Assembly: GCF_012849215.1 (NCBI RefSeq)
Contig: NZ_CP051682.1
Span: forward strand, 1,302,001 to 1,366,000
DNA length: 64,000 bases
DNA from: Mucilaginibacter robiniae
Lineage (GTDB): Bacteria > Bacteroidota > Bacteroidia > Sphingobacteriales > Sphingobacteriaceae
Direction of reading: 5' to 3'
Made by a program: the position numbers and the translations under genes. Numbering within the stretch: the stretch's first letter is position 1; every line of letters starts with the position of its first letter. This document shows, piece by piece, positions 1 through 64,000 of this stretch. Below the pieces are notes generated by a model. It saw only the letters and a list, made by a program, of their open reading frames with translations. It did not search any database and had not been told where the DNA came from.

Positions 1-1
1 C

Positions 2-544
2 CACCGCATGTCCGTTGACATCGACCTGTTTGCGGATGCCGGTGACTATGGGACGGTTGACTACAACGCGATTGAGGCGTATTTGAAAGAAAGCTTTCCT
101 TTTGTAAGTGGTGATTTCGGCAGCGATCCCGTGTTTGGTAAATCCTACCTGGTTGGCGAGCATAAAGACGATGTTGTCAAGGTAGATATTTATTATTCCA
201 GTGAATCCTTTAGGAATGAGGTGACGGAAGTGGATGATGTCCGCTTGGCATCAGTGGCAGACATTATCGCTATGAAAGTGGATGTTGTACAGCGAGGCGG
301 CAGAAAAAAAGATTTCTGGGACCTGCACGAGCTCCTTGAGCAATACAGCGTTAAACAAATGATCGATTTGCATGCGAAGGCTTATGAATGGACGCATGAT
401 GAACAACTGGTCGTTCAGAAGTTTACGGATTTTGACCAGGCTGACGAAGATTTTGACCCTATCTGTCTAAAAGAAAAGGAATGGCCTTTTATTAAGGAAG
501 ATTTCGAGGATGCCCTGGAAAGCTTCGCTCAGCGGCCGCTCTAA
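2..544 (+). CDS. AbiEii/AbiGii-type nucleotidyltransferase, 5' end outside window
   Basis: The reading frame is open to the window edge: the codons before the first ATG read His-Arg, giving HRMSVDIDLF. This resembles the nucleotidyltransferase core of AbiEii/AbiGii proteins, where a Gly-Gly-Thr stretch (here outside the window) precedes an S-x-D-x-D-L-F motif. The ATG at position 8 is therefore probably internal. The Asp-x-Asp pair is the expected metal-binding site. The segment VADIIAMKVDVVQRGGRKKDFWDLHELL matches the family's usual middle region with its conserved Lys and K-D-x-x-D-L. Family members act as type IV toxins or abortive-infection effectors, normally paired with an AbiEi antitoxin upstream, which cannot be seen here. 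An orphan nucleotidyltransferase is equally possible. Confidence 0.72.
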   Translation, partial: HRMSVDIDLFADAGDYGTVDYNAIEAYLKESFPFVSGDFGSDPVFGKSYLVGEHKDDVVKVDIYYSSESFRNEVTEVDDVRLASVADIIAMKVDVVQRGGRKKDFWDLHELLEQYSVKQMIDLHAKAYEWTHDEQLVVQKFTDFDQADEDFDPICLKEKEWPFIKEDFEDALESFAQRPL

Positions 545-899
545 CCATTACCGGGAAAGCGACCGTCATCACATGGACCCTGGACAAAGACGTTCCGGAA
601 ACTATGCCTGTTGCTTTTATGCGTCAGTGCCTGAAAAAAATGAAGCGGTGTACAGCTGAATACTTAACGGTCAGCATGTAGCGCATGGGTATTATAACCT
701 TCCTCTTATCCGCATGTGGTTAACTTAATCCCAAAAGTACAGTTTACTGCGTTTAGATTCAGCCGGATCTTTCTGTTACTTCCCAATTCCTGGTATAAGT
801 GGAGAATACGGAACCCGTGACCACTAAATTATGTAAATCAGGGATCAATTGTTCTGAAACAATTTGACCAAGCTAATTTATTGATTATAGGGATGTAGT
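545..899. other. Gene-free stretch with a start-less reading-frame relic
   Basis: No gene is supported here. One plus-strand frame stays open from about 544 to a TAG at 679-681 and would give a plausible 45-residue peptide, but it has no start codon and follows directly on the stop of the AbiEii-like gene in another frame. It may be the tail of a decayed gene. I do not recognise it. The rest shows no motif or hairpin I can support. Confidence 0.4.
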
Positions 900-1130
900 T
901 CAACATAGCCTTAACACAAGCATATAATCAAAAGAGCACATAATCATATGGTCAAGGCCTCCGTATTTTCCAAGTTCAAGCAACTTATCGATAGTTTCAG
1001 AGTCATCTCTCACATTCCTATAGTAATACATGGATTTGGGTAGACTAACTACCCCGCAAGCCCTGCTGATACTTACCGTATAACTTTCCATTAAGTAAGC
1101 AACCATGTCTTTGCGCTGGCAGGGCTTCAA
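900..1130 (-). pseudogene. IS3-family transposase orfB, 5' fragment
   Basis: The fragment starts at a TTG that overlaps the orfA stop (TTGA) and lies in the -1 frame relative to orfA, as in IS3/IS911 elements. Residues 1-53 look like the N-terminus of an IS3 orfB, including SRACGVVSLPKSMYYYRN, the usual helix-turn-helix-like lead-in. Residues from about 54 on are unlike the family and soon reach a stop. The DDE catalytic domain of about 200 residues is missing entirely, so no active transposase can be made from this copy. Confidence 0.75.
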
Positions 1131-1396
1131 AACTTTTTTGAGAGTACGTCCTTGAGCATCTTATTGTCCAGCGCCAGTTCCGCATACATCTGCTTCAGTT
1201 TGCGGTTTTCTTCTTCCAGCTCTTTTAGACGCTTCAGCTCCTGAGCATCCATGCCAGAATACTTCTTTCTCCAGTTGTAAAAAGTGGATTTGTGAATGTT
1301 CAGTTCCCGGCAGATATCCTTTAAGTCGCGGCCACCTTCATACTCTTTGATGGCCTTTACAATCTGGGCTTCGCTAATGACCACAGGGTTCTTCAT
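1127..1396 (-). CDS. IS3-family transposase OrfA
   Basis: This 89-residue protein has an N-terminal helix-turn-helix of the transposase type (residues ~8-45, with ICRELNIHKSTFYNWRKKY) and a C-terminal leucine-zipper-like coiled coil rich in Leu, Glu and Lys (residues ~52-85). OrfA normally binds the IS ends and, through programmed frameshifting, forms the N-terminus of the OrfAB transposase. Here the frame is intact, but the orfB partner is truncated, so at most a regulator or inhibitor remains. The family call is secure; activity is unlikely. Confidence 0.85.
   Translation of the reverse strand: MKNPVVISEAQIVKAIKEYEGGRDLKDICRELNIHKSTFYNWRKKYSGMDAQELKRLKELEEENRKLKQMYAELALDNKMLKDVLSKKF
1133..1139 (-). 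other. Programmed -1 frameshift heptamer (A AAA AAG)
   Basis: On the minus strand the end of orfA reads tcA AAA AAG, an X XXY YYZ heptamer in the zero frame, followed two codons later by the orfA stop. Slipping back one base enters the orfB frame. The position and frame are those expected of IS3-family elements. Confidence 0.7.
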
Positions 1397-1461
1397 CGTT
1401 TGACTGTTTAAAGTTAAGACTTTTCGTCCTTTAAGCAGTCCGGTTTTTAGGAGGGGTTACA

Positions 1462-1638
1462 GAGAAGACCGCCCTAATATTTAATGAGAAAGGTTACGCT
1501 GGAACTTCATTAACTGATCTCATACATGCCACTGATCTATCTAAAGGATGCATTTACAACAGCTTCAAGAATAAAGATTAAATTGCGTTGGCTGCGTTCG
1601 AATACAATACGAACAGGCTGACCCGCGTTTGTTACTGA
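1462..1638 (+). pseudogene. TetR/AcrR-type regulator remnant
   Basis: Starting at the first base after the IS3 end, the plus strand encodes ALIFNEKGYAGTSLTDL and then SKGCIYNSFKNKD, a clear TetR-family helix-turn-helix. An in-frame TAA at 1579-1581 follows, exactly where the family usually has Glu, after which the frame continues IALAAFEYNTNRLTR to a TGA at 1636-1638. The first few residues and the whole ligand-binding domain are missing. I infer that the IS3 element landed in the 5' end of a TetR gene, which then decayed. No start codon remains, so it is too broken to be expressed. Confidence 0.8.
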
Positions 1639-1870
1639 CGTTAATTAAAATGAGCCTTGTACTTTAAGTCGGCGTGTAATGACAGTTTCCATTTATTGTA
1701 TCATCCGGAAACATGAGCTTTTTCTACATGAAAATGTACTTCCTAACCGCAAATGTTCCGCGGCTAGTTTCAGTTGTAAGTGGATAAAGAATTGATGCCG
1801 TCACGAGTCACTTCTCTGCGGTTGCAGGATAAGCTGGTTCATTTAAATCACGAGACACTTGAATAGCAAT

Positions 1871-3019
1871 TTACATTTTCATGCCACCCTGCTTTTTACC
1901 GATGAAAAAATAAGCGATTGATAATGGCATGAATACAATATTGAGTACGGTTTTATAGTTCCAGGCAAACACTTTTTGATGCATATCTGATGCTGTATGT
2001 TGCTGCGGAATCATGTGCAAAAGACTGAAGCCTAAATCTACAGCCAGTGCAGACAGCATGATACTGACGCTGAGCACCAGCAATAATAGTAGCATCGGCC
2101 TGTTGCCGTAATAGCTTCGGTAAACCGCCAGCATAGGGATCGTTACCAAATCGGCCAGAATGTAGGCAATTACACCGCCGAAGGAAATGCCCCCGTGCCA
2201 TAAAGCCGCCCCCATCACAATATTGCCTACTGAACAAACGAAGCTGATTATAGCTACAAATACACCGACCACAATATTCAGTATAACTACGAGAATATGA
2301 GGCAGCGTGTGGTTGTCGGTTAAGAATAAAGTATTCCACAAACTTTTGGGCATCACTACCATCATGACGGAGGCTACAACCACGCCGATAAGAATATCTT
2401 TACCTACCATGAGCACGTCCATGTAAAAATGACTGCTGGCCAACAGCAGTTTGGACCGAAACCCTTTAGGTATTTCCGGTTCCTTTATGTCACTTTCATG
2501 CATATCCTGCATCCTGGCCTCAGTAAAATCATGCATGTGCCCGGCTTGTAAACCTTGTTGCGTAGGTCCATCCTGCAAATTCGACTTTGCTTCTTCTTTA
2601 ACTTTCGCCGGAAAAAACCTAGCGATCAGGAAAGCGGAAATTAAAATAAATAAAATGCCCCCTGCTACCTCACCGCCAAAGAACGACCAGCCCAAAATGC
2701 TGACAATGACAATAAAGATTTCGAAAACCAGGTTGGTGCTGGCTACCATAAATGCCACGGCATTAGACCAGGTTGCACCCTTGATCAGCAGGGTACGGGC
2801 CATGGAAGCGGCGGCATAGGAGCACGAGGAAGAGATGGCTCCGAAGAACGAGGCCAAAGATAAGGACTTGGCATTGTCCTTTCCTAGCCGTGAGCTGATA
2901 GCGCTGGTCGGTATAAATGCCCTGATGACGGAGGAAAGCATAAAGCCGAAGGCTAAGCCCCAGTAGATGTCCCAGATCATGGAAAGTAGTGCTATGCCGA
3001 TTTGCTTTAGCTCGTTCAT
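1871..3019 (-). CDS. Predicted permease, UPF0718/ArsP-like family
   Basis: About 382 residues with roughly eight hydrophobic segments. Two similar halves each carry the family signature: SSCSYAAASMARTLL near the N-terminus and VCSVGNIVMGAALW in the second half, both with a Cys in a membrane helix. A His/Met-rich cytosolic loop (AGHMHDFTEARMQDMHE) lies between them and may bind metal. Members of this permease family (PF03773) include ArsP, an exporter of organoarsenicals, but most have unknown substrates. The start chosen is the ATG at 3019 (MNELKQIG); an upstream ATG would add 50 residues that are not permease-like. It stands 388 bases from the next gene and is probably transcribed alone. Confidence 0.8.
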   Translation of the reverse strand: MNELKQIGIALLSMIWDIYWGLAFGFMLSSVIRAFIPTSAISSRLGKDNAKSLSLASFFGAISSSCSYAAASMARTLLIKGATWSNAVAFMVASTNLVFEIFIVIVSILGWSFFGGEVAGGILFILISAFLIARFFPAKVKEEAKSNLQDGPTQQGLQAGHMHDFTEARMQDMHESDIKEPEIPKGFRSKLLLASSHFYMDVLMVGKDILIGVVVASVMMVVMPKSLWNTLFLTDNHTLPHILVVILNIVVGVFVAIISFVCSVGNIVMGAALWHGGISFGGVIAYILADLVTIPMLAVYRSYYGNRPMLLLLLVLSVSIMLSALAVDLGFSLLHMIPQQHTASDMHQKVFAWNYKTVLNIVFMPLSIAYFFIGKKQGGMKM

Positions 3020-3407
3020 CGTTTTACTTTCAAAGTTTAACAGCAGAATGATGAAGTTGATTTGAAGCAGCGCGGTTAAAGTCCGGGTATTCGTGAGCAT
3101 AGCATAACAGTACTCATGGTACGGATTTAAGCTGGCGTTGATATAAGCGTACCGAAAGTGAGCCTGCATCGGTTTCTCGCGATTGGATCAACTTCCTAAG
3201 GGGTAAGTTAACTTGTTGAACATGAATACTATACAGGCATTGCAGCGAAATTTACTCATAATTAGGAAGAAGCTTGTACGCATGAATATTACTGCCGCAA
3301 GTTTATCCGGCTGGAATAAAAATAGTCAGTTCCCGAACTTGCTGACCGGCAGCTGGTATATCCGGTCATGTATGGAAGATTCGTGGAACAGAGTTGTACT
3401 TACATCG
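3020..3407. other. Gene-free stretch between permease and antiporter
   Basis: This region holds the presumed promoter of the permease. Open frames exist on both strands but show no recognisable family and overlap the flanking genes. I see no strong hairpin or repeat. Confidence 0.4.
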
Positions 3408-4649
3408 TTATTCACTCTGTTGCAGTTGTTTTGCCAATGCGCCTATCGTTAAACCCTGAACTAAAATGGAAAACACGACGATAATATAGGTAATAAATAC
3501 AAACTCATCACGGTGCATAGCAGAGCTTAATGATAACGCGAGTGCCACCGACAACCCGCCTCTCAATCCGCCCCAAGTGAGCATGGTAACGGCATGCCTT
3601 TCAAATTTTACGTTATAACGCAGCAAGGATATTGGAATAAAAACAGAAACCCATCTGGACAACAGCACGATGATAATGGATATTCCCCCGATCAGGAATA
3701 CGGTCATGTTGATCTTAATAATCAGCATTTCCAGACCGATCAGCAAGAACAGCACCGCGTTCAGTATTTCATCTATTAGTTCCCAGAATTTGCCGAGATA
3801 ATCCCGGCTTAGGTCAGACACCGCTCCGTCCCTGACTTTATTGCCCATGGTAATACCCGCGACTACCATAGCCAGTGGTCCCGATATATGCAGATGGCTT
3901 GCGACATAGTAACCGCCTATTACAACAGCCAGGGTGATCATAACCTCTACTTTGTAGTCATCAATTGAGCGTAATGTACGGTAACCCACATAGCCTAACA
4001 GACCGCCGAAGATCAGGCCGCCAAAAGCTTCCTGAGCGAACAGTTTGCTGACGGAGAACATCGAAACATCCGCGCCGCCGGCACGTGCTGCATTCATGAG
4101 TGTTATAAATATGACTACAGCGACACCATCGTTAAACAGGGATTCACCGGATATTTTTATTTCAAGCGAAGCGGGTATTTTCGCTTCTTTCAAAATAGCC
4201 AGCACGGCAATAGGATCAGTTGGTGAAATCAGAGAGCCAAAGAGTAGACAGTAAATGAAGGGTACCGCATGATGAAAAATTTGGAAGAGATAATACACCA
4301 GCAGTCCAACCAGAAAGGTAGAGATTAGAATACCTACAGTTGACAGAATAATAATCGGCCATCGTTCCTTTTTCAGTTGGCCGGCATCAATGTGAATGGC
4401 TCCTGCAAACAGCAGAAAGCTCAGCATGAAGTTCATTAACAAGTCCTGGAAATCAATAGAGGAAGCTAATTGAATCGCCTTCTTTGAAAGTATAGGATGA
4501 AAGCTGCCCAGAAAAGCCAGTGCTATAGAGGAAAGCAGCGAAAGTACCATAATTCCTATCGTCGGGGGCCACTTAATAAAGCGATGATTGATATAGGCAA
4601 ATGCGGCGGCCAGTACGATTGTTATGGTCAGAATTTCGTTGATGTTCAT
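3408..4649 (-). CDS. Na+/H+ (K+/H+) antiporter, CPA1 family
   Basis: A 413-residue polytopic protein with about 12 membrane segments. Diagnostic CPA1 motifs are LLFAGAIHID (helix 3-4), SLISPTDPIAVLAIL (unwound helix) and GESLFNDGVAVVIF, whose Asn-Asp pair is the ion/proton-binding site of NhaP-type exchangers. It would swap cytoplasmic Na+ or K+ for external protons at the inner membrane. Its start codon overlaps the stop of the upstream MscS-type gene by four bases (ATGA), so the two are translationally coupled. Coupling an ion exchanger to a mechanosensitive channel suggests a shared role in osmotic or pH stress (inference). The C-terminus ends shortly after the last helix, with no regulatory tail. 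Confidence 0.88.
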   Translation of the reverse strand: MNINEILTITIVLAAAFAYINHRFIKWPPTIGIMVLSLLSSIALAFLGSFHPILSKKAIQLASSIDFQDLLMNFMLSFLLFAGAIHIDAGQLKKERWPIIILSTVGILISTFLVGLLVYYLFQIFHHAVPFIYCLLFGSLISPTDPIAVLAILKEAKIPASLEIKISGESLFNDGVAVVIFITLMNAARAGGADVSMFSVSKLFAQEAFGGLIFGGLLGYVGYRTLRSIDDYKVEVMITLAVVIGGYYVASHLHISGPLAMVVAGITMGNKVRDGAVSDLSRDYLGKFWELIDEILNAVLFLLIGLEMLIIKINMTVFLIGGISIIIVLLSRWVSVFIPISLLRYNVKFERHAVTMLTWGGLRGGLSVALALSLSSAMHRDEFVFITYIIVVFSILVQGLTIGALAKQLQQSE

Positions 4650-6505
4650 TGGTCCGGGGTTTGCTGGGATATCGTTGACGGCGCTGCAGCATATCCGGGC
4701 AGATGTTCCGTTGGAATAGTCGAAGGACTTCCGTCACGCAAGGCTCTGTAATGCGGAGACATTATTTCGACACCTGCTTGGTTAAACTGATCCTGAATGT
4801 TCTGATGCAGATATGAATAAATAACGGCCTGTTTGTTTGGGGCTCTTGTAAAGGCATTGATCCGGTAGCTTACATAATAATCATCTAGGCTGGTTTGTAA
4901 TACATAAGGCTTGGGTTCGGCTTCAATCATCGGGGTTGCAATGGCCGCGTTGATCAGCAACTGATGAACCTGCCTCCAGGGGGCATCATAACCAATGCTT
5001 ACTGTTGTATGAATAATCAGGCCGTTTACTGCGGCGTCCGCACTGTAATTGACTGTATGATTACTCATCACCGTAGAATTAGGAATGGAAATAATTTCAT
5101 TTTGGATCGTCCGTATGCGTGTCACCAGTAACGTGCGTCCAATAATGTCACCCGTAACCTCACCAATCTTAACCCGGTCGCCTAAGCGGAAAGCCCGCAT
5201 ATAAGTCAAAACCAAACCCGCTACGATATTACCCAGAGCACCTGCTGAACCAAAGGTGAACAACACGCCGACGAAGACAGATACGCCCTTAAAGATAGGT
5301 GAATCAGACCCGGGCATATAAGGGAAAATTACGATTAGCATAAATGCCAGGACCAATACCCGCAGTATTTGGTAAGTCGGATTCGCCCAGTCCGCGTAAA
5401 ACCCCGGGATTGTTAACCGTTCCTTTTCAATTTCAGTTTTAACGTACCGGAAGAACCTGAGAACGTAACGGAAAATGACTACCAGCACGAGAATCGTCAC
5501 CAGATTCGGAATGTAATTCCAAATGCCCAAACCAATCCTTTTTAAAGGACTGGTTACATACCCTACCAGTGTAGCCGACAGGTCTTTGGTGAAAGGAAAG
5601 ATGCCGAAGAGGATAGGCAGCGCCAAGTAAACCAGTAAAACAATTAAAACCCATTTTATAATGTTGATGATAAAATGCAGGGCGCCAAGCTCCTGTTCGG
5701 CGTTCAGCAACTCATAGTTTTTGATCTTGATTCCGCTGGAGTACCAGGCCCTTTCTACTTTTGTTTTCGAAAGGGACCATCGGAACAAGCGGTTGATACC
5801 ATAAATCAGCAGAATAACAACGGACAGCACCAACAAGGCAAGCAAACCTTCCTTGATGAGCGTAGACCAGCTGGTCGCCAGGCGATAGCCAGTGACAGCC
5901 TTGCCAATTGTATTTTTTAGCTGTGCGGCTAACCCTGCTTTAGTTGTATTTTGCCATAACGCATCCTGTTCTGAAACAGACATCAGCAGGTTACTTTTGT
6001 ATAGGATGTCCATGGTTTGCTCTGATGCAGATATCTTAATGGAATCGGCTCGGAAGGCATAGTCATCTGCGAGTTGCCGGATACGGTTAGCTATCGCTTC
6101 CGCGCGATCTTTTGGCGTGAAACTGCCCTGGCGAGTAAATATATAGAATAAAGAGTCCTGAAAAGGTGTGACCGGGAAGCCACTGACAAAACGCTTTAAC
6201 GAATCGATCTGATGTTTTTGTTTAATGAGACGAAGGGAGTCGCCCTGCTTTAATCCTGTCAGTTCCTTTAACAGTACAGATCGTTTGATCTGTTCCGTTG
6301 ATTTGAGCAGGCTAATCCGGTTTTCCAGGTCTGCCCGTTTCAGGGAATCAGCCAGTCGTTCTGCCGAAAGTTGCTGAACTTTTGCCGACTGGTTGTTGAG
6401 CCTGACGTTGAGCAGAGAATCTGTTTGGTGCTGAACGCTGTCTTGCTGGGCAAATGCTGGATGAAAACCGAGGTATAAAATCGCAATACGTAGAAGATAC
6501 TTCAT
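4646..6505 (-). CDS. Large MscS-family mechanosensitive channel
   Basis: 619 residues. A signal peptide (cut near AFAQ, residue 20) is followed by a charged, coiled-coil-prone periplasmic region to about residue 205, then several membrane helices, then the MscS core. The pore-lining helix and start of the beta domain are FGSAGALGNIVAGLVLTY and FRLGDRVKIGEVTGDI, with the beta-domain signature SIPNSTVMSNHTVNYS. The family opens under membrane tension to release solutes during hypo-osmotic shock. The long periplasmic N-terminus places it with the larger MscK/YbdG-like variants rather than with E. coli MscS. It is the first gene of a coupled pair with the CPA1 antiporter. Confidence 0.87.
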   Translation of the reverse strand: MKYLLRIAILYLGFHPAFAQQDSVQHQTDSLLNVRLNNQSAKVQQLSAERLADSLKRADLENRISLLKSTEQIKRSVLLKELTGLKQGDSLRLIKQKHQIDSLKRFVSGFPVTPFQDSLFYIFTRQGSFTPKDRAEAIANRIRQLADDYAFRADSIKISASEQTMDILYKSNLLMSVSEQDALWQNTTKAGLAAQLKNTIGKAVTGYRLATSWSTLIKEGLLALLVLSVVILLIYGINRLFRWSLSKTKVERAWYSSGIKIKNYELLNAEQELGALHFIINIIKWVLIVLLVYLALPILFGIFPFTKDLSATLVGYVTSPLKRIGLGIWNYIPNLVTILVLVVIFRYVLRFFRYVKTEIEKERLTIPGFYADWANPTYQILRVLVLAFMLIVIFPYMPGSDSPIFKGVSVFVGVLFTFGSAGALGNIVAGLVLTYMRAFRLGDRVKIGEVTGDIIGRTLLVTRIRTIQNEIISIPNSTVMSNHTVNYSADAAVNGLIIHTTVSIGYDAPWRQVHQLLINAAIATPMIEAEPKPYVLQTSLDDYYVSYRINAFTRAPNKQAVIYSYLHQNIQDQFNQAGVEIMSPHYRALRDGSPSTIPTEHLPGYAAAPSTISQQTPDQ

Positions 6506-6596
6506 TTAACAAAGGTTGATGCTATTAATTAAAAGTAAGCAAATAAACCAACCTGATCACCACATTAGCCAACGGTCGGTTATCACCAGCTGTCTG

Positions 6597-7814
6597 TTAT
6601 TCCACATTCTGGTCAAGAAAGTTTATAATGCACTTAGTATTGGTACCTGGGGGTGCTGTGCTGAGTAACTGGATTAGCATCACTTTTACGGCTTGCTGCA
6701 GGTAAGGGTCCTTAGCGCCATAATGCCACACCGGCGGGTAACAAACTGCGAATAACTCTTCAAACGAATAATTCCGCAGATATAGCCGTACCTGTCCGCG
6801 TTTATCATGCAAAGCCGAGGGCTGAGTATGATTTAACAAATAGGCAAACAAAGCAGTAAGTGCATTTAAGCTCAGAACTGCCGTCTGCGGGTCGTTAATG
6901 CCCGGGCTTAATGCTTTCAAAGCAATTTCCGTAAGTTGGTGGAATCCGAAATAGGCGTTTTTTTCAACAGGCTGTCCTACATAGAAATCCAGGGCATCCA
7001 GCAGTTCATCAATTTGCCTGTCACTTAACTGATAGCCTGCATAAAATTCCAGTAGCGGCATGCCCTTCAGCAGATAAGTTCCTTTAGGGTGCAGAAAGAC
7101 AATTATGCCATCGTGCTGTTCCGCAAAGCGCATCATATCTCTATCATCAAACGACTGATAATAATTAGCGGCGGGCATGCTGATAATTGTTTTGACAGTG
7201 TCCGGCCGGTTGAAAGGTAACCAGACACTGCTTGTGCCGGACAGCTGCAGCGTTTTCAATGTGCGGTTTTGCACCCGTTTAATGATCGTTTCAAACTTGA
7301 CGGTTTGTGTAATAAAATGCAGAAAATAAATGAATAGAAAAATATCTCCAACGGTAAATAATACCAGCAGATAAATACTGAGCGCAGGAACGTAGATACC
7401 GGTATCCAGATCCCGGATGGTGCTTAACAGAAACAGGGCATAAACAATGGTGCCGATATAGCTGCCCAGCACCAGCTGCTGGAAACGGTTGGCAATCATA
7501 TTTTCTAAGGTACGGTTGCTAAGCTGCGAAGCAGCTTGGTTAAGCAGAATCATAACCATAGAAAAGCTGAACACGGCCAGGGAGATGATCCCAGTGACGA
7601 TGGTGGAAACGATAGTACGGGCAGTGCTGGCATCACGCAGCCGGATCAGATAATAGTTGGATTTGATGTGCTTACCGCTTTCTGAAAAATCAAGTTCGAG
7701 CATTATCCATGATAGCAACAGGAAGCCTATAGCAATCAGTGCCGGATAAAAAGCAATACTCCCCGTAATTTGATTATAGGTTTTGCGGAGCCATTTGGCC
7801 AGTACATGTTTCAT
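6597..7814 (-). CDS. DUF2254 family membrane protein
   Basis: 405 residues with four hydrophobic segments in the first ~175 residues (around 20-38, 62-90, 112-133 and 143-165), then a soluble region. The order of segments, the stretch TIVSTIVTGIISLAVFSFSMVMILLNQAASQLSNR, and the C-terminal LKALSPGINDPQTA motif are typical of DUF2254 (PF10011). The function of the family is unknown. It lies 91 bases upstream of the MscS-type gene on the same strand, among transport and osmotic-stress genes, and I infer a membrane-stress role only from this context. Confidence 0.82.
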   Translation of the reverse strand: MKHVLAKWLRKTYNQITGSIAFYPALIAIGFLLLSWIMLELDFSESGKHIKSNYYLIRLRDASTARTIVSTIVTGIISLAVFSFSMVMILLNQAASQLSNRTLENMIANRFQQLVLGSYIGTIVYALFLLSTIRDLDTGIYVPALSIYLLVLFTVGDIFLFIYFLHFITQTVKFETIIKRVQNRTLKTLQLSGTSSVWLPFNRPDTVKTIISMPAANYYQSFDDRDMMRFAEQHDGIIVFLHPKGTYLLKGMPLLEFYAGYQLSDRQIDELLDALDFYVGQPVEKNAYFGFHQLTEIALKALSPGINDPQTAVLSLNALTALFAYLLNHTQPSALHDKRGQVRLYLRNYSFEELFAVCYPPVWHYGAKDPYLQQAVKVMLIQLLSTAPPGTNTKCIINFLDQNVE

Positions 7815-7862
7815 AATGGGGGCAGATAATAGTGTTTTGAGGGATCTTTCCTAAGGCGCGGA

Positions 7863-8912
7863 TTAATCTACCGGATATTTATGATAGGCTTGTTTTTTTA
7901 CATACAACTCCTGTGTAAGCTTCATTCCGATGGCTACGACAGGCGTGGCCAGCAAAACGCCCCAAAAGCCGGTTAACGCGCCCATAGCTACCTGCGCAAC
8001 CACTGTAAGTACCGGCGGCATGCTGATCATTTTTTGCTGAATGAGCGGCTGGGTAACGGCACTTTGTATAATCTGAACCAGCGTATACATACCGAACACC
8101 AGGAAAGCAGTAGCCGGGCCCTGCATCAGTGCCAGCAGTAGGGCAGGAATAACAGCGATGATGGGTCCGAAATTGGGAACGAAGTTGAGAAAGCCGGCAA
8201 TCAGCGCCAGCGTAAATACCAACGGGAGGCCCAACGCCCATAACCCCAAGCCTGTAAAAACAGCAATAAAGAAAAACCCTATAATTTGACCCTTAATCCA
8301 TTTTTTCAGTACATCGCCCAACTGATCCAGTAATTCATCTCCTTTATCTTTGGCATTTTCAGGCAGCAGGTGCACTATACCCCGTTTATACATCACTGGG
8401 CTGGCTACAAAGAACATGGTGATCAGCACAATCAGGTACAGGTCGCTCAGAATACCGAAGCTGGAGGAAAAAAAATGCCTGATGAAGGCGGATGTCTTGC
8501 CTTCATTACCACTATGGTCGATGTAATCGAGTATTTTACTGCCAATAGGCGACTGCTGCATCTGTACTTTGGCATGCTGCAGGGTAGAAGGTAAGGTGTC
8601 TGAAAGTGTCGTGATTTGCGACTGAAGCCGGCTTCCGGCAAACCAGAAGAATGCGCAAAGCAGTCCCAAGTTGATAACCACAGATACAATGAGGCTGAAT
8701 GTGGCAGGTAAATGCAGGCGCTTCTGCAACAAGCCTGCAAAGCCGTAAAAGTAAATGGACAGCAGCGCACCGGCTAACGTGAGCAAAATAATGCTGACGA
8801 TCGCTTTAAATAATAGAACAGCGACAACCAAAAAGACCAAGATACCCCATTTGATCCAGGTCTTTTTAATATAATAAGGCCAATCGGTGTGGGGGCTGCT
8901 TTCATTCTCCAT
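7863..8912 (-). CDS. AI-2E family transporter (PerM/YtnA-like)
   Basis: 349 residues, about eight membrane segments. The pattern of two N-terminal helices, an amphipathic middle region (LQSQITTLSDTLPSTLQHA) and a C-terminal cluster with GFLNFVPNFGPIIAVIPALLLAL is the AI-2E signature; the N-F-V-P-x-x-G-P-x-x-x-x-x-P block is the most conserved part. Some members export autoinducer-2 and others act as Na+/H+ antiporters, so the substrate is open. It is spaced 37 and 48 bases from its neighbours on the same strand, consistent with one transcript covering the membrane-gene cluster. Confidence 0.87.
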   Translation of the reverse strand: MENESSPHTDWPYYIKKTWIKWGILVFLVVAVLLFKAIVSIILLTLAGALLSIYFYGFAGLLQKRLHLPATFSLIVSVVINLGLLCAFFWFAGSRLQSQITTLSDTLPSTLQHAKVQMQQSPIGSKILDYIDHSGNEGKTSAFIRHFFSSSFGILSDLYLIVLITMFFVASPVMYKRGIVHLLPENAKDKGDELLDQLGDVLKKWIKGQIIGFFFIAVFTGLGLWALGLPLVFTLALIAGFLNFVPNFGPIIAVIPALLLALMQGPATAFLVFGMYTLVQIIQSAVTQPLIQQKMISMPPVLTVVAQVAMGALTGFWGVLLATPVVAIGMKLTQELYVKKQAYHKYPVD

Positions 8913-8949
8913 ATAATTGAGTTTTGAGTGATTTTAAACCGTGAACAAC

Positions 8950-9867
8950 TTACAGTTTTGGGGAGTCTGCAGGCGGCGCCAGATTAATTTTCATCGGAAC
9001 ATCGCTCAATGGAACTCCCCCTTTTACGCCGAAATCAAGCGTCGTGGTAGGGAACGGCAGCATAATATCGTTTTCATCATATGTCTTTTTCAGCCGCATG
9101 ATAGCTTTGCTTCCCACTTCCAGATAGGCTGGCTGCTCCGGTGAACTTACCCAAAGACGTAGTACGAAGTTGATGGTGCTGCCCCCAAATTCCTGATAAA
9201 ACATCGTAATCTCGTCTTCTGTAGTCAGCCCATCCATTCCTTTCAAGCTATCCAGTGTTATTTTCTTTACTTTTTCGAGGTCTTCACCGTAGGAAACGCC
9301 TATCACAAGATCAAACCGGCGTTTGCCCAGGATGGAAAAATTTTCAATTGGGTTCTGGTAGACGTCCTTGTTAGGCACAATAACCATCTGGCCCTGAAAA
9401 GTACGCAACATAGTGTCCCTTAAGTTGATGTCCTCTACCTTACCCATGTAATCTTTAATTTTAACAATATCGCCAATGCGTATAGGTCTCCTAAAAGAAA
9501 TGAAGATGCCTGAAATAAAATTGGAAGCAATGTCCTGAAACGCAAAAGCCAAAGCTAAGCCCACGATACCTGCACCGGCTAATATAGATGCGACTGCTGT
9601 ATCCAGGTGCAAGATGCTCAACACAATAAAGATTGTAACTGCCAGAAGTACAATGTAAACTATCGAGGCCAGCAGATTGTTGAGGGTTCGGTTTTCTGAT
9701 ATCCTACCGATCAGATTTAAAACAATTCTGCGGATCCAGGCTGCCAGGTAAAAACCTATAACTAGCACGAAAGCAGAAATGATTATATTCGGCAGCAGGC
9801 GGATAAAATCGCGTAGCCACAACGCAAGTTTTTCAGTTACCAGCTGGTAGGCTTTTTTAATATCCAT
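8950..9867 (-). CDS. mscS: Small-conductance mechanosensitive channel MscS
   Basis: 305 residues, close to E. coli MscS in size and plan. Three N-terminal membrane helices lead to the pore helix GLALAFAFQDIASNFISG, followed by the beta-domain motif FRRPIRIGDIVKIKDYMGKVEDI and the conserved VIVPNKDVYQNPIENF. The C-terminal alpha/beta domain is complete. It would form a heptameric tension-gated channel of the inner membrane. It is the first gene of the minus-strand membrane cluster, so the cluster's promoter should lie upstream of 9867. Confidence 0.9.
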   Translation of the reverse strand: MDIKKAYQLVTEKLALWLRDFIRLLPNIIISAFVLVIGFYLAAWIRRIVLNLIGRISENRTLNNLLASIVYIVLLAVTIFIVLSILHLDTAVASILAGAGIVGLALAFAFQDIASNFISGIFISFRRPIRIGDIVKIKDYMGKVEDINLRDTMLRTFQGQMVIVPNKDVYQNPIENFSILGKRRFDLVIGVSYGEDLEKVKKITLDSLKGMDGLTTEDEITMFYQEFGGSTINFVLRLWVSSPEQPAYLEVGSKAIMRLKKTYDENDIMLPFPTTTLDFGVKGGVPLSDVPMKINLAPPADSPKL

Positions 9868-10206
9868 CTTAATGATTAACTACCACCCGCGTGGTATGTT
9901 TTAAAACGCTGAACTTTCTCCAAGTCACTTGATGAGGAACAGGAGAAAGCAGTTCAGCATCATTTCAAACATGACTAGTTGGTGCTATCTGCCTTTTATT
10001 AAAAAACCTGAAATCATTCAGTTGGACTGTTTACCTAAAGCGGGAGGGAGAGACAAGATGCATCATTGCTTATACTACACGGAATAAACTTCAAGTTAGA
10101 TAATTGTCATAATTTTAAAACTATTTGCTCTGTCAAAGGTTAAATCCACAATACACTACCATCAATAGCTGCTCCTGCCTGTCTTCTGCAAGTTTTCTTC
10201 ACATTA
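9868..10206. other. Divergent intergenic region
   Basis: This 339-base stretch separates the minus-strand channel cluster from the plus-strand lipoprotein/HtrA cluster and must carry both promoters. I found no convincing TAnnTTTG element with a matching -33 TTTG, and no gene-like frame. Confidence 0.4.
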
Positions 10207-10659
10207 ATGTTTAACAGAATGCAATACTTTCAATTGTTTGCGCGCAACGCCCTATACCTGATTTTACTAATCGGGTATTCCCTGAGTTTGACTTCCTGTG
10301 CCAAGAAAGTGAGCTTTATAACTTCGGGTGTGGTGCCCGCAGCTCAAGGATATATCAAAATATCCGAAGATGACAATCATAACTATACGGTAGATGTCAA
10401 TATTAAGCGCCTGGCTGAACCTTCCCGGCTCAATCCGCCCAAAGAGACCTATGTGGTTTGGATGGAAACTAAGCGTAACGGAACTAAAAATCTGGGGCGT
10501 TTGAACAGTTCCAGTGGCTTCTTCTCGAGCAGTCTCCAAGCCTTGTTACATGCTGTTACGCCCTTCAAGCCTGAACGGGTATTTGTTACAGCAGAAAATC
10601 AATCCAACATACAGACACCCGGTTCGCAAGTGGTACTGACGACCAAAGAATTCCATTAA
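10207..10659 (+). CDS. Lipoprotein of unknown function
   Basis: 150 residues. A hydrophobic signal segment ends in a lipobox, LTSC with Cys31, so the product should be a lipoprotein in the envelope. The mature part has a beta-rich stretch (GYIKISEDDNHNYTVDVNIKRL) and then YVVWMETKRNGTKNLGRL. The latter resembles domains that follow a W-x-x-x-x-x-G-x-x-x-L-G pattern in anti-sigma or adhesin-like proteins, but not closely enough to name it. A second Met at residue 5 is also a possible start. It lies 30 bases before the BON-domain gene and probably shares its transcript. Confidence 0.65.
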   Translation: MFNRMQYFQLFARNALYLILLIGYSLSLTSCAKKVSFITSGVVPAAQGYIKISEDDNHNYTVDVNIKRLAEPSRLNPPKETYVVWMETKRNGTKNLGRLNSSSGFFSSSLQALLHAVTPFKPERVFVTAENQSNIQTPGSQVVLTTKEFH

Positions 10660-10689
10660 CTGAAATAGTATTTTACGAATAATTGCACA

Positions 10690-11163
10690 ATGAAGCATAC
10701 AGAAATTAAATATCACAAACATCTGCTGTCTGCAGCGGCAGTACTTATCTTCATGAGTTCATGCGGCGGTACGAGCGACGAGGACCTTCAGAAAAAAGTG
10801 ACTCAAAAGTTACAGCAGAATCCGCAGTTTAAAGAGATTGGTGCTACTGTTAAAGATGGCGTAGTTACCCTGAGCGGTAATTGCGAAAATGGCGACTGCG
10901 ACTCTCTGGCTGCACAGCAAGTTAAAACCGTGGGTGGAATTAAGAGCATTGACAACCAGATTCATAAACAGGAGAAAACTGATTTGACGCTTCGTACATC
11001 GGTGCAGTCTGTGGTAAGCAAGTATGACGGTGTACAGGCGGACGTAGCAGCTGGTGTCGTAGTGCTTCGGGGAAGCATTGACAAAAAGGACGTAAATTCA
11101 CTGATGACGGAGCTGCAGGTACTCAAGCCCAAGAAATTGGACAACCAACTAGCTGTGAAATAA
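10690..11163 (+). CDS. BON-domain lipoprotein
   Basis: 157 residues with a lipoprotein signal (LIFMSSC, Cys25) and two BON repeats. The first covers residues ~30-95 (VTQKLQQNPQFKEIGATVKDGVVTLSGNC) and the second ~97-157 (LRTSVQSVVSKYDGVQADVAAGVVVLRGSI). Each has the BON pattern of an alpha helix followed by V-x-x-G-x-V-x-L-x-G. BON proteins such as OsmY and DolP associate with the envelope and respond to osmotic stress. Its place between a lipoprotein and an HtrA protease suggests envelope maintenance (inference). Confidence 0.85.
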   Translation: MKHTEIKYHKHLLSAAAVLIFMSSCGGTSDEDLQKKVTQKLQQNPQFKEIGATVKDGVVTLSGNCENGDCDSLAAQQVKTVGGIKSIDNQIHKQEKTDLTLRTSVQSVVSKYDGVQADVAAGVVVLRGSIDKKDVNSLMTELQVLKPKKLDNQLAVK

Positions 11164-11225
11164 GACATTGTGCGTTCATGATGCCCTGATTTCCGAAACG
11201 TGTTTTTTTTATCATACTGGAATAA

Positions 11226-12740
11226 ATGCTGATGAACAAGTGGGGAGTTATTTTCTTAACCATCCTGATTGCGGCTGGAGTAAGCGTAGCCAGCTTTAAA
11301 ATTATGGAACGCAGTTTTCACGCTGTTGCCTTTAGAGATACAACGGGAAAAATTAGCCTGGTGACTGGTGGAAGCCGTGACGCAGACTCCGGAGCAGCAG
11401 TTTATCCGAACCTTACCCACGCCGCAGCAATAGCTTCCAGTCAGGTGGTGCATATCAAGGTTACGATGTCAGAACAAGCCTCTGCTTCCGGTATCGCGGT
11501 TCCGAGGTATTACGGACCACGGCGGCAAACGGCCCCTGTGATGGCTTCCGGGTCCGGCGTAGTGCTGAGCCAGGATGGCTACATCATAACGAATAACCAT
11601 GTGGTAGAAGATGCATCCCGCATGCAAGTGGTGTTAACAGATAAACGTAACTATACAGCTAAATTAATTGGCCGAGACCCTAATACTGACCTGGCACTGA
11701 TCAAAATTAATGCTCAGGGATTAAACCCTGTTAAACTGGGTAATTCAGATCAGGTAGAAATCGGGCAGTGGGTGCTGGCTATCGGTTATCCGTTTTCCCT
11801 AAATACCACTGTAACGGCAGGTATTGTAAGTGCAAAAGAAAGAAGTATAGGTATCATAGGTCATCATGAAGATGAACAGCAAAACAGCGACCGAGGCGCC
11901 TCTGCCATAGAAGCCTACATCCAGACGGATGCGGCTATCAACCCGGGGAACAGCGGCGGTGCCTTGGTGAATACTAAAGGCGAGCTTATTGGTATTAATG
12001 CTGCCATAGCTTCCCAAACCGGTGGATACGAAGGTTACGGCTTTGCTATCCCGGTTAACCTGGTCCGAAAGATTGTGGATGACCTGCGTCGGTACGGCAC
12101 CGTTAAAAGGGGTTATCTAGGTGTTGTCTTTCCGTCACCAGTTACCGAAGAGCAGGCATTAGCAGAACGGGGCATCAGTCCGGGCAGTATCAATGGAGTT
12201 TATATCACCGGTGTGCGCCCGGGTAGTGCTGCTGCAGTGGCGGGCTTAAAAGAAGGCGACATCATACAGCAGATTGACGGACATGCCCTCAATTCATCAG
12301 TAGAGCTTTCCGAACGTATTGCTCGGCATCACCCGGATGATAGGGTAACCCTCGCCTACTCCCGAAAGGGTAAATCAACAACAACTGCGGCTATCCTAAA
12401 GGGAGAAGCAGCCGCCACGCGAAATACAGCGACAGAAGAAGCAGGCTTAAACGATATTTATCATAAACTGGGGGCCCGCTTTGCGCCGCTCGATGGCCAG
12501 CAGAAACAGAGGTACCAAATAGGCTCAGGTATGCTGGTTACAGCGATAGCACCGGGCGGTTTTTTTGAACAAATCGGCATTCAGCCCGGGGCTATTGTGG
12601 TTAATGTAAACGGTATACAGGTAAATGATCCGGTACAGCTGGCTAAAGCGCTAACCGCAGCTGCCAGTGGTACGATCAGGATTGCCTGCATTGCGCCCGA
12701 TGGCTCAAGGATCATGTTCAATTTGTCCCTGGGTACTTAA
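11226..12740 (+). CDS. HtrA/DegP-type periplasmic serine protease
   Basis: 504 residues. An N-terminal hydrophobic signal or anchor (residues ~7-25) is followed by a trypsin-like domain with the complete catalytic triad: His125 in NNHVVEDA, Asp155 in DPNTDLALIKI and Ser243 in NPGNSGGALV. Two PDZ domains follow: the first around residues 295-375 (RGYLGVVF, VRPGSAAAVAGLKEGDIIQQIDG), the second around 425-500 (IAPGGFFEQIGIQPGAIVVNVNG). The domain order is that of DegP/DegQ, which degrade or refold damaged envelope proteins. An ATG two codons downstream could also serve as start. The gene follows two envelope lipoprotein genes on the same strand. Confidence 0.92.
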   Translation: MLMNKWGVIFLTILIAAGVSVASFKIMERSFHAVAFRDTTGKISLVTGGSRDADSGAAVYPNLTHAAAIASSQVVHIKVTMSEQASASGIAVPRYYGPRRQTAPVMASGSGVVLSQDGYIITNNHVVEDASRMQVVLTDKRNYTAKLIGRDPNTDLALIKINAQGLNPVKLGNSDQVEIGQWVLAIGYPFSLNTTVTAGIVSAKERSIGIIGHHEDEQQNSDRGASAIEAYIQTDAAINPGNSGGALVNTKGELIGINAAIASQTGGYEGYGFAIPVNLVRKIVDDLRRYGTVKRGYLGVVFPSPVTEEQALAERGISPGSINGVYITGVRPGSAAAVAGLKEGDIIQQIDGHALNSSVELSERIARHHPDDRVTLAYSRKGKSTTTAAILKGEAAATRNTATEEAGLNDIYHKLGARFAPLDGQQKQRYQIGSGMLVTAIAPGGFFEQIGIQPGAIVVNVNGIQVNDPVQLAKALTAAASGTIRIACIAPDGSRIMFNLSLGT

Positions 12741-12800
12741 AACAAAACTTCTTGAAAAGGACAACCCGGCAACTGGTAAAGTACATTAACAAACTCGTAT

Positions 12801-13409
12801 ATGACCGATATAACAGATAGGCCGCACAGCAATACCATCCTGTACTGGCTGAGTGGATTCATTGTTGTAGGCCTGCTTGCGGTTGGCGGACAGTATGTAT
12901 ACTGGAAGCTTGCAGAAAATTCCGGAAGCAAAGCCGGCCACAGCGTGGCGGTACGGTCAGCAAACAATCAACTTTCATCAGCTATTTACCGCTACGAGCA
13001 ATGGTTGATGGTTTTACCTGCACGAAAGATGACGTTTGATCACAACCTGACGAAAACAGGTTTGTATAGGATCGCCGATGTGCTTTCTGCGTTACCAGAT
13101 TCCACCGCATCCGAGACACAATTCCAGGTACATGCGGAAGTTATGTCGATCCGCCATCTGGCAGATTCACTTACGTTCAACTGGAAAAGTGGCCGGCATG
13201 CGGATATGATAAAAAAAGCATTTTACATAACAGCGGATGTTGTAGACACCCAGCGGGCAAATAAACTGCAGACAGGGATTTCTTCTACGGCAGCGTTAAG
13301 AGCTAAAATAGACGTAATGGATGAAAAAACATTAACACTTAACCAGAAAGGAACAGTAAGGGATGTTTTTGCGGAGGTGGGAACTTTGTTCAGAAACATA
13401 GCGCAATGA
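12801..13409 (+). CDS. Small single-pass membrane protein, unknown function
   Basis: 202 residues with one membrane segment near the N-terminus (residues ~14-33, YWLSGFIVVGLLAVGGQYVY) and a soluble, mostly helical remainder. I do not recognise a family. The predicted topology is a cytoplasmic N-terminus and a periplasmic body. It follows the HtrA gene by 60 bases and may belong to the same stress unit. Codon use matches its neighbours, so the frame is likely real. Confidence 0.6.
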   Translation: MTDITDRPHSNTILYWLSGFIVVGLLAVGGQYVYWKLAENSGSKAGHSVAVRSANNQLSSAIYRYEQWLMVLPARKMTFDHNLTKTGLYRIADVLSALPDSTASETQFQVHAEVMSIRHLADSLTFNWKSGRHADMIKKAFYITADVVDTQRANKLQTGISSTAALRAKIDVMDEKTLTLNQKGTVRDVFAEVGTLFRNIAQ

Positions 13410-13633
13410 TTGCTTGAGATGGGAGCAGTGCAAAGCCTGTGTGTACAGGTGTAACTGATTGATTTTTATTATGCGAAAACTATTCAAGTTGTGGCTGATA
13501 GCTTTACAATGTCCGGTAGCCTGATGCTGCTGCAATGAAGATTGCTGTAAGGAGTGTTTGGCGGTTGGCTCGGCGCCTAATCATTTATCATGGCTGCCTA
13601 TTCAAAACTCCTATGATATAAACAGGATAATTT

Positions 13634-14602
13634 ATGCCTCAGATTGCAGGAAAAACAGAGTTGTTATGGCTTAAAGCGCAGACCATTTTTGACGCTGCTA
13701 CGCCGCAGGCGGAGAAGATAAAGGGTATAACCAACGGCTTTATCTGGGCTTCATCTGCTATCATGCTGGTGGTTGTGGCTCTGACCATTTACATTCCAAT
13801 TAAATACCGCGCCAGAGCCGGCAGCCCCGAACCTAAACAACTGGGCGGCCACCGGGCAATGGAGGCGCTGATGATCAGCATCCCCCTGCTGCTGGTGATC
13901 GGCTTTTTCTTCTGGTCAGTAAAGGTAATGAGCGCTATTTTACCTGCACACGCCAACCGCAAGCCTGATGTAATTATTACCGGTCACCAGTGGTGGTGGC
14001 AGGCCAACTACCCGGCGGCAAAAGTTACCGCTGCTAACGAAATTCATTTACCCGTTGGCCGCCCGTTACTGCTGCAGCTAAACGGTGCCGATGTGATACA
14101 TGATTGGTGGGTGCCGGCTTTAGGTGGTAAAATGGATATGATACCCGGCATCAGGAACTTTTTGTGGTTGACCATCCATAAGCCGGGCGTATATGAAGGG
14201 GCTTGCAGCGAATTTTGCGGCCAGGAACATGCCTGGATGCGCATCAGGGTCGTTGCCCAATTGCCGGCAGATTATCAGCGCTGGCTGGTCGCCAACGCAA
14301 CCGACGAAGAATTACCTGTTGATTCCATGGCCAAAGCCGGGCAGGCCTTGTTCGTCAACGCTTCGTGCAGCAGTTGTCACCGCATCAGCGGCACCAGTGC
14401 TGCTGGCTTACAAGGGCCCGACCTGACCCACTTCGGCAGCCGCAGCACTATGCTGGCCGGCATGATGGCGAATAACCCGGAAAACCTGTACCGCTGGCTG
14501 ACAGATCCGCAGAAAGTAAAATCCGGCGCACATATGCCCCGCTTTATTTTTGGCAGCGATAGCTTGCGTGCTTTAACCGCCTATTTATCACACCTGAGAT
14601 GA
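13634..14602 (+). CDS. coxB: Cytochrome c oxidase subunit II with fused cytochrome c domain
   Basis: 322 residues. Two membrane helices (~37-55 and ~77-98) precede the cupredoxin domain with all CuA ligands: His156, then Cys191, Glu193, Cys195, His199 and Met202 in CSEFCGQEHAWM. A C-terminal cytochrome c domain carries CSSCH (245-249) with Met301 as probable sixth ligand. Aromatic residues in GHQWWWQANYP are the usual electron-entry patch. This is a caa3-type arrangement: electrons arrive at the tethered heme c and pass to CuA. It opens a tightly packed operon; the stop overlaps the subunit I start by four bases. No classic signal peptide or lipobox is seen, so the N-terminus is probably a membrane anchor. 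Confidence 0.93.
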   Translation: MPQIAGKTELLWLKAQTIFDAATPQAEKIKGITNGFIWASSAIMLVVVALTIYIPIKYRARAGSPEPKQLGGHRAMEALMISIPLLLVIGFFFWSVKVMSAILPAHANRKPDVIITGHQWWWQANYPAAKVTAANEIHLPVGRPLLLQLNGADVIHDWWVPALGGKMDMIPGIRNFLWLTIHKPGVYEGACSEFCGQEHAWMRIRVVAQLPADYQRWLVANATDEELPVDSMAKAGQALFVNASCSSCHRISGTSAAGLQGPDLTHFGSRSTMLAGMMANNPENLYRWLTDPQKVKSGAHMPRFIFGSDSLRALTAYLSHLR

Positions 14603-16293
14603 TGAAAGAAGGTTTTTTGGAAGTACCCGAACCAGAGGAACCTATTCCTGACCTAAGCCTGAGCAGCAGTCAGGGCATTTTGCAATGGATATCTTCGGTT
14701 GACCATAAGCAGTTAGGCATCATGTACCTGTGGTTGTCTGTGTTGTTCCTGGTTATCGGCGGCATCGAGATTTTACTGGTGCGCCTGCAACTGGCTGCAC
14801 CGAACAATCACTTCATTGCCCCCGAAATGTATAATCAGCTGTTTACCATGCATGGCACGACCATGATTTTCTTTGTGCTGACCCCGGCTATTTTTGGCTT
14901 TGCTACCTACCTGCTGCCTTTAATGATCGGTGCTAATGATCTGGCTTTCCCGCGGCTGAATGCCTTTAGCTTGTGGGCTACTTTTTTTGGCGGCGGCTTG
15001 CTCTACTTCAGTTTCATCGCCGGCGGCGCACCTGATGCTGGCTGGTTTAATTATGCGCCGCTCAACCAGTACAATTATTCATCTTCCCTGGGTATTGATT
15101 ATTATTGTTCGGGCCTGCTGTTTGCCGGTATCGGTACCGTAACCGCATCGGTTAATTTTATTGTTACCATACTCAAATACCGGGTCAGTTCCATGAGCCT
15201 GAAACAGATGCCGCTGTTTGTATGGATGATCCTGATCAATTCTTTTCTGGTACTGGCCGCCTTTCCCTCGCTCAATGCTGCACTGATTATGCTGCTGCTT
15301 GACCGGCAGCTGCATGCCCACTTTTTCAGTGCGACCAGCGGTGGTTCAGCTATCCTGTGGCAGCATTTGTTTTGGCTGTTCGGGCACCCGGAAGTCTATA
15401 TATTGATACTGCCCATCTTCGGCATTTTTTCAGAGGTTTTCCCGGTGTACAGCCGCAAGCCGATATTTGGGTACGCTTTTGTAATTGGTTCAGGTATTGC
15501 CATTGCCTTGCTGGCTTTTGGCGTATGGGTACACCATATGTTTGCTACGGGGCTGGGCAATACGGTAAACAGCTTCTTTGCCGCCAGCAGTCTCTTAATA
15601 GGTGTGCCCACCGGCGTTAAAATATTCAACTGGCTGGCCACCATGCATGGGGGCGCTGTCCGTTTCCGGGTATCAATGCTGTTCGCTATTGCGTTTCTGG
15701 TGGAGTTTACCATCGGCGGCCTGAGCGGTGTTTCCTTTGCCGTGGTGCCTATCGACTGGCAGTTAACAGACACTTATTATGTAGTCGCGCACCTGCACTA
15801 TGTCTTTATCGGCGGCAGTCTGTTCGGTCTGTTCTCCGGCTTATTTTATTGGTTTCCAAAAATGAGCGGCCGGATGCTGGACGAGCGGCTGAGCCGGTGG
15901 TTCTTCTGGCTCATGGTGGTCGGCTTTAACCTTACTTTTTTGGTTCAGCATGCGCTCGGCGCCATGGGCATGCCGCGCCGGGTGTACACTTATCCGGATC
16001 TGCCGGGCTGGGGCATACTGAATTTGATATCCACCATTGGCGGGTTCCTGATGGCTGTATCCGTGGCACTGTTGATTTACATTTTGGTGAAAGCCATCCG
16101 TAGCGGGGAAAAGGCATCCTCAGACCCCTGGGATGCCAACACGCTGGAATGGATGACGTCTTCACCGCCGGCCCTGCAGAACTTTGACAGGGTTGTACCG
16201 GTGAAAAGCACCCGGCCTTACCGTGACTATAAAAGGCCGGATGATGCCGACTGGAACCGGCCAAACAAATATGGCAATATAGATGGGAAATAA
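14599..16293 (+). CDS. coxA: Cytochrome c oxidase subunit I
   Basis: 564 residues, about 12 membrane helices. The redox ligands are all present: His85 (TMHGTTM) and His400 for the low-spin heme, His398 for the high-spin heme, and the CuB site His263 (FGHPEVY, with Tyr267 as the cross-linked tyrosine), His312 and His313. GHPEVY with Glu265 marks a type A1 heme-copper oxidase, and GANDLAFPRLNAF supplies the entrance of the D proton channel. It reduces O2 to water and pumps protons across the inner membrane. The start codon overlaps the coxB stop (ATGA). Confidence 0.95.
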   Translation: MMKEGFLEVPEPEEPIPDLSLSSSQGILQWISSVDHKQLGIMYLWLSVLFLVIGGIEILLVRLQLAAPNNHFIAPEMYNQLFTMHGTTMIFFVLTPAIFGFATYLLPLMIGANDLAFPRLNAFSLWATFFGGGLLYFSFIAGGAPDAGWFNYAPLNQYNYSSSLGIDYYCSGLLFAGIGTVTASVNFIVTILKYRVSSMSLKQMPLFVWMILINSFLVLAAFPSLNAALIMLLLDRQLHAHFFSATSGGSAILWQHLFWLFGHPEVYILILPIFGIFSEVFPVYSRKPIFGYAFVIGSGIAIALLAFGVWVHHMFATGLGNTVNSFFAASSLLIGVPTGVKIFNWLATMHGGAVRFRVSMLFAIAFLVEFTIGGLSGVSFAVVPIDWQLTDTYYVVAHLHYVFIGGSLFGLFSGLFYWFPKMSGRMLDERLSRWFFWLMVVGFNLTFLVQHALGAMGMPRRVYTYPDLPGWGILNLISTIGGFLMAVSVALLIYILVKAIRSGEKASSDPWDANTLEWMTSSPPALQNFDRVVPVKSTRPYRDYKRPDDADWNRPNKYGNIDGK

Positions 16294-16834
16294 ACTGATG
16301 ATGAAGCTGGTGGTGGGTACCGAGGCGATGTTTTTCGTGTCGCTGATTATGGCGTTCGTTTACTTTTCATTCGGGCCGGGCTTCAAGGCGCAGCTGTTGC
16401 AACATCTGGATACGAAAACCACGGGCATTTTTACCGCGCTGCTGTTGAGCAGTAGCTTTACCTATTGGCGTGCCGAAAGCAATTATGAGCAGGGCCGGAT
16501 GGGCCGCCTGAAATTGTGGCTTATCCTGACACTGGCGTTAGGTATCGTCTTCCTGTTCGGGCAGGGCAGTGAATACCTGAAGTTGCTTAATGCGCATGTC
16601 AGCATCAGCAGCAGTTCGTTTGGTACCAGTTTCTTTACGCTGACCGGCTTTCATGGCCTGCATGTTTTTGCCGGGCTTGTCATCATCGGCATCATTACTT
16701 GCCTGACCTTTCTGGGTGATTATGACCAGGGGCAATCCAGCATTATTCAAACGATAGGCATTTACTGGCACTTCGTAGATATTGTATGGGCGGTTGTTTT
16801 TCTGATTGTTTACGTAGCACCTTATTTTGTATGA
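16283..16834 (+). CDS. coxC: Cytochrome c oxidase subunit III
   Basis: 183 residues with five membrane segments, the short form of subunit III. The family motifs are TEAMFFVSLIMAFVYFS in the first helix, FFTLTGFHGLHVFAGL and IYWHFVDIVWAVVFLIVY at the end. This subunit stabilises subunit I and helps proton uptake by the D channel. Its start overlaps the coxA end by eleven bases. Met at residue 6 or 7 could also be used, but the first ATG gives the standard operon overlap. Confidence 0.9.
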   Translation: MGNKLMMKLVVGTEAMFFVSLIMAFVYFSFGPGFKAQLLQHLDTKTTGIFTALLLSSSFTYWRAESNYEQGRMGRLKLWLILTLALGIVFLFGQGSEYLKLLNAHVSISSSSFGTSFFTLTGFHGLHVFAGLVIIGIITCLTFLGDYDQGQSSIIQTIGIYWHFVDIVWAVVFLIVYVAPYFV

Positions 16835-17661
16835 TGACACCGATGAAACCCCTGCTTTGGGAATGGCATTTTAATTTGCTGATCATGCTTTTGGCTATGG
16901 GATTGGTTTACCTTTATTACCGGTTAGCCGGGTATAAGCACCGGCAGAACAATATCATTTTTTGCATTGCACTGTCGCTGTTCCTGCTAACCGAATGCTC
17001 ACCCCTGCACTTTTTAGGCATGCACTGTTATTTCAGTGCGCACATGATCGCTCATGTCATCTTGCTGCTGGTTTGCGGGCCGTTACTGGTGATGAGCCTT
17101 CCGGCGGGTTCCGGCACCCATCAAACAGTGGCCGCTATGTCTGGCTTTATTCGAAAACACAGCTGGCTGGCCTGGTGCAGCGGCGTGGCTGTGATGTGGT
17201 TCTGGCATATACCGGCGGTATTTGATGCTTCCTTCGTGCATATGGGCAGCTGGCTTAGCCCCGTTCCGCTTTTACACGGGGGTAGTATGCTGTTGGCCGG
17301 AGTGATCTTTAGTTGGCCGTTGTTCGGGCCGGACAAGAAATTACATATACATCCGCTATCGGGCGTATTATATTTGTTTACCGCTTGTGTGAGCTGTTCC
17401 CTGCTGGGGCTGCTCATCACTTTTGCGCCGCTCACCACCTATCATCATTATGTAAGCAATACCATGAAGATGGGCAGCACGAACCCGTGGCATATAACCC
17501 AGGCTACCGACCAGCAGGTCGCCGGCCTGATTATGTGGGTGCCTTGTTGCTTTGTTTACCTGACCGGGTGCCTGTACCTGCTGCAACGCTGGTTTGCGGA
17601 AAGCCCTGCTCAAACTGAAACCGTTTCTATTCATTTACATACCCCTGTAATCCATGATTGA
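16831..17661 (+). CDS. ctaG: Cytochrome c oxidase assembly factor CtaG (caa3 type)
   Basis: About 276 residues from the ATG at 16831, which overlaps the coxC stop as ATGA; a start 45 bases upstream would lie inside coxC and is less likely. Seven membrane segments and the motifs LHFLGMHCYFSAHMIAHVILLLVCGPLL and LLHGGSMLLAGVIFSWPLFGP identify the caa3_CtaG family. These proteins are needed to build the CuB centre or to insert copper into caa3 oxidases. Several His and Met residues in membrane segments fit a copper role. Its place directly after subunits II-I-III is the usual one. Confidence 0.88.
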   Translation: MMTPMKPLLWEWHFNLLIMLLAMGLVYLYYRLAGYKHRQNNIIFCIALSLFLLTECSPLHFLGMHCYFSAHMIAHVILLLVCGPLLVMSLPAGSGTHQTVAAMSGFIRKHSWLAWCSGVAVMWFWHIPAVFDASFVHMGSWLSPVPLLHGGSMLLAGVIFSWPLFGPDKKLHIHPLSGVLYLFTACVSCSLLGLLITFAPLTTYHHYVSNTMKMGSTNPWHITQATDQQVAGLIMWVPCCFVYLTGCLYLLQRWFAESPAQTETVSIHLHTPVIHD

Positions 17662-17878
17662 GCCTGCAAACTCTTACCCGGAAATCAAGCCTGGCCCCGA
17701 CTGGGAGAAGGCGAAGCCGGAAGTATTACCCAAGCCTACCTACTGGCCTTTCTTTCTGGCGATGGGTTTGGCCTTCACCTTTTGGGGATTGCTCACCACC
17801 TGGGTTATCCTGACCGCCGGCTTGTTGATTTTCGTCGTTTCCCTGATCGGGTGGATTAACCTATTACGCCATGAATGA
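17654..17878 (+). CDS. Small two-helix membrane protein in the oxidase operon
   Basis: 74 residues. A Pro-rich start (KPGPDWEKAKPEVLPKPTYWPFFLAMG) leads to two membrane helices (~30-47 and ~50-69). It overlaps both ctaG and the Rieske gene by eight bases, so it is almost certainly translated. Size, topology and location suggest a small accessory subunit like oxidase subunit IV (CoxD). The sequence itself carries no diagnostic motif, so the assignment rests on context. Confidence 0.65.
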   Translation: MIEPANSYPEIKPGPDWEKAKPEVLPKPTYWPFFLAMGLAFTFWGLLTTWVILTAGLLIFVVSLIGWINLLRHE

Positions 17879-18377
17879 AGATACCACCGATGAAAAACGA
17901 AGAGGCTTTTTAGTAAAGCTGAGTCTGGGCCTGGCCGGCCTGGCCGCAGCTGTAGCCGGTGTGCCGGTTCTGGCTGCCTTGTTTGCACCGCTGATTGAAA
18001 AGACACCGCAGGTATGGCGTAATGTAGGCTTGTTGGATGATTTTCAGATTGGCACCACCAAACTGGTCACTTTTGAGAATGCCAACGCTGAGGCATGGGC
18101 CGGCGTAACTACTCATACGGCCGCCTGGCTCAGGCGCGATGCCGACCATAAATTTACGGCCTTCTCGGCTAATTGTACTCACCTCGGCTGCCCGGTCCGC
18201 TGGGAAGCAGGTGCACAGCTATTCATGTGCCCTTGCCACGGTGGTGTGTATTATAAAGACGGTTCGGTAGCTGCCGGGCCGCCGCCCAAATCACTGGTGC
18301 AGTACCCTGTACGCATTCAAAAAAACCAGGTGCAGGTACAAACATCACCAGTGCCTATTACCAACATCAGCGCATAA
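17871..18377 (+). CDS. Rieske 2Fe-2S protein
   Basis: 168 residues. The N-terminus has a twin-arginine-like start (KRRGFLVKLSLGLAG) followed by one hydrophobic helix, consistent with folded export and anchoring. The cluster-binding boxes are CTHLGC (Cys102, His104, Cys107) and CPCHGG (Cys120, Cys122, His123), complete with the disulfide cysteines, followed by the Pro loop GPPPK. It passes electrons from quinol bound at cytochrome b to cytochrome c. It overlaps the preceding small gene and is followed after six bases by cytochrome b, so the pair is a bc-type complex. Confidence 0.93.
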   Translation: MNEDTTDEKRRGFLVKLSLGLAGLAAAVAGVPVLAALFAPLIEKTPQVWRNVGLLDDFQIGTTKLVTFENANAEAWAGVTTHTAAWLRRDADHKFTAFSANCTHLGCPVRWEAGAQLFMCPCHGGVYYKDGSVAAGPPPKSLVQYPVRIQKNQVQVQTSPVPITNISA

Positions 18378-18383
18378 GCCAGC

Positions 18384-19775
18384 ATGAAAACCCTGAAAAA
18401 AATATGGCACTGGATTGATGACCGCAGTGGTTTTACCGAGATATTCGGGCCGCTGCTGGGTCATCTGGTACCGCCGGGTGCTAAGTGGAGTTATGTGTTC
18501 GGCAGCGCCACATTATTCTGCTTGGTGTTACAGGTCATAACCGGAGTAGCACTGTCCTTACTCTACCAGCCATCTTCTGCGGAAGCGTACCAGTCGTTGC
18601 AATTCATTACCCACCAGGCGGCGTTCGGCAACATCCTGCGGGGTATGCACTATTTCGGCGCTTCATTTATGATCATTATGGTAACTGTTCACATGATCAG
18701 GGTTTACCTCACCGCTGCTTACAAGTTTCCACGGGAAATGGCCTGGATCAGCGGTGTACTGTTGTTCTTCCTCACGATAGCCATGGGCTTCACCGGTCAG
18801 CTGCTACGCTGGGATTCAAACGGGGTTTGGTCATCGGTTGTAGCCGCAGAACAATTGGGACGATTGCCTTTTATCGGCAAGTGGGCGGCACGTTTACTGT
18901 TGGGCGGCGATACCATTGGCGGGCATAGCCTGAGCCGTTTTTTTTCCTACCATGTATTTATTATACCGGCTATTATATTCCTGTTTGTGGGCTATCACCT
19001 GATGCTGGTCATCCGCAATGGCATCTCAGAACCGCCTGAAGCCGGACGGCTAGTAGACCCCAAAACCTACCGGCAATGGTACCAGGATATGCTGAAAAGT
19101 AAAGGCGTACCTTTCTGGCCTTATGCGGCCTGGCGCGATGTCTTGTTTGGAGCCGGCACCATTATTGCCATCATTGGTTTCGCCTATTTTGTCGGGCCGC
19201 CGGAATTGACCACACCGCCCGACCCCGCGCACCTGAACACTACGCCTGCGCCCGACTGGTACATGCTTTCTATCTTTTCCCTGTTTGCGCTCATGCCGGC
19301 CAGGATTGAATCGTACATGATCATCATCGGGCCTACGCTGACAATAATTATTCTGCTGGCCCTGCCTTTTGTTTCCAACAAGGGCGAACGTCACCCGATC
19401 AGGCGGCCATGGGCCGTATTTGGTTCGGCTTGCGTGGTCATATTCGTATTTGCACTGTTCCTGCTGGGCGAAAAATCACCGTGGTCGCCCCGGTTTAAAT
19501 CCAAGCCATTAACTGCCGTTAATATTCATTCCACTAACCCCGAAGTAATGGCCGGGGGAGCGTTATTTTATAAAAAGGGTTGCCTGTACTGCCACCGGAT
19601 AAATGATCAAGGCGGATATAGAGGCCCTAACCTCACGCAGGTCGGCTTACGATTATCCTATGGTGATTTAACCATCCGTATTGTAAATGGCGGCGGCAAT
19701 ATGCCGGCTTACGGGGGTATATTAAGCAAAAAAGAGTTAACGGACATTCTCGCTTTCTTACAAAGCAGAAAGTGA
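18384..19775 (+). CDS. Cytochrome b with fused C-terminal cytochrome c domain
   Basis: 463 residues. Four heme b ligands are visible: His89 and His103 on one helix, His190 and His205 on another. The 14-residue gap in the second pair is that of b6f-like cytochromes rather than mitochondrial bc1. The quinol-site motif is PDWY (residues 290-293). After the last b helices comes a heme c domain with CLYCH (400-404) and Met440 as probable sixth ligand. So cytochrome b and the c-type electron acceptor are one chain, and no separate cytochrome c1 gene is present. It would oxidise menaquinol and feed the caa3-like oxidase encoded just upstream. Confidence 0.92.
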   Translation: MKTLKKIWHWIDDRSGFTEIFGPLLGHLVPPGAKWSYVFGSATLFCLVLQVITGVALSLLYQPSSAEAYQSLQFITHQAAFGNILRGMHYFGASFMIIMVTVHMIRVYLTAAYKFPREMAWISGVLLFFLTIAMGFTGQLLRWDSNGVWSSVVAAEQLGRLPFIGKWAARLLLGGDTIGGHSLSRFFSYHVFIIPAIIFLFVGYHLMLVIRNGISEPPEAGRLVDPKTYRQWYQDMLKSKGVPFWPYAAWRDVLFGAGTIIAIIGFAYFVGPPELTTPPDPAHLNTTPAPDWYMLSIFSLFALMPARIESYMIIIGPTLTIIILLALPFVSNKGERHPIRRPWAVFGSACVVIFVFALFLLGEKSPWSPRFKSKPLTAVNIHSTNPEVMAGGALFYKKGCLYCHRINDQGGYRGPNLTQVGLRLSYGDLTIRIVNGGGNMPAYGGILSKKELTDILAFLQSRK

Positions 19776-19816
19776 GAATCTGAAAAGCATAATTTAAATC
19801 ACTTAAAACCATAACT

Positions 19817-20545
19817 ATGAGATTCAGCAACAAAGTTTGCCTGGTGACCGGCGGCGGTTCAGGCATTGGCAAGGCAACCTGCCTGCGAATGGCGGTAGAA
19901 GGCGGTACTGTCATCGTGATTGACCGGGAAGAAAAATCAGGCATAAAAACGGTGGATGAAATCACCAAAAAAGACGGCCAAGCCATGTTCATCCGGGTAG
20001 ATGTGGGCGTAACGGATGAAATTGAACAGTGTGTCAAGACGGTTGTGGAGAAGTATAAAAAGATAGATGTGCTGGTGAATGATGCCGCCATGATGACGTT
20101 TCAAAAAATCGTAGATCTTTCGATAGCTGATTGGGACCAAGTGATTGACGTGAACCTCCGCTCGGTATTTGCCTTCTGCAAATACTGCCTACCGTATATG
20201 AAAAAGGGGGCGGTGGTTAATGTAAGCTCGGTACATGCCTTCCAGACCGAGCAAACCGTTCTGCCCTATGCTGCCAGTAAAGGCGGTATTGAAGCCTTTA
20301 CGAGGGGATTAAGCCGTGAATACACACATGAACAAGCCCGTTTCAATTGTGTAGCGCCCGGTGCGGTGGATACCCCAATGCTGTGGTCAAACCCGGAGGT
20401 AAAGGATGGTGATGAAAAAATAACCGGGCAAGTTGGCGAGCCCGAAGATTTGGCCGCCGCCATTTGTTTCATGGCCTCGGATGAGGCCCGGTTCGTCAAC
20501 GGCACTACGCTCGTTGTAGACGGCGGACGTTTAGCTATTCTATAA
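19817..20545 (+). CDS. Short-chain dehydrogenase/reductase (SDR), classical
   Basis: 242 residues. The cofactor motif is VTGGGSGIGKATC, an acidic residue at the end of strand 2 (VIDREE) points to NAD(H), and the active site is Ser in VNVSSVHAF with YAASK as Y-x-x-x-K. The third motif is NDAAMM instead of the usual NNAG, with Asn replaced by Asp at the second position. The C-terminus ends with the family's typical VNGTTLVVDGG. The substrate cannot be told. It lies 41 bases after cytochrome b and 19 before the GH1-like gene. Confidence 0.88.
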   Translation: MRFSNKVCLVTGGGSGIGKATCLRMAVEGGTVIVIDREEKSGIKTVDEITKKDGQAMFIRVDVGVTDEIEQCVKTVVEKYKKIDVLVNDAAMMTFQKIVDLSIADWDQVIDVNLRSVFAFCKYCLPYMKKGAVVNVSSVHAFQTEQTVLPYAASKGGIEAFTRGLSREYTHEQARFNCVAPGAVDTPMLWSNPEVKDGDEKITGQVGEPEDLAAAICFMASDEARFVNGTTLVVDGGRLAIL

Positions 20546-20564
20546 ATCTGAAAAATCATCAGCC

Positions 20565-21767
20565 ATGCACAACAAATTTATATTCGCCACCGGCATTGAA
20601 AACAGCTATCCTACCATTTGGAGTGAAGGTAAGAAGATACGTATCGATGAGATGGAGAAAACCGGTCATTACGGCCACTGGAAAGAAGATTTCGGCCTGG
20701 TCAAGGATTTAGGTATCGAGTTCCTGCGGTATGGGCCGCCCTATTACACGGCGCATACCGGCCCCGGCACTTATGATTGGGCAATAGCCGACAAAACGTT
20801 GCAGGAACTGAAGGACTTAGGTATTAGGCCAATACTGGATCTGTGCCATTTTGGTGTGCCTGACTGGGTAGGTGATTTTCAAAATGCCGACTGGCCGCAG
20901 CACTTTGCGGAATATGCCCGCGCTTTTGCACAGCGTTTCCCGGAGCAGCTATTTTACACCCCTGTCAACGAGATTTATGTGTGTGCGATGTTTTCCGGGC
21001 AGTATGGCTGGTGGAATGAATGCCTGAAAACGGAGAAAGGGTTCGTTACCGCACTTAAAAACCTATGTAGAGCCAACGTTTTGGCGATGCAGGCCATTGC
21101 AGAAGTGCAGCCAGATGCGACCTTTATTCAAAGTGAGTCATCCGAATACTTTCATGCCGAAGACCCTGACTGCCGGGCCAAAGCAGATTTTCTAAATGAG
21201 AAGCGGTTCCTGGCACTTGATCTGTCGTACGGGCACCCGGTGAGCGTGGACATGTACCTGTATCTGCTGGACAACGGCATGACCCATGAAGAATACCAGT
21301 GGTTCATGGATAACAATGTTACAAAGGCCAAGTGTATTATGGGTAACGATTATTATGCCACCAATGAGCACCTGGTCCATGCCGATGGCAGCACCTCCGC
21401 TTCCGGCGAAATATTCGGTTATTATATCATCACCCGGCAATACTATGAGCGTTACCGCCTGCCGGTAATGCATACCGAAACGAACATCAGTGAACCTGGA
21501 TCCGTCAGCTGGCTGAAAAAGGAATGGGCCAATATCTACCGGTTTAAGCAGGACGGCTTTCCGATACTGGGTTTCACCTGGTTTAGCCTGCTCGATCAGG
21601 TGGACTGGGATTCGGCATTACGCAACAACGCCGGCAAGGTTAATCCTTTGGGCCTTTATGACCTGAACCGGAAACTACGTCCGGTGGGCGAAGCTTATAA
21701 AAAGCTGATTGAATTGTGGCGGCCGGTACTGGAGAAGGAAAATTTTGGTTTGCAGAAATACCTGTAG
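20565..21767 (+). CDS. Glycoside hydrolase, GH1-like (clan GH-A)
   Basis: 400 residues with the (beta/alpha)8 pattern of clan GH-A. The acid/base Glu lies in FYTPVNEIYV (about residue 133) and the likely nucleophile Glu in MHTETNIS (about residue 305). KDLGIEFLRYGPPYY and GTYDWAIADKTLQELKDLGIRPILDLCHFGVPDW are typical of beta-glucosidase-like GH1 proteins, though the chain is shorter than the usual ~450 residues. No signal peptide is seen, so it is probably cytoplasmic. Substrate unknown; pairing with an upstream SDR suggests a small sugar or glycoside pathway (inference). Confidence 0.75.
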   Translation: MHNKFIFATGIENSYPTIWSEGKKIRIDEMEKTGHYGHWKEDFGLVKDLGIEFLRYGPPYYTAHTGPGTYDWAIADKTLQELKDLGIRPILDLCHFGVPDWVGDFQNADWPQHFAEYARAFAQRFPEQLFYTPVNEIYVCAMFSGQYGWWNECLKTEKGFVTALKNLCRANVLAMQAIAEVQPDATFIQSESSEYFHAEDPDCRAKADFLNEKRFLALDLSYGHPVSVDMYLYLLDNGMTHEEYQWFMDNNVTKAKCIMGNDYYATNEHLVHADGSTSASGEIFGYYIITRQYYERYRLPVMHTETNISEPGSVSWLKKEWANIYRFKQDGFPILGFTWFSLLDQVDWDSALRNNAGKVNPLGLYDLNRKLRPVGEAYKKLIELWRPVLEKENFGLQKYL

Positions 21768-21843
21768 ATTTTTACAAAAGACAATCTATCACCCCTGACA
21801 ACAATTTGAGTACCTCATTTTTCACCTTTAAAAACGAAACATT

Positions 21844-22683
21844 ATGCATTTTTCTGACTCTTTTCTGCCCACGGCCAACAGCGTTGGCATTTCATCGATG
21901 GTGGCCTATTTTTTTATGATTTTTGCAGCTTATGCCTTTCTGGGCGGGTTCATCTTTGCCTGGCTGGGTAAGTCCAGCGTAGCACCCGAGCACCGTACCT
22001 CACGGTACTTTACGGCGATCATTGCCGCGGTAGCCGGGATATCTTATATGCTGATAGCGCATTTTTACCACGAAATGCTCAGTGAGTTATCCCGCCTTAC
22101 CGACCCGGCCAAACGGGAAGAGCTATTAAGGACATCTTACAACGCCATCGGTCAGCTACGATATATTGACTGGTCCGTAACCACGCCGTTGCTATTGCTT
22201 AAAACAGTAGGTATGCTAAAGATCAAGCCCAGCCAGGCCAAAACGGCGATATTCTGGCTATTGTTCGCTGATTTATTTATGGTAATTACCGGCTACATCG
22301 GCGAACAGCAGATCGGCGCTGACGGGCATATCCTGGTAGGTGATAAGCTCATCTGGGGTGCCATATCCACTGTGGGTTACATCATCATTCCAGTTGTGCT
22401 ATGGAACCTGTGGAAACGCTTTAAAGACACCGTGCAACCCGAAGAACGTACCGCGTTTAAATGGCTGGCCCTTTCCACCGTTACCACCTGGGGTGTTTAC
22501 CCGTTAGGTTATATCCTGACCACAGTGGATGGTTTCAATCTGAACTACATTCATATCTCCTTCAGTATATTTGATGTAATCAATAAGGTAGGCGCCGGTG
22601 CGGTGGTTTATCTGGCGGCTAAAAGCGTACTGGAAAAAAAGGTGGCGGATGACGCGGTAGCAGAGGTGCATTTGGTCGATTAA
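21844..22683 (+). CDS. Microbial (type I) rhodopsin, probable light-driven proton pump
   Basis: 279 residues, seven membrane helices. Aligning by hand to bacteriorhodopsin, helix C reads RYIDWSVTTPLLLLK, giving Asp109 (counterion), Thr113 and Lys120 at the proton-donor position: a DTK motif. Lys248 in FDVINKVG is the retinal Schiff-base lysine, with Asp244 four residues before it. His73 in helix B is placed to pair with Asp109, as in proteorhodopsins. Helix E reads LIWGAIST, with Gly172 where bacteriorhodopsin has Trp138; in xanthorhodopsin this glycine opens a window for a carotenoid antenna. A Lys donor is known from Exiguobacterium rhodopsin. No carotenoid or retinal synthesis gene lies in the window. 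It is last on the plus strand after the GH1-like gene (76-base gap). Confidence 0.95.
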   Translation: MHFSDSFLPTANSVGISSMVAYFFMIFAAYAFLGGFIFAWLGKSSVAPEHRTSRYFTAIIAAVAGISYMLIAHFYHEMLSELSRLTDPAKREELLRTSYNAIGQLRYIDWSVTTPLLLLKTVGMLKIKPSQAKTAIFWLLFADLFMVITGYIGEQQIGADGHILVGDKLIWGAISTVGYIIIPVVLWNLWKRFKDTVQPEERTAFKWLALSTVTTWGVYPLGYILTTVDGFNLNYIHISFSIFDVINKVGAGAVVYLAAKSVLEKKVADDAVAEVHLVD

Positions 22684-23070
22684 TCGCTTAACTGGTTGTT
22701 CAACCCATGCATCACTTCCATGTGCGGCAGCGTGATTAGAAGTCATCTCATAAATGGTCAACGCCGTTGATTAGCTTGTTCTGTGCTTATTCACCATGCA
22801 TATCGAAAGTTAATATCAAGTGCTTTCAAGCAATTTTAGGTTATTGTCAACCGAGTGTTTGAGTGCAGATTTGAATTCAGGATATCTGTGAGATATCTTC
22901 TATAAACTATTCATAAATACTCTAAAATAAATTGTATTCCTGGATACTTTGCTAATTCCATACGAGCTTGTTTATAATTACCTCATATTTTTTACCATAA
23001 AATTTAGTATCCAATAGGGTGCCCGTGCATAAGATGGCTTCCGGTAAGATCGTGGGTACTCATGCGCCTT
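22684..23070. other. Gene-free stretch after the rhodopsin gene
   Basis: Convergent intergenic region of 387 bases, clearly AT-richer than the rhodopsin gene. No convincing terminator hairpin, repeat or gene was found. Confidence 0.4.
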
Positions 23071-24438
23071 TTAATTAACATGCTTCATTATATATTCAAG
23101 CACAGCATCTTTACTGCCGGACGGTGACTTTTGTCGTACTTGAATCAGATGGTCTGGCATTACTGGTTGATTTTTTTTGGCGTTGCAGTCCGCCCCTAAA
23201 TCAAATGTAGTAGTTACCTGCATTTGTATCTTGCTGTTAGGCAATTCAAACCTATACAGTTCGCCAAAGTCGTTGGTGTTTTCACCTGTTGGTTGCCCAA
23301 TAACAGTAGCCATGTGGTACTGCTTTATGGCATCAGCCAATTGCGTGGCACTTGAATAGGTTTGTGGACCTGTAATCAAATAGATTTTTCCACCAAACAA
23401 TAGCTTGTTGCCCGTGAACATTGGGGATTGAGGGCCGCACTGTCTCTGGTCAAATATAGTTCCGTTAACCTGCCTGAGGTAAGAATTCCCTGTATCGCCA
23501 CGACTGACAAGGTAGTTCTTATAGCGCTGGCTTACTTTCCAGTATCTGCCACCAGAAAGTGCATAGGGCTTAGTATTGAAGTAGCTAATGAGCAGATGTG
23601 CTATCAAAGCATTTCCTCCGGTATTCTGGCGCAGGTCAATAGTTAAGGTAGTGATGTTGGCCTTCTTCATCGTGGTAAAACAAGAGTCAAAGAAACGTCC
23701 GTACCTTTTGTAGTCATCTCCCATCGTAATTAGGTTCAGATAGCCCACTTTGCCGTCAATTAACCTGAAGCTGTAATCAATTCCTCTAAATTGTGGAAAG
23801 GCAACAGCTAAACTTTCTTTTAAGATTACACCTTCCTTAATCGTGGTGGTATATTTCTTTCCATCGACTGAATAAGTAACATTGAAGGGTGCAGTAACAC
23901 CAGCATCATATAAATAATTGCTCAGCAGACCTAGAGCCAGTTGTTTCCTGTAAGGCAGCAATCCGCCAACGTAAGTCAGTACATCGTTGTAAAATTTCAT
24001 CATATTTAAACCGTTAACGGTGAGCAGTATTGCTCCAGATGGAATCTGTGCCGGTGTGTATGAATCAATAATATAGAGCTTTCCATTCCGGCTATCTCCA
24101 ACAGTTAAGGGAAAATAGATCGGTTTACGGAAGTCAGCCTTGAACTGCGGCTGAACAACGGCAGGCATCGTGTGGCCATCATTTAAGGCTGAAGTTAGCT
24201 GAGAAACTTTTAGTAACATCGATTTTATACTTATCGTATCATCAAGCGTCTGCTTCAGGCTGTCCACCTTACGATCATAAGCCTCAGCATCTATGTATAA
24301 AAAAGGATTGTAGTGTACTTCCCGAAGCACCTTATTGTACTCATCTATATCCGCTATTGCCTGGCTTCGTGTAAGTGTCTGCGCTTGGCAGAGAAGGTTA
24401 TAAAACATGATCAAAAATGCAGGTACAACGATTTTCAT
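23071..24438 (-). CDS. Exported S41-family (tail-specific) peptidase
   Basis: 455 residues with a signal peptide (to about residue 19, LLCQAQ). The C-terminal half holds the S41 fold: TLTIDLRQNTGGNALIAHLLISYF, and KIYLITGPQTYSSATQLADAI with the probable nucleophile Ser in TYSSA, followed by GQPTGENTNDFGELYRF. A short stretch around residues 115-160 (SGAILLTVNGLNMMKFYNDV) may be a PDZ-like module. The family cleaves unfolded or C-terminally tagged proteins in the envelope. It stands alone on the minus strand. Many Bacteroidota paralogues of this type have unknown substrates. Confidence 0.82.
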   Translation of the reverse strand: MKIVVPAFLIMFYNLLCQAQTLTRSQAIADIDEYNKVLREVHYNPFLYIDAEAYDRKVDSLKQTLDDTISIKSMLLKVSQLTSALNDGHTMPAVVQPQFKADFRKPIYFPLTVGDSRNGKLYIIDSYTPAQIPSGAILLTVNGLNMMKFYNDVLTYVGGLLPYRKQLALGLLSNYLYDAGVTAPFNVTYSVDGKKYTTTIKEGVILKESLAVAFPQFRGIDYSFRLIDGKVGYLNLITMGDDYKRYGRFFDSCFTTMKKANITTLTIDLRQNTGGNALIAHLLISYFNTKPYALSGGRYWKVSQRYKNYLVSRGDTGNSYLRQVNGTIFDQRQCGPQSPMFTGNKLLFGGKIYLITGPQTYSSATQLADAIKQYHMATVIGQPTGENTNDFGELYRFELPNSKIQMQVTTTFDLGADCNAKKNQPVMPDHLIQVRQKSPSGSKDAVLEYIMKHVN

Positions 24439-24799
24439 ATAACAAATTTAATCCAAGATGCAAGTTTGCAGTAAATAGTTGCGTTCCGACTGAATTTTAT
24501 ATCAAGTTACATCTTTTTGTAATCAGCAGATTAGAAGTTACTTCATAAACAACCATCAGCCAATTTTGTCGTTATTGAAACGAGCAATACTACCGCTTGT
24601 AGGGCTGTCTCAGTGGTAATTCATTTAATATTGAGTTCAATATAGAGGTTAAATTAGCCCCCTCTTAACAACTTGAATGTTTATAAGATAGCTTCTAGTA
24701 ACTTCCTATAGATTTGAATGTGCCTAAAGCGTTAACATTTGTTTTGATAGTAAATAATCCTTAACTTAGATGTAGACAATTAGAGTTATTTGCTTCTAT

Positions 24800-24890
24800 G
24801 CGTGATTCGTAGAGTGGCTATATTATGTTAAAATCAAAACATTGATAATCAGCTATATACAAAGGCGTGTTCTGAACCCCCCCTCTCCGC
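24800..24890 (+). repeat. Direct repeat unit, left copy (tRNA-Ser 3'-end-like)
   Basis: The unit begins with GCGTGATTCGTAG (24800-24812) and ends with GTTCTGAACCCCCCCTCTCCGC (24869-24890). The right copy at 31229-31318 has the same 13-mer and a 22-base end that differs at two positions, with the two blocks separated by almost the same distance. The CCCTCTCCGC end resembles the 3' end of a tRNA-Ser, a common integrase target. Confidence 0.6.
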
Positions 24891-24985
24891 TGAAAGTAAA
24901 AATAGTTTATAACTGATTGAAAATCAATTATTTACAAGTAAAAATTAAAAGAAAGAGGGATTCGAACCTTGAATCTTTTATAGTT

Positions 24986-25021
24986 AAAAAACCCTCTAAT
25001 TTCGCTAATTAGGGGGTTTTT
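24986..25021 (+). terminator. Rho-independent terminator without an intact upstream gene
   Basis: AAAAACCCTCTAATT pairs with AATTAGGGGGTTTTT across a short TCGC-containing loop (one G-T wobble), followed by a T-rich run on the plus strand. It lies just after the tRNA-arm-like relic, so it may have ended a lost transcript. Confidence 0.65.
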
Positions 25022-25064
25022 GTTTTTTTAAGCCCTTTTGAATATCAAAAAATCTTCACAACCG

Positions 25065-25084
25065 CATTGCGTCATTCGTAGCGT
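25065..25084 (+). repeat. 20-base direct repeat, left copy (candidate attL)
   Basis: CATTGCGTCATTCGTAGCGT matches CATTGCGTGATTCGTAGCGT at 31225-31244 at 19 of 20 positions. The pair encloses both integrase genes, the XRE/ImmA genes, the LRAT gene and IS21, so it is a candidate attachment-site pair for the degenerate element. Confidence 0.6.
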
Positions 25085-25334
25085 CTTTTTTATCTCCAAA
25101 AAGACGCTTTAAAGGCTTAAATAATTGCAATTGAAGTATTTAAGCTAAAATTAAAAATGTTTTTCGTCAGAAAACAATTTATATTGATAATCAGATAGTT
25201 ATCATTTTAAATGTCAGAAACCATTTTCAACTAAATCATTAACATTGGCCCGTATAACAGCATGTTTACAATATGAACATCTTGTTTTGCAAAGGTCTTA
25301 GCTTTAAATTTGTTAATCGTTTAAAATCATATTT

Positions 25335-25670
25335 ATGATAGAAAAAAGTTTCGGTTATTTTTTCTTCTTGAAACAAACCAAAAACAAATGTGATGATGTC
25401 AGATTTATCTACTTGAAGATCACAGTTAATGGTAAATCAAACGAGATTTCAACTAAGCGAAAATGTGAACCGTCAAAATGGGACGCACGTTCAGGAAGGG
25501 TAAATGGTAGCAACGTGGCGACAAAAGAACTTAACCGTTTTCTTAATGTATTTGCCATGCAAGTGTATCAAGCCAAAAGATGGCTAATGGAAAACAAAAA
25601 AGAAGTGTCTGCTCAGGCCCTAAAAGAAGTAATGACGGGTAATTACGGAAAACCGAGAATAATCTCCTAA
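25335..25670 (+). pseudogene. Tyrosine integrase, N-terminal fragment
   Basis: 111 residues matching the arm-type DNA-binding domain of the complete integrase downstream: both begin with a K-S-F-G-x-F-F-x-L-K-Q start, then a VNG strand and a W-D residue pair. The chain stops after residue 111, just past the arm domain, where the intact paralogue continues with the core-binding and catalytic domains for another 295 residues. The following 118 bases do not resume the family. It is a remnant of a second, related integrase and cannot catalyse recombination. Confidence 0.8.
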
Positions 25671-25788
25671 GGGCCTTTTTATTAAAGTTACATTCGCAGT
25701 TTCTCTACGGTATTGATTCCACATCTAATCGTTAAATTTTTGATTTAAGAAGATCACTTTCAAGCTTTGCTGACATTTAAAATTTGTT

Positions 25789-27009
25789 ATGTTAGAAAAA
25801 AGCTTCGGCTTGTTTTTTTATTTAAAGCAAGCAAAAAATCAAAAGAATGAAAAACGATATGTTTATCTCCGTATCACTGTAAATGGAAGCCATCGCGAAC
25901 TGTCCATCAAAAGGCAATGGATAACTGATCAATGGGACTCATCATTAGGTAGGGCAACCGGTGAAAGCGAAGATGTAAAAAAACTGAATTCATATTTAGA
26001 ACTTATATCCTGTAAGGTCTATCAGGCAAAAATAAAACTCATTGAAAACAGTAAACCTATAACCGCAGAAGGCATTAAAGAAGTGCTTTTAGGAGCAGAT
26101 GAAAAGAAACATTTCATTATGGCCGCATTCCTTGAACACAATGTCCAGATGCAAGCTTTAGTAGGTCTAGAAGTTGCTGCTGGTACACTAACCCGTTATA
26201 AAACCGCATACTCCCATGTAGGTAACTTTATCAAGTGGAAATATAAGAAGAATGATATAGACGTTGGTGATTTGAATTATGAATTTATTACTCAGTTCTT
26301 ATTCTGGCTAAAAAGCAAAAAGAAATGCAATCATAATACGGCTATAAAATATGTGGGCAACTTTAAGAAGATTGTCCTGGAGTGCCTGAGAATGGGGTGG
26401 TTAAAAAAGGACCCATTCATACGCTTCAAAACTAAACGACAGGAAGTAATTCCAGTTGCTTTAACAAAAGGAGAAATACTTGCAATTTCTAACAAGCGAT
26501 TTAAAATAGAACGAATTATTCATGTACGTGATATATTTCTTTTTTGCTGTTATACAGGGCTAGCTTATATTGATGTTTATAATTTAAAAGACTCAGATAT
26601 AACCATTGGAATAGATGGTGAAAAATGGATCATCACAACCAGGCAAAAGACAAATTCATTTACAAGACTTCCTTTGCTTCCACCGGCGCTAAAAATTCTT
26701 GCCAAATACGAAAAGCATCCCAAATGTATGAGTAATGGTACTGTCCTACCTGTATTGACCAACCAAAAAATGAATTCTTATTTAAAGGAAATCGCGGACA
26801 CTTGCGGTATAAAGAAAAATTTAACGTTTCATACTGCCAGGCATACTTTTGCCACTACAGTCACACTAACTAACGGGGTACCAATAGAAACGGTTTCAAA
26901 AATGCTTGGTCACAAATCACTAAAGCAAACACAGCACTATGCCAAAATTGTTGATGTAAAAATCAGTGAAGATATGAAGCAATTAAAAAAGCGATTGGAA
27001 TTAATTTGA
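25789..27009 (+). CDS. int: Tyrosine recombinase/integrase of Bacteroidota type
   Basis: 406 residues with three domains: arm-binding (1-~100), SAM-like core-binding (~105-215) and catalytic (~220-400). Catalytic residues are Lys in TTRQKTNSF, His-x-x-Arg in FHTARHTFAT, His in MLGHKSLKQT and the nucleophile Tyr in TQHYAKI. The usual first Arg box reads CCYTGLAYIDV with no Arg at the normal place, a known trait of CTnDOT-like integrases of this phylum. It would integrate and excise the surrounding element. It is intact and lies beside candidate att repeats. Confidence 0.92.
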   Translation: MLEKSFGLFFYLKQAKNQKNEKRYVYLRITVNGSHRELSIKRQWITDQWDSSLGRATGESEDVKKLNSYLELISCKVYQAKIKLIENSKPITAEGIKEVLLGADEKKHFIMAAFLEHNVQMQALVGLEVAAGTLTRYKTAYSHVGNFIKWKYKKNDIDVGDLNYEFITQFLFWLKSKKKCNHNTAIKYVGNFKKIVLECLRMGWLKKDPFIRFKTKRQEVIPVALTKGEILAISNKRFKIERIIHVRDIFLFCCYTGLAYIDVYNLKDSDITIGIDGEKWIITTRQKTNSFTRLPLLPPALKILAKYEKHPKCMSNGTVLPVLTNQKMNSYLKEIADTCGIKKNLTFHTARHTFATTVTLTNGVPIETVSKMLGHKSLKQTQHYAKIVDVKISEDMKQLKKRLELI

Positions 27010-27170
27010 CTAATTCGTTAATCATGACTTGTGGACGTTAAGTTGCCCGATATAGAGTGGATTGTAGGGTGATTTCAAATTTGCGCAACAAGCGATCAAT
27101 GTTGGTTTCGAAACTACGACTAAGATACCTGATGCCAGTTTAGGTAAATGGCATTATTGTCGAATGACCG

Positions 27171-27749
27171 TTATCTAAATCTATACTGTTTGGACACACC
27201 GGTAATACCTATGCGGTATTTGACCATATCGACGCTGGCGCAAAAGTGGTCTGAAATACTTTCTATGGTGGAGAGGTGTTTGAGTCCCCATTGCAAACCT
27301 GCGCGGGTGATCTGCAGACAGCCACTTAAGTATTTGGCCTCCTGTTCGTGGACGGGGTTAAAATAATGCAACCCATATTGTGCGCATAGTATGGCAGATT
27401 CCAGCGGGACGGTATGTTTACGGATTATATGGGCCAACTCGTGCATGAGATTGCTTTGCTGGCGGAAGCGGGAATGGCGGTCGTTATGGATGATGATCTT
27501 TTCGCCGTGAACATTTGGCGTCCACATCGCCGAAAATTTATCGGGATCTGTCATCCGGCTGTAGTCCGGATGATCTGTTTGATCGCCAAAGATTTCGTCG
27601 ACGGTAAAAACGTCCACCTGGAGGTGTTCGGCGAGCTTAAAGGCGTCCAGCGGATCGAATTTGGAAATGCCAAGGTCTTTCCGGCAGGCTTCGGATATCC
27701 GTTCAGCCTCTGCCATAAAACCGCGCGCCAGGACAGACTTACTGGGCAT
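27171..27749 (-). CDS. ImmA/IrrE-type metallopeptidase
   Basis: About 193 residues from the ATG at 27749, which overlaps the end of the XRE gene by eleven bases. A longer frame reaches 27974, but its first 75 residues are just the XRE gene read in another frame. The zinc site is HELAH in SNLMHELAHIIRKH, with a downstream Glu (EQEAKYLSGCLQI) as third ligand. ImmA-type peptidases cleave a partner XRE repressor to switch on an integrative element or phage. The partner here is the gene immediately upstream. Confidence 0.88.
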   Translation of the reverse strand: MPSKSVLARGFMAEAERISEACRKDLGISKFDPLDAFKLAEHLQVDVFTVDEIFGDQTDHPDYSRMTDPDKFSAMWTPNVHGEKIIIHNDRHSRFRQQSNLMHELAHIIRKHTVPLESAILCAQYGLHYFNPVHEQEAKYLSGCLQITRAGLQWGLKHLSTIESISDHFCASVDMVKYRIGITGVSKQYRFR

Positions 27750-28092
27750 TGCGTTTGGATTTGGTGAAAGCCATATCGACCATGTGTACCATGGCATTGA
27801 TGGTGTCGGTATCCAGTTCGCGGCTGGAGCGCAGTTGGAAGACAATCTTTTCCTTTTCGGAGATGTCTGCCGCCTCGATCTTCTCACCGGTAATAAAGGT
27901 TTCTGTGGATACGCCGAGCCAGTTGCACAGCCGGATAAAGGTCTCGACATCGGGCAGGTTACCTTGTTCAACACGCGAGAGCGTCGCCGAACTGATTCCG
28001 CCGATCTCTGTCGCGGTATCCCTTAAGCCCATTTTCCCGCGCTTGGATTTCAGCATACTGGCCAACAGTTCTGAATTTAATGTGGATTCCAT
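27739..28092 (-). CDS. XRE-family transcriptional regulator
   Basis: 117 residues. The helix-turn-helix spans residues ~8-62 (LRDTATEIGGISSATLSRVEQGNLPDVETFIRLCNWLG), a cI/Xre type fold; the C-terminal half (residues 63-117) is helical and is probably where the ImmA-type partner acts. It is the first gene of a minus-strand pair with the ImmA peptidase. Its own promoter and that of the LRAT gene lie face to face in 28093-28233, each overlapped by an inverted repeat, so it probably represses both (inference). Confidence 0.87.
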   Translation of the reverse strand: MESTLNSELLASMLKSKRGKMGLRDTATEIGGISSATLSRVEQGNLPDVETFIRLCNWLGVSTETFITGEKIEAADISEKEKIVFQLRSSRELDTDTINAMVHMVDMAFTKSKRNAQ

Positions 28093-28125
28093 GTGGGTAA
28101 GTTGTTGAAAAGTTTTATAAATAAG

Positions 28126-28151
28126 ACATTGTTACATTAACGATACAATGT
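28126..28151. promoter_or_regulatory. Inverted repeat, candidate XRE operator 1
   Basis: ACATTGTTAC is followed by six bases and GATACAATGT; the arms pair at 8 of 10 positions, with a perfect outer seven bases. It covers the -33 region of the plus-strand promoter that serves the LRAT gene. Confidence 0.5.
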
Positions 28152-28160
28152 ATATATTTG
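28129..28160 (+). promoter_or_regulatory. Bacteroidota-type promoter for the LRAT gene
   Basis: The -7 element TATATTTG (28153-28160) fits TAnnTTTG exactly. A TTG at 28129-28131 lies 21 bases upstream as the -33 element. Transcription would start near 28167, about 67 bases before the ATG. Confidence 0.5.
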
Positions 28161-28170
28161 ACAAATGAAA

Positions 28171-28190
28171 CAATGTCACGTTGGTGATAC
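28171..28190. promoter_or_regulatory. Degenerate inverted repeat, candidate XRE operator 2
   Basis: TGTCAC and GTGATACA face each other around GTTG, and the GATACAA half-site of operator 1 recurs here. The site lies at the predicted start of the minus-strand XRE transcript. Confidence 0.4.
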
Positions 28191-28221
28191 AAATCTATAA
28201 TACTTTAAACATATATACAAA
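28190..28221 (-). promoter_or_regulatory. Bacteroidota-type promoter for the XRE-ImmA operon
   Basis: On the minus strand the -7 element is TAGATTTG (28190-28197) with a -33 TTTG (28218-28221) and a 20-base spacer, an exact fit to the consensus. Transcription would start near 28183 and run towards the XRE gene, overlapping the start of the opposite transcript. Confidence 0.5.
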
Positions 28222-28233
28222 ATTTATTTAACC

Positions 28234-28656
28234 ATGGAAAATTTGCAACAGTATTTCTTAAAGCCCGGTGACCAGTTGGTGGAATCCATTTTTGCCACTG
28301 GACTTACCAAACATTTCGCGGTCTACCTGGGACGCTTGTCGGACGGGCAGGAATGGATTGCCGAGAACCATCACCACACGGGTGGGGTGCGGCTGGTCAC
28401 GGTGCGGAATTATGCTGCCGGGGAACGCAGCCTGGTGCGCATCGACCGTTTCAGCGGGACTGAACAGGAACGGCACCAGGTTATCCTGCGTGCGTTGCGG
28501 TTGGCGGGAAAGTCCTATGACCTGGTGCAATATAACTGTGAACATTTCGCCACAGAGGTGACGACTGGGCTGGCAGAAAGCAAACAGAAACAGGTGGGTA
28601 TTCTGCTGAAAATGACCAGGTGTTCTGTCTTAAAGAGGTCAGGCGTTCCGGCGTAA
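28234..28656 (+). pseudogene. LRAT-domain protein, C-terminus replaced by IS21
   Basis: 140 residues. The LRAT fold of the NlpC/P60 superfamily is seen in KHFAVYLG (His27), a second His cluster ENHHHTGG, and the catalytic YNCEHFATEV (Cys102). Family enzymes transfer or hydrolyse acyl chains through a Cys-His pair; bacterial members are mostly uncharacterised. From about residue 121 the frame runs into the IS21 left end, which supplies the last ~20 residues. The active site is complete, so some function may remain, but the original C-terminus is lost. It faces the XRE-ImmA pair and is probably the gene they control. Confidence 0.75.
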
Positions 28657-28775
28657 ACTGACCACCCCATTCCGGGGCAAACTGACCAGGGATTCCGGGC
28701 GAAACTGACCACCCCTGGAATGCAGCTGATGCGGTAGCAGCCGTCATCTTTGTAGGGTTACAAAACTCTCAAAGT

Positions 28776-30326
28776 ATGGCTAACACTACGATCAGTATGA
28801 GTAAGATAAGAAAGATCTTAAGGATGTACACCAACGGGCGCAGCATCATGTCTATAGCAGCCCAGGCAGACGCATCCAGAAACACCGTAAAGAAGTATCT
28901 GGCCTCTTTCAAGGAGAGCGGCTTCAGCTTTGATGAAGTCAATGCTTTGAATGATAAAGAGCTGGAAGACTTGTTTGGCAAGGCTAAGGAGCGCTCTCCC
29001 AACAGCCGTATGCAAGCCATGCTGCGCTGCTTTCCCAAAGTAGACAAAGAGCTGAAACGTACCGGTGTTACCCGTCAAATGCTTTGGGAGGCTTATCGTA
29101 AAGAGTTTCCGGACGGTTACCAGTATAGCCAGTTTTGCTTTTATTATACCCAGTGGCAGGCCCGGGTTAACCCTGTGATGCACATCGACCACAAGGCCGG
29201 TGATAAGCTGTATGTGGATTTTGCCGGTCAAAAGCTGAGCATCACAAACCGGGATACCGGGGAGATCATTCCTGTCGAGGTCTTCATCGGCATACTTGGG
29301 GCCAGCCAGCTGACCTATGTCGAGGCGGTCATGAGCCAGCAAAAAGAAGACTTCATTTCCGCTTGTGAGCATACCCTGCATTACATTGGCGGCGTGCCGG
29401 AGGCCATTGTTCCGGACAATCTGAAAGCTGCCGTCACTAAAAGTAACCGTTACGAACCTACGCTGAATGAAACGTTTGAAGACTTCAGCAATCATTATTG
29501 CACGACCATCTTACCTGCCCGGGCATTCCGCCCTCGTGATAAAGCGCTGGTAGAAGGTGCCGTAAGAATCATCTATAGCCGCATTTATGTTCCCCTGCGC
29601 AAGAGCGTTTATCATTCCTTGCAAGAGCTGAATGCCGCTATTCATGAACTGCTGGAAGCCCATAATAACCGGCTGATGCAAAGCCGGCCTTACAGCAGAA
29701 GGCAGCAATTCGAGGAGGTAGAGCGTGAAACGCTTATGCCTTTACCCGTGTTGCGCTATGAGCTTAAAAAGCAGTTTCATGCCACCGTGATGAAAAACGG
29801 GCATGTCAGCCTCGGGCCTGATAAGAACTACTATAGTGTGCCTTACCGCTTCATCGGCAAAAAGATCAAGCTGCTGTATTCCAGCACGACGGTAGAGGCC
29901 TTCTATCATTATGAACGCATAGCCATTCACAAGCGTACCAAGGGGCTGCACCGCTACATTACGGATAAAGACCATCTGGCTTCCACCCACCAGTTCGTTG
30001 CCGAGTGGAACCCGGAAAAGTTCCTGTCCTGGGCCGCATCGATCCATGAGGATGTGCGCCTTTATATCCAGCATATCCTTAGCCGCAGGCACCATGCAGA
30101 GCAGGCTTACCGATCCTGCATCGGTGTGCTGGGCTTTGCCCGTAAAGCCGGGAATGAACGCCTGATCCTGGCCTGCAGAAGAGGCCTGAGTTATGGCATG
30201 TACAGTTACAAGACCATACAAATGATCCTGGAAAAGAACCTCGATCAGTACGAAGAAAGCTTATTTGCCAATGAACTTACCATGCCCGAGCATGATAACA
30301 TCAGAGGCGAAGACTATTACCAGTAA
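28776..30326 (+). CDS. istA: IS21 transposase IstA
   Basis: 516 residues. N-terminal helix-turn-helix (ISMSKIRKILRMYTNGRSIMSIAAQADASRNTVKKYL), then an rve-type integrase core with the first Asp in KLYVDFAGQKLSI and the second in EAIVPDNLKAAVTK, the third acidic residue following in ALVEGAVR. A beta-barrel-like C-terminal region completes it. IstA cuts and joins the element ends with the help of the ATPase IstB. The frame is intact, so the copy may be active. Confidence 0.93.
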   Translation: MANTTISMSKIRKILRMYTNGRSIMSIAAQADASRNTVKKYLASFKESGFSFDEVNALNDKELEDLFGKAKERSPNSRMQAMLRCFPKVDKELKRTGVTRQMLWEAYRKEFPDGYQYSQFCFYYTQWQARVNPVMHIDHKAGDKLYVDFAGQKLSITNRDTGEIIPVEVFIGILGASQLTYVEAVMSQQKEDFISACEHTLHYIGGVPEAIVPDNLKAAVTKSNRYEPTLNETFEDFSNHYCTTILPARAFRPRDKALVEGAVRIIYSRIYVPLRKSVYHSLQELNAAIHELLEAHNNRLMQSRPYSRRQQFEEVERETLMPLPVLRYELKKQFHATVMKNGHVSLGPDKNYYSVPYRFIGKKIKLLYSSTTVEAFYHYERIAIHKRTKGLHRYITDKDHLASTHQFVAEWNPEKFLSWAASIHEDVRLYIQHILSRRHHAEQAYRSCIGVLGFARKAGNERLILACRRGLSYGMYSYKTIQMILEKNLDQYEESLFANELTMPEHDNIRGEDYYQ

Positions 30327-30342
30327 ACACGAATCAAGTCAT

Positions 30343-31095
30343 ATGAATACAAACACTTTAGACAAACTGCGGAAGATGAAGTTCTTCGGCATGTTCCATG
30401 CTTTTCAAAGCAGCCTGGAAACCGGGCAAACAGATCACTACACGGCCGATGAACTCTTGGCCTACCTGGTGGATGCCGAATGGGATGACCGGCATAACCG
30501 GCGTATAGAGCGCCAGATCTATCATGCCAAGTTCCGCTACAAAGCGTCCATTGAAGAGGTGAACTACCAGGCAGAGCGGAGCATTGACCGCAACCTGGTC
30601 ATGCGCCTGGCGGACTGCACCTTCATTGAGCGCAATGAGAATGTGCTCCTGACCGGCAGCACCGGCATTGGCAAAAGCTACATCGCCTCTGCTATTGGTT
30701 ACCAGGCCTGTATGCAGGGCTATAGGGTATTCTATGCCAGTACACCCAAGCTATTTGCCAAACTCAAGATGGCCAAGGCTGATGGCTCCTACATCAAAGA
30801 GATCGCAAAGATTGAACGCCAGCAACTGCTCATACTCGATGACTTTGGCTTGCAGCCTTTTGATGCACAAAACAGGGCTGCCCTGATGGAGATCATTGAA
30901 GACCGGCATGGTAAAGCATCCCTGATCATTACCTCACAGCTTCCGGTCAGTAAATGGCATGAGGTCATCGGTGAAAAAACAATAGCTGATGCAATATTAG
31001 ACCGTATCGTACACAGCGCTCACCGGCTGGATCTCAAGGGTGAATCCATGAGAAAAAAACGCAGGGCTGATGAAAAGGAAATCAGTTACCAATAA
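30343..31095 (+). CDS. istB: IS21 transposition helper ATPase IstB
   Basis: About 250 residues of AAA+ ATPase from the ATG at 30343 (MNTNTLDKLRKMKFFGM). An upstream ATG within istA would add 26 residues unlike the family. Walker A is GSTGIGKSYIASAIG, Walker B LLILDDFGLQPF, and sensor 1 is in SLIITSQLPVSKWHEVI. IstB loads onto target DNA and activates IstA. It starts 16 bases after the istA stop. Confidence 0.93.
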   Translation: MNTNTLDKLRKMKFFGMFHAFQSSLETGQTDHYTADELLAYLVDAEWDDRHNRRIERQIYHAKFRYKASIEEVNYQAERSIDRNLVMRLADCTFIERNENVLLTGSTGIGKSYIASAIGYQACMQGYRVFYASTPKLFAKLKMAKADGSYIKEIAKIERQQLLILDDFGLQPFDAQNRAALMEIIEDRHGKASLIITSQLPVSKWHEVIGEKTIADAILDRIVHSAHRLDLKGESMRKKRRADEKEISYQ

Positions 31096-31224
31096 TAACT
31101 TGAGATAGCTAACTTTGTAATAATGCTTCTACAGCATTGGCTGCATCATTCCGCCAGTTCTCAGACTGGTCAGTTTGCCACGGAATAGCCTGGTCAACAT
31201 CCCCGGAATACCTAGTTATTCGTC

Positions 31225-31244
31225 CATTGCGTGATTCGTAGCGT
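31225..31244 (+). repeat. 20-base direct repeat, right copy (candidate attR)
   Basis: The partner of 25065-25084 (19 of 20 identical). It begins eleven bases beyond the IS21 right end, marking the probable right edge of the degenerate element. Confidence 0.6.
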
Positions 31245-31318
31245 TCGAAAAAATTACCGCGTTAATATATTGACAGTGAGTTAGTTACAGACAAAAGTTC
31301 TGCACCCTCCCTCTCCGC
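31229..31318 (+). repeat. Direct repeat unit, right copy (tRNA-Ser 3'-end-like)
   Basis: Starts with GCGTGATTCGTAG and ends with GTTCTGCACCCTCCCTCTCCGC (31297-31318). It matches the unit at 24800-24890 at both ends with similar spacing and weaker similarity between. The end CCCTCCCTCTCCGC is what one expects of a tRNA-Ser acceptor strand. Confidence 0.6.
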
Positions 31319-31330
31319 AAAACTTGGTAG

Positions 31331-31381
31331 CAATAATAGAAAAGCCTACGAATTACTCATTCGTAGGCTTTTCTATTATTG
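31331..31381 (-). terminator. Strong hairpin terminator after the SIMPL gene
   Basis: A perfect 23-base-pair stem (31331-31353 with 31359-31381) closes on a five-base loop. It lies directly downstream of the minus-strand SIMPL gene and can work in both directions. Confidence 0.8.
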
Positions 31382-31384
31382 ATT

Positions 31385-32077
31385 TTATTTGACTATTTCA
31401 AATATAACTCTCACTGTAAAGTTAAGCTTAATGGTTTTAAAGTCAATATCACTTTCTGCTGGGGCTGCATCAGCAGTAGCCATTTTGGCCATGTACATGA
31501 CCGGACGTGGAGCTGGCAGGTTTATATCATCATTTTCGGTAATATCAATAGGGTGCCCCAACTTCTCACCTACGGCGGTTAACATATATCCGGCTTTTTC
31601 ACGTGCATTTAATAAAGCTTTAATTTTCAGATCGCGTTTTATTGCATCCATTTTTGAATAATCATAGCTATCAACATTAGTTGATTGTATTCCTTTAGCA
31701 TCTACAACAGCCAATATTTGGTTTAATCGGTTTAAATCCTGTAGTTTAAGCCGGTACTGTTTAGCAGCCAAAAAATCAGGGTTCTTTTTTTTCTGGTATG
31801 TATTGTTATAAGCAGAAACATTGTTAATGGTAAAATCAGCTTTAGGTACGCCAGCGCTGTTAACTGCTTTCTCCAATTGATTTTCCAGTTGATCGATAGT
31901 TACTTTGTTTTTACCATCCATGTACTCTTTGAGCGATATAGAAACATAAATAATATCTGGAGTAATTTCTTGTGTAGCATTGCCGGTTACTTCAATACGA
32001 TTGCGTAAGTCCATATTTTGTGCAAAACCGGTTTGAATGAATAAGCATAAAGTGGTTAATAACATTAATTTTTTCAT
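31385..32077 (-). CDS. SIMPL-domain (DUF541) exported protein
   Basis: 230 residues with a signal peptide (LLTTLCLFIQTGFAQ, cut near residue 19). The rest is one SIMPL domain: IEVTGNATQEITPDIIYVSISLKEY at the start, then KADFTINNVSAYNN and IKALLNAREKAGYMLTAVGEKLGHPIDITEN. These periplasmic proteins, such as BP26 of Brucella and YggE of E. coli, form ring-like assemblies and are linked to oxidative stress, but no activity is established. It appears to be monocistronic, with a strong terminator next to its stop. Confidence 0.87.
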   Translation of the reverse strand: MKKLMLLTTLCLFIQTGFAQNMDLRNRIEVTGNATQEITPDIIYVSISLKEYMDGKNKVTIDQLENQLEKAVNSAGVPKADFTINNVSAYNNTYQKKKNPDFLAAKQYRLKLQDLNRLNQILAVVDAKGIQSTNVDSYDYSKMDAIKRDLKIKALLNAREKAGYMLTAVGEKLGHPIDITENDDINLPAPRPVMYMAKMATADAAPAESDIDFKTIKLNFTVRVIFEIVK

Positions 32078-32271
32078 GTATCTTATTTTAGTATATAGAT
32101 GTAATACGGCTTGGAAGATTAGTTTGAAACAGGAATGTTACAAATTAATGTAAGCTATTGTTTTTGCCGATAGCATATTGAAGAGTAGTGCAGAAGTTAT
32201 GGATTCATTTCTTTTAGTGTCTGAAACAGAATTGAGGCGTTATCAAGTACTTTTTTAATGTTGAACTTGTA

Positions 32272-32709
32272 CTATTTCTTCAAAGAAAGTAGTCCAGCCA
32301 TCAATTCTTCGTTAAAGTTACCAATGGTAGTATGATGCAGCAGATGATGTATTTGATCTCTTATAGCTTTAAACTGGTTGTGTAATGGGCATGGATTGAT
32401 TTCTGAACATTGCTTTAAACCCAAAGCACATCCATAAAAAATTGCATTACCATCCACAGCCTCTACAATATCGCTTAAAGGTCTAGCAAGAGAGCTTTCA
32501 TCTACGAAAAAGCCACCATTAGGACCTTTAGCAGAACTGATGATCCCTTTTCTACTCAAATCTTGTAAAATTTTAGCTAGGTATAGTTCCGGCGAATCAA
32601 TTCCGAAAGCAATATCTTTAATGCCTACCCTGGTGCCCGAAGCTGATTTATGCGCAATATAAAACACAGCACGAATTGCATACTCACAAGTTTTTGAAAA
32701 TACCGCCAT
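32272..32709 (-). CDS. Rrf2-family regulator, probable NO or redox sensor (NsrR-like)
   Basis: 145 residues. The winged helix-turn-helix is N-terminal (EYAIRAVFYIA to GIISSAKGPNGGFFVDES, the Rrf2 wing). Three cysteines in GCALGLKQCSEINPCPLH are spaced as in the [Fe-S]-binding Rrf2 proteins NsrR and IscR. It is transcribed away from the flavohemoglobin gene, a standard NsrR target, so I infer a repressor relieved by nitric oxide. The 122-base spacer holds a candidate operator. Confidence 0.85.
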   Translation of the reverse strand: MAVFSKTCEYAIRAVFYIAHKSASGTRVGIKDIAFGIDSPELYLAKILQDLSRKGIISSAKGPNGGFFVDESSLARPLSDIVEAVDGNAIFYGCALGLKQCSEINPCPLHNQFKAIRDQIHHLLHHTTIGNFNEELMAGLLSLKK

Positions 32710-32743
32710 AGCTAATAAGCAAGCAAAGATATAAAAAATAATA

Positions 32744-32762
32744 AAAGATAATTTTGTCCTTT
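32744..32762. promoter_or_regulatory. Candidate Rrf2 operator
   Basis: AAAGATAA and TGTCCTTT form an imperfect inverted repeat (6 of 8 pairs) around TTT. It overlaps the -33 element of the flavohemoglobin promoter, a fitting place for a repressor. The motif is AT-rich and could be chance. Confidence 0.3.
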
Positions 32763-32784
32763 AATAAATACTTCTTTATGTTTG
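32753..32784 (+). promoter_or_regulatory. Bacteroidota-type promoter of the flavohemoglobin gene
   Basis: TTTG at 32753-32756 and TATGTTTG at 32777-32784 are separated by 20 bases, matching the TTTG/TAnnTTTG consensus. Transcription would begin near 32791, about 40 bases before the ATG. Confidence 0.55.
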
Positions 32785-32831
32785 CACAACCAATAAAAGA
32801 TAAAAAGATATTTATATATTAAATAAAAGTT

Positions 32832-34037
32832 ATGACAAACGAGCAGAAAGAATTAGTGAGGGGAACAGTTCCGGTTTTAAAAGAACATGGTGTAGCCTTA
32901 ACTACCTATTTTTACAACCGTATGCTTACTCAAAACCCAGAGTTAAAGAACGTATTTAATAGTGCCAATCAGCATACAGGTGCCCAACCAACAGCTTTAG
33001 CTATGTCAGTGCTAGCTTATGCAGAGCATATTGACAATCCTGCTGTTTTGGGTTATGCTGTTAACAAAATAGCTAACAAACATGTAAGCTTGGATATTCG
33101 GCCAGAACAGTATGCTATAGTAGGTAAACACCTGTTGGCTTCTATAAGTGAGGTACTGGGTGAAGCTGCAAGCGCTGAGCTCATTGATGCCTGGGCTGCC
33201 GCTTACAACCAGCTGGCAAAAATCATGATCGGTGTAGAAGCTGATTTATACAGCGGCTCGGTTGCTAAAGAAGGTGGATGGAGCAGTTGGCGCCCATTTG
33301 TAGTTCAACGAAAAGAACACGAATCGGAAGAAATTACTTCATTTTATCTTTACCCTTGTGATGGTGGCAAAGTAGCTGACTTTTTACCCGGCCAATATAT
33401 TACCGTACGTTTATATGTACCTGAACTGAAAGTATTACAACCTCGTCAATATAGTATATCATGCGCTCCAAATGGTGAATATTACCGTATTTCTGTAAAA
33501 AGAGAACGAGGTACCGAAGAACGTCCGGCAGGCTTTGTCAGCAACTTACTGCATAATAAAATTCAGGAGGGTGATGTTATTGAGGTAGCTCCACCTGCTG
33601 GCGATTTCACTCTAGATATGGATAAAAACACACCTGTGGTATTTATTAGCGGCGGTGTAGGCTTAACCCCCTTTATGAGCATGCTAGAATACGTTACCCA
33701 ATCAGGAAAAAGCAGGCCCATTACCTGGATACATGGTTGCCGGGGCTATGCTGTACATGCTTTCAAAAACAGAGTAACCGAGCTGAGCAGCCAACACACC
33801 TCTATGTCAATCCATAACTTTTATGACAAACTAGATCAGGAAACTCAAGATAATTATTACGAAGGATATGTGGATTTAGAAAAAGTTAAAGATGCGATAG
33901 TTCCCAATGCCGATTATTATATCTGCGGCCCGGGTCTATTTATCAAAAAACACTTTGATTATTTACGTCTACAAGGTGTCAACCCGCAGGCAATACACTT
34001 TGAAGAGTTTGGTCCAGCCATTTTGGTTGTGGAATAA
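32832..34037 (+). CDS. hmp: Flavohemoglobin, nitric oxide dioxygenase
   Basis: 401 residues, the standard length. The N-terminal globin (1-~140) has its proximal His in IANKHVSLDI and the B10 Tyr in LTTYFYNRML. The FAD-binding domain shows RQYSISCAPNGEYYRISVKRE and the NAD-binding domain GGVGLTPFMSMLEYV, with a C-terminal HFEEFGPA. It oxidises nitric oxide to nitrate with O2 and NADH in the cytoplasm. The divergent Rrf2 gene is its likely regulator. Confidence 0.96.
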   Translation: MTNEQKELVRGTVPVLKEHGVALTTYFYNRMLTQNPELKNVFNSANQHTGAQPTALAMSVLAYAEHIDNPAVLGYAVNKIANKHVSLDIRPEQYAIVGKHLLASISEVLGEAASAELIDAWAAAYNQLAKIMIGVEADLYSGSVAKEGGWSSWRPFVVQRKEHESEEITSFYLYPCDGGKVADFLPGQYITVRLYVPELKVLQPRQYSISCAPNGEYYRISVKRERGTEERPAGFVSNLLHNKIQEGDVIEVAPPAGDFTLDMDKNTPVVFISGGVGLTPFMSMLEYVTQSGKSRPITWIHGCRGYAVHAFKNRVTELSSQHTSMSIHNFYDKLDQETQDNYYEGYVDLEKVKDAIVPNADYYICGPGLFIKKHFDYLRLQGVNPQAIHFEEFGPAILVVE

Positions 34038-34077
34038 AAAATTTATCAAGTCAGCTTTGACAATAATTCTGATTATA

Positions 34078-34109
34078 AATAAAGCCCTGCAAATTTGTAG
34101 GGCTTTATT
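34078..34109 (+). terminator. Bidirectional terminator between hmp and the phosphoesterase gene
   Basis: AATAAAGCCCT pairs perfectly with AGGGCTTTATT across a ten-base loop, between two convergent genes. Confidence 0.75.
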
Positions 34110-34130
34110 ATCTGATGTGTCATCAGTGAG

Positions 34131-35033
34131 TTATAAATAACTTATGTACTGCTCATCAAAGCTTCCATCCGCATACAATTCAAGCAAACCATAGCCTGGC
34201 GCTGTTTCCCGTCGATTGCCCTTCCACCAGGCACCACTTACAGCGCCGTTGCATATATAAGTAACATGGTTATAAATTAATTTCTCACGCAAGTGAATAT
34301 GACCACTCAGGCACAGCTTTACATTAGGATGCTTGTAGAATAGCTGTATAATTTTTGAAGTATCAGTATGCATATCGCCACCCAGCATTACCCACTTGTT
34401 AACAATATTGTCTTCAATCAGGTTAGTGGCTGTTAGGATAGGAATGTGCGACATTACCAGCACCGGCATATCGTAGGTTTGGTTTAGTTCATTCTCCAGC
34501 CATGCAAACTGTTCATCGCCTAGTTTGCCAATATACCAGGTTCCATCAATATCTAAGTGAACACTATCCAGCATAATAAATTTCCAACCAGTCTTGATGA
34601 AGCTATAATAAGGTTTGCTCAACTGCAGTTGCTCTAACGAATACTGTTTGCCATATAAAGCCTGCCCTTTATCGCTTTCATTCCACCAGATATCATGATT
34701 ACCCAAAATGTAGTGAATAGGCAAACTGCATTCAGCTTTCGTGAGCTGATGCATTAATTTCCACTGCGCATCAATAGTGATGATACTCTCTTTGTTCATA
34801 TCAAACACCATATCTCCCCCATTAAGTATTAAATCCACTTTAGGTGTTTGACGCTGTACATGGTGCAGGCATTGTACAAATTTAGCCGGTGCACCTAAAT
34901 CATTTTTCAAATGCACATCCGTAATATGAGCAATGCGTAAAACAGGGCGCTTGTCAGCTAACGGAATAGCCGACGCTATAGCAGGCATCAACATTGCACC
35001 GCCAATACTTTTTAAAGCTGAACGTCTTTTCAT
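34131..35033 (-). CDS. Exported metallophosphoesterase (calcineurin-like)
   Basis: 300 residues. An N-terminal signal with MKRRSALKSIGGAMLMP has an Arg pair and may use the Tat route. The five metal-site motifs are complete: HITDVHLKND, LNGGDMVFD, GNHDIWW, VMSHIPI and SGHIHLRE. The family hydrolyses phosphomonoesters or phosphodiesters, including cAMP and glycerophosphodiesters. It lies on the same strand as the SusCD genes after a terminator, in a locus with a GDPD-type phosphodiesterase, so a phosphodiester substrate is likely (inference). Confidence 0.88.
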   Translation of the reverse strand: MKRRSALKSIGGAMLMPAIASAIPLADKRPVLRIAHITDVHLKNDLGAPAKFVQCLHHVQRQTPKVDLILNGGDMVFDMNKESIITIDAQWKLMHQLTKAECSLPIHYILGNHDIWWNESDKGQALYGKQYSLEQLQLSKPYYSFIKTGWKFIMLDSVHLDIDGTWYIGKLGDEQFAWLENELNQTYDMPVLVMSHIPILTATNLIEDNIVNKWVMLGGDMHTDTSKIIQLFYKHPNVKLCLSGHIHLREKLIYNHVTYICNGAVSGAWWKGNRRETAPGYGLLELYADGSFDEQYISYL

Positions 35034-35165
35034 GGTTAAATAGAACAGGCACTATCCTGCTTTCAATGTAACTTTTGTTTGGTAAAAAACCAATTTTAAT
35101 GCTGTTTTAAAAACTCTCTATTAAAATATTGCTATTCAGTTCTCTTACCTCATTAGCATATAAAG

Positions 35166-35195
35166 AAAAAGAGAGAAGCACACCTCTCTCTTTTT
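35166..35195 (-). terminator. Terminator after the susD-like gene
   Basis: On the minus strand AAAAAGAGAG pairs with CTCTCTTTTT around a ten-base loop, directly downstream of the susD-like stop. Confidence 0.7.
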
Positions 35196-35205
35196 TTTAT
35201 TAATA

Positions 35206-36735
35206 TCAATATCCCGGATTTTGATACATTTTTACCGGGTCGAGTTTGTATTCATCAAACGGTATCGGATAGTATCGGTCTTTGTTGGTAAAGTTACTTA
35301 ATTGAGCCAAACCAAAATCTGTTTGTTTTTTAGCTTTAAAATAAGCTACCAGTTCATCGTTGTTAAGTGTACGTAAAAGGTCAAACCAACGATGATGCTC
35401 AAACGCTAACTCAACACGGCGCTCATGCATAATAGCCAATTTAAGGGTTGGGTATCTGCTACTGTAATCAGCATTAGTTATTGACACAGCATAAGTAGGC
35501 ATACCTGCGCGGGTACGTACCATATCTAAATACTGGATAGCACCAGCGGTATCGCCAAGATAGTTACTTACTTCAGCTAACATCAGGATTAAGTCTGCAT
35601 AACGCATTAAAATCCAATCGTTACCTCCGTAGCCGTTAACACCAGCTGCAGTGCTCACGTCCTTGAATTTGGTAACAAACCAATCTTTTACAATTGGATC
35701 GTTAGCATATTTTACAGAGAAAGCCATACGAGGATCGCCTGTTTCGTATTCATTGATTAAGTCATGCGTAACGTTATAACCTACACCAGAAGATATCTTT
35801 TGTGAATTGATAGTTTCACCTTTAGCCTGGTTATTTGCTGCAATTGACGAGTAATAGTTAAGATCGCCTTGGATGTTTACGATTTGGAAGATTAATTCAG
35901 GACAGGTTGTTTTCTTAGATACGTCAAAAACGTCGGTATAAGGAATACTGCTTAAAGTACCAAAAGTACGCATGTTGTATGCAGCTAATAATGCAGTTCT
36001 AGCATTATTTAAATTTGTTGTACGGTTGGCCTGATCCAGAGTAGTTGCCATGGTAAGGTATACCTGACCCAACAGGAAATTAGCAGCAGCTTTAGATGTT
36101 CTGCCGGTTGATGCCTGAAGGTTTGGTAGAGGACTATTAACAACGTCTGTCAAATCGGAAATTATCTGCTGATAAACTGTAGCTTGTGGAACTCTGGCGG
36201 TTAACGCAGCAACTTCGTCTGCTGATTTTAATTCTTTAGTTACCAAAGGAACATCCCCCCAAAGGCGCACCAATTGAAAATAAGTAAACGCACGCAAGAA
36301 TTTAGCTTCGGCGGCGTATTTCTGCTTTAAAGTATTATCAGTAAAAAGCACAGCATCAATGTGTGATAACACTACATTGGCGCGGCTAATGGTTGTATAT
36401 AAAGATACCCAATGGCTTTTCAGATAAGTGTTGCTTGGCAGTATTGAAAAGTTGTTGAATTGAAAAGGCTCGCCCGAGTTCGATTGGTTATCGTTGGTAC
36501 CAGTATCATCAGAGCGTTGATCTGTCCACAAATCACTGGTTTCACCAACGTTATTTCCACTACGTAATGATTGGTAAATACCATTAACAGCTAATAATAC
36601 GTCGTTTGGTGACTGATAGCTTGCATCGACTGTAATGGCATTAGGATCGCTTTCGTTTAGAAAGTCTTTTTTACAAGATGTGCCCATCAACAAACTAAGG
36701 CCCAGTGTTGCAATTAATATATTTTGCTTCTTCAT
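35206..36735 (-). CDS. SusD/RagB-family nutrient-binding lipoprotein
   Basis: 509 residues with a lipobox (LLMGTSC, Cys21). TPR-like helices and signature segments FLRAFTYFQLVRLWGDVPLV and AIMHERRVELAFEHHRWFDLLR are typical of SusD. It caps the SusC pore on the cell surface and helps deliver the ligand. The gene follows the SusC-type gene by 20 bases on the same strand. SusD proteins serve glycans but also other large nutrients; the accompanying phosphodiesterase genes suggest a phosphate-containing ligand. Confidence 0.94.
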   Translation of the reverse strand: MKKQNILIATLGLSLLMGTSCKKDFLNESDPNAITVDASYQSPNDVLLAVNGIYQSLRSGNNVGETSDLWTDQRSDDTGTNDNQSNSGEPFQFNNFSILPSNTYLKSHWVSLYTTISRANVVLSHIDAVLFTDNTLKQKYAAEAKFLRAFTYFQLVRLWGDVPLVTKELKSADEVAALTARVPQATVYQQIISDLTDVVNSPLPNLQASTGRTSKAAANFLLGQVYLTMATTLDQANRTTNLNNARTALLAAYNMRTFGTLSSIPYTDVFDVSKKTTCPELIFQIVNIQGDLNYYSSIAANNQAKGETINSQKISSGVGYNVTHDLINEYETGDPRMAFSVKYANDPIVKDWFVTKFKDVSTAAGVNGYGGNDWILMRYADLILMLAEVSNYLGDTAGAIQYLDMVRTRAGMPTYAVSITNADYSSRYPTLKLAIMHERRVELAFEHHRWFDLLRTLNNDELVAYFKAKKQTDFGLAQLSNFTNKDRYYPIPFDEYKLDPVKMYQNPGY

Positions 36736-36755
36736 CTCTAAATCTTTAATCTTTG

Positions 36756-39700
36756 TTAGAAAGTAACATTAACACCAAGGTTGTATGATCTAACCAGCGG
36801 ATAAGTACCATAATCAATACCAGGTGCAAGGTTAGCAGGTTGCGTGCTGTTTGTAGCAGCGCCAGAGTAGTTATAATCTACATCGGGATTGTAGCCTTTA
36901 TACTTTGTAATGGTAAATGCGTTAACAACGCTTGCAAAAACACGTGCTTTACTTAGGCCTAAGGTGTGTTGTAAAAAGCTTGGTAGAGTATAACCTAATG
37001 TTAAGTTAGTACAACGCAGGTATGAGCCGCTTTGCAGGTAAAAAGTTGATAAACGTGTACTGTTACTTTGCGTACCAGCGCGTGAAGCACGGTAAACTGT
37101 ACCATTACCCGGATTAGCAGCATTACGGTAGCGGTCCGCTACGTCGGCATACTGGTTACCTGAGCCTTCCATATTGTACAGGTAATAATCTTGACCATCA
37201 AGTATCTGGTTGCCGTATGAACCGTTAAATCCTGCATTAAAGTCAAGCCGTTTGTAGCTGGTGTTTAAGGCAAAGCCATAAGTAAACTTAGCATATGGTG
37301 TACCAATAATAGTCTTATCAGCATCGTTTACCACACCATCGTTGTTGGTATCTACAAACCACAGGTCACCAATTTTGGCCGGGTTGGTTTGAGATGCAGA
37401 CGGAGCCGTCTTGCCAAGGTTTTCAGCAGTGATTACACCACCAACTTTAACACCATAAAACATACCGATTGGCTGTCCCTGTTGAGTAATGCTGGTAAGG
37501 TAAGAGCGCTCTGCACCGTTGATAATAATTGTGTTATTAGGTGGCAGTTTAACCACTTTGTTGCGGTTTAGTGAAATGTTACCACTTGCACCAAAGTTGA
37601 AATCTTTAGTATTGATGATCTTGCCATCTAACTGTAAATCAAAACCAGTATTGCGGATTTTCGAATCGCGTAGGTTGGTCAAAATGGTAGTGCTACCAGC
37701 TATTGCCGAAATGGGCTGATTATACAATAAATTGTAGGAATAGCTTAAGTAGTAGTTGGCAATGATTGAAAGGCGGCCTCTAAACAAAGAGATATCTGTA
37801 CCAATATTGTACTGCGAAGTAGTTTCCCAGCTCAACTTATTATCTTGAATACCACCTGGGTAAGTTGTAGTTACCGCGCTATTACCATCAAGCACAGCAC
37901 CGCTAGGGCTTGTTGCTAATGTTTGCTGGATACGGTAGTTTGGAATATTGAAGTTACCGCTTTTACCCCAGCTTGCACGAAGCTTAACAGTTGACTGTTC
38001 ACCAAGGAAGTCATGATAAAAGTTTTCGTCAGACAAGTTCCACCCTGCAGCAACTGATGGGAAGTAGCCATATTTATTTGCCGGTCCGAAACGAGAAGAA
38101 CCATCAGCACGGAATGAAGCTGTTAAAAAGTATTTGCCTGCATAGTTATAATTGGCACGGCCAAGGTATGATAACAACGTATATGCGCTTTTGTAAGCTG
38201 AGTTTAACGAAAAGTTAGCAGCCAAGGCGCCTCTATTTGATATTTCCGGAATGTTATCATTCTGAAAGCCATTAGCTTTTACGCTAATATAATCAGCAGT
38301 AGTTCTTTGCGCAGTGTAACCAGCCAAAGCATCAAAGTGGTGTTTACCTATTTGTTTGTTATAGTTTAAGGTAAACTCGGCAAGTTTGTCAACAGTTTCC
38401 AGGTTTGATGCCTGTGCATTAGCAGCTAAGATTGATTGTTGTGAGCCCGGAGCAAAAGTACCGCTACTTAACGTAGTTGGGTAATAATAGTCATACTTTT
38501 CAGTGTAGGTTTCGGTACCCAGGTTAGCTTTAAAATCAAAGCCTGGTAAAATATGATACGTTGCAGCTGCATTATAATGGCTACGGTATCCTTTTCTATT
38601 AATTTTGATACGCTCTGCAAGTGCAAGCGGATTTTCAATGCCTTGGTAACCATATTGAGTTGAGCCGGCTGCTTCAGCATTTGTAGCCAATGATCCATCT
38701 GCATTATAAGCAGGCAGGTAAGGCATATAAATAAGCGCACCAAGAATTGGGCTATGGTCAAAACGTCCTTCCTGGGTTTCCTGGTTGTTATTTTGTGTAT
38801 AAGAAATGTTAGCTGCGATATGGATACGCTTGTTAACATCACCGTCAACATTGGTACGGAAGTTAACCCGCTGTTGTCCAGTACTTAAAATAATACCTGG
38901 CTGATTCTGGTATGAACCGCTTACATAATAACGAATAGCATCTGATGCGCCCGAAAACGATAAGGTATGCCTTTGCATAATCGCATTGCGGTAAAGCTCA
39001 TCCTGCCAATCGGTATTTACCGTTTGCTTAATAGGGGTTTGTGTAGCAAAGTTATACAACCCATCAGGAATACTCACACTGCCTGTATTACTAACGTTAG
39101 CTACACGGGTCGCATTATTGTCAGAATACATAGCATCGTTCCACACATGGCCACTGTTAACCCAAAGGTCATGGTAAGCATTGTTACGGCCATCAATAAG
39201 TAACAAAGCAGCTTGATCGGCATCAAGCAACTTTACTTTATGAGCCAACTGGTTGACGCCGGTTTGCACATCATACTCAAACTGACCTTTGCCTTTTTTA
39301 CCTTTTTTGGTAGTGATTAACACAACACCACCTGAAGCGCGTGATCCATAAATTGCGGCAGAGGCGGCATCTTTTAAAATGTCGATACTTTCAATATCTT
39401 CAGGATTAATGTAAATGTCATTTCCAGAAGGGTAACCATCAATAACGTACAATGGATCAGAGCTGGCGTTGAATGAACCTATACCCCTAACCCTGATTTT
39501 TGGACTGGTATAAGGCGCACCGCCAGTTTGTGAAACTTGTACACCAGATACCTTACCAACAAGCGCTTGGCCTAATGTAGGTGAAGAAAGGTTAAGATCG
39601 CTTGATTTTACGCTGGCAATAGAACCGGTAACATCGCTTTTACGTATGGTTTGGTAACCAATAGCCACCACCTCGTTAAGCGTGTTTGCCTGTGGTTTTA

Positions 39701-40016
39701 GCTGAATAGTAATGTTAGTATCATCACCTATTGTTCTTTCCTGGGTAAAATAACCTATGAATGAAAAAACAAGAACAGTACCTTTAGGAGCAGAGATAAA
39801 ATACTTACCATCTGCGTCTGTAGATACACCTTTATTAGAGTCTTTCATATGTACTGTAACTCCTGGCAGCGAACGGCCATTTTCATCATTTACAGTACCG
39901 GATATCTTTATTGAGCTCTGACTATTCTGTGCTGTTACCTGTTCCGTAACCAGAAAAGCCATAATAAAAAGAAAAAGGAGTTTCCTTAAAAGATTATAGG
40001 TAATCTTTTTATTCAT
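36756..40016 (-). CDS. SusC/RagA-family TonB-dependent outer-membrane transporter
   Basis: 1086 residues, a usual length. A signal peptide is followed by a carboxypeptidase-regulatory-like domain (GTVNDENGRSLPGVTVHM to FISAPKGTVLVFSFIGYF), then the plug with DPLYVIDG and SIDILKDAASAAIYGSRASGGVVLITTKKG, the SusC signature, and a 22-strand barrel with an aromatic C-terminus (LGVNVTF). It imports ligands bound by SusD using TonB energy. No sigma/anti-sigma pair lies next to it, so regulation is unknown. Confidence 0.95.
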   Translation of the reverse strand: MNKKITYNLLRKLLFLFIMAFLVTEQVTAQNSQSSIKISGTVNDENGRSLPGVTVHMKDSNKGVSTDADGKYFISAPKGTVLVFSFIGYFTQERTIGDDTNITIQLKPQANTLNEVVAIGYQTIRKSDVTGSIASVKSSDLNLSSPTLGQALVGKVSGVQVSQTGGAPYTSPKIRVRGIGSFNASSDPLYVIDGYPSGNDIYINPEDIESIDILKDAASAAIYGSRASGGVVLITTKKGKKGKGQFEYDVQTGVNQLAHKVKLLDADQAALLLIDGRNNAYHDLWVNSGHVWNDAMYSDNNATRVANVSNTGSVSIPDGLYNFATQTPIKQTVNTDWQDELYRNAIMQRHTLSFSGASDAIRYYVSGSYQNQPGIILSTGQQRVNFRTNVDGDVNKRIHIAANISYTQNNNQETQEGRFDHSPILGALIYMPYLPAYNADGSLATNAEAAGSTQYGYQGIENPLALAERIKINRKGYRSHYNAAATYHILPGFDFKANLGTETYTEKYDYYYPTTLSSGTFAPGSQQSILAANAQASNLETVDKLAEFTLNYNKQIGKHHFDALAGYTAQRTTADYISVKANGFQNDNIPEISNRGALAANFSLNSAYKSAYTLLSYLGRANYNYAGKYFLTASFRADGSSRFGPANKYGYFPSVAAGWNLSDENFYHDFLGEQSTVKLRASWGKSGNFNIPNYRIQQTLATSPSGAVLDGNSAVTTTYPGGIQDNKLSWETTSQYNIGTDISLFRGRLSIIANYYLSYSYNLLYNQPISAIAGSTTILTNLRDSKIRNTGFDLQLDGKIINTKDFNFGASGNISLNRNKVVKLPPNNTIIINGAERSYLTSITQQGQPIGMFYGVKVGGVITAENLGKTAPSASQTNPAKIGDLWFVDTNNDGVVNDADKTIIGTPYAKFTYGFALNTSYKRLDFNAGFNGSYGNQILDGQDYYLYNMEGSGNQYADVADRYRNAANPGNGTVYRASRAGTQSNSTRLSTFYLQSGSYLRCTNLTLGYTLPSFLQHTLGLSKARVFASVVNAFTITKYKGYNPDVDYNYSGAATNSTQPANLAPGIDYGTYPLVRSYNLGVNVTF

Positions 40017-40394
40017 ATTTTTAAAGGTTTATTGTTTAAAGAGACATGAAGCTTGTGAGCGCTTAATACAGAGACTTGACAATGGACCGGACCGTGTGAA
40101 TGCGCCAACATTCACCGGTTCTTTTTAATCGCCGGAACCGATACGGAGCGTAGTTGTCGGTTTTACATAGGCATCGCTTTTAAGTTGAATCAATAGTTCT
40201 AATTACAATCCTCCCAATGGAACTTTGTTATCTATAACACAAGTGCAAAGTTTAAAAGAATACCTTGTAATATTGACAACAAAGCTATACTAGGTATCTT
40301 AACCCTGAGCTACATTAAAGTTAAGTTTATATTAATAGAAAATAAGAAGCCGGACGGGTGTCCGGCTTCTTCAGTACCTTTATAAGCTAGCTTT
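40017..40394. other. Promoter region of the susCD-like pair
   Basis: This stretch must hold the minus-strand promoter of the SusC gene. A TAGCTTTG -7 element on the minus strand (40280-40287) fits the consensus, but no -33 TTTG lies at the right distance. The leader to the SusC ATG would be about 260 bases long and contains GC-rich segments (around 40085-40165) that may fold. It also holds a strong terminator for the upstream unit at 40345-40370. Confidence 0.35.
40345..40370 (-). terminator. Terminator separating the YdcF/GDPD unit from susCD
   Basis: A perfect ten-base-pair stem (AGAAGCCGGA with TCCGGCTTCT) with a six-base loop, followed on the minus strand by TTATTTTC. It implies that SusCD has its own promoter. 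Confidence 0.75.
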
Positions 40395-41267
40395 CTACCA
40401 GCGTGTACTTATGTAATTTACATTGTTTTTTTTAAATGAGGTTACGGCAATACCTTTATCACTACTGCTTAAATAAGCAAAACCTTCCAGTTCATCGTCA
40501 CGCATAAAATTATCTTGCCGATTTATTACCACCTGCTTTCCTGTATTGAGTGATTTTTCCAAATCAACATAGGTAAAGCACCATTGTCTGCCTTCAATTT
40601 TGTTTTGAATGAGCATTAGCTGGCCTTTATCAGCTAACCAGTGAAGATTTTGAACCCAAGGTGTACAGGTGAAGTTTTTAAATAACACGCCCGGTTCACT
40701 AGTCTTCTTACAACTACTTAATTTTTCAGGATCGTATAAGCGCACTTCGTTGCCGTTTTTACCATAGTCAGCAGTGGCAACGTACCATTTATTATGATAC
40801 TTTACATACTCGGGCCGTGTACCTTGAATGCAAACATCATCTTCAATGGTATTAAGTAAGTTCCCATCTAAAGTGCCGGTTTTAAGCAGGCCGTTCCAAT
40901 TTACTAAGTAAATTACTGCACGCCACTTTGTGCCATCTGCGTTCAGCCTGACAGAATTACCAATAAACGTAGGCCCTGAACCGTTATAAGCAATCCCGGT
41001 TGGATGATTAATTACATCTTGTCCATTAATGGTTAATTTACTTTCTTTATGCTGGTATACCAAGCTATCATGAATTAGCTTGTATTCCCTGATTACGCCC
41101 ACTTCACGATCACCATACAGGAAAATACGCCCACGCTGATAGGAAACACCCTGGCATGCCCCTAATGAATCAACCGTAGTTTCCTTATTAATGCGCATAC
41201 TAAACTGGTTACCTGCAAAAGAGGATAACACCCAAAGTACAACTACCAGACAAAGTATTTTTTTCAT
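40395..41267 (-). CDS. Exported protein of unknown function
   Basis: 290 residues with a signal peptide (LCLVVVLWVLSSFAG). The mature chain is beta-rich with repeated segments of the type Y-x-K-x-H-x-K-W-Y-V-A-T-A-D and G-I-A-Y-N-G, suggesting a beta-propeller-like fold, and it has seven cysteines. I do not recognise the family. It follows the YdcF-like gene by 21 bases and ends at a strong terminator, so it belongs to the GDPD-YdcF unit and may act on or sense the same phosphodiester nutrients. Confidence 0.6.
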   Translation of the reverse strand: MKKILCLVVVLWVLSSFAGNQFSMRINKETTVDSLGACQGVSYQRGRIFLYGDREVGVIREYKLIHDSLVYQHKESKLTINGQDVINHPTGIAYNGSGPTFIGNSVRLNADGTKWRAVIYLVNWNGLLKTGTLDGNLLNTIEDDVCIQGTRPEYVKYHNKWYVATADYGKNGNEVRLYDPEKLSSCKKTSEPGVLFKNFTCTPWVQNLHWLADKGQLMLIQNKIEGRQWCFTYVDLEKSLNTGKQVVINRQDNFMRDDELEGFAYLSSSDKGIAVTSFKKNNVNYISTRW

Positions 41268-41288
41268 TGTTAAGCTTCTATTAAAATT

Positions 41289-42536
41289 CTATGGATCGAG
41301 TGGCTCATAAGGATTAATTTGCAAAGCACTTGTAAGAGGGTAAAATTCAATTTCGGTATCAGAGATATGTTTGCCTAGATTGTAAGGCACATATTTTAAC
41401 TCCCTCATACAACGCGCAGCCATGTTGATAATACCATTAGTTTGCGATCGGTCGGTAATCACTATTCCGGGTTTATTTAATGGTATGCCATACTTGAACA
41501 TCAATCTAGCACCATTACGCATGTTGGTAGTTGTATGCCGTGCATGTGGCTCCATAATAATGGCACTTGCCGGCACATGCACCGTTTCAACCAAAAACTT
41601 CTTCATCTCTTCAGCTTCGCAGTACTTGGTTTTATAAGGATGTACCTTACCGCCAGATACCATAATAAAAGGTGCAGCATGTTTAAAGTACTGCTGTGCT
41701 GCCAAACGACACCTTAGCATACCATCGGGAGTAATTTCAGTGGTGAGATCGTCGGCACCAGCCCCGGGGACCAGAATTACACTGTATGGGTAGGTACTCC
41801 ACTTTGTAATTTTAATCTGTTCGACGGCAGCCTTATTTACCGTGTTTTGCATAGGTTCATAATTTGCAGGATCATGCCTACCATTTATTTCCAAATAAAG
41901 CAGCGCTGCTTGCATTCCGGGTTCAAAGAACAACTTTTCAGTTTTAGCATCTTCTGCCAAAACTCCAGCCGCATTGTATAAAAATATAGGATAGCTTTTC
42001 GCTTTAACGTTAAAGCTGATAGAATCAATTTGTGGATAGTTGGGCTTTTGCCCTCCGGCATAAACATCAATTACGTAATTGATACCTGCTGCATCCTGCT
42101 CCCAGGCTTTTACTAAAAGTTCAACAGGTGAAGCATCTTTATAGAGGTTATACCTACCTGATGGAGTAAGTTTTCCCTGTACCAATTTACCCAATGGGTT
42201 TGCTGGCTGATACAATGCCTGTAACCTATCACTCACCAATTTGATTTCCGTATCAGAAAACTTGTTATTAGCGGTAAAACACGAAACCTCTTTACAGTTT
42301 AAAGATGCCGTACAGGCATCTACTTTTTCTTTGGTAAGCCGTGCAAGTTGCGGATCATTAATTAACATTTTACTAACTTCTACGTCTTGCTGTAACAAGG
42401 TAAGTAGATAGTAATTTTTAATCTGCATCCAATTGGCAGATACATTGGCTTTGTCAAGCAGCATGGGTTTTACTGCTTGTGAAAAAGCAGTAAAACTTGT
42501 ACAAGCGAACAATACAAACAATAGTATTTTTTTCAT
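41289..42536 (-). CDS. YdcF/ElyC/SanA-like (DUF218) exported protein
   Basis: 415 residues with a signal peptide (LLFVLFACTSFTAFSQA). The C-terminal DUF218 domain (residues ~250-400) shows VILVPGAGADD, AAPFIMVSGG and the EPHARHTTTNMRNGARLM stretch with conserved Glu, His and Asn residues. The N-terminal ~240 residues are an extra region I cannot name. DUF218 proteins are linked to envelope assembly and vancomycin tolerance, with no defined reaction. The genomic setting is a phosphodiesterase unit. Confidence 0.78.
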   Translation of the reverse strand: MKKILLFVLFACTSFTAFSQAVKPMLLDKANVSANWMQIKNYYLLTLLQQDVEVSKMLINDPQLARLTKEKVDACTASLNCKEVSCFTANNKFSDTEIKLVSDRLQALYQPANPLGKLVQGKLTPSGRYNLYKDASPVELLVKAWEQDAAGINYVIDVYAGGQKPNYPQIDSISFNVKAKSYPIFLYNAAGVLAEDAKTEKLFFEPGMQAALLYLEINGRHDPANYEPMQNTVNKAAVEQIKITKWSTYPYSVILVPGAGADDLTTEITPDGMLRCRLAAQQYFKHAAPFIMVSGGKVHPYKTKYCEAEEMKKFLVETVHVPASAIIMEPHARHTTTNMRNGARLMFKYGIPLNKPGIVITDRSQTNGIINMAARCMRELKYVPYNLGKHISDTEIEFYPLTSALQINPYEPLDP

Positions 42537-42602
42537 ATTACATGATTAAGCGAAAACACGAACAACTCATATTTAATATAAACTATAGGTTAGCATAAGA
42601 GG

Positions 42603-43466
42603 TTACTCATGTAACTTCTTTTTTCGTAAATAATCAAGCAACTGCTGTGGCCTATCTGTTTGAACAATGGCGGCATCATGGGCAATGATCCAATCCCAGC
42701 TATCTTTTTTATTATTTTCATCCACAGCTAAGTCATCATCATGTCCCGCATTCAATGATGCCCATAATGAGTTAATCCAAATTTTAGCACCTGTCTTGGT
42801 AATAAACTGATGATCAGTCAATATTTTTGAAGTATCTCGTGTAAAGTTCATTTCGAAACCATAAGGCTTCATATTTTTCAGGTAATCAGTAATAAACTTT
42901 TTAGCGTAGGGTTTATCTAAATTGACCACCGGCATATAAATAATGTTGCTTATCAATTGTGGATATCGAGCTTTCAAACTATCATAAGGTAGTTCAGATT
43001 TGAATATGGCCTGCTTTAATGTGCCGGTTTGTTGTAAAATGGTGTAAGCCTCATTGTAATAAGGCCAGCTTTTATCCAAGTTTACTTTAACCGAAGTACC
43101 TTTAAGTGCCAACATTACTTCTTTAAGCGTTGGTATCGGATTGTAGGCAGTTACACGTCCTAACCCGTTTTTCAATCTCAATTGACGAATCTCTTCAAAA
43201 GTATAATCGGCAGGTTTACCTTTACCATCAGTAGTACGGCTAATGGTTTCATCATGCATAATTACGATTTCGCCATCTTTAGTCTTTTTTAAATCCAACT
43301 CCACAATATCAACCCCCATGGCAGCAGCACTTTGAAATGCTCTTAGTGAATTTTCCGGAGCATTACGCCAGTCTCCACGGTGTGCAGCCACCATTACCTT
43401 GCTTTGAGCAGTAGCAAGCTGAAACGCAAAAAATGAACTAATGATAGTTAGAGTAAATACTTTCAT
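42603..43466 (-). CDS. Exported glycerophosphodiester phosphodiesterase (GDPD family)
   Basis: 287 residues with a signal peptide (ISSFFAFQLATAQ). The GDPD TIM barrel starts VAAHRGDWRNAPENSLRAF and continues with the metal-binding VDIVELDLKKTKDGEIVIMHDETISRTTDG; the His-Arg and Glu-x-Asp pairs and the second His are all present. Family members split glycerophosphodiesters into glycerol-3-phosphate and an alcohol in the periplasm. It is the first gene of a three-gene minus-strand unit. Confidence 0.9.
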   Translation of the reverse strand: MKVFTLTIISSFFAFQLATAQSKVMVAAHRGDWRNAPENSLRAFQSAAAMGVDIVELDLKKTKDGEIVIMHDETISRTTDGKGKPADYTFEEIRQLRLKNGLGRVTAYNPIPTLKEVMLALKGTSVKVNLDKSWPYYNEAYTILQQTGTLKQAIFKSELPYDSLKARYPQLISNIIYMPVVNLDKPYAKKFITDYLKNMKPYGFEMNFTRDTSKILTDHQFITKTGAKIWINSLWASLNAGHDDDLAVDENNKKDSWDWIIAHDAAIVQTDRPQQLLDYLRKKKLHE

Positions 43467-44016
43467 ACAATTTAGTTTGTGCTATAAAAGTATAGCTTAC
43501 TTGCCTACGGCTACCAGCCAATTAATTATATAATATTCCGCTAACAATTATTTAGCGTTAACGGAATGCCTTAACAAGCTTTCAAATGCCCAGCAATGGA
43601 TTAATCTATATAATACAAGACTTTATAAACATACTATTAACAACGCAAACTCTATTTCAACAGAAAAGCAGACTGTATTCGATCAGTAATGCGTATCTAC
43701 CGAATAAACTTATGCATTTCAGAGTTTTAAGCAGAACTATAATCCGACCATAAAAACAATTTTGACACTTGATGGCAAAAACCAAAGCTAATTTTGATAT
43801 TGAAAATATAGAATTATCCAAATTGACTCGGGTACTTGCCTTATCTGCCCGAATTACTATTATTTACATTTCATTAGAAGATTATATCCCTTCCTATATT
43901 TTTATTGAATAGCCTCGTTTTAAATATTTAGCTTTTTTAATTCAATATAATACCTTGTATTACAGAATTTTATATGCAAATAACAATTCATATAAACTAC
44001 AAATCAAAGAACACTG

Positions 44017-44047
44017 TTTGGAATTAATCTAAATAAGACTATATTTG
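44017..44047 (+). promoter_or_regulatory. Bacteroidota-type promoter of the TonB receptor operon
   Basis: TTTG at 44017-44020 and TATATTTG at 44040-44047 with a 19-base spacer match the consensus. Transcription would start near 44053, giving a leader of about 89 bases. Confidence 0.6.
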
Positions 44048-44066
44048 TCAAAGCAATATAAAAATT

Positions 44067-44113
44067 GAGCCGTACAGCGGGAACTATACGGCTCTTCCCA
44101 GCGGGAACTGGGA
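44067..44113 (+). promoter_or_regulatory. Tandem hairpins with duplicated loop motif in the 5' leader
   Basis: Hairpin 1 pairs GAGCCGTA (44067-44074) with TACGGCTC (44087-44094), a perfect eight-base-pair stem. Hairpin 2 pairs TCCCAG (44096-44101) with CTGGGA (44108-44113). Both contain the same ten bases AGCGGGAACT (44076-44085 and 44100-44109). The structure lies 28 bases before the ATG. No poly-U follows, so it is not a terminator. A metabolite- or protein-binding leader is likely, class unknown. Confidence 0.5.
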
Positions 44114-44141
44114 TGCTTCTCAAAGAGTCATTTAAAAAGCA

Positions 44142-46493
44142 ATGCAATTTACAAAAAATCTGCTATTGGCATTCTTGTGTGCCTGTAGTTTTTTTACCTA
44201 CGCTCAAAACTTATCAACGCTCAAGGGCTATCTGAAAAACAATGCAGACGAGCCTCTTGCAGGAGTTACCGTTACTCTACAGAACACTACTTCCGGCACT
44301 ATTTCTGATGATTCAGGCTTTTTCATGCTACGCAATTTAAAACCAGGTCATTATACATTAGTACTACGTGCTATAGGGTATAAAACACAAGTAAAACAGG
44401 TTAGCCTGAACCAAACTAACAATGCTACTTTAAAAATAACCCTAGACGACAATACTGTTGACATGCAAACAGTTACTGTTACCGGACGTAGTGCTGTTCA
44501 GGAAAGTAATCGTCAAGCCTTTAATGTAACAGCTGTAGATGCTAAAAAGTTATATAATACTACGCTAAACTTAGCAGATGCGCTTGATAGGGTATCGGGT
44601 GTACGTGTTCGGGAGTCAGGTGGTGTAGGTTCAGATTTTAACTTATCACTCAATGGTTTGTCAGGCAATCACGTGCGTTTTTTCATTGATGGAATACCCA
44701 TGGAAAACTTTGGTAGTTCTTTCCAAATCAACAATATCCCTATCAATATTGCCGAACGCGTTGAAGTTTACAAGGGTGTTGTACCTGTATGGTTAGGCTC
44801 CGATGCATTGGGAGGCGCAATTAACATTATTACTGGCGACCGTTATCGCAACTACATCGATGCATCATACTCCTATGGTTCTTTTAATACGCACCGTAGC
44901 GTAATTAACGCAGCAGTTACCAGCAAAAAGGGCTATACCCTACAACTAAATGCATTTCAAAATTATTCGGATAACGACTATAAAGTTAAAGTTGATGTTT
45001 CTGATGCTTATACAGGAGCTTATACACCAAACGCTATTGTACGCCGGTTTCATGATCAGTATCACAATGAAACATTAATTGCCAATATTGGCGTGGTTGA
45101 CAAGAGATTTGCCGATAAACTATTATTCGGTATTACTCTAGGTAAAAACTATAAAGAGATACAAACAGGCGCTCGCATGGTTTCTGTATTTGGAGCTTGG
45201 CATCGTCGGGGTGATATTGTAATGCCCACCTTCAAATACAAAAAAGTAAACCTCATTAAAGGTCTTGATTTAACCTTAAATGCCAACTACAACTTAGGTA
45301 CCGAACAAAATATTGATACCGTAAATGGCCGGTATGATTGGTATGGAACTCTTAAACCTACTGGATCTAATGGTGAACGGTCCAGAAGTTTGTACAAATA
45401 CAAAAACCATAATGGTATTGCCACAGCAATGGCGAACTACCGCCTGAGTGATAATCAAAGCATTGCAGTAAGCGATGTTTTTAACACCTTTAATCGCAAA
45501 GGCAGCGATGTACTAAATCCTACTGTTACCGCAAACGAGCTACCGAAGAAAACGCAAAAGAATGTATTAGGGATTGGCTATACCTATGATATAAAAGATA
45601 AGTGGAGTGCCTCAATTTTTGGTAAACAGTTGTACCAACACAATGTTACCGGCAATGCTCAAGGCCAGGCTTCAACCAATAAATTCGGGTATGGTGTTGC
45701 AGCAACCTATTTTGTAATCCCTAACCTGCAAATAAAATCTTCATACGAATTAACAAATCGATTACCAGAGGCTCAAGAGATTTTCGGTGATGTTGAAAAT
45801 CAAGAAGGCAATCCAAACCTGAAGCCAGAGCAAAGCAAAAATGTGAACTTAGGTTTGAACTACAACTTTGCTATTAACTCAGATAACCGGTTTTTAGTAA
45901 ATGCTAATGCATTCTATCGGCATGCAAGTAACTTCATCTTTTACAGGCTAAATAATAACCAAACCAAATTGGTAGCAGATAATCGTGATGGCGTAAGCAC
46001 CATTGGTGGTGATGGCGAAATCAGATACTCCTATCGGAGCTGGCTTTCTGTTGGGACAACGCTCACTTACCAGTACCTGCAAAACTTGCAAAAATATGAA
46101 CCTGGTTATACCAGCGTAAGTTTATTGTACAAAGATCAAATGCCAAACATTCCTTTCTTATTTGGCAACAGTGATGCTTCTGTATCGCTCAAAAACGTAG
46201 GAAGGTCGGGTAATAATTTAAATATCAGTTACAACCTACTATATGTACATGCTTTCTGGCTTTACTGGCCAAGCTATGGCGGCAGAAATGAAACTGAAAA
46301 AAAATATGGTATTCCACAGCAAATAAGCCATGATGTTAGCTTGGTTTACACCATGGCAGGCGGTAAATACAATGTTGGGCTTGAATGTCGTAATCTCTTT
46401 AATGCTTACCTATACGACAACTTCAGTTTGCAAAAGCCTGGACGCGCATTCTACCTTAACCTCAGATATTTCTTTAACAAAACCCACAAATAA
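44142..46493 (+). CDS. TonB-dependent receptor, probable siderophore/iron uptake
   Basis: 783 residues. A signal peptide (FLCACSFFTYAQ) precedes a carboxypeptidase-regulatory-like domain (LKGYLKNNADEPLAGVTVTLQ) and the plug (ALDRVSGVRVRESGGVGSDFNLSLNGLSG, RVEVYKGVVPVWLGSDALGGAINIIT). A barrel with an aromatic C-terminus (YLNLRYFF) follows. It is shorter than SusC and has no SusD partner, as in siderophore or heme receptors. The next two genes, DUF4374 and PepSY, support iron uptake. It follows a structured leader. Confidence 0.9.
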   Translation: MQFTKNLLLAFLCACSFFTYAQNLSTLKGYLKNNADEPLAGVTVTLQNTTSGTISDDSGFFMLRNLKPGHYTLVLRAIGYKTQVKQVSLNQTNNATLKITLDDNTVDMQTVTVTGRSAVQESNRQAFNVTAVDAKKLYNTTLNLADALDRVSGVRVRESGGVGSDFNLSLNGLSGNHVRFFIDGIPMENFGSSFQINNIPINIAERVEVYKGVVPVWLGSDALGGAINIITGDRYRNYIDASYSYGSFNTHRSVINAAVTSKKGYTLQLNAFQNYSDNDYKVKVDVSDAYTGAYTPNAIVRRFHDQYHNETLIANIGVVDKRFADKLLFGITLGKNYKEIQTGARMVSVFGAWHRRGDIVMPTFKYKKVNLIKGLDLTLNANYNLGTEQNIDTVNGRYDWYGTLKPTGSNGERSRSLYKYKNHNGIATAMANYRLSDNQSIAVSDVFNTFNRKGSDVLNPTVTANELPKKTQKNVLGIGYTYDIKDKWSASIFGKQLYQHNVTGNAQGQASTNKFGYGVAATYFVIPNLQIKSSYELTNRLPEAQEIFGDVENQEGNPNLKPEQSKNVNLGLNYNFAINSDNRFLVNANAFYRHASNFIFYRLNNNQTKLVADNRDGVSTIGGDGEIRYSYRSWLSVGTTLTYQYLQNLQKYEPGYTSVSLLYKDQMPNIPFLFGNSDASVSLKNVGRSGNNLNISYNLLYVHAFWLYWPSYGGRNETEKKYGIPQQISHDVSLVYTMAGGKYNVGLECRNLFNAYLYDNFSLQKPGRAFYLNLRYFFNKTHK

Positions 46494-46501
46494 TTTTTAA
46501 T

Positions 46502-47734
46502 ATGAATATTAAAACTACACTAGCAACGCTATTGATAGCAGCATCTTTAGCGTCTTGCTCAAAAAGCACAAACGATACTGTAAATCCTGACAACTCTGGT
46601 GGATCTTCTAGCAACTCGGGCAAATACATTGTAACAATTACTCCGGCAGCTTCCACCGGTGTAGCAGACTACTTACTTACTTCCAGCAGTTTGGATACCG
46701 GTTCTATAACTACCGTTCGTAGCGGGGTAGAACAGGATGGCACATACCGTTACTATGTAACCAGCAATAATAAGTTTTTCAGTATGCTATATGGCCAGGG
46801 AAACCCGGGTGCAGTAACAGCTTACAATATTAAAGATGGTAAGCTAAACAAACTCACCAACTTCCAAACAGAAACAGTTCAGGCCTTTGCTCCTGTTGAT
46901 GATGATTTATTATTGTTTAAAATTTCAAGAAGCCCTGCAAGTCCGCTGTCTACCTGGTATAAAGTTAATACGAATAATCTGCTAATTACCTCTGAAGGTA
47001 CAACGAATACCTTACAGCTTGCAGGCAATGGCGAGTTAGCTCACTTTAGCTGGATAAAACAAGTAGGTAACAAGGTATATGCGCCTTATTTCTGTATTAA
47101 AGACAATACTTTTAAAACCGCCTATCCTGATAGTGCTTGGATTGCTGTTTTCAATTATGCTGATATGAAGCTGGAGAAGGTGATTAAAGATAACCGCACC
47201 AGTTTTATTGGTAAGTATTTTACAGATGGTTTAGCGGTTACCGAAAATAATGATGTTTATGGCTTCTCTGGGTCAGTAGCCACTGATGGAACTAAGCTTA
47301 GCTCAGCCAAACCATCAGCTATTGTCCGTATCAAAGCCGGCACAACAGAGTTTGATAAATCCTATTTGTTCAACTTTGAAGACGCAAGCGCTGGCATGAA
47401 TATCACCAATTGGCTGTACCTAGGTAATAATACATTTATTGTTGCTGCTACTACTAAAGCAGAAAAAGGTGCTTACACTAACGGGCTAAATGTTGGCATT
47501 ATTAACGTGGTAGATAAAACCTTCAAAAAAGTTAGTGGATTACCGGCTAATACTGAAATTAACAGCTTAACCACTAATAACTATACACCTAAAGATGGCA
47601 AGATTGGCTACATCGGCGTCAATCTGAAAGATGGTACAGGCTACATTTATAAAGTTGATGCTTCTACACAAACAGCTACCCGCGGTTTAAAAGTATCAGG
47701 TGGAACCATTACCGCTGTTCAGTACCTGAAATAA
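46502..47734 (+). CDS. DUF4374 lipoprotein
   Basis: 410 residues with a lipobox (LAASC-like: SLASC, Cys20) followed by a Ser/Asn-rich linker. The body is beta-propeller-like with blades such as YRYYVTSNNKFFSMLYGQGNPGAVTAYNI. DUF4374 proteins of Bacteroidota occur next to TonB receptors and PepSY proteins in iron-uptake operons; one studied relative binds siderophores at the cell surface (family knowledge). It starts eight bases after the receptor stop. Confidence 0.8.
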   Translation: MNIKTTLATLLIAASLASCSKSTNDTVNPDNSGGSSSNSGKYIVTITPAASTGVADYLLTSSSLDTGSITTVRSGVEQDGTYRYYVTSNNKFFSMLYGQGNPGAVTAYNIKDGKLNKLTNFQTETVQAFAPVDDDLLLFKISRSPASPLSTWYKVNTNNLLITSEGTTNTLQLAGNGELAHFSWIKQVGNKVYAPYFCIKDNTFKTAYPDSAWIAVFNYADMKLEKVIKDNRTSFIGKYFTDGLAVTENNDVYGFSGSVATDGTKLSSAKPSAIVRIKAGTTEFDKSYLFNFEDASAGMNITNWLYLGNNTFIVAATTKAEKGAYTNGLNVGIINVVDKTFKKVSGLPANTEINSLTTNNYTPKDGKIGYIGVNLKDGTGYIYKVDASTQTATRGLKVSGGTITAVQYLK

Positions 47735-47774
47735 TCATTTTGCAATAGAATAATTACATATAAAACCTAACACA

Positions 47775-49061
47775 ATGAAACCCCAAACTACTGTATCAAA
47801 AAAATCAAAAGATTCATTATTGAGGCGGATTAATAATTGGCTGCACTTATGGCTGGGACTTGCTTCTGGTATCATTGTGTTTATTGTATGTATTACCGGG
47901 TGCATTTGGGTATTTAATGAAGAAATTACCGGCATACTAGAACCCGAATCAAAAATTACTTACCAGAAAAAGCCGGTATTGACACCATCGGCTCTGGTAA
48001 ATATTGCAAAAGCTGAATACCCAAACTTTGTTCCTTTTTACGCCAATTACCAACAAGGAAGAGCTATTAACCTTACCTTGCGCAAAGCCGGAAAAGTTGT
48101 AGACCGCCGAGGTGGAGGCGTTTTACTAAAAATAAACCCGTACACCGGACAAATCATTTCAAAACAGATTAGTAAAAGAGGACAAACAGACTTTTTCCGG
48201 TTTATTTTAAACGGGCACAGAGCATTATGGCTACCATACAACATTGGTCGCCCCATTGTAAATTATGCCACGCTGGTTTTTGTAGTTCTGCTTATTACAG
48301 GATTAGTATGGTGGTACCCAAAAAAATGGAATAGAGCCACACGCGACAAAAGTTTTAAAATTAAATGGGGTGCTTCTTTCAAGCGGGTAAACTTGGATTT
48401 GCATAACGTATTAGGATTCTATTCCATGCTCTTTCTATTAGCCATTGCGTTTACAGGCATGGTTATCGGCTTAAGTTGGTTCAGTAATGGTTTGTATTGG
48501 GTAACTACCGGTGGGGAAAAGATGAAAGAGTTTAGACGTTCATCATCAGATAGCTTACAGCGCAATAAAGCATTAGAACCTAAGATAGCTATGGATATAC
48601 TTTGGAACAAAGTATTGGCAGATAATCCACAATCAATGGGTTTTTACTACAACTTTCCTAATCCTGAAGATGCACAATCAGCTATTGACATCATGGTTTA
48701 TCCTACAGCCGGCCAGTTTTACAACAATAAAAGCTATACTTTTGATCAGTACACGTTACAGCCCATGAAACGCAAAGACGCTTATGCCATATCTTACGAT
48801 AAAGCTGGATTTGGTCAAAAATTGCGCAAAATGAATTATGATATTCATATTGGTACAGTACTTGGTTTTCCAGGAAAAATCATGGCCTTTTTAGCATCGT
48901 TAATTGGGGCCAGTTTACCCATAACCGGCTTCTTGGTATGGTGGGGCAAGCGCAACAAAAAACCTCGAAAATCGGCTCTTATTGAAGAGGCTAATATTAA
49001 AGAAAAAAAGTTATACTTAGTTAAACGTACCAACAGAAAGATACCTGTTATTGAAACGTAG
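47775..49061 (+). CDS. PepSY-domain inner-membrane protein, probable ferric-siderophore reductase
   Basis: 428 residues with four membrane helices. The start WLHLWLGLASGIIVFIVCITGCIWVF is the PepSY-associated TM signature, followed by a periplasmic PepSY region, then DLHNVLGFYSMLFLLAIAFTGMV, YDIHIGTVLGFPGKIMAFLASL and LPITGFLVWW. The conserved His residues in the membrane could bind heme. These proteins are thought to reduce ferric siderophores in the periplasm. It follows DUF4374 by 40 bases and closes the operon. Confidence 0.87.
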   Translation: MKPQTTVSKKSKDSLLRRINNWLHLWLGLASGIIVFIVCITGCIWVFNEEITGILEPESKITYQKKPVLTPSALVNIAKAEYPNFVPFYANYQQGRAINLTLRKAGKVVDRRGGGVLLKINPYTGQIISKQISKRGQTDFFRFILNGHRALWLPYNIGRPIVNYATLVFVVLLITGLVWWYPKKWNRATRDKSFKIKWGASFKRVNLDLHNVLGFYSMLFLLAIAFTGMVIGLSWFSNGLYWVTTGGEKMKEFRRSSSDSLQRNKALEPKIAMDILWNKVLADNPQSMGFYYNFPNPEDAQSAIDIMVYPTAGQFYNNKSYTFDQYTLQPMKRKDAYAISYDKAGFGQKLRKMNYDIHIGTVLGFPGKIMAFLASLIGASLPITGFLVWWGKRNKKPRKSALIEEANIKEKKLYLVKRTNRKIPVIET

Positions 49062-49097
49062 TTAAGCTAAAAAGCTCACTGAAATTTATATCTTAAC

Positions 49098-49143
49098 AAT
49101 CAAAGAAGTCCTTAGCCATATCAAGTTAAAGACTTCTTTGATT
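49098..49143 (+). terminator. Hairpin after the iron operon
   Basis: AATCAAAGAAGTC and GACTTCTTTGATT form a perfect 13-base-pair stem with a 20-base loop, shortly after the PepSY gene stop. There is no long T run, so efficiency is uncertain. Confidence 0.55.
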
Positions 49144-49288
49144 ATAGATAAAATTTATAATTGGCACCTTCTATTATTCACAATATTTGTACTCCTATAA
49201 AGTATCATGCGTTATAACATTGAACAAAATGCGGATTGCGACTGTTAAAATCTAAGTTGATTATTTTAAAAAATCAGCAACGCAAATT

Positions 49289-49852
49289 ATGCATGATATT
49301 AAATCAAATAAATGGCCACTTATTGTAGGTGCTGGCTTAGGTGCTGTAGCCTTAACTGTAGGCTTATCTTCTTCTTGGGTAAGCATTCCCAAAGGAGCTA
49401 CAGCAGTTCAACCATTTAATCTGCAAAAGTATTTGGGCAAGTGGTTTGAGATAGCTCGAATGCCGTTTAGGTTTGAGAAAAGTTTGCGAGATGTAACTGC
49501 CGTTTATACATTAAATTCAGATGATAGCATTCGTGTGGATAACAGGGGTTACGATGTTAAAGAACAAAAATGGAAGGAAAGCATCGGTAAAGCGAAGATT
49601 GTAAATGATCCGAATGAGGCAAGGCTCAAAGTTTCTTTCTTTGGACCTTTTTATGCAGGCTACAACGTGTTGGCTATAGATGCAGATTACAACTATGCAT
49701 TAGTTGCTGGCCATAACCTGAGTTATTTATGGATCCTATCAAGGGTTACTTCTATACCAGAAAACGTCAAAACACAATACCTACAACTTGCAGAAAGTTT
49801 AGGCTATCAAACGGATAAGTTGATTTGGACAAAGCATAGTAGCACGGAGTAA
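49289..49852 (+). CDS. Bacterial lipocalin (Blc-like)
   Basis: 187 residues. An N-terminal hydrophobic segment is followed by the lipocalin signature LQKYLGKWFEIARMPFRFEK (with the G-x-W), then DVTAVYTLNSDDSIRVDNRGYD, ARLKVSFFGPFYAGYNVLAIDADYNYALVAG and SLGYQTDKLIW. The fold is an eight-stranded barrel that binds lipids or other small hydrophobic molecules; E. coli Blc works on membrane lysophospholipids. No lipobox Cys is present, so it is probably periplasmic or anchored by its helix. Confidence 0.9.
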   Translation: MHDIKSNKWPLIVGAGLGAVALTVGLSSSWVSIPKGATAVQPFNLQKYLGKWFEIARMPFRFEKSLRDVTAVYTLNSDDSIRVDNRGYDVKEQKWKESIGKAKIVNDPNEARLKVSFFGPFYAGYNVLAIDADYNYALVAGHNLSYLWILSRVTSIPENVKTQYLQLAESLGYQTDKLIWTKHSSTE

Positions 49853-50012
49853 TACTATATAGTACAAACGCACTTACTTAAAGGTGTCTTATTTCCATTT
49901 ATGCACTTTTCTTATACAAACGTATTTTTTAGTCTTTGATCAAAAAGAGTAGTGTTGCCAGCATCATTGGTTCATTTTAAGTGTTGGTCTGCATTGTTAA
50001 AAATCCATTAAA

Positions 50013-50993
50013 ATGAGAGTAGTAACCTTAGAAGAACATGTATCCTTTCCCGAGATGATTAATTTGATACCCGATGGTATTTTAGGAAACAGGAGACCAT
50101 CCAACGCTGCCCTGCAGATGATGCCCAAACTGGAAGACATCACTGGTGAACGTTTAGCCTCCATGAATGAATCTGGTATATCGATGCAGGTGCTCTCAGT
50201 AGAAAATACGGATGTAAATTTATTAGATAATAGCTCTGCTCCAGATTTCGCCTCAAAATATAATGACCTGCTAGCTGAAAAAATTAAAGATCATCCTGAA
50301 AGATTTGCAGCTTTTGCACATTTGCCGATGACTGCACCAGCAGCAGCTGCTGACGAGTTGGAACGTACAGTGAAGGACTACAACTTTCGAGGAGCTATGA
50401 TTAAAGGACTCATCAACGGTGAATTCTTGGACGCACCCAAATTTGCTCCTGTTTTTGAAAGAGCTGAAAAGCTGGGTGTTCCGATTTATATTCATCCTGG
50501 AATTCCACCTCAAGCGGTTATGGATGCTTACTACAGTAACGTTGGGAGCAAAACTGGTCCATTTGAAGCCATTGCCTGCTGGGGATGGGGATGGCATTCC
50601 GAAACAGCAATTCATGTACTTCGGCTTTTGGCGGCTGGTACATTTGATAGATACCCAAAGCTGAAAATCATCATTGGCCACATGGGCGAAATGTTACCTA
50701 TAATGTGGGTACGCTCGGAACGCGCTTTTAAACTAGGAGCAGGTGGAGAGAACCAGCGTACTTTGGCTGATACTTTCCGGCAGCAACTTCATATTACTAC
50801 TAGCGGTTTTTTCACGCAACCACCACTACAGTTAGCGCTAGATACTATTGGGATTGACAATATCATGCTATCGGTAGATTATCCTTTCAGCAGTAACCAG
50901 ATGGGTATTGAATTTTTGAATAATATACAGCTACCCGCTGACCAAGTGGCAAAGATTGCTCATGAAAATGCAGATAAATTATTAGGACTTTGA
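50013..50993 (+). CDS. Amidohydrolase-family decarboxylase-like protein
   Basis: 326 residues. The start VTLEEHVSFPEM carries the Glu-x-His metal motif of the ACMSD / gamma-resorcylate decarboxylase group (amidohydrolase_2, PF04909). Further metal or active-site residues are the His in IYIHPGIPPQ, the GHMGE stretch and Asp in LSVDYPFSS. Family members decarboxylate aromatic acids such as 2,6-dihydroxybenzoate or 5-carboxyvanillate using a divalent metal. Probably cytoplasmic, transcribed alone. The substrate cannot be read from the sequence. Confidence 0.82.
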   Translation: MRVVTLEEHVSFPEMINLIPDGILGNRRPSNAALQMMPKLEDITGERLASMNESGISMQVLSVENTDVNLLDNSSAPDFASKYNDLLAEKIKDHPERFAAFAHLPMTAPAAAADELERTVKDYNFRGAMIKGLINGEFLDAPKFAPVFERAEKLGVPIYIHPGIPPQAVMDAYYSNVGSKTGPFEAIACWGWGWHSETAIHVLRLLAAGTFDRYPKLKIIIGHMGEMLPIMWVRSERAFKLGAGGENQRTLADTFRQQLHITTSGFFTQPPLQLALDTIGIDNIMLSVDYPFSSNQMGIEFLNNIQLPADQVAKIAHENADKLLGL

Positions 50994-51136
50994 TTTGACG
51001 CAACAAAAATGAATCCGCATTTAAACCCTTCAGGTTAAGCGAGCTAATACATTTGTGCAGATAAATTATTTGTCATTTAAATTTCAAACAAAGTTCAGCC
51101 AACATCTATCCTTTTAATTTTAACGTTAGTTATAAT

Positions 51137-51724
51137 ATGATAAGATTACTTCTATTTATATCGTTGTTTACACACTCAGCTCTTAAACCGGCTAAAACAG
51201 ACACTGCTACTTTTGCTACAGGTTGTTTCTGGTGTACAGAAGCCAAATTTCAGCAGTTGCGTGGTGTGAAAAAGGTTGTATCTGGTTTTAGCGGTGGTCA
51301 TGTTGCTAATCCTACGTATAAGCAGGTTTGTACTGGTACAACAGGCCATGCTGAAACTTGTAATATTGTGTATGACCCTGCTGTTATCAGCTATGATGAA
51401 TTACTAGAAGCCTTTTTCGTAGCACATGACCCTACACAGCTTAACCGTCAAGGTAATGATGTAGGCACGCAATACCGCTCAGCTATTTTCTACCATGGCG
51501 CTCAGCAAAAACAAAAAGCTGAGTATTATATTACTAAACTAAATGCAGCTAATGCTTATAAGAGCAAAATTGTAACACAAGTTGTACCATTCACCGTGTT
51601 TTACAAGGCTGAAGATTATCATCAAAACTATTTCAACCAGAACGGCAGCCAGCCTTATTGTAAATACGTGATACAACCAGAACTAGATAAGTTTAAGGCA
51701 GTATTCAAAAACAAACTTAAGTAA
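51137..51724 (+). CDS. msrA: Peptide methionine (S)-S-oxide reductase, exported
   Basis: 195 residues with a short signal peptide (LLLFISLFTHSALK). The catalytic motif GCFWCTEAKF contains the reactive Cys; VVSGFSGGHVANPTYKQVCTGTTGHAE and HDPTQLNRQGNDVGTQYRS are family signatures. It reduces oxidised methionine (S form) in proteins. Export suggests repair of envelope proteins. Its stop overlaps the msrB start by one base (TAATG), so both are translated together. Confidence 0.95.
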   Translation: MIRLLLFISLFTHSALKPAKTDTATFATGCFWCTEAKFQQLRGVKKVVSGFSGGHVANPTYKQVCTGTTGHAETCNIVYDPAVISYDELLEAFFVAHDPTQLNRQGNDVGTQYRSAIFYHGAQQKQKAEYYITKLNAANAYKSKIVTQVVPFTVFYKAEDYHQNYFNQNGSQPYCKYVIQPELDKFKAVFKNKLK

Positions 51725-52239
51725 TGAAATTTAACATCCTCATAGCATTTCTTTTGCTGCTAAATACAAACTTATGGGCTCAAAACTTAAAAAGTAGTCA
51801 GGGCCATGAGCAAAATCCATATTATTCTAATACTGATATTCGTCCGTTAAAGGTGAGTAATGCCGAATGGAAAAAGATACTTCCGGCCAAGCTTTACAAA
51901 GTAGCCCGGGAAAGTGACACAGAGCAGGCTTTTACCGGCAAGTACTGGAATAGCAGCGCTAAGGGTACTTATTATTGTGCTGTTTGTGGTAATAAGCTAT
52001 TTCGTTCGAATGCTAAATTTGCGAGCGATTGTGGTTGGCCAAGTTTCTTTGAGCCTGTGCGTAAGAATAGTGTGGTTTATTTAACAGATAACTCTTATGG
52101 TATGCACCGCGTGGAGGTACGTTGCGCTCGTTGCGAATCACATTTAGGGCACATTTTTGATGATGGCCCACCACCTACCCACAAGCGTTTTTGCATGAAT
52201 TCTGTTTCACTAGATTTCCAGCCTGATCAAGGCCTTTAA
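51724..52239 (+). CDS. msrB: Peptide methionine (R)-S-oxide reductase, exported
   Basis: 171 residues with a signal peptide (IAFLLLLNTNLWAQ). The zinc-binding Cys pairs are CAVCG and RCARCESHLGH, and the catalytic Cys is in KRFCMNSVSL. FASDCGWPSFFEP is a further hallmark. It reduces the R epimer of methionine sulfoxide and complements MsrA. Both being exported makes the pair an envelope repair system, in which reductant must come from a membrane electron carrier not seen here. Confidence 0.95.
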   Translation: MKFNILIAFLLLLNTNLWAQNLKSSQGHEQNPYYSNTDIRPLKVSNAEWKKILPAKLYKVARESDTEQAFTGKYWNSSAKGTYYCAVCGNKLFRSNAKFASDCGWPSFFEPVRKNSVVYLTDNSYGMHRVEVRCARCESHLGHIFDDGPPPTHKRFCMNSVSLDFQPDQGL

Positions 52240-52574
52240 GTTGGAACTAATTAGTAAAAGTTATTTCCCCTCCTTTTAGTTATTATATAAGTAATATCTA
52301 AAAAGCAATGATGTGTAGATCATTTGTGCGCATGTTTACCTACAAGCCGATATTGGGATCTGCTGTTAAGGTTACCTACATCTTGTTGCTCTCTGCAGAG
52401 AAGTTTACTAGATCAGCCTAAAATATTTTAGCGCTTTGTACACCCTAAAATTCATCAGCTAAAAGAACGACTACCCGGAAAAGATTAGCATCTTGTATTT
52501 AACAATTTATTTACTATTCTCAAAATGCAGGAAAGCGAGCGTAGGATGGCGGGCAAGAATATAAAAAGTAATAT
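52240..52574. other. Gene-free convergent region
   Basis: 335 AT-rich bases between msrB and the Fur-family gene. I see no gene or repeat, and no clear terminator hairpin. Confidence 0.35.
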
Positions 52575-53009
52575 TTAGCTACTTTGTACTTTCTCGTTGC
52601 AATGATTGCAAATCCCGGTGATGGCTAAGGTTAAAGAACCAGCTTTAAAACCGCTAGGTAATTGTATAGGTGGCAAATGGAAATTGTTCATACAATAAAC
52701 CTGATGACAATTAGTGCAGTTGAAATGAAAATGCTCATCATGGTGCTCGTGTTCTGTACAGGAAGAAGAACATATTGCGTAGTTAGCTGTCCCGTTTAGG
52801 TCCATTACTTTATGCAATATTCCTTTTTCTTCAAAGGTTTTTAGTATTCGGTACAACGTAACCCTGTCTACTTCATCGCCCATCATTTTCTCTAAAACAG
52901 GTTGAGAAATGGCTGCATCCCGCTCAGCAATAATTTGAAGCACGCTCAGTCGGGGTTGGGTAACCTTTAAATGGTTCTTGCGTAACAAGTTTTCAAAATC
53001 GGTTTCCAT
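52575..53009 (-). CDS. Fur-family regulator, probably zinc-responsive (Zur-like)
   Basis: 144 residues. N-terminal winged helix (NHLKVTQPRLSVLQIIAERDAAISQPVLEKMM, RVTLYRILKTFEEKGILHKV) and a C-terminal metal-binding dimer domain with HEHHDEHFHFNCTNCHQVYC and GICNHCNEK; the two Cys-x-x-Cys pairs form the structural zinc site. The sequence alone cannot tell Zur from Fur or PerR. Neighbouring CobW GTPases, a MerC-like protein and the FtsX-type ABC operon favour zinc. It would repress the promoters marked by the shared palindrome (inference). Confidence 0.82.
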   Translation of the reverse strand: METDFENLLRKNHLKVTQPRLSVLQIIAERDAAISQPVLEKMMGDEVDRVTLYRILKTFEEKGILHKVMDLNGTANYAICSSSCTEHEHHDEHFHFNCTNCHQVYCMNNFHLPPIQLPSGFKAGSLTLAITGICNHCNEKVQSS

Positions 53010-53217
53010 ATCAACACAAATTTAACAATAAGTTGCTCTAGCTAAAACTCCATTAGTAGTTAGCTTGTCAAACTTTTATCTAATTTATTACATGCACTTA
53101 CAGAACACAGCCTGTTTCAGGTAACGTTAAGGCAAGTGCAACGGTACGCCTAATAAACTGCTATTGTTGTACATTTGTAGGTTACCCACTCTCAAATTCA
53201 ACATCTATAAAGTACCA

Positions 53218-54186
53218 CTAAGCTATCAAACAGAGCTTTAACATCCGTTCAAACCCTGCTGGTTTTAGCTGTTTACCAATAAATACTATTCGGCTTTGTT
53301 TGAGTTCATCATCCTGCCACTCCTCACCATATTCAACTACCAGATTGGCATTTACAGATTGTACAATAATTTTTCTAGAATGAGCTTCTACATATATAAT
53401 ACCTTTTACCCGATATACATCTTTTGCTTGAAAAATGAGAAACGCGGTGAGCTGATGCTGCAGTAGGGATATACTAAATGGTTCTGTAAACGTAAAGCTT
53501 AATGATACCAGATCATCATGCTGATGGTGTTTAACTGGCACAGGTGCAAGGCTAAACTTAGGCCGCTTCTTTACTATAGCATGTCGTTCAATAGCGAATA
53601 ATTCTGCAAAAGGATATTGTGTTTTGTTTCCAGAAAGCATTTGTGCAAACGGATTGATTTCGTCCAGTAGGTTTTCTAGGTAAGGTAAGTAATTATCTTC
53701 AATAAGATCTGTTTTTGTAATCAGCAAAATATCGCTAAAACTGATTTGTTTACGCGCTTCAACAGTATTCTTGAGCTGTTCTTCAATATGTCGTGCATCT
53801 ATTAAGCAAACCACACGCTTAAGCTGGTAATAACAAGATATAGATTGAGAGGTAAGGAAAGGTGAAGCTACTGATGCAGGATCAGCAATGCCAGTTGTTT
53901 CAATTACCAGTTCATCAAACTCATTCCTTCGGCCCCAAAGTTCTTCCAATAACACGTAAAAATCTTGATTAAGGCTACAGCACAAGCAACCATTACTCAA
54001 TTCATAAATGTCGTTATCTGCACCGATAATCAATTCACCATCTATAGGTTCTTCGCCAAATTCATTTTCAATAATAGCCAGTCGCTGATTGTGCTGGTAT
54101 TGAATAAGCGCATTCAAAAAGGTAGTTTTACCCGCACCCAGAAAACCGGTAATTAACATCACCGGTTTAGCTAAAAGCTTACTCAT
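53218..54186 (-). CDS. CobW/COG0523-family metallochaperone GTPase (first copy)
   Basis: 322 residues. Walker A is [14 protein letters not shown], the metal site NGCLCCSLNQ is a C-x-C-C motif, and LITKTDL is the guanine-specificity motif. Family members deliver zinc or cobalt to client proteins, often under zinc starvation. It overlaps the stop of a small upstream gene by one base, so the two are an operon. A palindrome lies over the promoter of that operon. Confidence 0.9.
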   Translation of the reverse strand: MSKLLAKPVMLITGFLGAGKTTFLNALIQYQHNQRLAIIENEFGEEPIDGELIIGADNDIYELSNGCLCCSLNQDFYVLLEELWGRRNEFDELVIETTGIADPASVASPFLTSQSISCYYQLKRVVCLIDARHIEEQLKNTVEARKQISFSDILLITKTDLIEDNYLPYLENLLDEINPFAQMLSGNKTQYPFAELFAIERHAIVKKRPKFSLAPVPVKHHQHDDLVSLSFTFTEPFSISLLQHQLTAFLIFQAKDVYRVKGIIYVEAHSRKIIVQSVNANLVVEYGEEWQDDELKQSRIVFIGKQLKPAGFERMLKLCLIA

Positions 54187-54395
54187 CAGCTTACTTGCAA
54201 ACTGGCCTGTTCAAACCATTGCACCACCTGCTGATGATATTCTATACCATATAAGCTGATAAAATCTTGAGTATAGCTGTCACTTTCATTTAATAATGCT
54301 TGTATGCGTTGTTTAAAAAACTCTGCACTGGGTTCAATTTTACAATCAACAGTTATACAACGATACCATTCCTGATAGTTCTGAGGTAAATACAT
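54186..54395 (-). CDS. Small protein of unknown function upstream of CobW
   Basis: About 69 residues from the ATG at 54395 (MYLPQNYQEWYRC). A start at 54431 would lie upstream of the predicted transcription start (near 54405), so the shorter version is preferred. The chain has two Cys residues (W-Y-R-C and V-D-C-K) and an acidic, helical rest. No family is recognised. It overlaps the CobW gene by one base, suggesting a joint task, perhaps as client or adaptor (inference). Confidence 0.6.
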   Translation of the reverse strand: MYLPQNYQEWYRCITVDCKIEPSAEFFKQRIQALLNESDSYTQDFISLYGIEYHQQVVQWFEQASLQVS

Positions 54396-54411
54396 AGGCA
54401 ATTTCTTGATG

Positions 54412-54439
54412 CAAATATAATTAAATTCCATAATTGCAA
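54412..54439 (-). promoter_or_regulatory. Bacteroidota-type promoter of the small protein-CobW operon
   Basis: On the minus strand, TATATTTG (54412-54419) is the -7 element and TTG (54437-54439) the -33 element, 17 bases apart. The -33 lies inside the palindrome at 54435-54449. Confidence 0.5.
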
Positions 54440-54449
54440 CTTAATTGCA
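54435..54449. promoter_or_regulatory. Candidate Zur operator 1
   Basis: TGCAA CTTAA TTGCA, a perfect inverted repeat with a five-base centre, overlapping the -33 element. Nearly the same 15 bases (GGCAA CATAG TTGCA) lie over the promoter of the other CobW gene at 57669. Confidence 0.55.
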
Positions 54450-54677
54450 TTTAACAAAACTTTCACATTGGTCTGAATTCTCCCCTTATCCATGTGTCAA
54501 AGAATTTTGCATCAGCTCACTTACTTATTGTAATATCATACTTTTGTTCATGTAGCTCGCAATTAGTAGAAAATGGGTATAAGATGAATGCACAAGTTAA
54601 AAACATGCGGAATATTGATGACCTGATCCTTCATCATTTACGGATAGTCCGTTTCAATTACTACCCCCTTTGAGAAA

Positions 54678-55178
54678 TTATGGTAATAAAACTGCATGTT
54701 CCAAACTAACCGGTACATATTTTACAGCATTGGTATTTTCAAGTGTAAGTTTTCCTGTCACCTTGATTGATTTAAAAGTTAATTGGATAGGTGCAGACAT
54801 GTTTACCAATATCATTATAGGCACACCATTCTTACCACAAAAGTAACACTGGTTAACGGGGAGGGTTGCCAGCAAAAAACAATTCTGATTACGTCCGCTT
54901 TGTACTGGTATCATATAGCCCTGCAGTTCAAAAGGTTTATTTTCAAACCGCTTTACAGTTTCACTATATACCGGATAAACTTCGGTACTACTTACTTGGT
55001 TAAATTTTATAAGTCCAATTATGCCCCAGTTAAAAGAGTCAATCTGATCACTGGCTAGATGAGGCCGTTGTGCATAGACAGTATTTGTACAAAACAAATA
55101 CAATCCAGCTACAAGGCAAATCAACACCGCCAAGAGCCTGAAGGCTTTACAAAAAGAATGAACTAAAATGTACCTCAT
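54678..55178 (-). CDS. Exported DUF3299-like protein of the ABC operon
   Basis: 166 residues. A signal segment (LLAVLICLVAGLYLFCTNTVYA) is followed by a domain with KPFELQGYMIPVQ and CFLLATLPVNQCYFCGKNGVPIMILV. The pattern of a pathway-linked Cys-x-x-Cys after LLATLP resembles DUF3299-type proteins found with LolCDE-like ABC transporters. It is the last gene of a three-gene operon and overlaps the permease stop by one base. The Cys motif may bind metal. The family assignment is tentative. Confidence 0.6.
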   Translation of the reverse strand: MRYILVHSFCKAFRLLAVLICLVAGLYLFCTNTVYAQRPHLASDQIDSFNWGIIGLIKFNQVSSTEVYPVYSETVKRFENKPFELQGYMIPVQSGRNQNCFLLATLPVNQCYFCGKNGVPIMILVNMSAPIQLTFKSIKVTGKLTLENTNAVKYVPVSLEHAVLLP

Positions 55179-56389
55179 TATTGTAATTGAGCCAGGGTTT
55201 GAGAAATTGGTGTTCGGTAAGCCTGTATAGCAGGAATAAGTACCGCTAAAAAGCCCACGCCTAAAGCAGCTAAAACAAGATAAACTTCATTATAAATAAA
55301 TGAGGTGCTATCAAGAGTAGGTTGATCTGCCTGCTGGTGAAATCCAATCCATATCAAAATAACATGGCCTGCTATTAACCCGAATAATGAACCACAAAAC
55401 GTGAGTAGCAATGCTTTTAATACCATTAAGCTGAACAAAGTGCTTGGTAATGCCCCAATACTGCGGAGTATAGCCAATTCATATCGCTGCTCTTTCAAAG
55501 AATTGTACAAGCTGATGAAAACGCTAATTCCAGATATGAGCATAATCAGGTAAGCTAAATTTTGTAATGTTTTTATACCTATGCCTATTAAGCTAAACAG
55601 CCGCGCACTTTCCATTGCGGGCGAGGCTGCTTGTAGATTAGTAACTTGATTAACCATACGCGGAAACATAGCTACCGACATAGGTGACCAGTATTGAATT
55701 AAGATGGAAGTAATTTCTTTGCTATTGCCACTCCTATCGTGCATTTCGCTTTGTGTTATCAAATGTTCATCTTCATGCTCATGCATACGCCATACACTAG
55801 CAACGCTTGTTAGTACCAAATTATCTGTTACATTATGTTGTGGCCTTAATATGCCGGTTACGACATAGGCATGTGCCTTATGCACATCACTCTGTGAGGT
55901 TAACCCGTGTGCGCCAAAAAAATGGCTACCCAGGTGTAAATGCTCCTCCCGAGCTACGTTGCAGCCTACGGTTACTTCAAAATCCCGCTTCCAGTAACAG
56001 CCACTTTGCAGTGTTAAATTATAAAGTTGAATAAACGAAGTATTAGTGCCTGCGATACGGTAACCATTATAATTGTCGCCCAAAGCTAAAGGTACCGCCA
56101 GTTTCACCATAGGGTTGTGCATCAACTGTTGTGCATCTTTGAGTGGTATATTTCCTGTCGGGAAATCAACATAAAATATACTGCTTAATACAAGCTGCAA
56201 TGGACTACCTTTTGCTCCTACAACCAAATCAATATTTTTAGTATTGGCTTCCAATTGATCATTAAGTTGTCGATCGGACAGCATCAGTATAGTTAAGATA
56301 CCTATGCCAAAAGCAATTAGCAGTAAATTAAGCAAGGTAGTTAATGCTGTTGCTTTTAAATCCAGATAGCTTAATTTTAAGAGATTCAT
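55178..56389 (-). CDS. ABC transporter permease, FtsX/MacB/LolE type
   Basis: 403 residues with the FtsX topology: one N-terminal helix (~14-36), a large periplasmic domain (~40-270) and three C-terminal helices (~275-395). The signature SLYNSLKEQRYELAILRSIGALPSTLFSLMVLKALLL is the coupling region with the ATPase. Such permeases do not move solutes across the membrane but drive work in the periplasm, for example lipoprotein release or export. The periplasmic domain has a His-rich stretch, HEHEDEHLITQSEMH, which could bind zinc and fits the metal setting. Confidence 0.87.
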   Translation of the reverse strand: MNLLKLSYLDLKATALTTLLNLLLIAFGIGILTILMLSDRQLNDQLEANTKNIDLVVGAKGSPLQLVLSSIFYVDFPTGNIPLKDAQQLMHNPMVKLAVPLALGDNYNGYRIAGTNTSFIQLYNLTLQSGCYWKRDFEVTVGCNVAREEHLHLGSHFFGAHGLTSQSDVHKAHAYVVTGILRPQHNVTDNLVLTSVASVWRMHEHEDEHLITQSEMHDRSGNSKEITSILIQYWSPMSVAMFPRMVNQVTNLQAASPAMESARLFSLIGIGIKTLQNLAYLIMLISGISVFISLYNSLKEQRYELAILRSIGALPSTLFSLMVLKALLLTFCGSLFGLIAGHVILIWIGFHQQADQPTLDSTSFIYNEVYLVLAALGVGFLAVLIPAIQAYRTPISQTLAQLQ

Positions 56390-57037
56390 TCAGGAAAGTA
56401 TATATTGTAAGGATAGCCGGCTTTTCACCCGCTGATCATGCGTGGCTATAATAAGGGTCATGTTTGTAGTGGATGATTGCTCCAGCAACAATTCCAGTAC
56501 CGAATAAGCATTACCATCATCAAGGCTTGAAGTTGGTTCATCCGCTATCAATATGGTGGGCTGGTTAATTATTGCTCTGGCAATTGCAGCCCGCTGTAGC
56601 TGCCCCTGGCTCAACTGATGCGGCTTTTTATGTCTTTCCTGATAAATATGTAGTGAAGAAAGCACTTGGTTTACCAATGACTTGCTTTGTGCTTTTCCAC
56701 CTACATATTGCGCTAGCAACATATTTTCAGCTACAGTTAAACTTTTCAGCAAGTGAGGCTGCTGAAAAACAATGCCCACATGCTGGCCACGTAAACGATC
56801 TAACTGGCCTGGCGGTAATTGATACAAGGATTGTTGATGTAGAATAACTTCGCCATTATGAGGCTTGAGCAACCCTGCCATAATATGCATTAACGTAGTT
56901 TTACCGCTACCCGACTTTCCCAGCATAAGCCACTGTTCGCCTTGTGCAATCTGCCAATTGGCAAAATGCAGCGGGGATTGTCCTCTATATTGGTGCCATA
57001 TACCATTCAGCTGCAAGGCTATTTGTTTATTTAACAT
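56390..57037 (-). CDS. ABC transporter ATP-binding protein, LolD/MacB type
   Basis: 215 residues, a single ATPase domain. Walker A is GKSGSGKTTLMHI, the Q loop is in VGIVFQQPHLL, the ABC signature LSQGQLQRAAIARA, Walker B ILIADEPTSSLD and the H loop IIATHDQRV. It pairs with the FtsX-type permease whose gene begins at the very next base after its stop codon. First gene of the three-gene operon; no copy of the palindrome was found upstream. Confidence 0.93.
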   Translation of the reverse strand: MLNKQIALQLNGIWHQYRGQSPLHFANWQIAQGEQWLMLGKSGSGKTTLMHIMAGLLKPHNGEVILHQQSLYQLPPGQLDRLRGQHVGIVFQQPHLLKSLTVAENMLLAQYVGGKAQSKSLVNQVLSSLHIYQERHKKPHQLSQGQLQRAAIARAIINQPTILIADEPTSSLDDGNAYSVLELLLEQSSTTNMTLIIATHDQRVKSRLSLQYILS

Positions 57038-57227
57038 AAACCTTAGTACTTAAATGTGCATGTATATACTGCTGGTAAACAACCTGTGGGCTGGATGAAG
57101 AATGTTTGCAGGCAGGGCTTAACATAGAAGTTAGTATAATGAAGCACCACCTTAGTTTTTTATGGTTAGGCATAGCAGAACTATATTTATTTTATCCAAT
57201 CAACTTACTTGAGATACTGTTGCTACA

Positions 57228-57647
57228 TTAAGCATTAGGACATTGATTGCTAGCACAGCATGTAGAACTTTCAACTTCTTTATGAATTAGCCTCCAATTA
57301 TAAAAATGTGCAGTTGCTACCAGCAATCCTCCGGCAGTCATAAACATCCATTCATACGCTTCAGTAATGCATAGTTTTCCAATAGTAATAATTGTAAAAC
57401 CGGCTACCAGAATCAACAATGGCATAACCACACGATTCTTGATATAGCTACTGATTAAAGAGGTGCAGCCAACAATTAATGAACTTCCAATAATACCTAT
57501 CTCCCAGTACTCGCTTGCTAAGAAGCCTAATCCAAGTAGTGGAAGTACAGTTAATATTAATGGCAGCATTGCGCAATGAATTGCACATAATAAAGACAAA
57601 CTTATACCAATATGGTCGAGTCGGCGGTAAATACCTTGCGTTATCAT
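57228..57647 (-). CDS. MerC-domain membrane protein
   Basis: 139 residues with four membrane helices. The first helices carry [17 protein letters not shown] with the MerC Cys-x-x-x-Cys pair, and the C-terminus ends in a Cys-rich tail (CCASNQC). MerC moves mercuric ions in resistance operons, but relatives in Bacteroidota without other mer genes probably handle zinc or another metal. It is divergent from the second CobW gene, and the palindrome lies between them, so both may be co-regulated. Confidence 0.83.
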
Positions 57648-57668
57648 TTTACAAAAATAACAAACAAA

Positions 57669-57683
57669 GGCAACATAGTTGCA
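57669..57683. promoter_or_regulatory. Candidate Zur operator 2
   Basis: GGCAA CATAG TTGCA; the core GCAAC ATA GTTGC is a perfect inverted repeat. It covers the -33 TTG (57679-57681) of the second CobW gene and lies 22 bases from the MerC start. Confidence 0.55.
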
Positions 57684-57708
57684 TTAATATGTTTTTAATC
57701 TACTTTTG
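57679..57708 (+). promoter_or_regulatory. Bacteroidota-type promoter of the second CobW gene
   Basis: TTG at 57679-57681 and TACTTTTG at 57701-57708 with a 19-base spacer. Transcription would begin near 57714, only about eight bases before the ATG. Confidence 0.5.
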
Positions 57709-57721
57709 TAAAAAAGTGTAC

Positions 57722-58924
57722 ATGAAAGACAATAGACTACCGGTAACCGTACTCAGCGGCTTTTTAGGCGCTGGTAAAACCACATTACTCAACCATATTT
57801 TACACAATAAAGAATATTTACGCGTAGCCGTAATTGTAAATGACATGAGTGAGGTAAACATTGATGCCAAGTTAGTTGCGGGCGAAAACACTTTATCCAG
57901 AACAGAAGAGAAGCTGATTGAGATGAGCAACGGTTGTATTTGCTGCACCTTACGCGAAGATTTAATGATGGAAGTAGAACGCTTGGCACAGGAAAAACGC
58001 TTTGATTATCTGCTAATTGAAAGTACCGGAATATCTGAGCCTATACCTGTGGCGCAAACGTTTACCTATGCCGATGATAACCAGAACATAGATTTGAGCC
58101 GCTTCAGCCGTTTGGATACCATGGTAACAGTAATTGATTGCTTTAACTTTTTTAATGATTACGTGAGCAGTGATAAATTGCAGGACCGCCAATTAACAGA
58201 AAATGTAGCTGATGAGCGAACCATCGTTAACCTGCTTACAGATCAGATTGAATTTGCCAATGTAATTGTGCTGAATAAAACCGACCTTATTATGCCGCAT
58301 AATCTGGAGCTGCTCAAAGCGTTTATTAAAAAATTAAACCCGGAAGCTGAGCTAATGGAGAGTCAATTTGGAAAAGTACAGCTTGAAAAGCTATTAAATA
58401 CTAACAGTTTTGACTTTGAAAAGGCGTCACAATCTGCCGGCTGGATTAAGGAACTGGAAGGGCATCATACACCTGAAACAGAAGAATATGGCATTAGCTC
58501 AGTAGTATTTCGTTCACAAAAGCCGTTTCACCCTGAGCGCTTTTGGATTTACTTAAATGAAGATTATCCACATAACATTATCAGAGCTAAAGGCATGTTC
58601 TGGCTGGCTTCAAGGCGTCATGAGGCGCTTACTTTCTCTCAGGCTGGTGGTTCGCTCAAAGTTGATCATGCTGGTACCTGGTGGGCATCTATGCCTTACA
58701 AAGAACGTATCCAATATGCGGATTTTATAAACAACCAGCATGAAATTGAAGCACGTTGGTCTGTTAACTTTGGCGACCGCATGAACGAACTTGTTTTTAT
58801 TGGGCAAAACATGGATAAAGACCATGTAATTTCCGAATTACAAGCTTGCTTAATTAGCAATGCAGAAATGGAAGCCTATAAAAGCCAACAATTTTTTACA
58901 GATCCTTTCACAAAAGTTTTATAG
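57722..58924 (+). CDS. CobW/COG0523-family metallochaperone GTPase (second copy)
   Basis: About 400 residues from the ATG at 57722. A longer frame reaches 57515 but runs antisense through the MerC gene, so it is not used. Walker A is [16 protein letters not shown], the metal site [12 protein letters not shown], the specificity motif VLNKTDL, and the C-terminal CobW_C domain runs from about residue 255 ([17 protein letters not shown]). It is longer than the first copy, like the ZigA/YciC type that supplies zinc during starvation. The palindrome over its promoter suggests repression by the Fur-family regulator when metal is plentiful. Confidence 0.92.
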
Positions 58925-59294
58925 ACTTGCTTTCGTGTTGGCCTCATCCTTGGTTATGCTCTAAAATACATTACTTTAATCATCAAGAAAAACGAGTGTA
59001 GCGTTAGTAATAGCGCTACCATTATCCTACAAGGAAGCGTCTATTAAGAAATGCGTAGTGTTGGCTGTAAAATGCCTTAATTAAGCCGGCAAAGCATAAT
59101 ACTTTTCTTACCTTAATACTATTACCATGTAGATTATTCGGCAGGTAGTCTGTATGATGCCATAATTAGGGATTATAAACTTAGAAAATGAGTGTAAAAT
59201 ATTGGTTATTAATAAAGATGGCAAGATTGTTCAATACAGTGCAGCTGTATTCAATAGACAAAGTAACTGGACTTATCTAGATGGTACCACTGCG
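58925..59294. other. Gene-free convergent region
   Basis: 370 bases between the second CobW gene and the minus-strand antiporter. A short hairpin (GTAGCG with CGCTAC, 58997-59018) may end the CobW transcript. Nothing else is supported. Confidence 0.35.
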
Positions 59295-60362
59295 CTAATG
59301 AGCAATGACGAGCAACCCACCCACACCTAGTAAATAAATGATTAGAACTAATAAGGAATCAGCACCCATGTTCAAGAACAGCTTTCGCGGTCTGAATATC
59401 ATACCGCAGATATAAATAACAGTTAACAGAATGGCCAAGCTCGTTAAATAAATATCTGTATTCTGAGCCTGTGGTAAAGGTGCTTTTCCTGACAGTAGAG
59501 CAGCTATCAAAAATAATACTGGCAAAAACGCATTTCCACCAAAAATATCGCTCATAGCCATTTTGTAATCGCCCATCTTCACAGAAGTTAAGCCAGTGGA
59601 TATTTCAGGCAGAGAGGTAGCCAGCGCAAGTACTGTTGCTCCAAACACCACGCCACCCATGTGAATCTCTTTAGCAATAGCATCGCCGCTTTCTTCTAAG
59701 GCCACCCCAGCCACTAAGGTAACGAGTGCACACAATAAAAATAGCATAGTTACTTTGCCAGTACTTTTGGCTTTAGCCTGCTGATCCTTTTTATCCTTAG
59801 CATGGCCTTTGGCTTCCTTTTGGCTGTCGGGTGCTTGCCCCTGTTCTTTCCAAGGCAGATCTTTATTTGCTTTATTGACTAACCATAAGCTTACCATCCA
59901 GATGATGACAATCAGCAAGCTGGCCGGTGGTATGTGAAAGTAGATTAAAGATGCAGGTAACTGGTGCCCGAGCACTACCACAGCTAAAATAGTAACTACG
60001 GATAGCGCCTCCAGAATTAAGGGTATGGAGGCAGCTTTAAAGCTGAGTGTACCAGATTTGCCCAAACCAAATGCATCCAATATGACCAGCACAACGGTTT
60101 GGATGGCAATGCCACCTAAAATGTTACCGATAGCAATTCCTAAGTCACCCTTTAGAGCGGCACTTACTGTAATCGCTATTTCTGGCAAATTGGTGACCAC
60201 AGCAAGAATGATTGCTCCGCCTAATGCCTCTCCCAAACCTAATCTGGACGATAGAATATCAGTTGTATCAGATAGCTTGATGCCAGCTAACCAGATAGCA
60301 ACTGCAGCTACGATAAAGATCGCTAAAAGTACTGGCAAAGAAAGTGCGGATAAATCCATCAA
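59295..60362 (-). CDS. Ca2+/cation antiporter, CaCA family (YrbG/CAX-like)
   Basis: 355 residues, about eleven membrane helices in two inverted halves. Each half has an alpha repeat: GGAIILAVVTNLPEIAITVSA and GATVLALATSLPEISTGLTSV, with the ion-binding Glu in L-P-E. A charged Lys-rich cytoplasmic loop (residues ~180-200) joins the halves. It would exchange Ca2+ or Na+ for protons or sodium at the inner membrane. Transcribed alone. Confidence 0.88.
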   Translation of the reverse strand: MMDLSALSLPVLLAIFIVAAVAIWLAGIKLSDTTDILSSRLGLGEALGGAIILAVVTNLPEIAITVSAALKGDLGIAIGNILGGIAIQTVVLVILDAFGLGKSGTLSFKAASIPLILEALSVVTILAVVVLGHQLPASLIYFHIPPASLLIVIIWMVSLWLVNKANKDLPWKEQGQAPDSQKEAKGHAKDKKDQQAKAKSTGKVTMLFLLCALVTLVAGVALEESGDAIAKEIHMGGVVFGATVLALATSLPEISTGLTSVKMGDYKMAMSDIFGGNAFLPVLFLIAALLSGKAPLPQAQNTDIYLTSLAILLTVIYICGMIFRPRKLFLNMGADSLLVLIIYLLGVGGLLVIAH

Positions 60363-60439
60363 ATATTTATTTATGGTTAACTAACATGAAAGCACTTGAA
60401 AGGTTAAATTAAACTTGCATTTCTCTGAACAGAAAGAAG

Positions 60440-60480
60440 CTCAGGCTGGTACAAATGCTCACTATGTCTACCAACCTGAG
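60440..60480. other. Stem-loop in the antiporter upstream region
   Basis: CTCAGGCTGGTA (60440-60451) pairs with TACCAACCTGAG (60469-60480) with one mismatch and a 17-base loop. It lies 78 bases upstream of the antiporter start and could be a leader structure or an upstream terminator. No known class fits. Confidence 0.3.
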
Positions 60481-60615
60481 TATTTTATACCAGCTCTGCA
60501 CAATGATAGTAAAGCGCATACCCGCTTTTAACAACAATCTTAGTAAAAAAGTCCCATTAACAACAAATGAAACATTGTTGCAATTATATATATTTACTGT
60601 TTGGATTTATATTAT

Positions 60616-62221
60616 ATGAAGCACCAAAATCATTATAGGCTTGTTTTAGCAACAGTTATTAGTTTAGCTTTACCGAACTTATTAAAGGCCCAGCTACTCC
60701 ATTCAAAATAATTCACCACAGACAGCCTAGCCAACAATCATCAAAGTTCCCTGCAAGATGCCAGCCGGATTGGATGAACATCAGGCTCAAAAGCGCCGGA
60801 GTTTCAGGAACTTTATGATTACGAAACCAGTAATGAAAACCTTATTAGCGCTACCTTTCCTTACCAAAGCTTTTTGCATAAAGCTTATGTCATTATGCTT
60901 GCTGAGCAAAACATTATCAGTCATCAAGAAGCCGGTACCATCCTGCAAGAGTTGAAAAAAGTTGACCAGCTAGCCTACGCAGATCCGTCATTACAGGTTT
61001 ATCTTCCTTATGAAGCAGCACTTATTAAAGAAATAGGAAGCGTTGGCGGCAAGATGCACACTGGTCGCAGCCGCAATGATATGGATAATACTACCAACCG
61101 CATGTATCTGCGTAACCAACTGCTTAAAATCATCGAATCGATTATTCAACTGCGTAACGTAATTCAAGAAAAAGCGCCGGAAAACCTGCAAACCGTTATG
61201 GTAGTTTACACCCACCGTAAAGAAGCACAGCCCGTCACACTGGCGCATTACCTCATGGCTATTGATGAAAGCTTGACCAAAAGCTTAGGTCGGTACATTG
61301 AACTTTATGCCCGGATAGATCAATGCCCTTTAGGCGCTGGTGCAAGCGGAGGTACTAGCTGGCCCTTAAACAGGCAAAGAGTAGCTCAGCTCTTGGGCTT
61401 TAACGGACTTGTGGCAAACACTATTAAAGGAACTGCCGTGTGGGACCATATTGCAAAGTTTGCTTCCGACAACGCAATTTACATGAGTGACCTTAGCCGA
61501 CTAGCATCAGAAATTCAGCTTTGGAGTACGGATGAGTACAATTCGGTAGAACTGGATAATTCTTTTGCAGGAATTAGCAGTATGATGCCACAGAAAAAGA
61601 ACCCGGATGCACTAGAAAGAACCAGAAAAGCGGCTGCTATCACAACCGGGCAGTTGATGGCCGTATTAACTTCATTAAACAGCATTGAGTACCAGCATAG
61701 CGGTGTGAGAGTAATGCTTGAGCCAAAATCATTAGATACTGTATTGGCGGCAACGCATGCCATGAGGGGTGGTTAGAACATTACATGTGAACAAGTAAAT
61801 AATGTCGAAATATGCCCAGGAAAACTTTTCTACAATGACTGATTTGGCTGATTTACTGGTACAACAAGCGGGTTTGGACTTTCGTGATGCGCATGAACTG
61901 ATTGCAGATGTGGTTAATCGTGCATTGGCGCAAAAGAAAACCGCAAATCAAATTATAGTAAACATGATTCAGGATGCTGCCCGCAAACGATTGGGGCACA
62001 CGCTACCTATTTTAAACAAACAATTACAAGTGGCATTAGATCCTGCTCAAAGTGTTGAACGAAAAACGGGTATAGGTATGCCTGCTACCTCTTCTGTAAA
62101 ACAAATGCTTGCCAGTAGTCAGGCCGACATTGCTGATAAAACTAACTGGTTGAAAAAGCAAGAAGAACACTTAAAACTAACTTATACACTGTTAACACAA
62201 ACCATTAACAACTATAAGTAG
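60616..62221 (+). pseudogene. Secreted argininosuccinate-lyase-like protein, degenerate
   Basis: The frame starts at the ATG at 60616 with a signal peptide (LVLATVISLALPNLLKAQ), then meets TAA at 60709 and TGA at 60775. It continues in the same frame through a lyase of the fumarase/aspartase superfamily with GGKMHTGRSRNDMDNT, THRKEAQPVTLAHYLMA and the signature SSMMPQKKNPDALERTR. Near 61766 it loses frame (stop at 61774-61776); the C-terminal part resumes in the +1 frame after another TAA (at 61796-61798) as FSTMTDLADLLVQQAGLDFRDAHE to 62221. At least four lesions make it a pseudogene. Homologues are annotated as argininosuccinate lyases, but the signal peptide suggests a different periplasmic role. 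Confidence 0.82.
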
Positions 62222-62342
62222 CATACTAGAATATTGCTTTGCTGTTAGTTGAAACTTATGTTTTTAAAGCTTATTTTAATCAATCTAAGCTCAAGGTATC
62301 AAGAATATATCCGCTCATCTGCCTATAATATGTACTTTATTC

Positions 62343-62394
62343 TAAGACTAATGATGAGTTAGTAACCACAGTTACTAACTCATCATTAGTCTTA
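62343..62394. terminator. Strong bidirectional hairpin terminator
   Basis: A perfect 24-base-pair stem (62343-62366 with 62371-62394) with a four-base loop CACA, lying between the plus-strand lyase pseudogene and the minus-strand SDR remnant. Confidence 0.75.
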
Positions 62395-62417
62395 ATAGTT
62401 CTTATGGGTTTCTAGTT

Positions 62418-63074
62418 TTACCAAGGACAGCTTTCCGGTTCCGGAAAATACTCTTCGCTAATATATTTTCCGGTGGGACCATCTTGGCCAATCAGCGCAT
62501 ATTTAGCAATACGGGCGCCTGCTTCCTGCACGGTACTAGTACCTTGATGGCCAGTAAAATCAGTTTTGGTATACCCCGGACAAACCATGTTCACTTTAAA
62601 CGCGGTGTCACGTAGTGTGTAGGCCAAATTAACCGTGTACATGTTCAACGCTGATTTACTTGATTGATATACCGCCAGCTTATTGTGATACATGCTGCTG
62701 GAAGGGTCTGCTGAAAGGGACAGAGAGGCCATTGCTGTACTGACATTGACAATGCGAGGCTCGGAAGCTTTTTTGAGCAACTCTATAAATGCCTGTGTAA
62801 CGCGAACAACGCCGAACACGTTGGTTTCATAAACAGTTCTGAACTGATCGATAGTGGCATCAAGTGCCGATTGCGGAAACCCACCCGAAACACCTGCGTT
62901 ATTAATCAGTACATCCAAGATGTCCGTTTTTCCACCGATTGTTGCGGCGGCGGCATTTACCGATTCCTGGTCGGTGACATCCAGCTGAATGGCTTCAACG
63001 TTGCTGATCCCATCAGCTTTAAGCTTTTCTACTGCGGCAGATCCGCTTTCCAAATTGCGGCTGCCTAGATAAAC
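62418..63074 (-). pseudogene. SDR oxidoreductase, N-terminus removed by IS21
   Basis: The minus strand encodes an SDR from VYLGSRNLESGSAAV through VLINNAGVSGG (NNAG motif), VNVSTAMASL (catalytic Ser) and YQSSKSALNMYTVNL (Y-x-x-x-K) to a complete C-terminus. The first ~30 residues, with the cofactor Gly motif T-G-x-x-x-G-x-G, are replaced by IS21 left-end sequence. An open frame runs on into the IS to 63227 and would give a 269-residue hybrid lacking the Rossmann start. It resembles carbonyl-reductase-like SDRs. Function is almost certainly lost. Confidence 0.85.
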
Positions 63075-64000
63075 TGGGTATTCTGCTGAAAATGACCAGG
63101 TGTTCTGTCTTAAAGAGGTCAGGCGTTCCGGCGTAAACTGACCACCCCATTCCGGGGCAAACTGACCAGGGATTCCGGGCGAAACTGACCACCCCTGGAA
63201 TGCAGCTGATGCGGTAGCAGCCGTCATCTTTGTAGGGTTACAAAACTCTCAAAGTATGGCTAACACTACGATCAGTATGAGTAAGATAAGAAAGATCTTA
63301 AGGATGTACACCAACGGGCGCAGCATCATGTCTATAGCAGCCCAGGCAGACGCATCCAGAAACACCGTAAAGAAGTATCTGGCCTCTTTCAAGGAGAGCG
63401 GCTTCAGCTTTGATGAAGTCAATGCTTTGAATGATAAAGAGCTGGAAGACTTGTTTGGCAAGGCTAAGGAGCGCTCTCCCAACAGCCGTATGCAAGCCAT
63501 GCTGCGCTGCTTTCCCAAAGTAGACAAAGAGCTGAAACGTACCGGTGTTACCCGTCAAATGCTTTGGGAGGCTTATCGTAAAGAGTTTCCGGACGGTTAC
63601 CAGTATAGCCAGTTTTGCTTTTATTATACCCAGTGGCAGGCCCGGGTTAACCCTGTGATGCACATCGACCACAAGGCCGGTGATAAGCTGTATGTGGATT
63701 TTGCCGGTCAAAAGCTGAGCATCACAAACCGGGATACCGGGGAGATCATTCCTGTCGAGGTCTTCATCGGCATACTTGGGGCCAGCCAGCTGACCTATGT
63801 CGAGGCGGTCATGAGCCAGCAAAAAGAAGACTTCATTTCCGCTTGTGAGCATACCCTGCATTACATTGGCGGCGTGCCGGAGGCCATTGTTCCGGACAAT
63901 CTGAAAGCTGCCGTCACTAAAAGTAACCGTTACGAACCTACGCTGAATGAAACGTTTGAAGACTTCAGCAATCATTATTGCACGACCATCTTACCTGCCC
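63075..64000 (+). mobile_element. IS21-family insertion sequence, second copy (cut by window end)
   Basis: All 926 visible bases equal those at 28595-29520. It is in the same orientation, 34,480 bases downstream of the first copy, and interrupts an SDR gene on the opposite strand. Confidence 0.93.
63256..64000 (+). CDS. istA: IS21 transposase IstA, second copy, 3' end outside window
   Basis: The first 248 codons are identical to the first istA copy, including the helix-turn-helix and the start of the integrase core with both Asp-containing motifs. Nothing in the visible part disrupts it. Confidence 0.93.
   Translation, partial: MANTTISMSKIRKILRMYTNGRSIMSIAAQADASRNTVKKYLASFKESGFSFDEVNALNDKELEDLFGKAKERSPNSRMQAMLRCFPKVDKELKRTGVTRQMLWEAYRKEFPDGYQYSQFCFYYTQWQARVNPVMHIDHKAGDKLYVDFAGQKLSITNRDTGEIIPVEVFIGILGASQLTYVEAVMSQQKEDFISACEHTLHYIGGVPEAIVPDNLKAAVTKSNRYEPTLNETFEDFSNHYCTTILPA

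Follow-up and report, generated by a model that had tools for sequence, protein, structure and literature searches.

In the literature covered, it is the rhodopsin of Exiguobacterium sibiricum (ESR) in which proton donation by a Lys has been worked out. In the excerpts of one study, this Lys is described as neutral in the dark, taking up a proton and then handing it to the Schiff base, and a Lys introduced into proteorhodopsin (PR) functions as a donor and one introduced into deltarhodopsin does not (PMC8387761). In the antenna-binding rhodopsins, a Gly at the fenestration is reported to be required for carotenoid binding in Gloeobacter rhodopsin (GR) and Kin4B8 (PMC9151804; PMC12308411, in part), and five fenestration residues of Kin4B8 have been listed, G153, T157, Y204, S208, and Y209 (PMC13093654; PMC12308411, in part). 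Opsins that lack the retinal-binding Lys are already known as such: the excerpts of two papers describe relatives of xanthorhodopsin (XR) in betaproteobacteria and freshwater relatives of FArhodopsins (PMC10308929), with about 600 genes in all (PMC7714340). The clade to which we assign the gene studied here was not encountered in the open-licence literature, and no measurement on it was found there. The Spirosoma literature, in the parts covered, reports that S. linguale has a rhodopsin gene and that S. oryzae has an NDQ pump, neither of which belongs to this clade.

The window, a stretch of 64,000 nucleotides from Mucilaginibacter robiniae, contains a single rhodopsin gene (21844-22683, + strand). 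The gene and the codons discussed below are as follows.

21844..22683, + strand: microbial rhodopsin gene, 279 aa, of the putative Lys-donor (DTK) type (ATG to TAA ORF; Pfam; AlphaFold2 model; structure matches)
22042..22044, + strand: S67 codon, where PR, XR, and ESR have the counterion-pairing His (alignment)
22168..22170, + strand: D109 codon (D85 of bacteriorhodopsin, BR), predicted proton acceptor and counterion (alignment)
22180..22182, + strand: T113 codon (BR T89; alignment)
22201..22203, + strand: K120 codon (BR D96, ESR K96), proposed Schiff-base proton donor (alignment)
22357..22359, + strand: G172 codon (BR W138, XR G156), fenestration glycine (alignment)
22573..22575, + strand: D244 codon (BR D212; alignment; 39/39 in the clade)
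22585..22587, + strand: K248 codon (BR K216), retinal Schiff-base lysine (alignment)

The window protein scored 106.3 bits against the Pfam Bac_rhodopsin model (cut-off 24.6), and no model matched it in an NCBIfam scan. An AlphaFold2 model built from a 63-row alignment reached a mean pLDDT of 93.0 and a pTM of 0.89 (pLDDT 55.9 with a 4-row alignment). The best 50 Foldseek matches were all microbial rhodopsins, headed by the cryorhodopsins CryoR1/R2, as were the best 50 VIA-align matches, which comprised psXR (Z 27.8), ESR (4hyj_B, Z 27.7), and 48 more down to Z 25.3. The overlay on ESR 4hyj_B gave an rmsd of 1.7 over 221 residues, its Z score being tied with that of psXR and near those of many others. 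The structure matches listed also included a chloride pump with bound myxol and a proton pump with bound zeaxanthin. The model and overlays support a rhodopsin fold, not a function; this fold, with the Schiff-base Lys (K248) in the last helix, identifies a microbial (type 1) rhodopsin.

Residues were placed with a MAFFT alignment of BR, XR, GR, psXR, CryoR1, ESR, GPR, and eight loci. BR residues R82, D85, T89, T90, and D96 correspond to R106, D109, T113, T114, and K120 of the window protein, and BR D115, W138, D212, and K216 to D143, G172, D244, and K248; the BR E194 and E204 places are occupied by V228 and I236. K120 lies opposite the ESR Lys and G172 opposite the Gly of XR (Gly156) and GR, a place held by Pro in GPR and Ser in ESR. 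The original prediction had read Asp109-Thr113-Lys120 as an ESR-type DTK motif and Gly172 as the counterpart of BR Trp138, and the alignment with ESR, xanthorhodopsin, and Gloeobacter rhodopsin places all of these residues as proposed. K120 and G172 are retained in all four Sphingobacteriaceae copies, and comparison of the window copy with the paralogue in the same genome gave a dN of 0.10 with synonymous sites saturated, which argues that 21844-22683 is a maintained gene and not a chance frame. A pseudogene reading was ruled out by the intact ORF and the low dN.

Compared with described classes, the window protein shares with ESR (4HYJ) the DTK motif, a Thr90/Asp115-type pair (BR numbering), an Asn before the Schiff-base Lys, and a close model overlay, whereas S67 and G172 are replaced in ESR by His and Ser. 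Of the features that mark the ESR type, the Lys at the BR D96 place is present in the window protein, but the counterion-paired His is replaced by S67. Orthology with ESR was not adopted: ESR grouped with PR (97/88), although a constrained clade of ESR and the window group was not rejected (AU p 0.132). With XR and GR the protein shares the fenestration Gly, a Ser and a Thr at the third and fourth positions after it, and a helix F Tyr; however, XR, GR, and psXR combine a Glu donor with the counterion His and lie in another clade. Assignment to the xanthorhodopsins was therefore rejected on the tree (a separate 39-row clade, 100/100), the donor (K120), and the Ser in place of His; the Gly at the BR W138 place, expected of a xanthorhodopsin and present as G172, is not diagnostic, being found in 94 of 95 sequences. 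Nor is the protein a proteorhodopsin, since it does not group with PR on the tree and has no counterion His. CryoR1/R2 resemble it in heading the Foldseek list, in a Ser at the S67 place, and in an IWGAISTV stretch in helix E, whereas the D109, T113, and K120 places are occupied by Glu, Ala, and Glu in CryoR1. CryoR1 Arg57, which we take to be the buried Arg of helix B that characterizes cryorhodopsins, is replaced by T57, and a cryorhodopsin was rejected on this ground despite the Foldseek ranking (the tree place of CryoR1 itself, on a long branch, is unsure). Lysine-less opsins (Rh-noK) are paralleled by 13 of the 39 members of the clade, but the window protein keeps K248 and is excluded from them.

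The best solved relatives by sequence were XR (E 2.9e-19), CryoR1, ESR, psXR, and GR. Identity was 22-29% to the aligned XR-/PR-type loci (22-27% to the XR type alone) and 20-21% to two NDQ-type loci. Rhodopsins over the cut-off occurred in 29 of 399 genomes of the family, 26 PR-like and three of the window type (the window genome, G151, and G044); the G044 protein is identical to that of L003, a Sphingobacteriaceae lichen MAG. A four-row profile found rhodopsins in 53 of 395 genomes of the phylum, with the window type in three (G000, G760, and G641), and among 345 genomes of the class two gave a match at E 1e-25 (G000 and G641). Searched against plasmids, the window protein retrieved three records, the best at 31%. 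In a further family, f10 (222 genomes), 35 matches above 160 bits came from 31 genomes, and the next match scored 85.8 bits.

The clade of 39 consists of all 35 of these f10 matches and four Sphingobacteriaceae proteins. It was compared with 56 other Bacteroidota loci, which are the ones closest to the query or to the Pfam model, so that this sample leans towards the query's likeness and includes identical or near-identical rows (e.g., L024 and L026). Left out were 26 of the 57 phylum profile matches (one more, which has no locus, is the window copy itself) and 71 of the 74 f10 matches at or below 85.8 bits. Duplicates (L001, L030, L033, and L034) were removed before counting, and L032 was below the cut-off. 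When 20 outgroup rows were included in the tree, all 39 members fell on one side of a long branch with 100/100 support, apart from XR and PR; the trees retained the trait columns, and the long rows were CryoR1, ESR, and GPR. The window protein is thus part of a separate rhodopsin clade, present in a few Sphingobacteriaceae and in family f10, and is not a xanthorhodopsin. On the best tree the Sphingobacteriaceae rows are nested in the f10 rows, which may reflect a transfer from f10 to Sphingobacteriaceae, although the alternative with an f10-only clade was not rejected (AU p 0.151).

The window gene product is probably a retinal-binding, light-driven outward proton pump of this distinct clade, with Lys as the donor. 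The pump residue set is aligned throughout (R106, D109, T113, K120, D244, and K248). In the mechanism we propose, K248 would bind retinal supplied by the genome's own Brp/Blh dioxygenase, and D109, together with D244 and R106, would serve as counterion and proton acceptor. K120 would reprotonate the Schiff base in the fashion of ESR, as a neutral Lys in the dark that first takes up a cytoplasmic proton and then passes it on, and a carotenoid might sit in the G172 opening. The ESR mechanism may not carry over, because S67 removes the Asp-His pair of ESR. As a rule, Leu at the BR L93 place goes with green absorption; this place is occupied by L117 in the window protein and also by Leu in GPR, which suggests green absorption for the window protein.

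The places around the Schiff base vary within the clade. The donor place holds K in 13 of the 39 members, Q in 15, H in 4, T in 3, N in 2, and L in 2, the replacements (Q/H/N/T/L) being found in family f10. The S67 place is S in 25 members, T in 5, V in 5, A in 3, and I in 1, and is His in XR, GR, psXR, ESR, and 54 of the 56 other loci. T114 and D143, the BR T90/D115 places, are kept as this pair in all 13 Lys-donor members and in ESR; the other 56 loci all have Val and Ala/Ser/Gly there. The pairing with a Lys donor may reflect shared descent or a requirement of the Lys donor. The clade offers natural Lys donors free of the counterion His beside close relatives with other donor residues, which allows natural proteins to be compared for the roles of the Lys, the His, and the Thr90/Asp115 pair. 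A group of extra copies in three f10 genomes (L092, L093, and L094) combines a DTT motif with an Ala in place of S67. Two f10 genomes with clade members (G984 and G974) also encode an NDQ-motif rhodopsin of the sodium-pump type (L109 and L110).

Of the 39 members, 26 carry the Schiff-base Lys, and the other 13 have L (4), I (4), V (2), Q (2), or C (1) instead (L076, L080, L082-L084, L086-L091, L095, and L096). Asp or Glu occupies the D109 place in exactly the 26 Lys-bearing members, and A, G, or S in the 13 Lys-less ones; R106 and D244 are conserved in all 39. This strict association supports a working Lys/Asp pair in the window protein. On the tree, the joint loss of Lys and Asp amounts to few independent events (two of two pairs, with no significance). 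The Schiff-base Lys changed at least three times, and a single origin of all 13 Lys-less members was rejected (p 0.0016). The numbers of state changes were three for the Schiff-base Lys, five for the donor Lys, and one for the upstream neighbour described below, with gain and loss indistinguishable. In 13 of the 26 Lys-bearing members, the donor place is occupied by Q, H, N, or T, suggesting that some clade members are not efficient pumps.

Most of the Lys-less genes seem to be under selection, since seven Lys-less pairs had dN/dS of 0.11-0.23; seven Lys-bearing pairs, where computable, ranged from 0.04 to 0.34. The opsin gene of G993 (L096) is split across two frames, and apparent internal stops in some f10 genes were natural gene ends in the five of five inspected. 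Upstream of 29 of the 39 opsins, and on the same strand, lies a gene for a DUF305-type lipoprotein (L036, L068-L070, and L072-L096, family f10), beside opsins with and without the Schiff-base Lys. All five neighbour proteins scanned exceeded the DUF305 cut-off, and four of them also exceeded that of DUF4142. No such gene was found beside the 10-row subclade that includes the window gene, within flanks of ~1.5 kb for L035, L066, L067, and L071 and at least 3 kb for the others; all ten of these proteins have DTK and the Schiff-base Lys. Open-licence papers linking rhodopsins and DUF305 were not found.

We tentatively read the clade as a series, in which a Lys-donor, His-less pump, possibly with an antenna, had its donor replaced and then lost the counterion and the Schiff-base Lys together, repeatedly, giving rise to selected retinal-free opsins that would work with the DUF305-type lipoprotein; the window protein would stand at the intact pump end. 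Because the f10 members range from apparent pumps to Lys-less opsins, under purifying selection and with a conserved neighbour, they provide a handle on the function of retinal-free opsins.

Genes for the pigments are present elsewhere in the genome, and no blh was found within the 64-kb window, where the rhodopsin gene stands apart from it. A second rhodopsin copy, 86% identical to the window copy, lies in a crtY-blh-rhodopsin cluster (L099 4411-7344, G000:C1:4333410-4336343), convergent with blh, an arrangement also found at L003 and L100. Blh scored 166.6 (NCBIfam cut-off 95.25) and CrtI 765.7 bits (cut-off 640), the latter with the model for bifunctional phytoene desaturase/3,4-desaturase. 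The CarR domain of a CarR-type cyclase exceeded its NCBIfam cut-off, giving the genome two cyclase genes, and crtB and crtY exceeded Pfam cut-offs only; crtI, crtB, and the CarR-type cyclase gene are clustered away from the blh locus. With blh, crtI, crtB, and the cyclases, retinal can be made. A crtZ candidate of 161 aa matched Pfam FA_hydroxylase (38.4 bits, cut-off 31) and no NCBIfam model, has histidine boxes by eye, and may supply hydroxylated carotenoids. As CrtI matches a 3,4-desaturase model, other carotenoids are possible, and zeaxanthin may not be the main one.

Whether the pump also carries an antenna is a separate question. Here a carotenoid, most likely hydroxylated, would lie at G172 and pass energy to retinal, which is possible but less likely than not. 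The window protein has the same or a similar residue at four of the five Kin4B8 fenestration places, with G153, T157, Y204, and S208 corresponding to G172, T176, Y223, and T227, and the crtZ candidate could provide the pigment. Kin4B8, which lies outside our alignment and tree, was mapped by way of the XR and GR rows, with T157 placed by its spacing from the Gly, and the XR and GR residues used match the table of PMC12308411; the fenestration was assessed from the alignment. The fifth residue, however, Kin4B8 Y209, is V228 in the window protein, and at the T227 place the relatives L003 and L031 have I or V, Thr being limited to four of the 39 members. The crtZ candidate lacks an NCBIfam match, and the desaturase model makes zeaxanthin doubtful as the main carotenoid.

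The Gly itself, which had been proposed as antenna-type, does lie at the place of XR Gly156, but among the sequences covered it is the usual state there (56 of 56 other Bacteroidota rhodopsins and 38 of 39 clade members) and persists in 12 of the 13 relatives without the Schiff-base Lys, so that G172 is weak evidence for an antenna. Excerpts of a survey of 150 GR homologues give Trp in 24% and Phe in 2% at this place (PMC9151804), which indicates that Gly is common there. A fenestration Gly alone is thus no predictor of an antenna. The combination of a Lys donor with this Gly, thought unusual, does set the protein apart from ESR with its Ser, but it is clade-wide, being present in 13 of 13 Lys-donor members.

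The pump reading must also be weighed against the second copy, because the paralogue beside blh could be the working pump and the window copy a spare being lost. The 86% identity of the two copies and the position of the window copy, where a GC-rich block that lacks blh ends, fit this idea; however, dN between them is 0.10 at saturated synonymous sites and the key residues are intact, which makes it unlikely. On the tree the second copy falls with L031, from another species (97/92), and not with the window copy, which, with the saturated synonymous sites, indicates that the duplication or acquisition was not recent. It is improbable, too, that the window protein is a light sensor with a slow photocycle that signals through partner proteins, for although f10 relatives without the donor lie downstream of a DUF305-type lipoprotein gene (29/39 of the clade), the 10-row subclade with the window gene has no such neighbour in the available flanks and keeps the donor Lys in 10/10, and no transducer gene was noticed in the window's ORF list.

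We therefore retain the proton pump as the preferred reading of the window gene, which lies downstream of two genes on the same strand.

19817..20545, + strand: short-chain dehydrogenase gene, upstream of the rhodopsin gene (Pfam PF13561/PF00106)
20565..21767, + strand: GH1-like glycosidase gene, its end 76 bases upstream of the rhodopsin gene (Pfam PF00232)

A paralogue of the GH1-like gene, 77% identical to it, lies at G000:C1:937119-938315, and relatives occur in 12 of 149 genus genomes, the window genome included. The G+C content per kb is 0.44-0.53 over ~11-23 kb, with the rhodopsin gene near the end of this stretch, 0.41-0.48 over the first 11 kb, 0.48-0.50 over an insertion-element region at 27-31 kb, and mostly 0.34-0.44 after 31 kb; given the values of the first 11 kb and of 27-31 kb, the borders of the GC-rich stretch are not sharp. 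Apparent cytochrome oxidase, Rieske, and cytochrome b genes were noted in it on reading the ORFs, and positions 11000-23000 of the window are a possible island. GC3 is 0.568 for the window rhodopsin gene and 0.461 for the second copy. A two-gene insertion element at 28776-31095 of the window recurs near the carotenoid genes at L117 678-2997, with the same lengths and identical first 90 residues.
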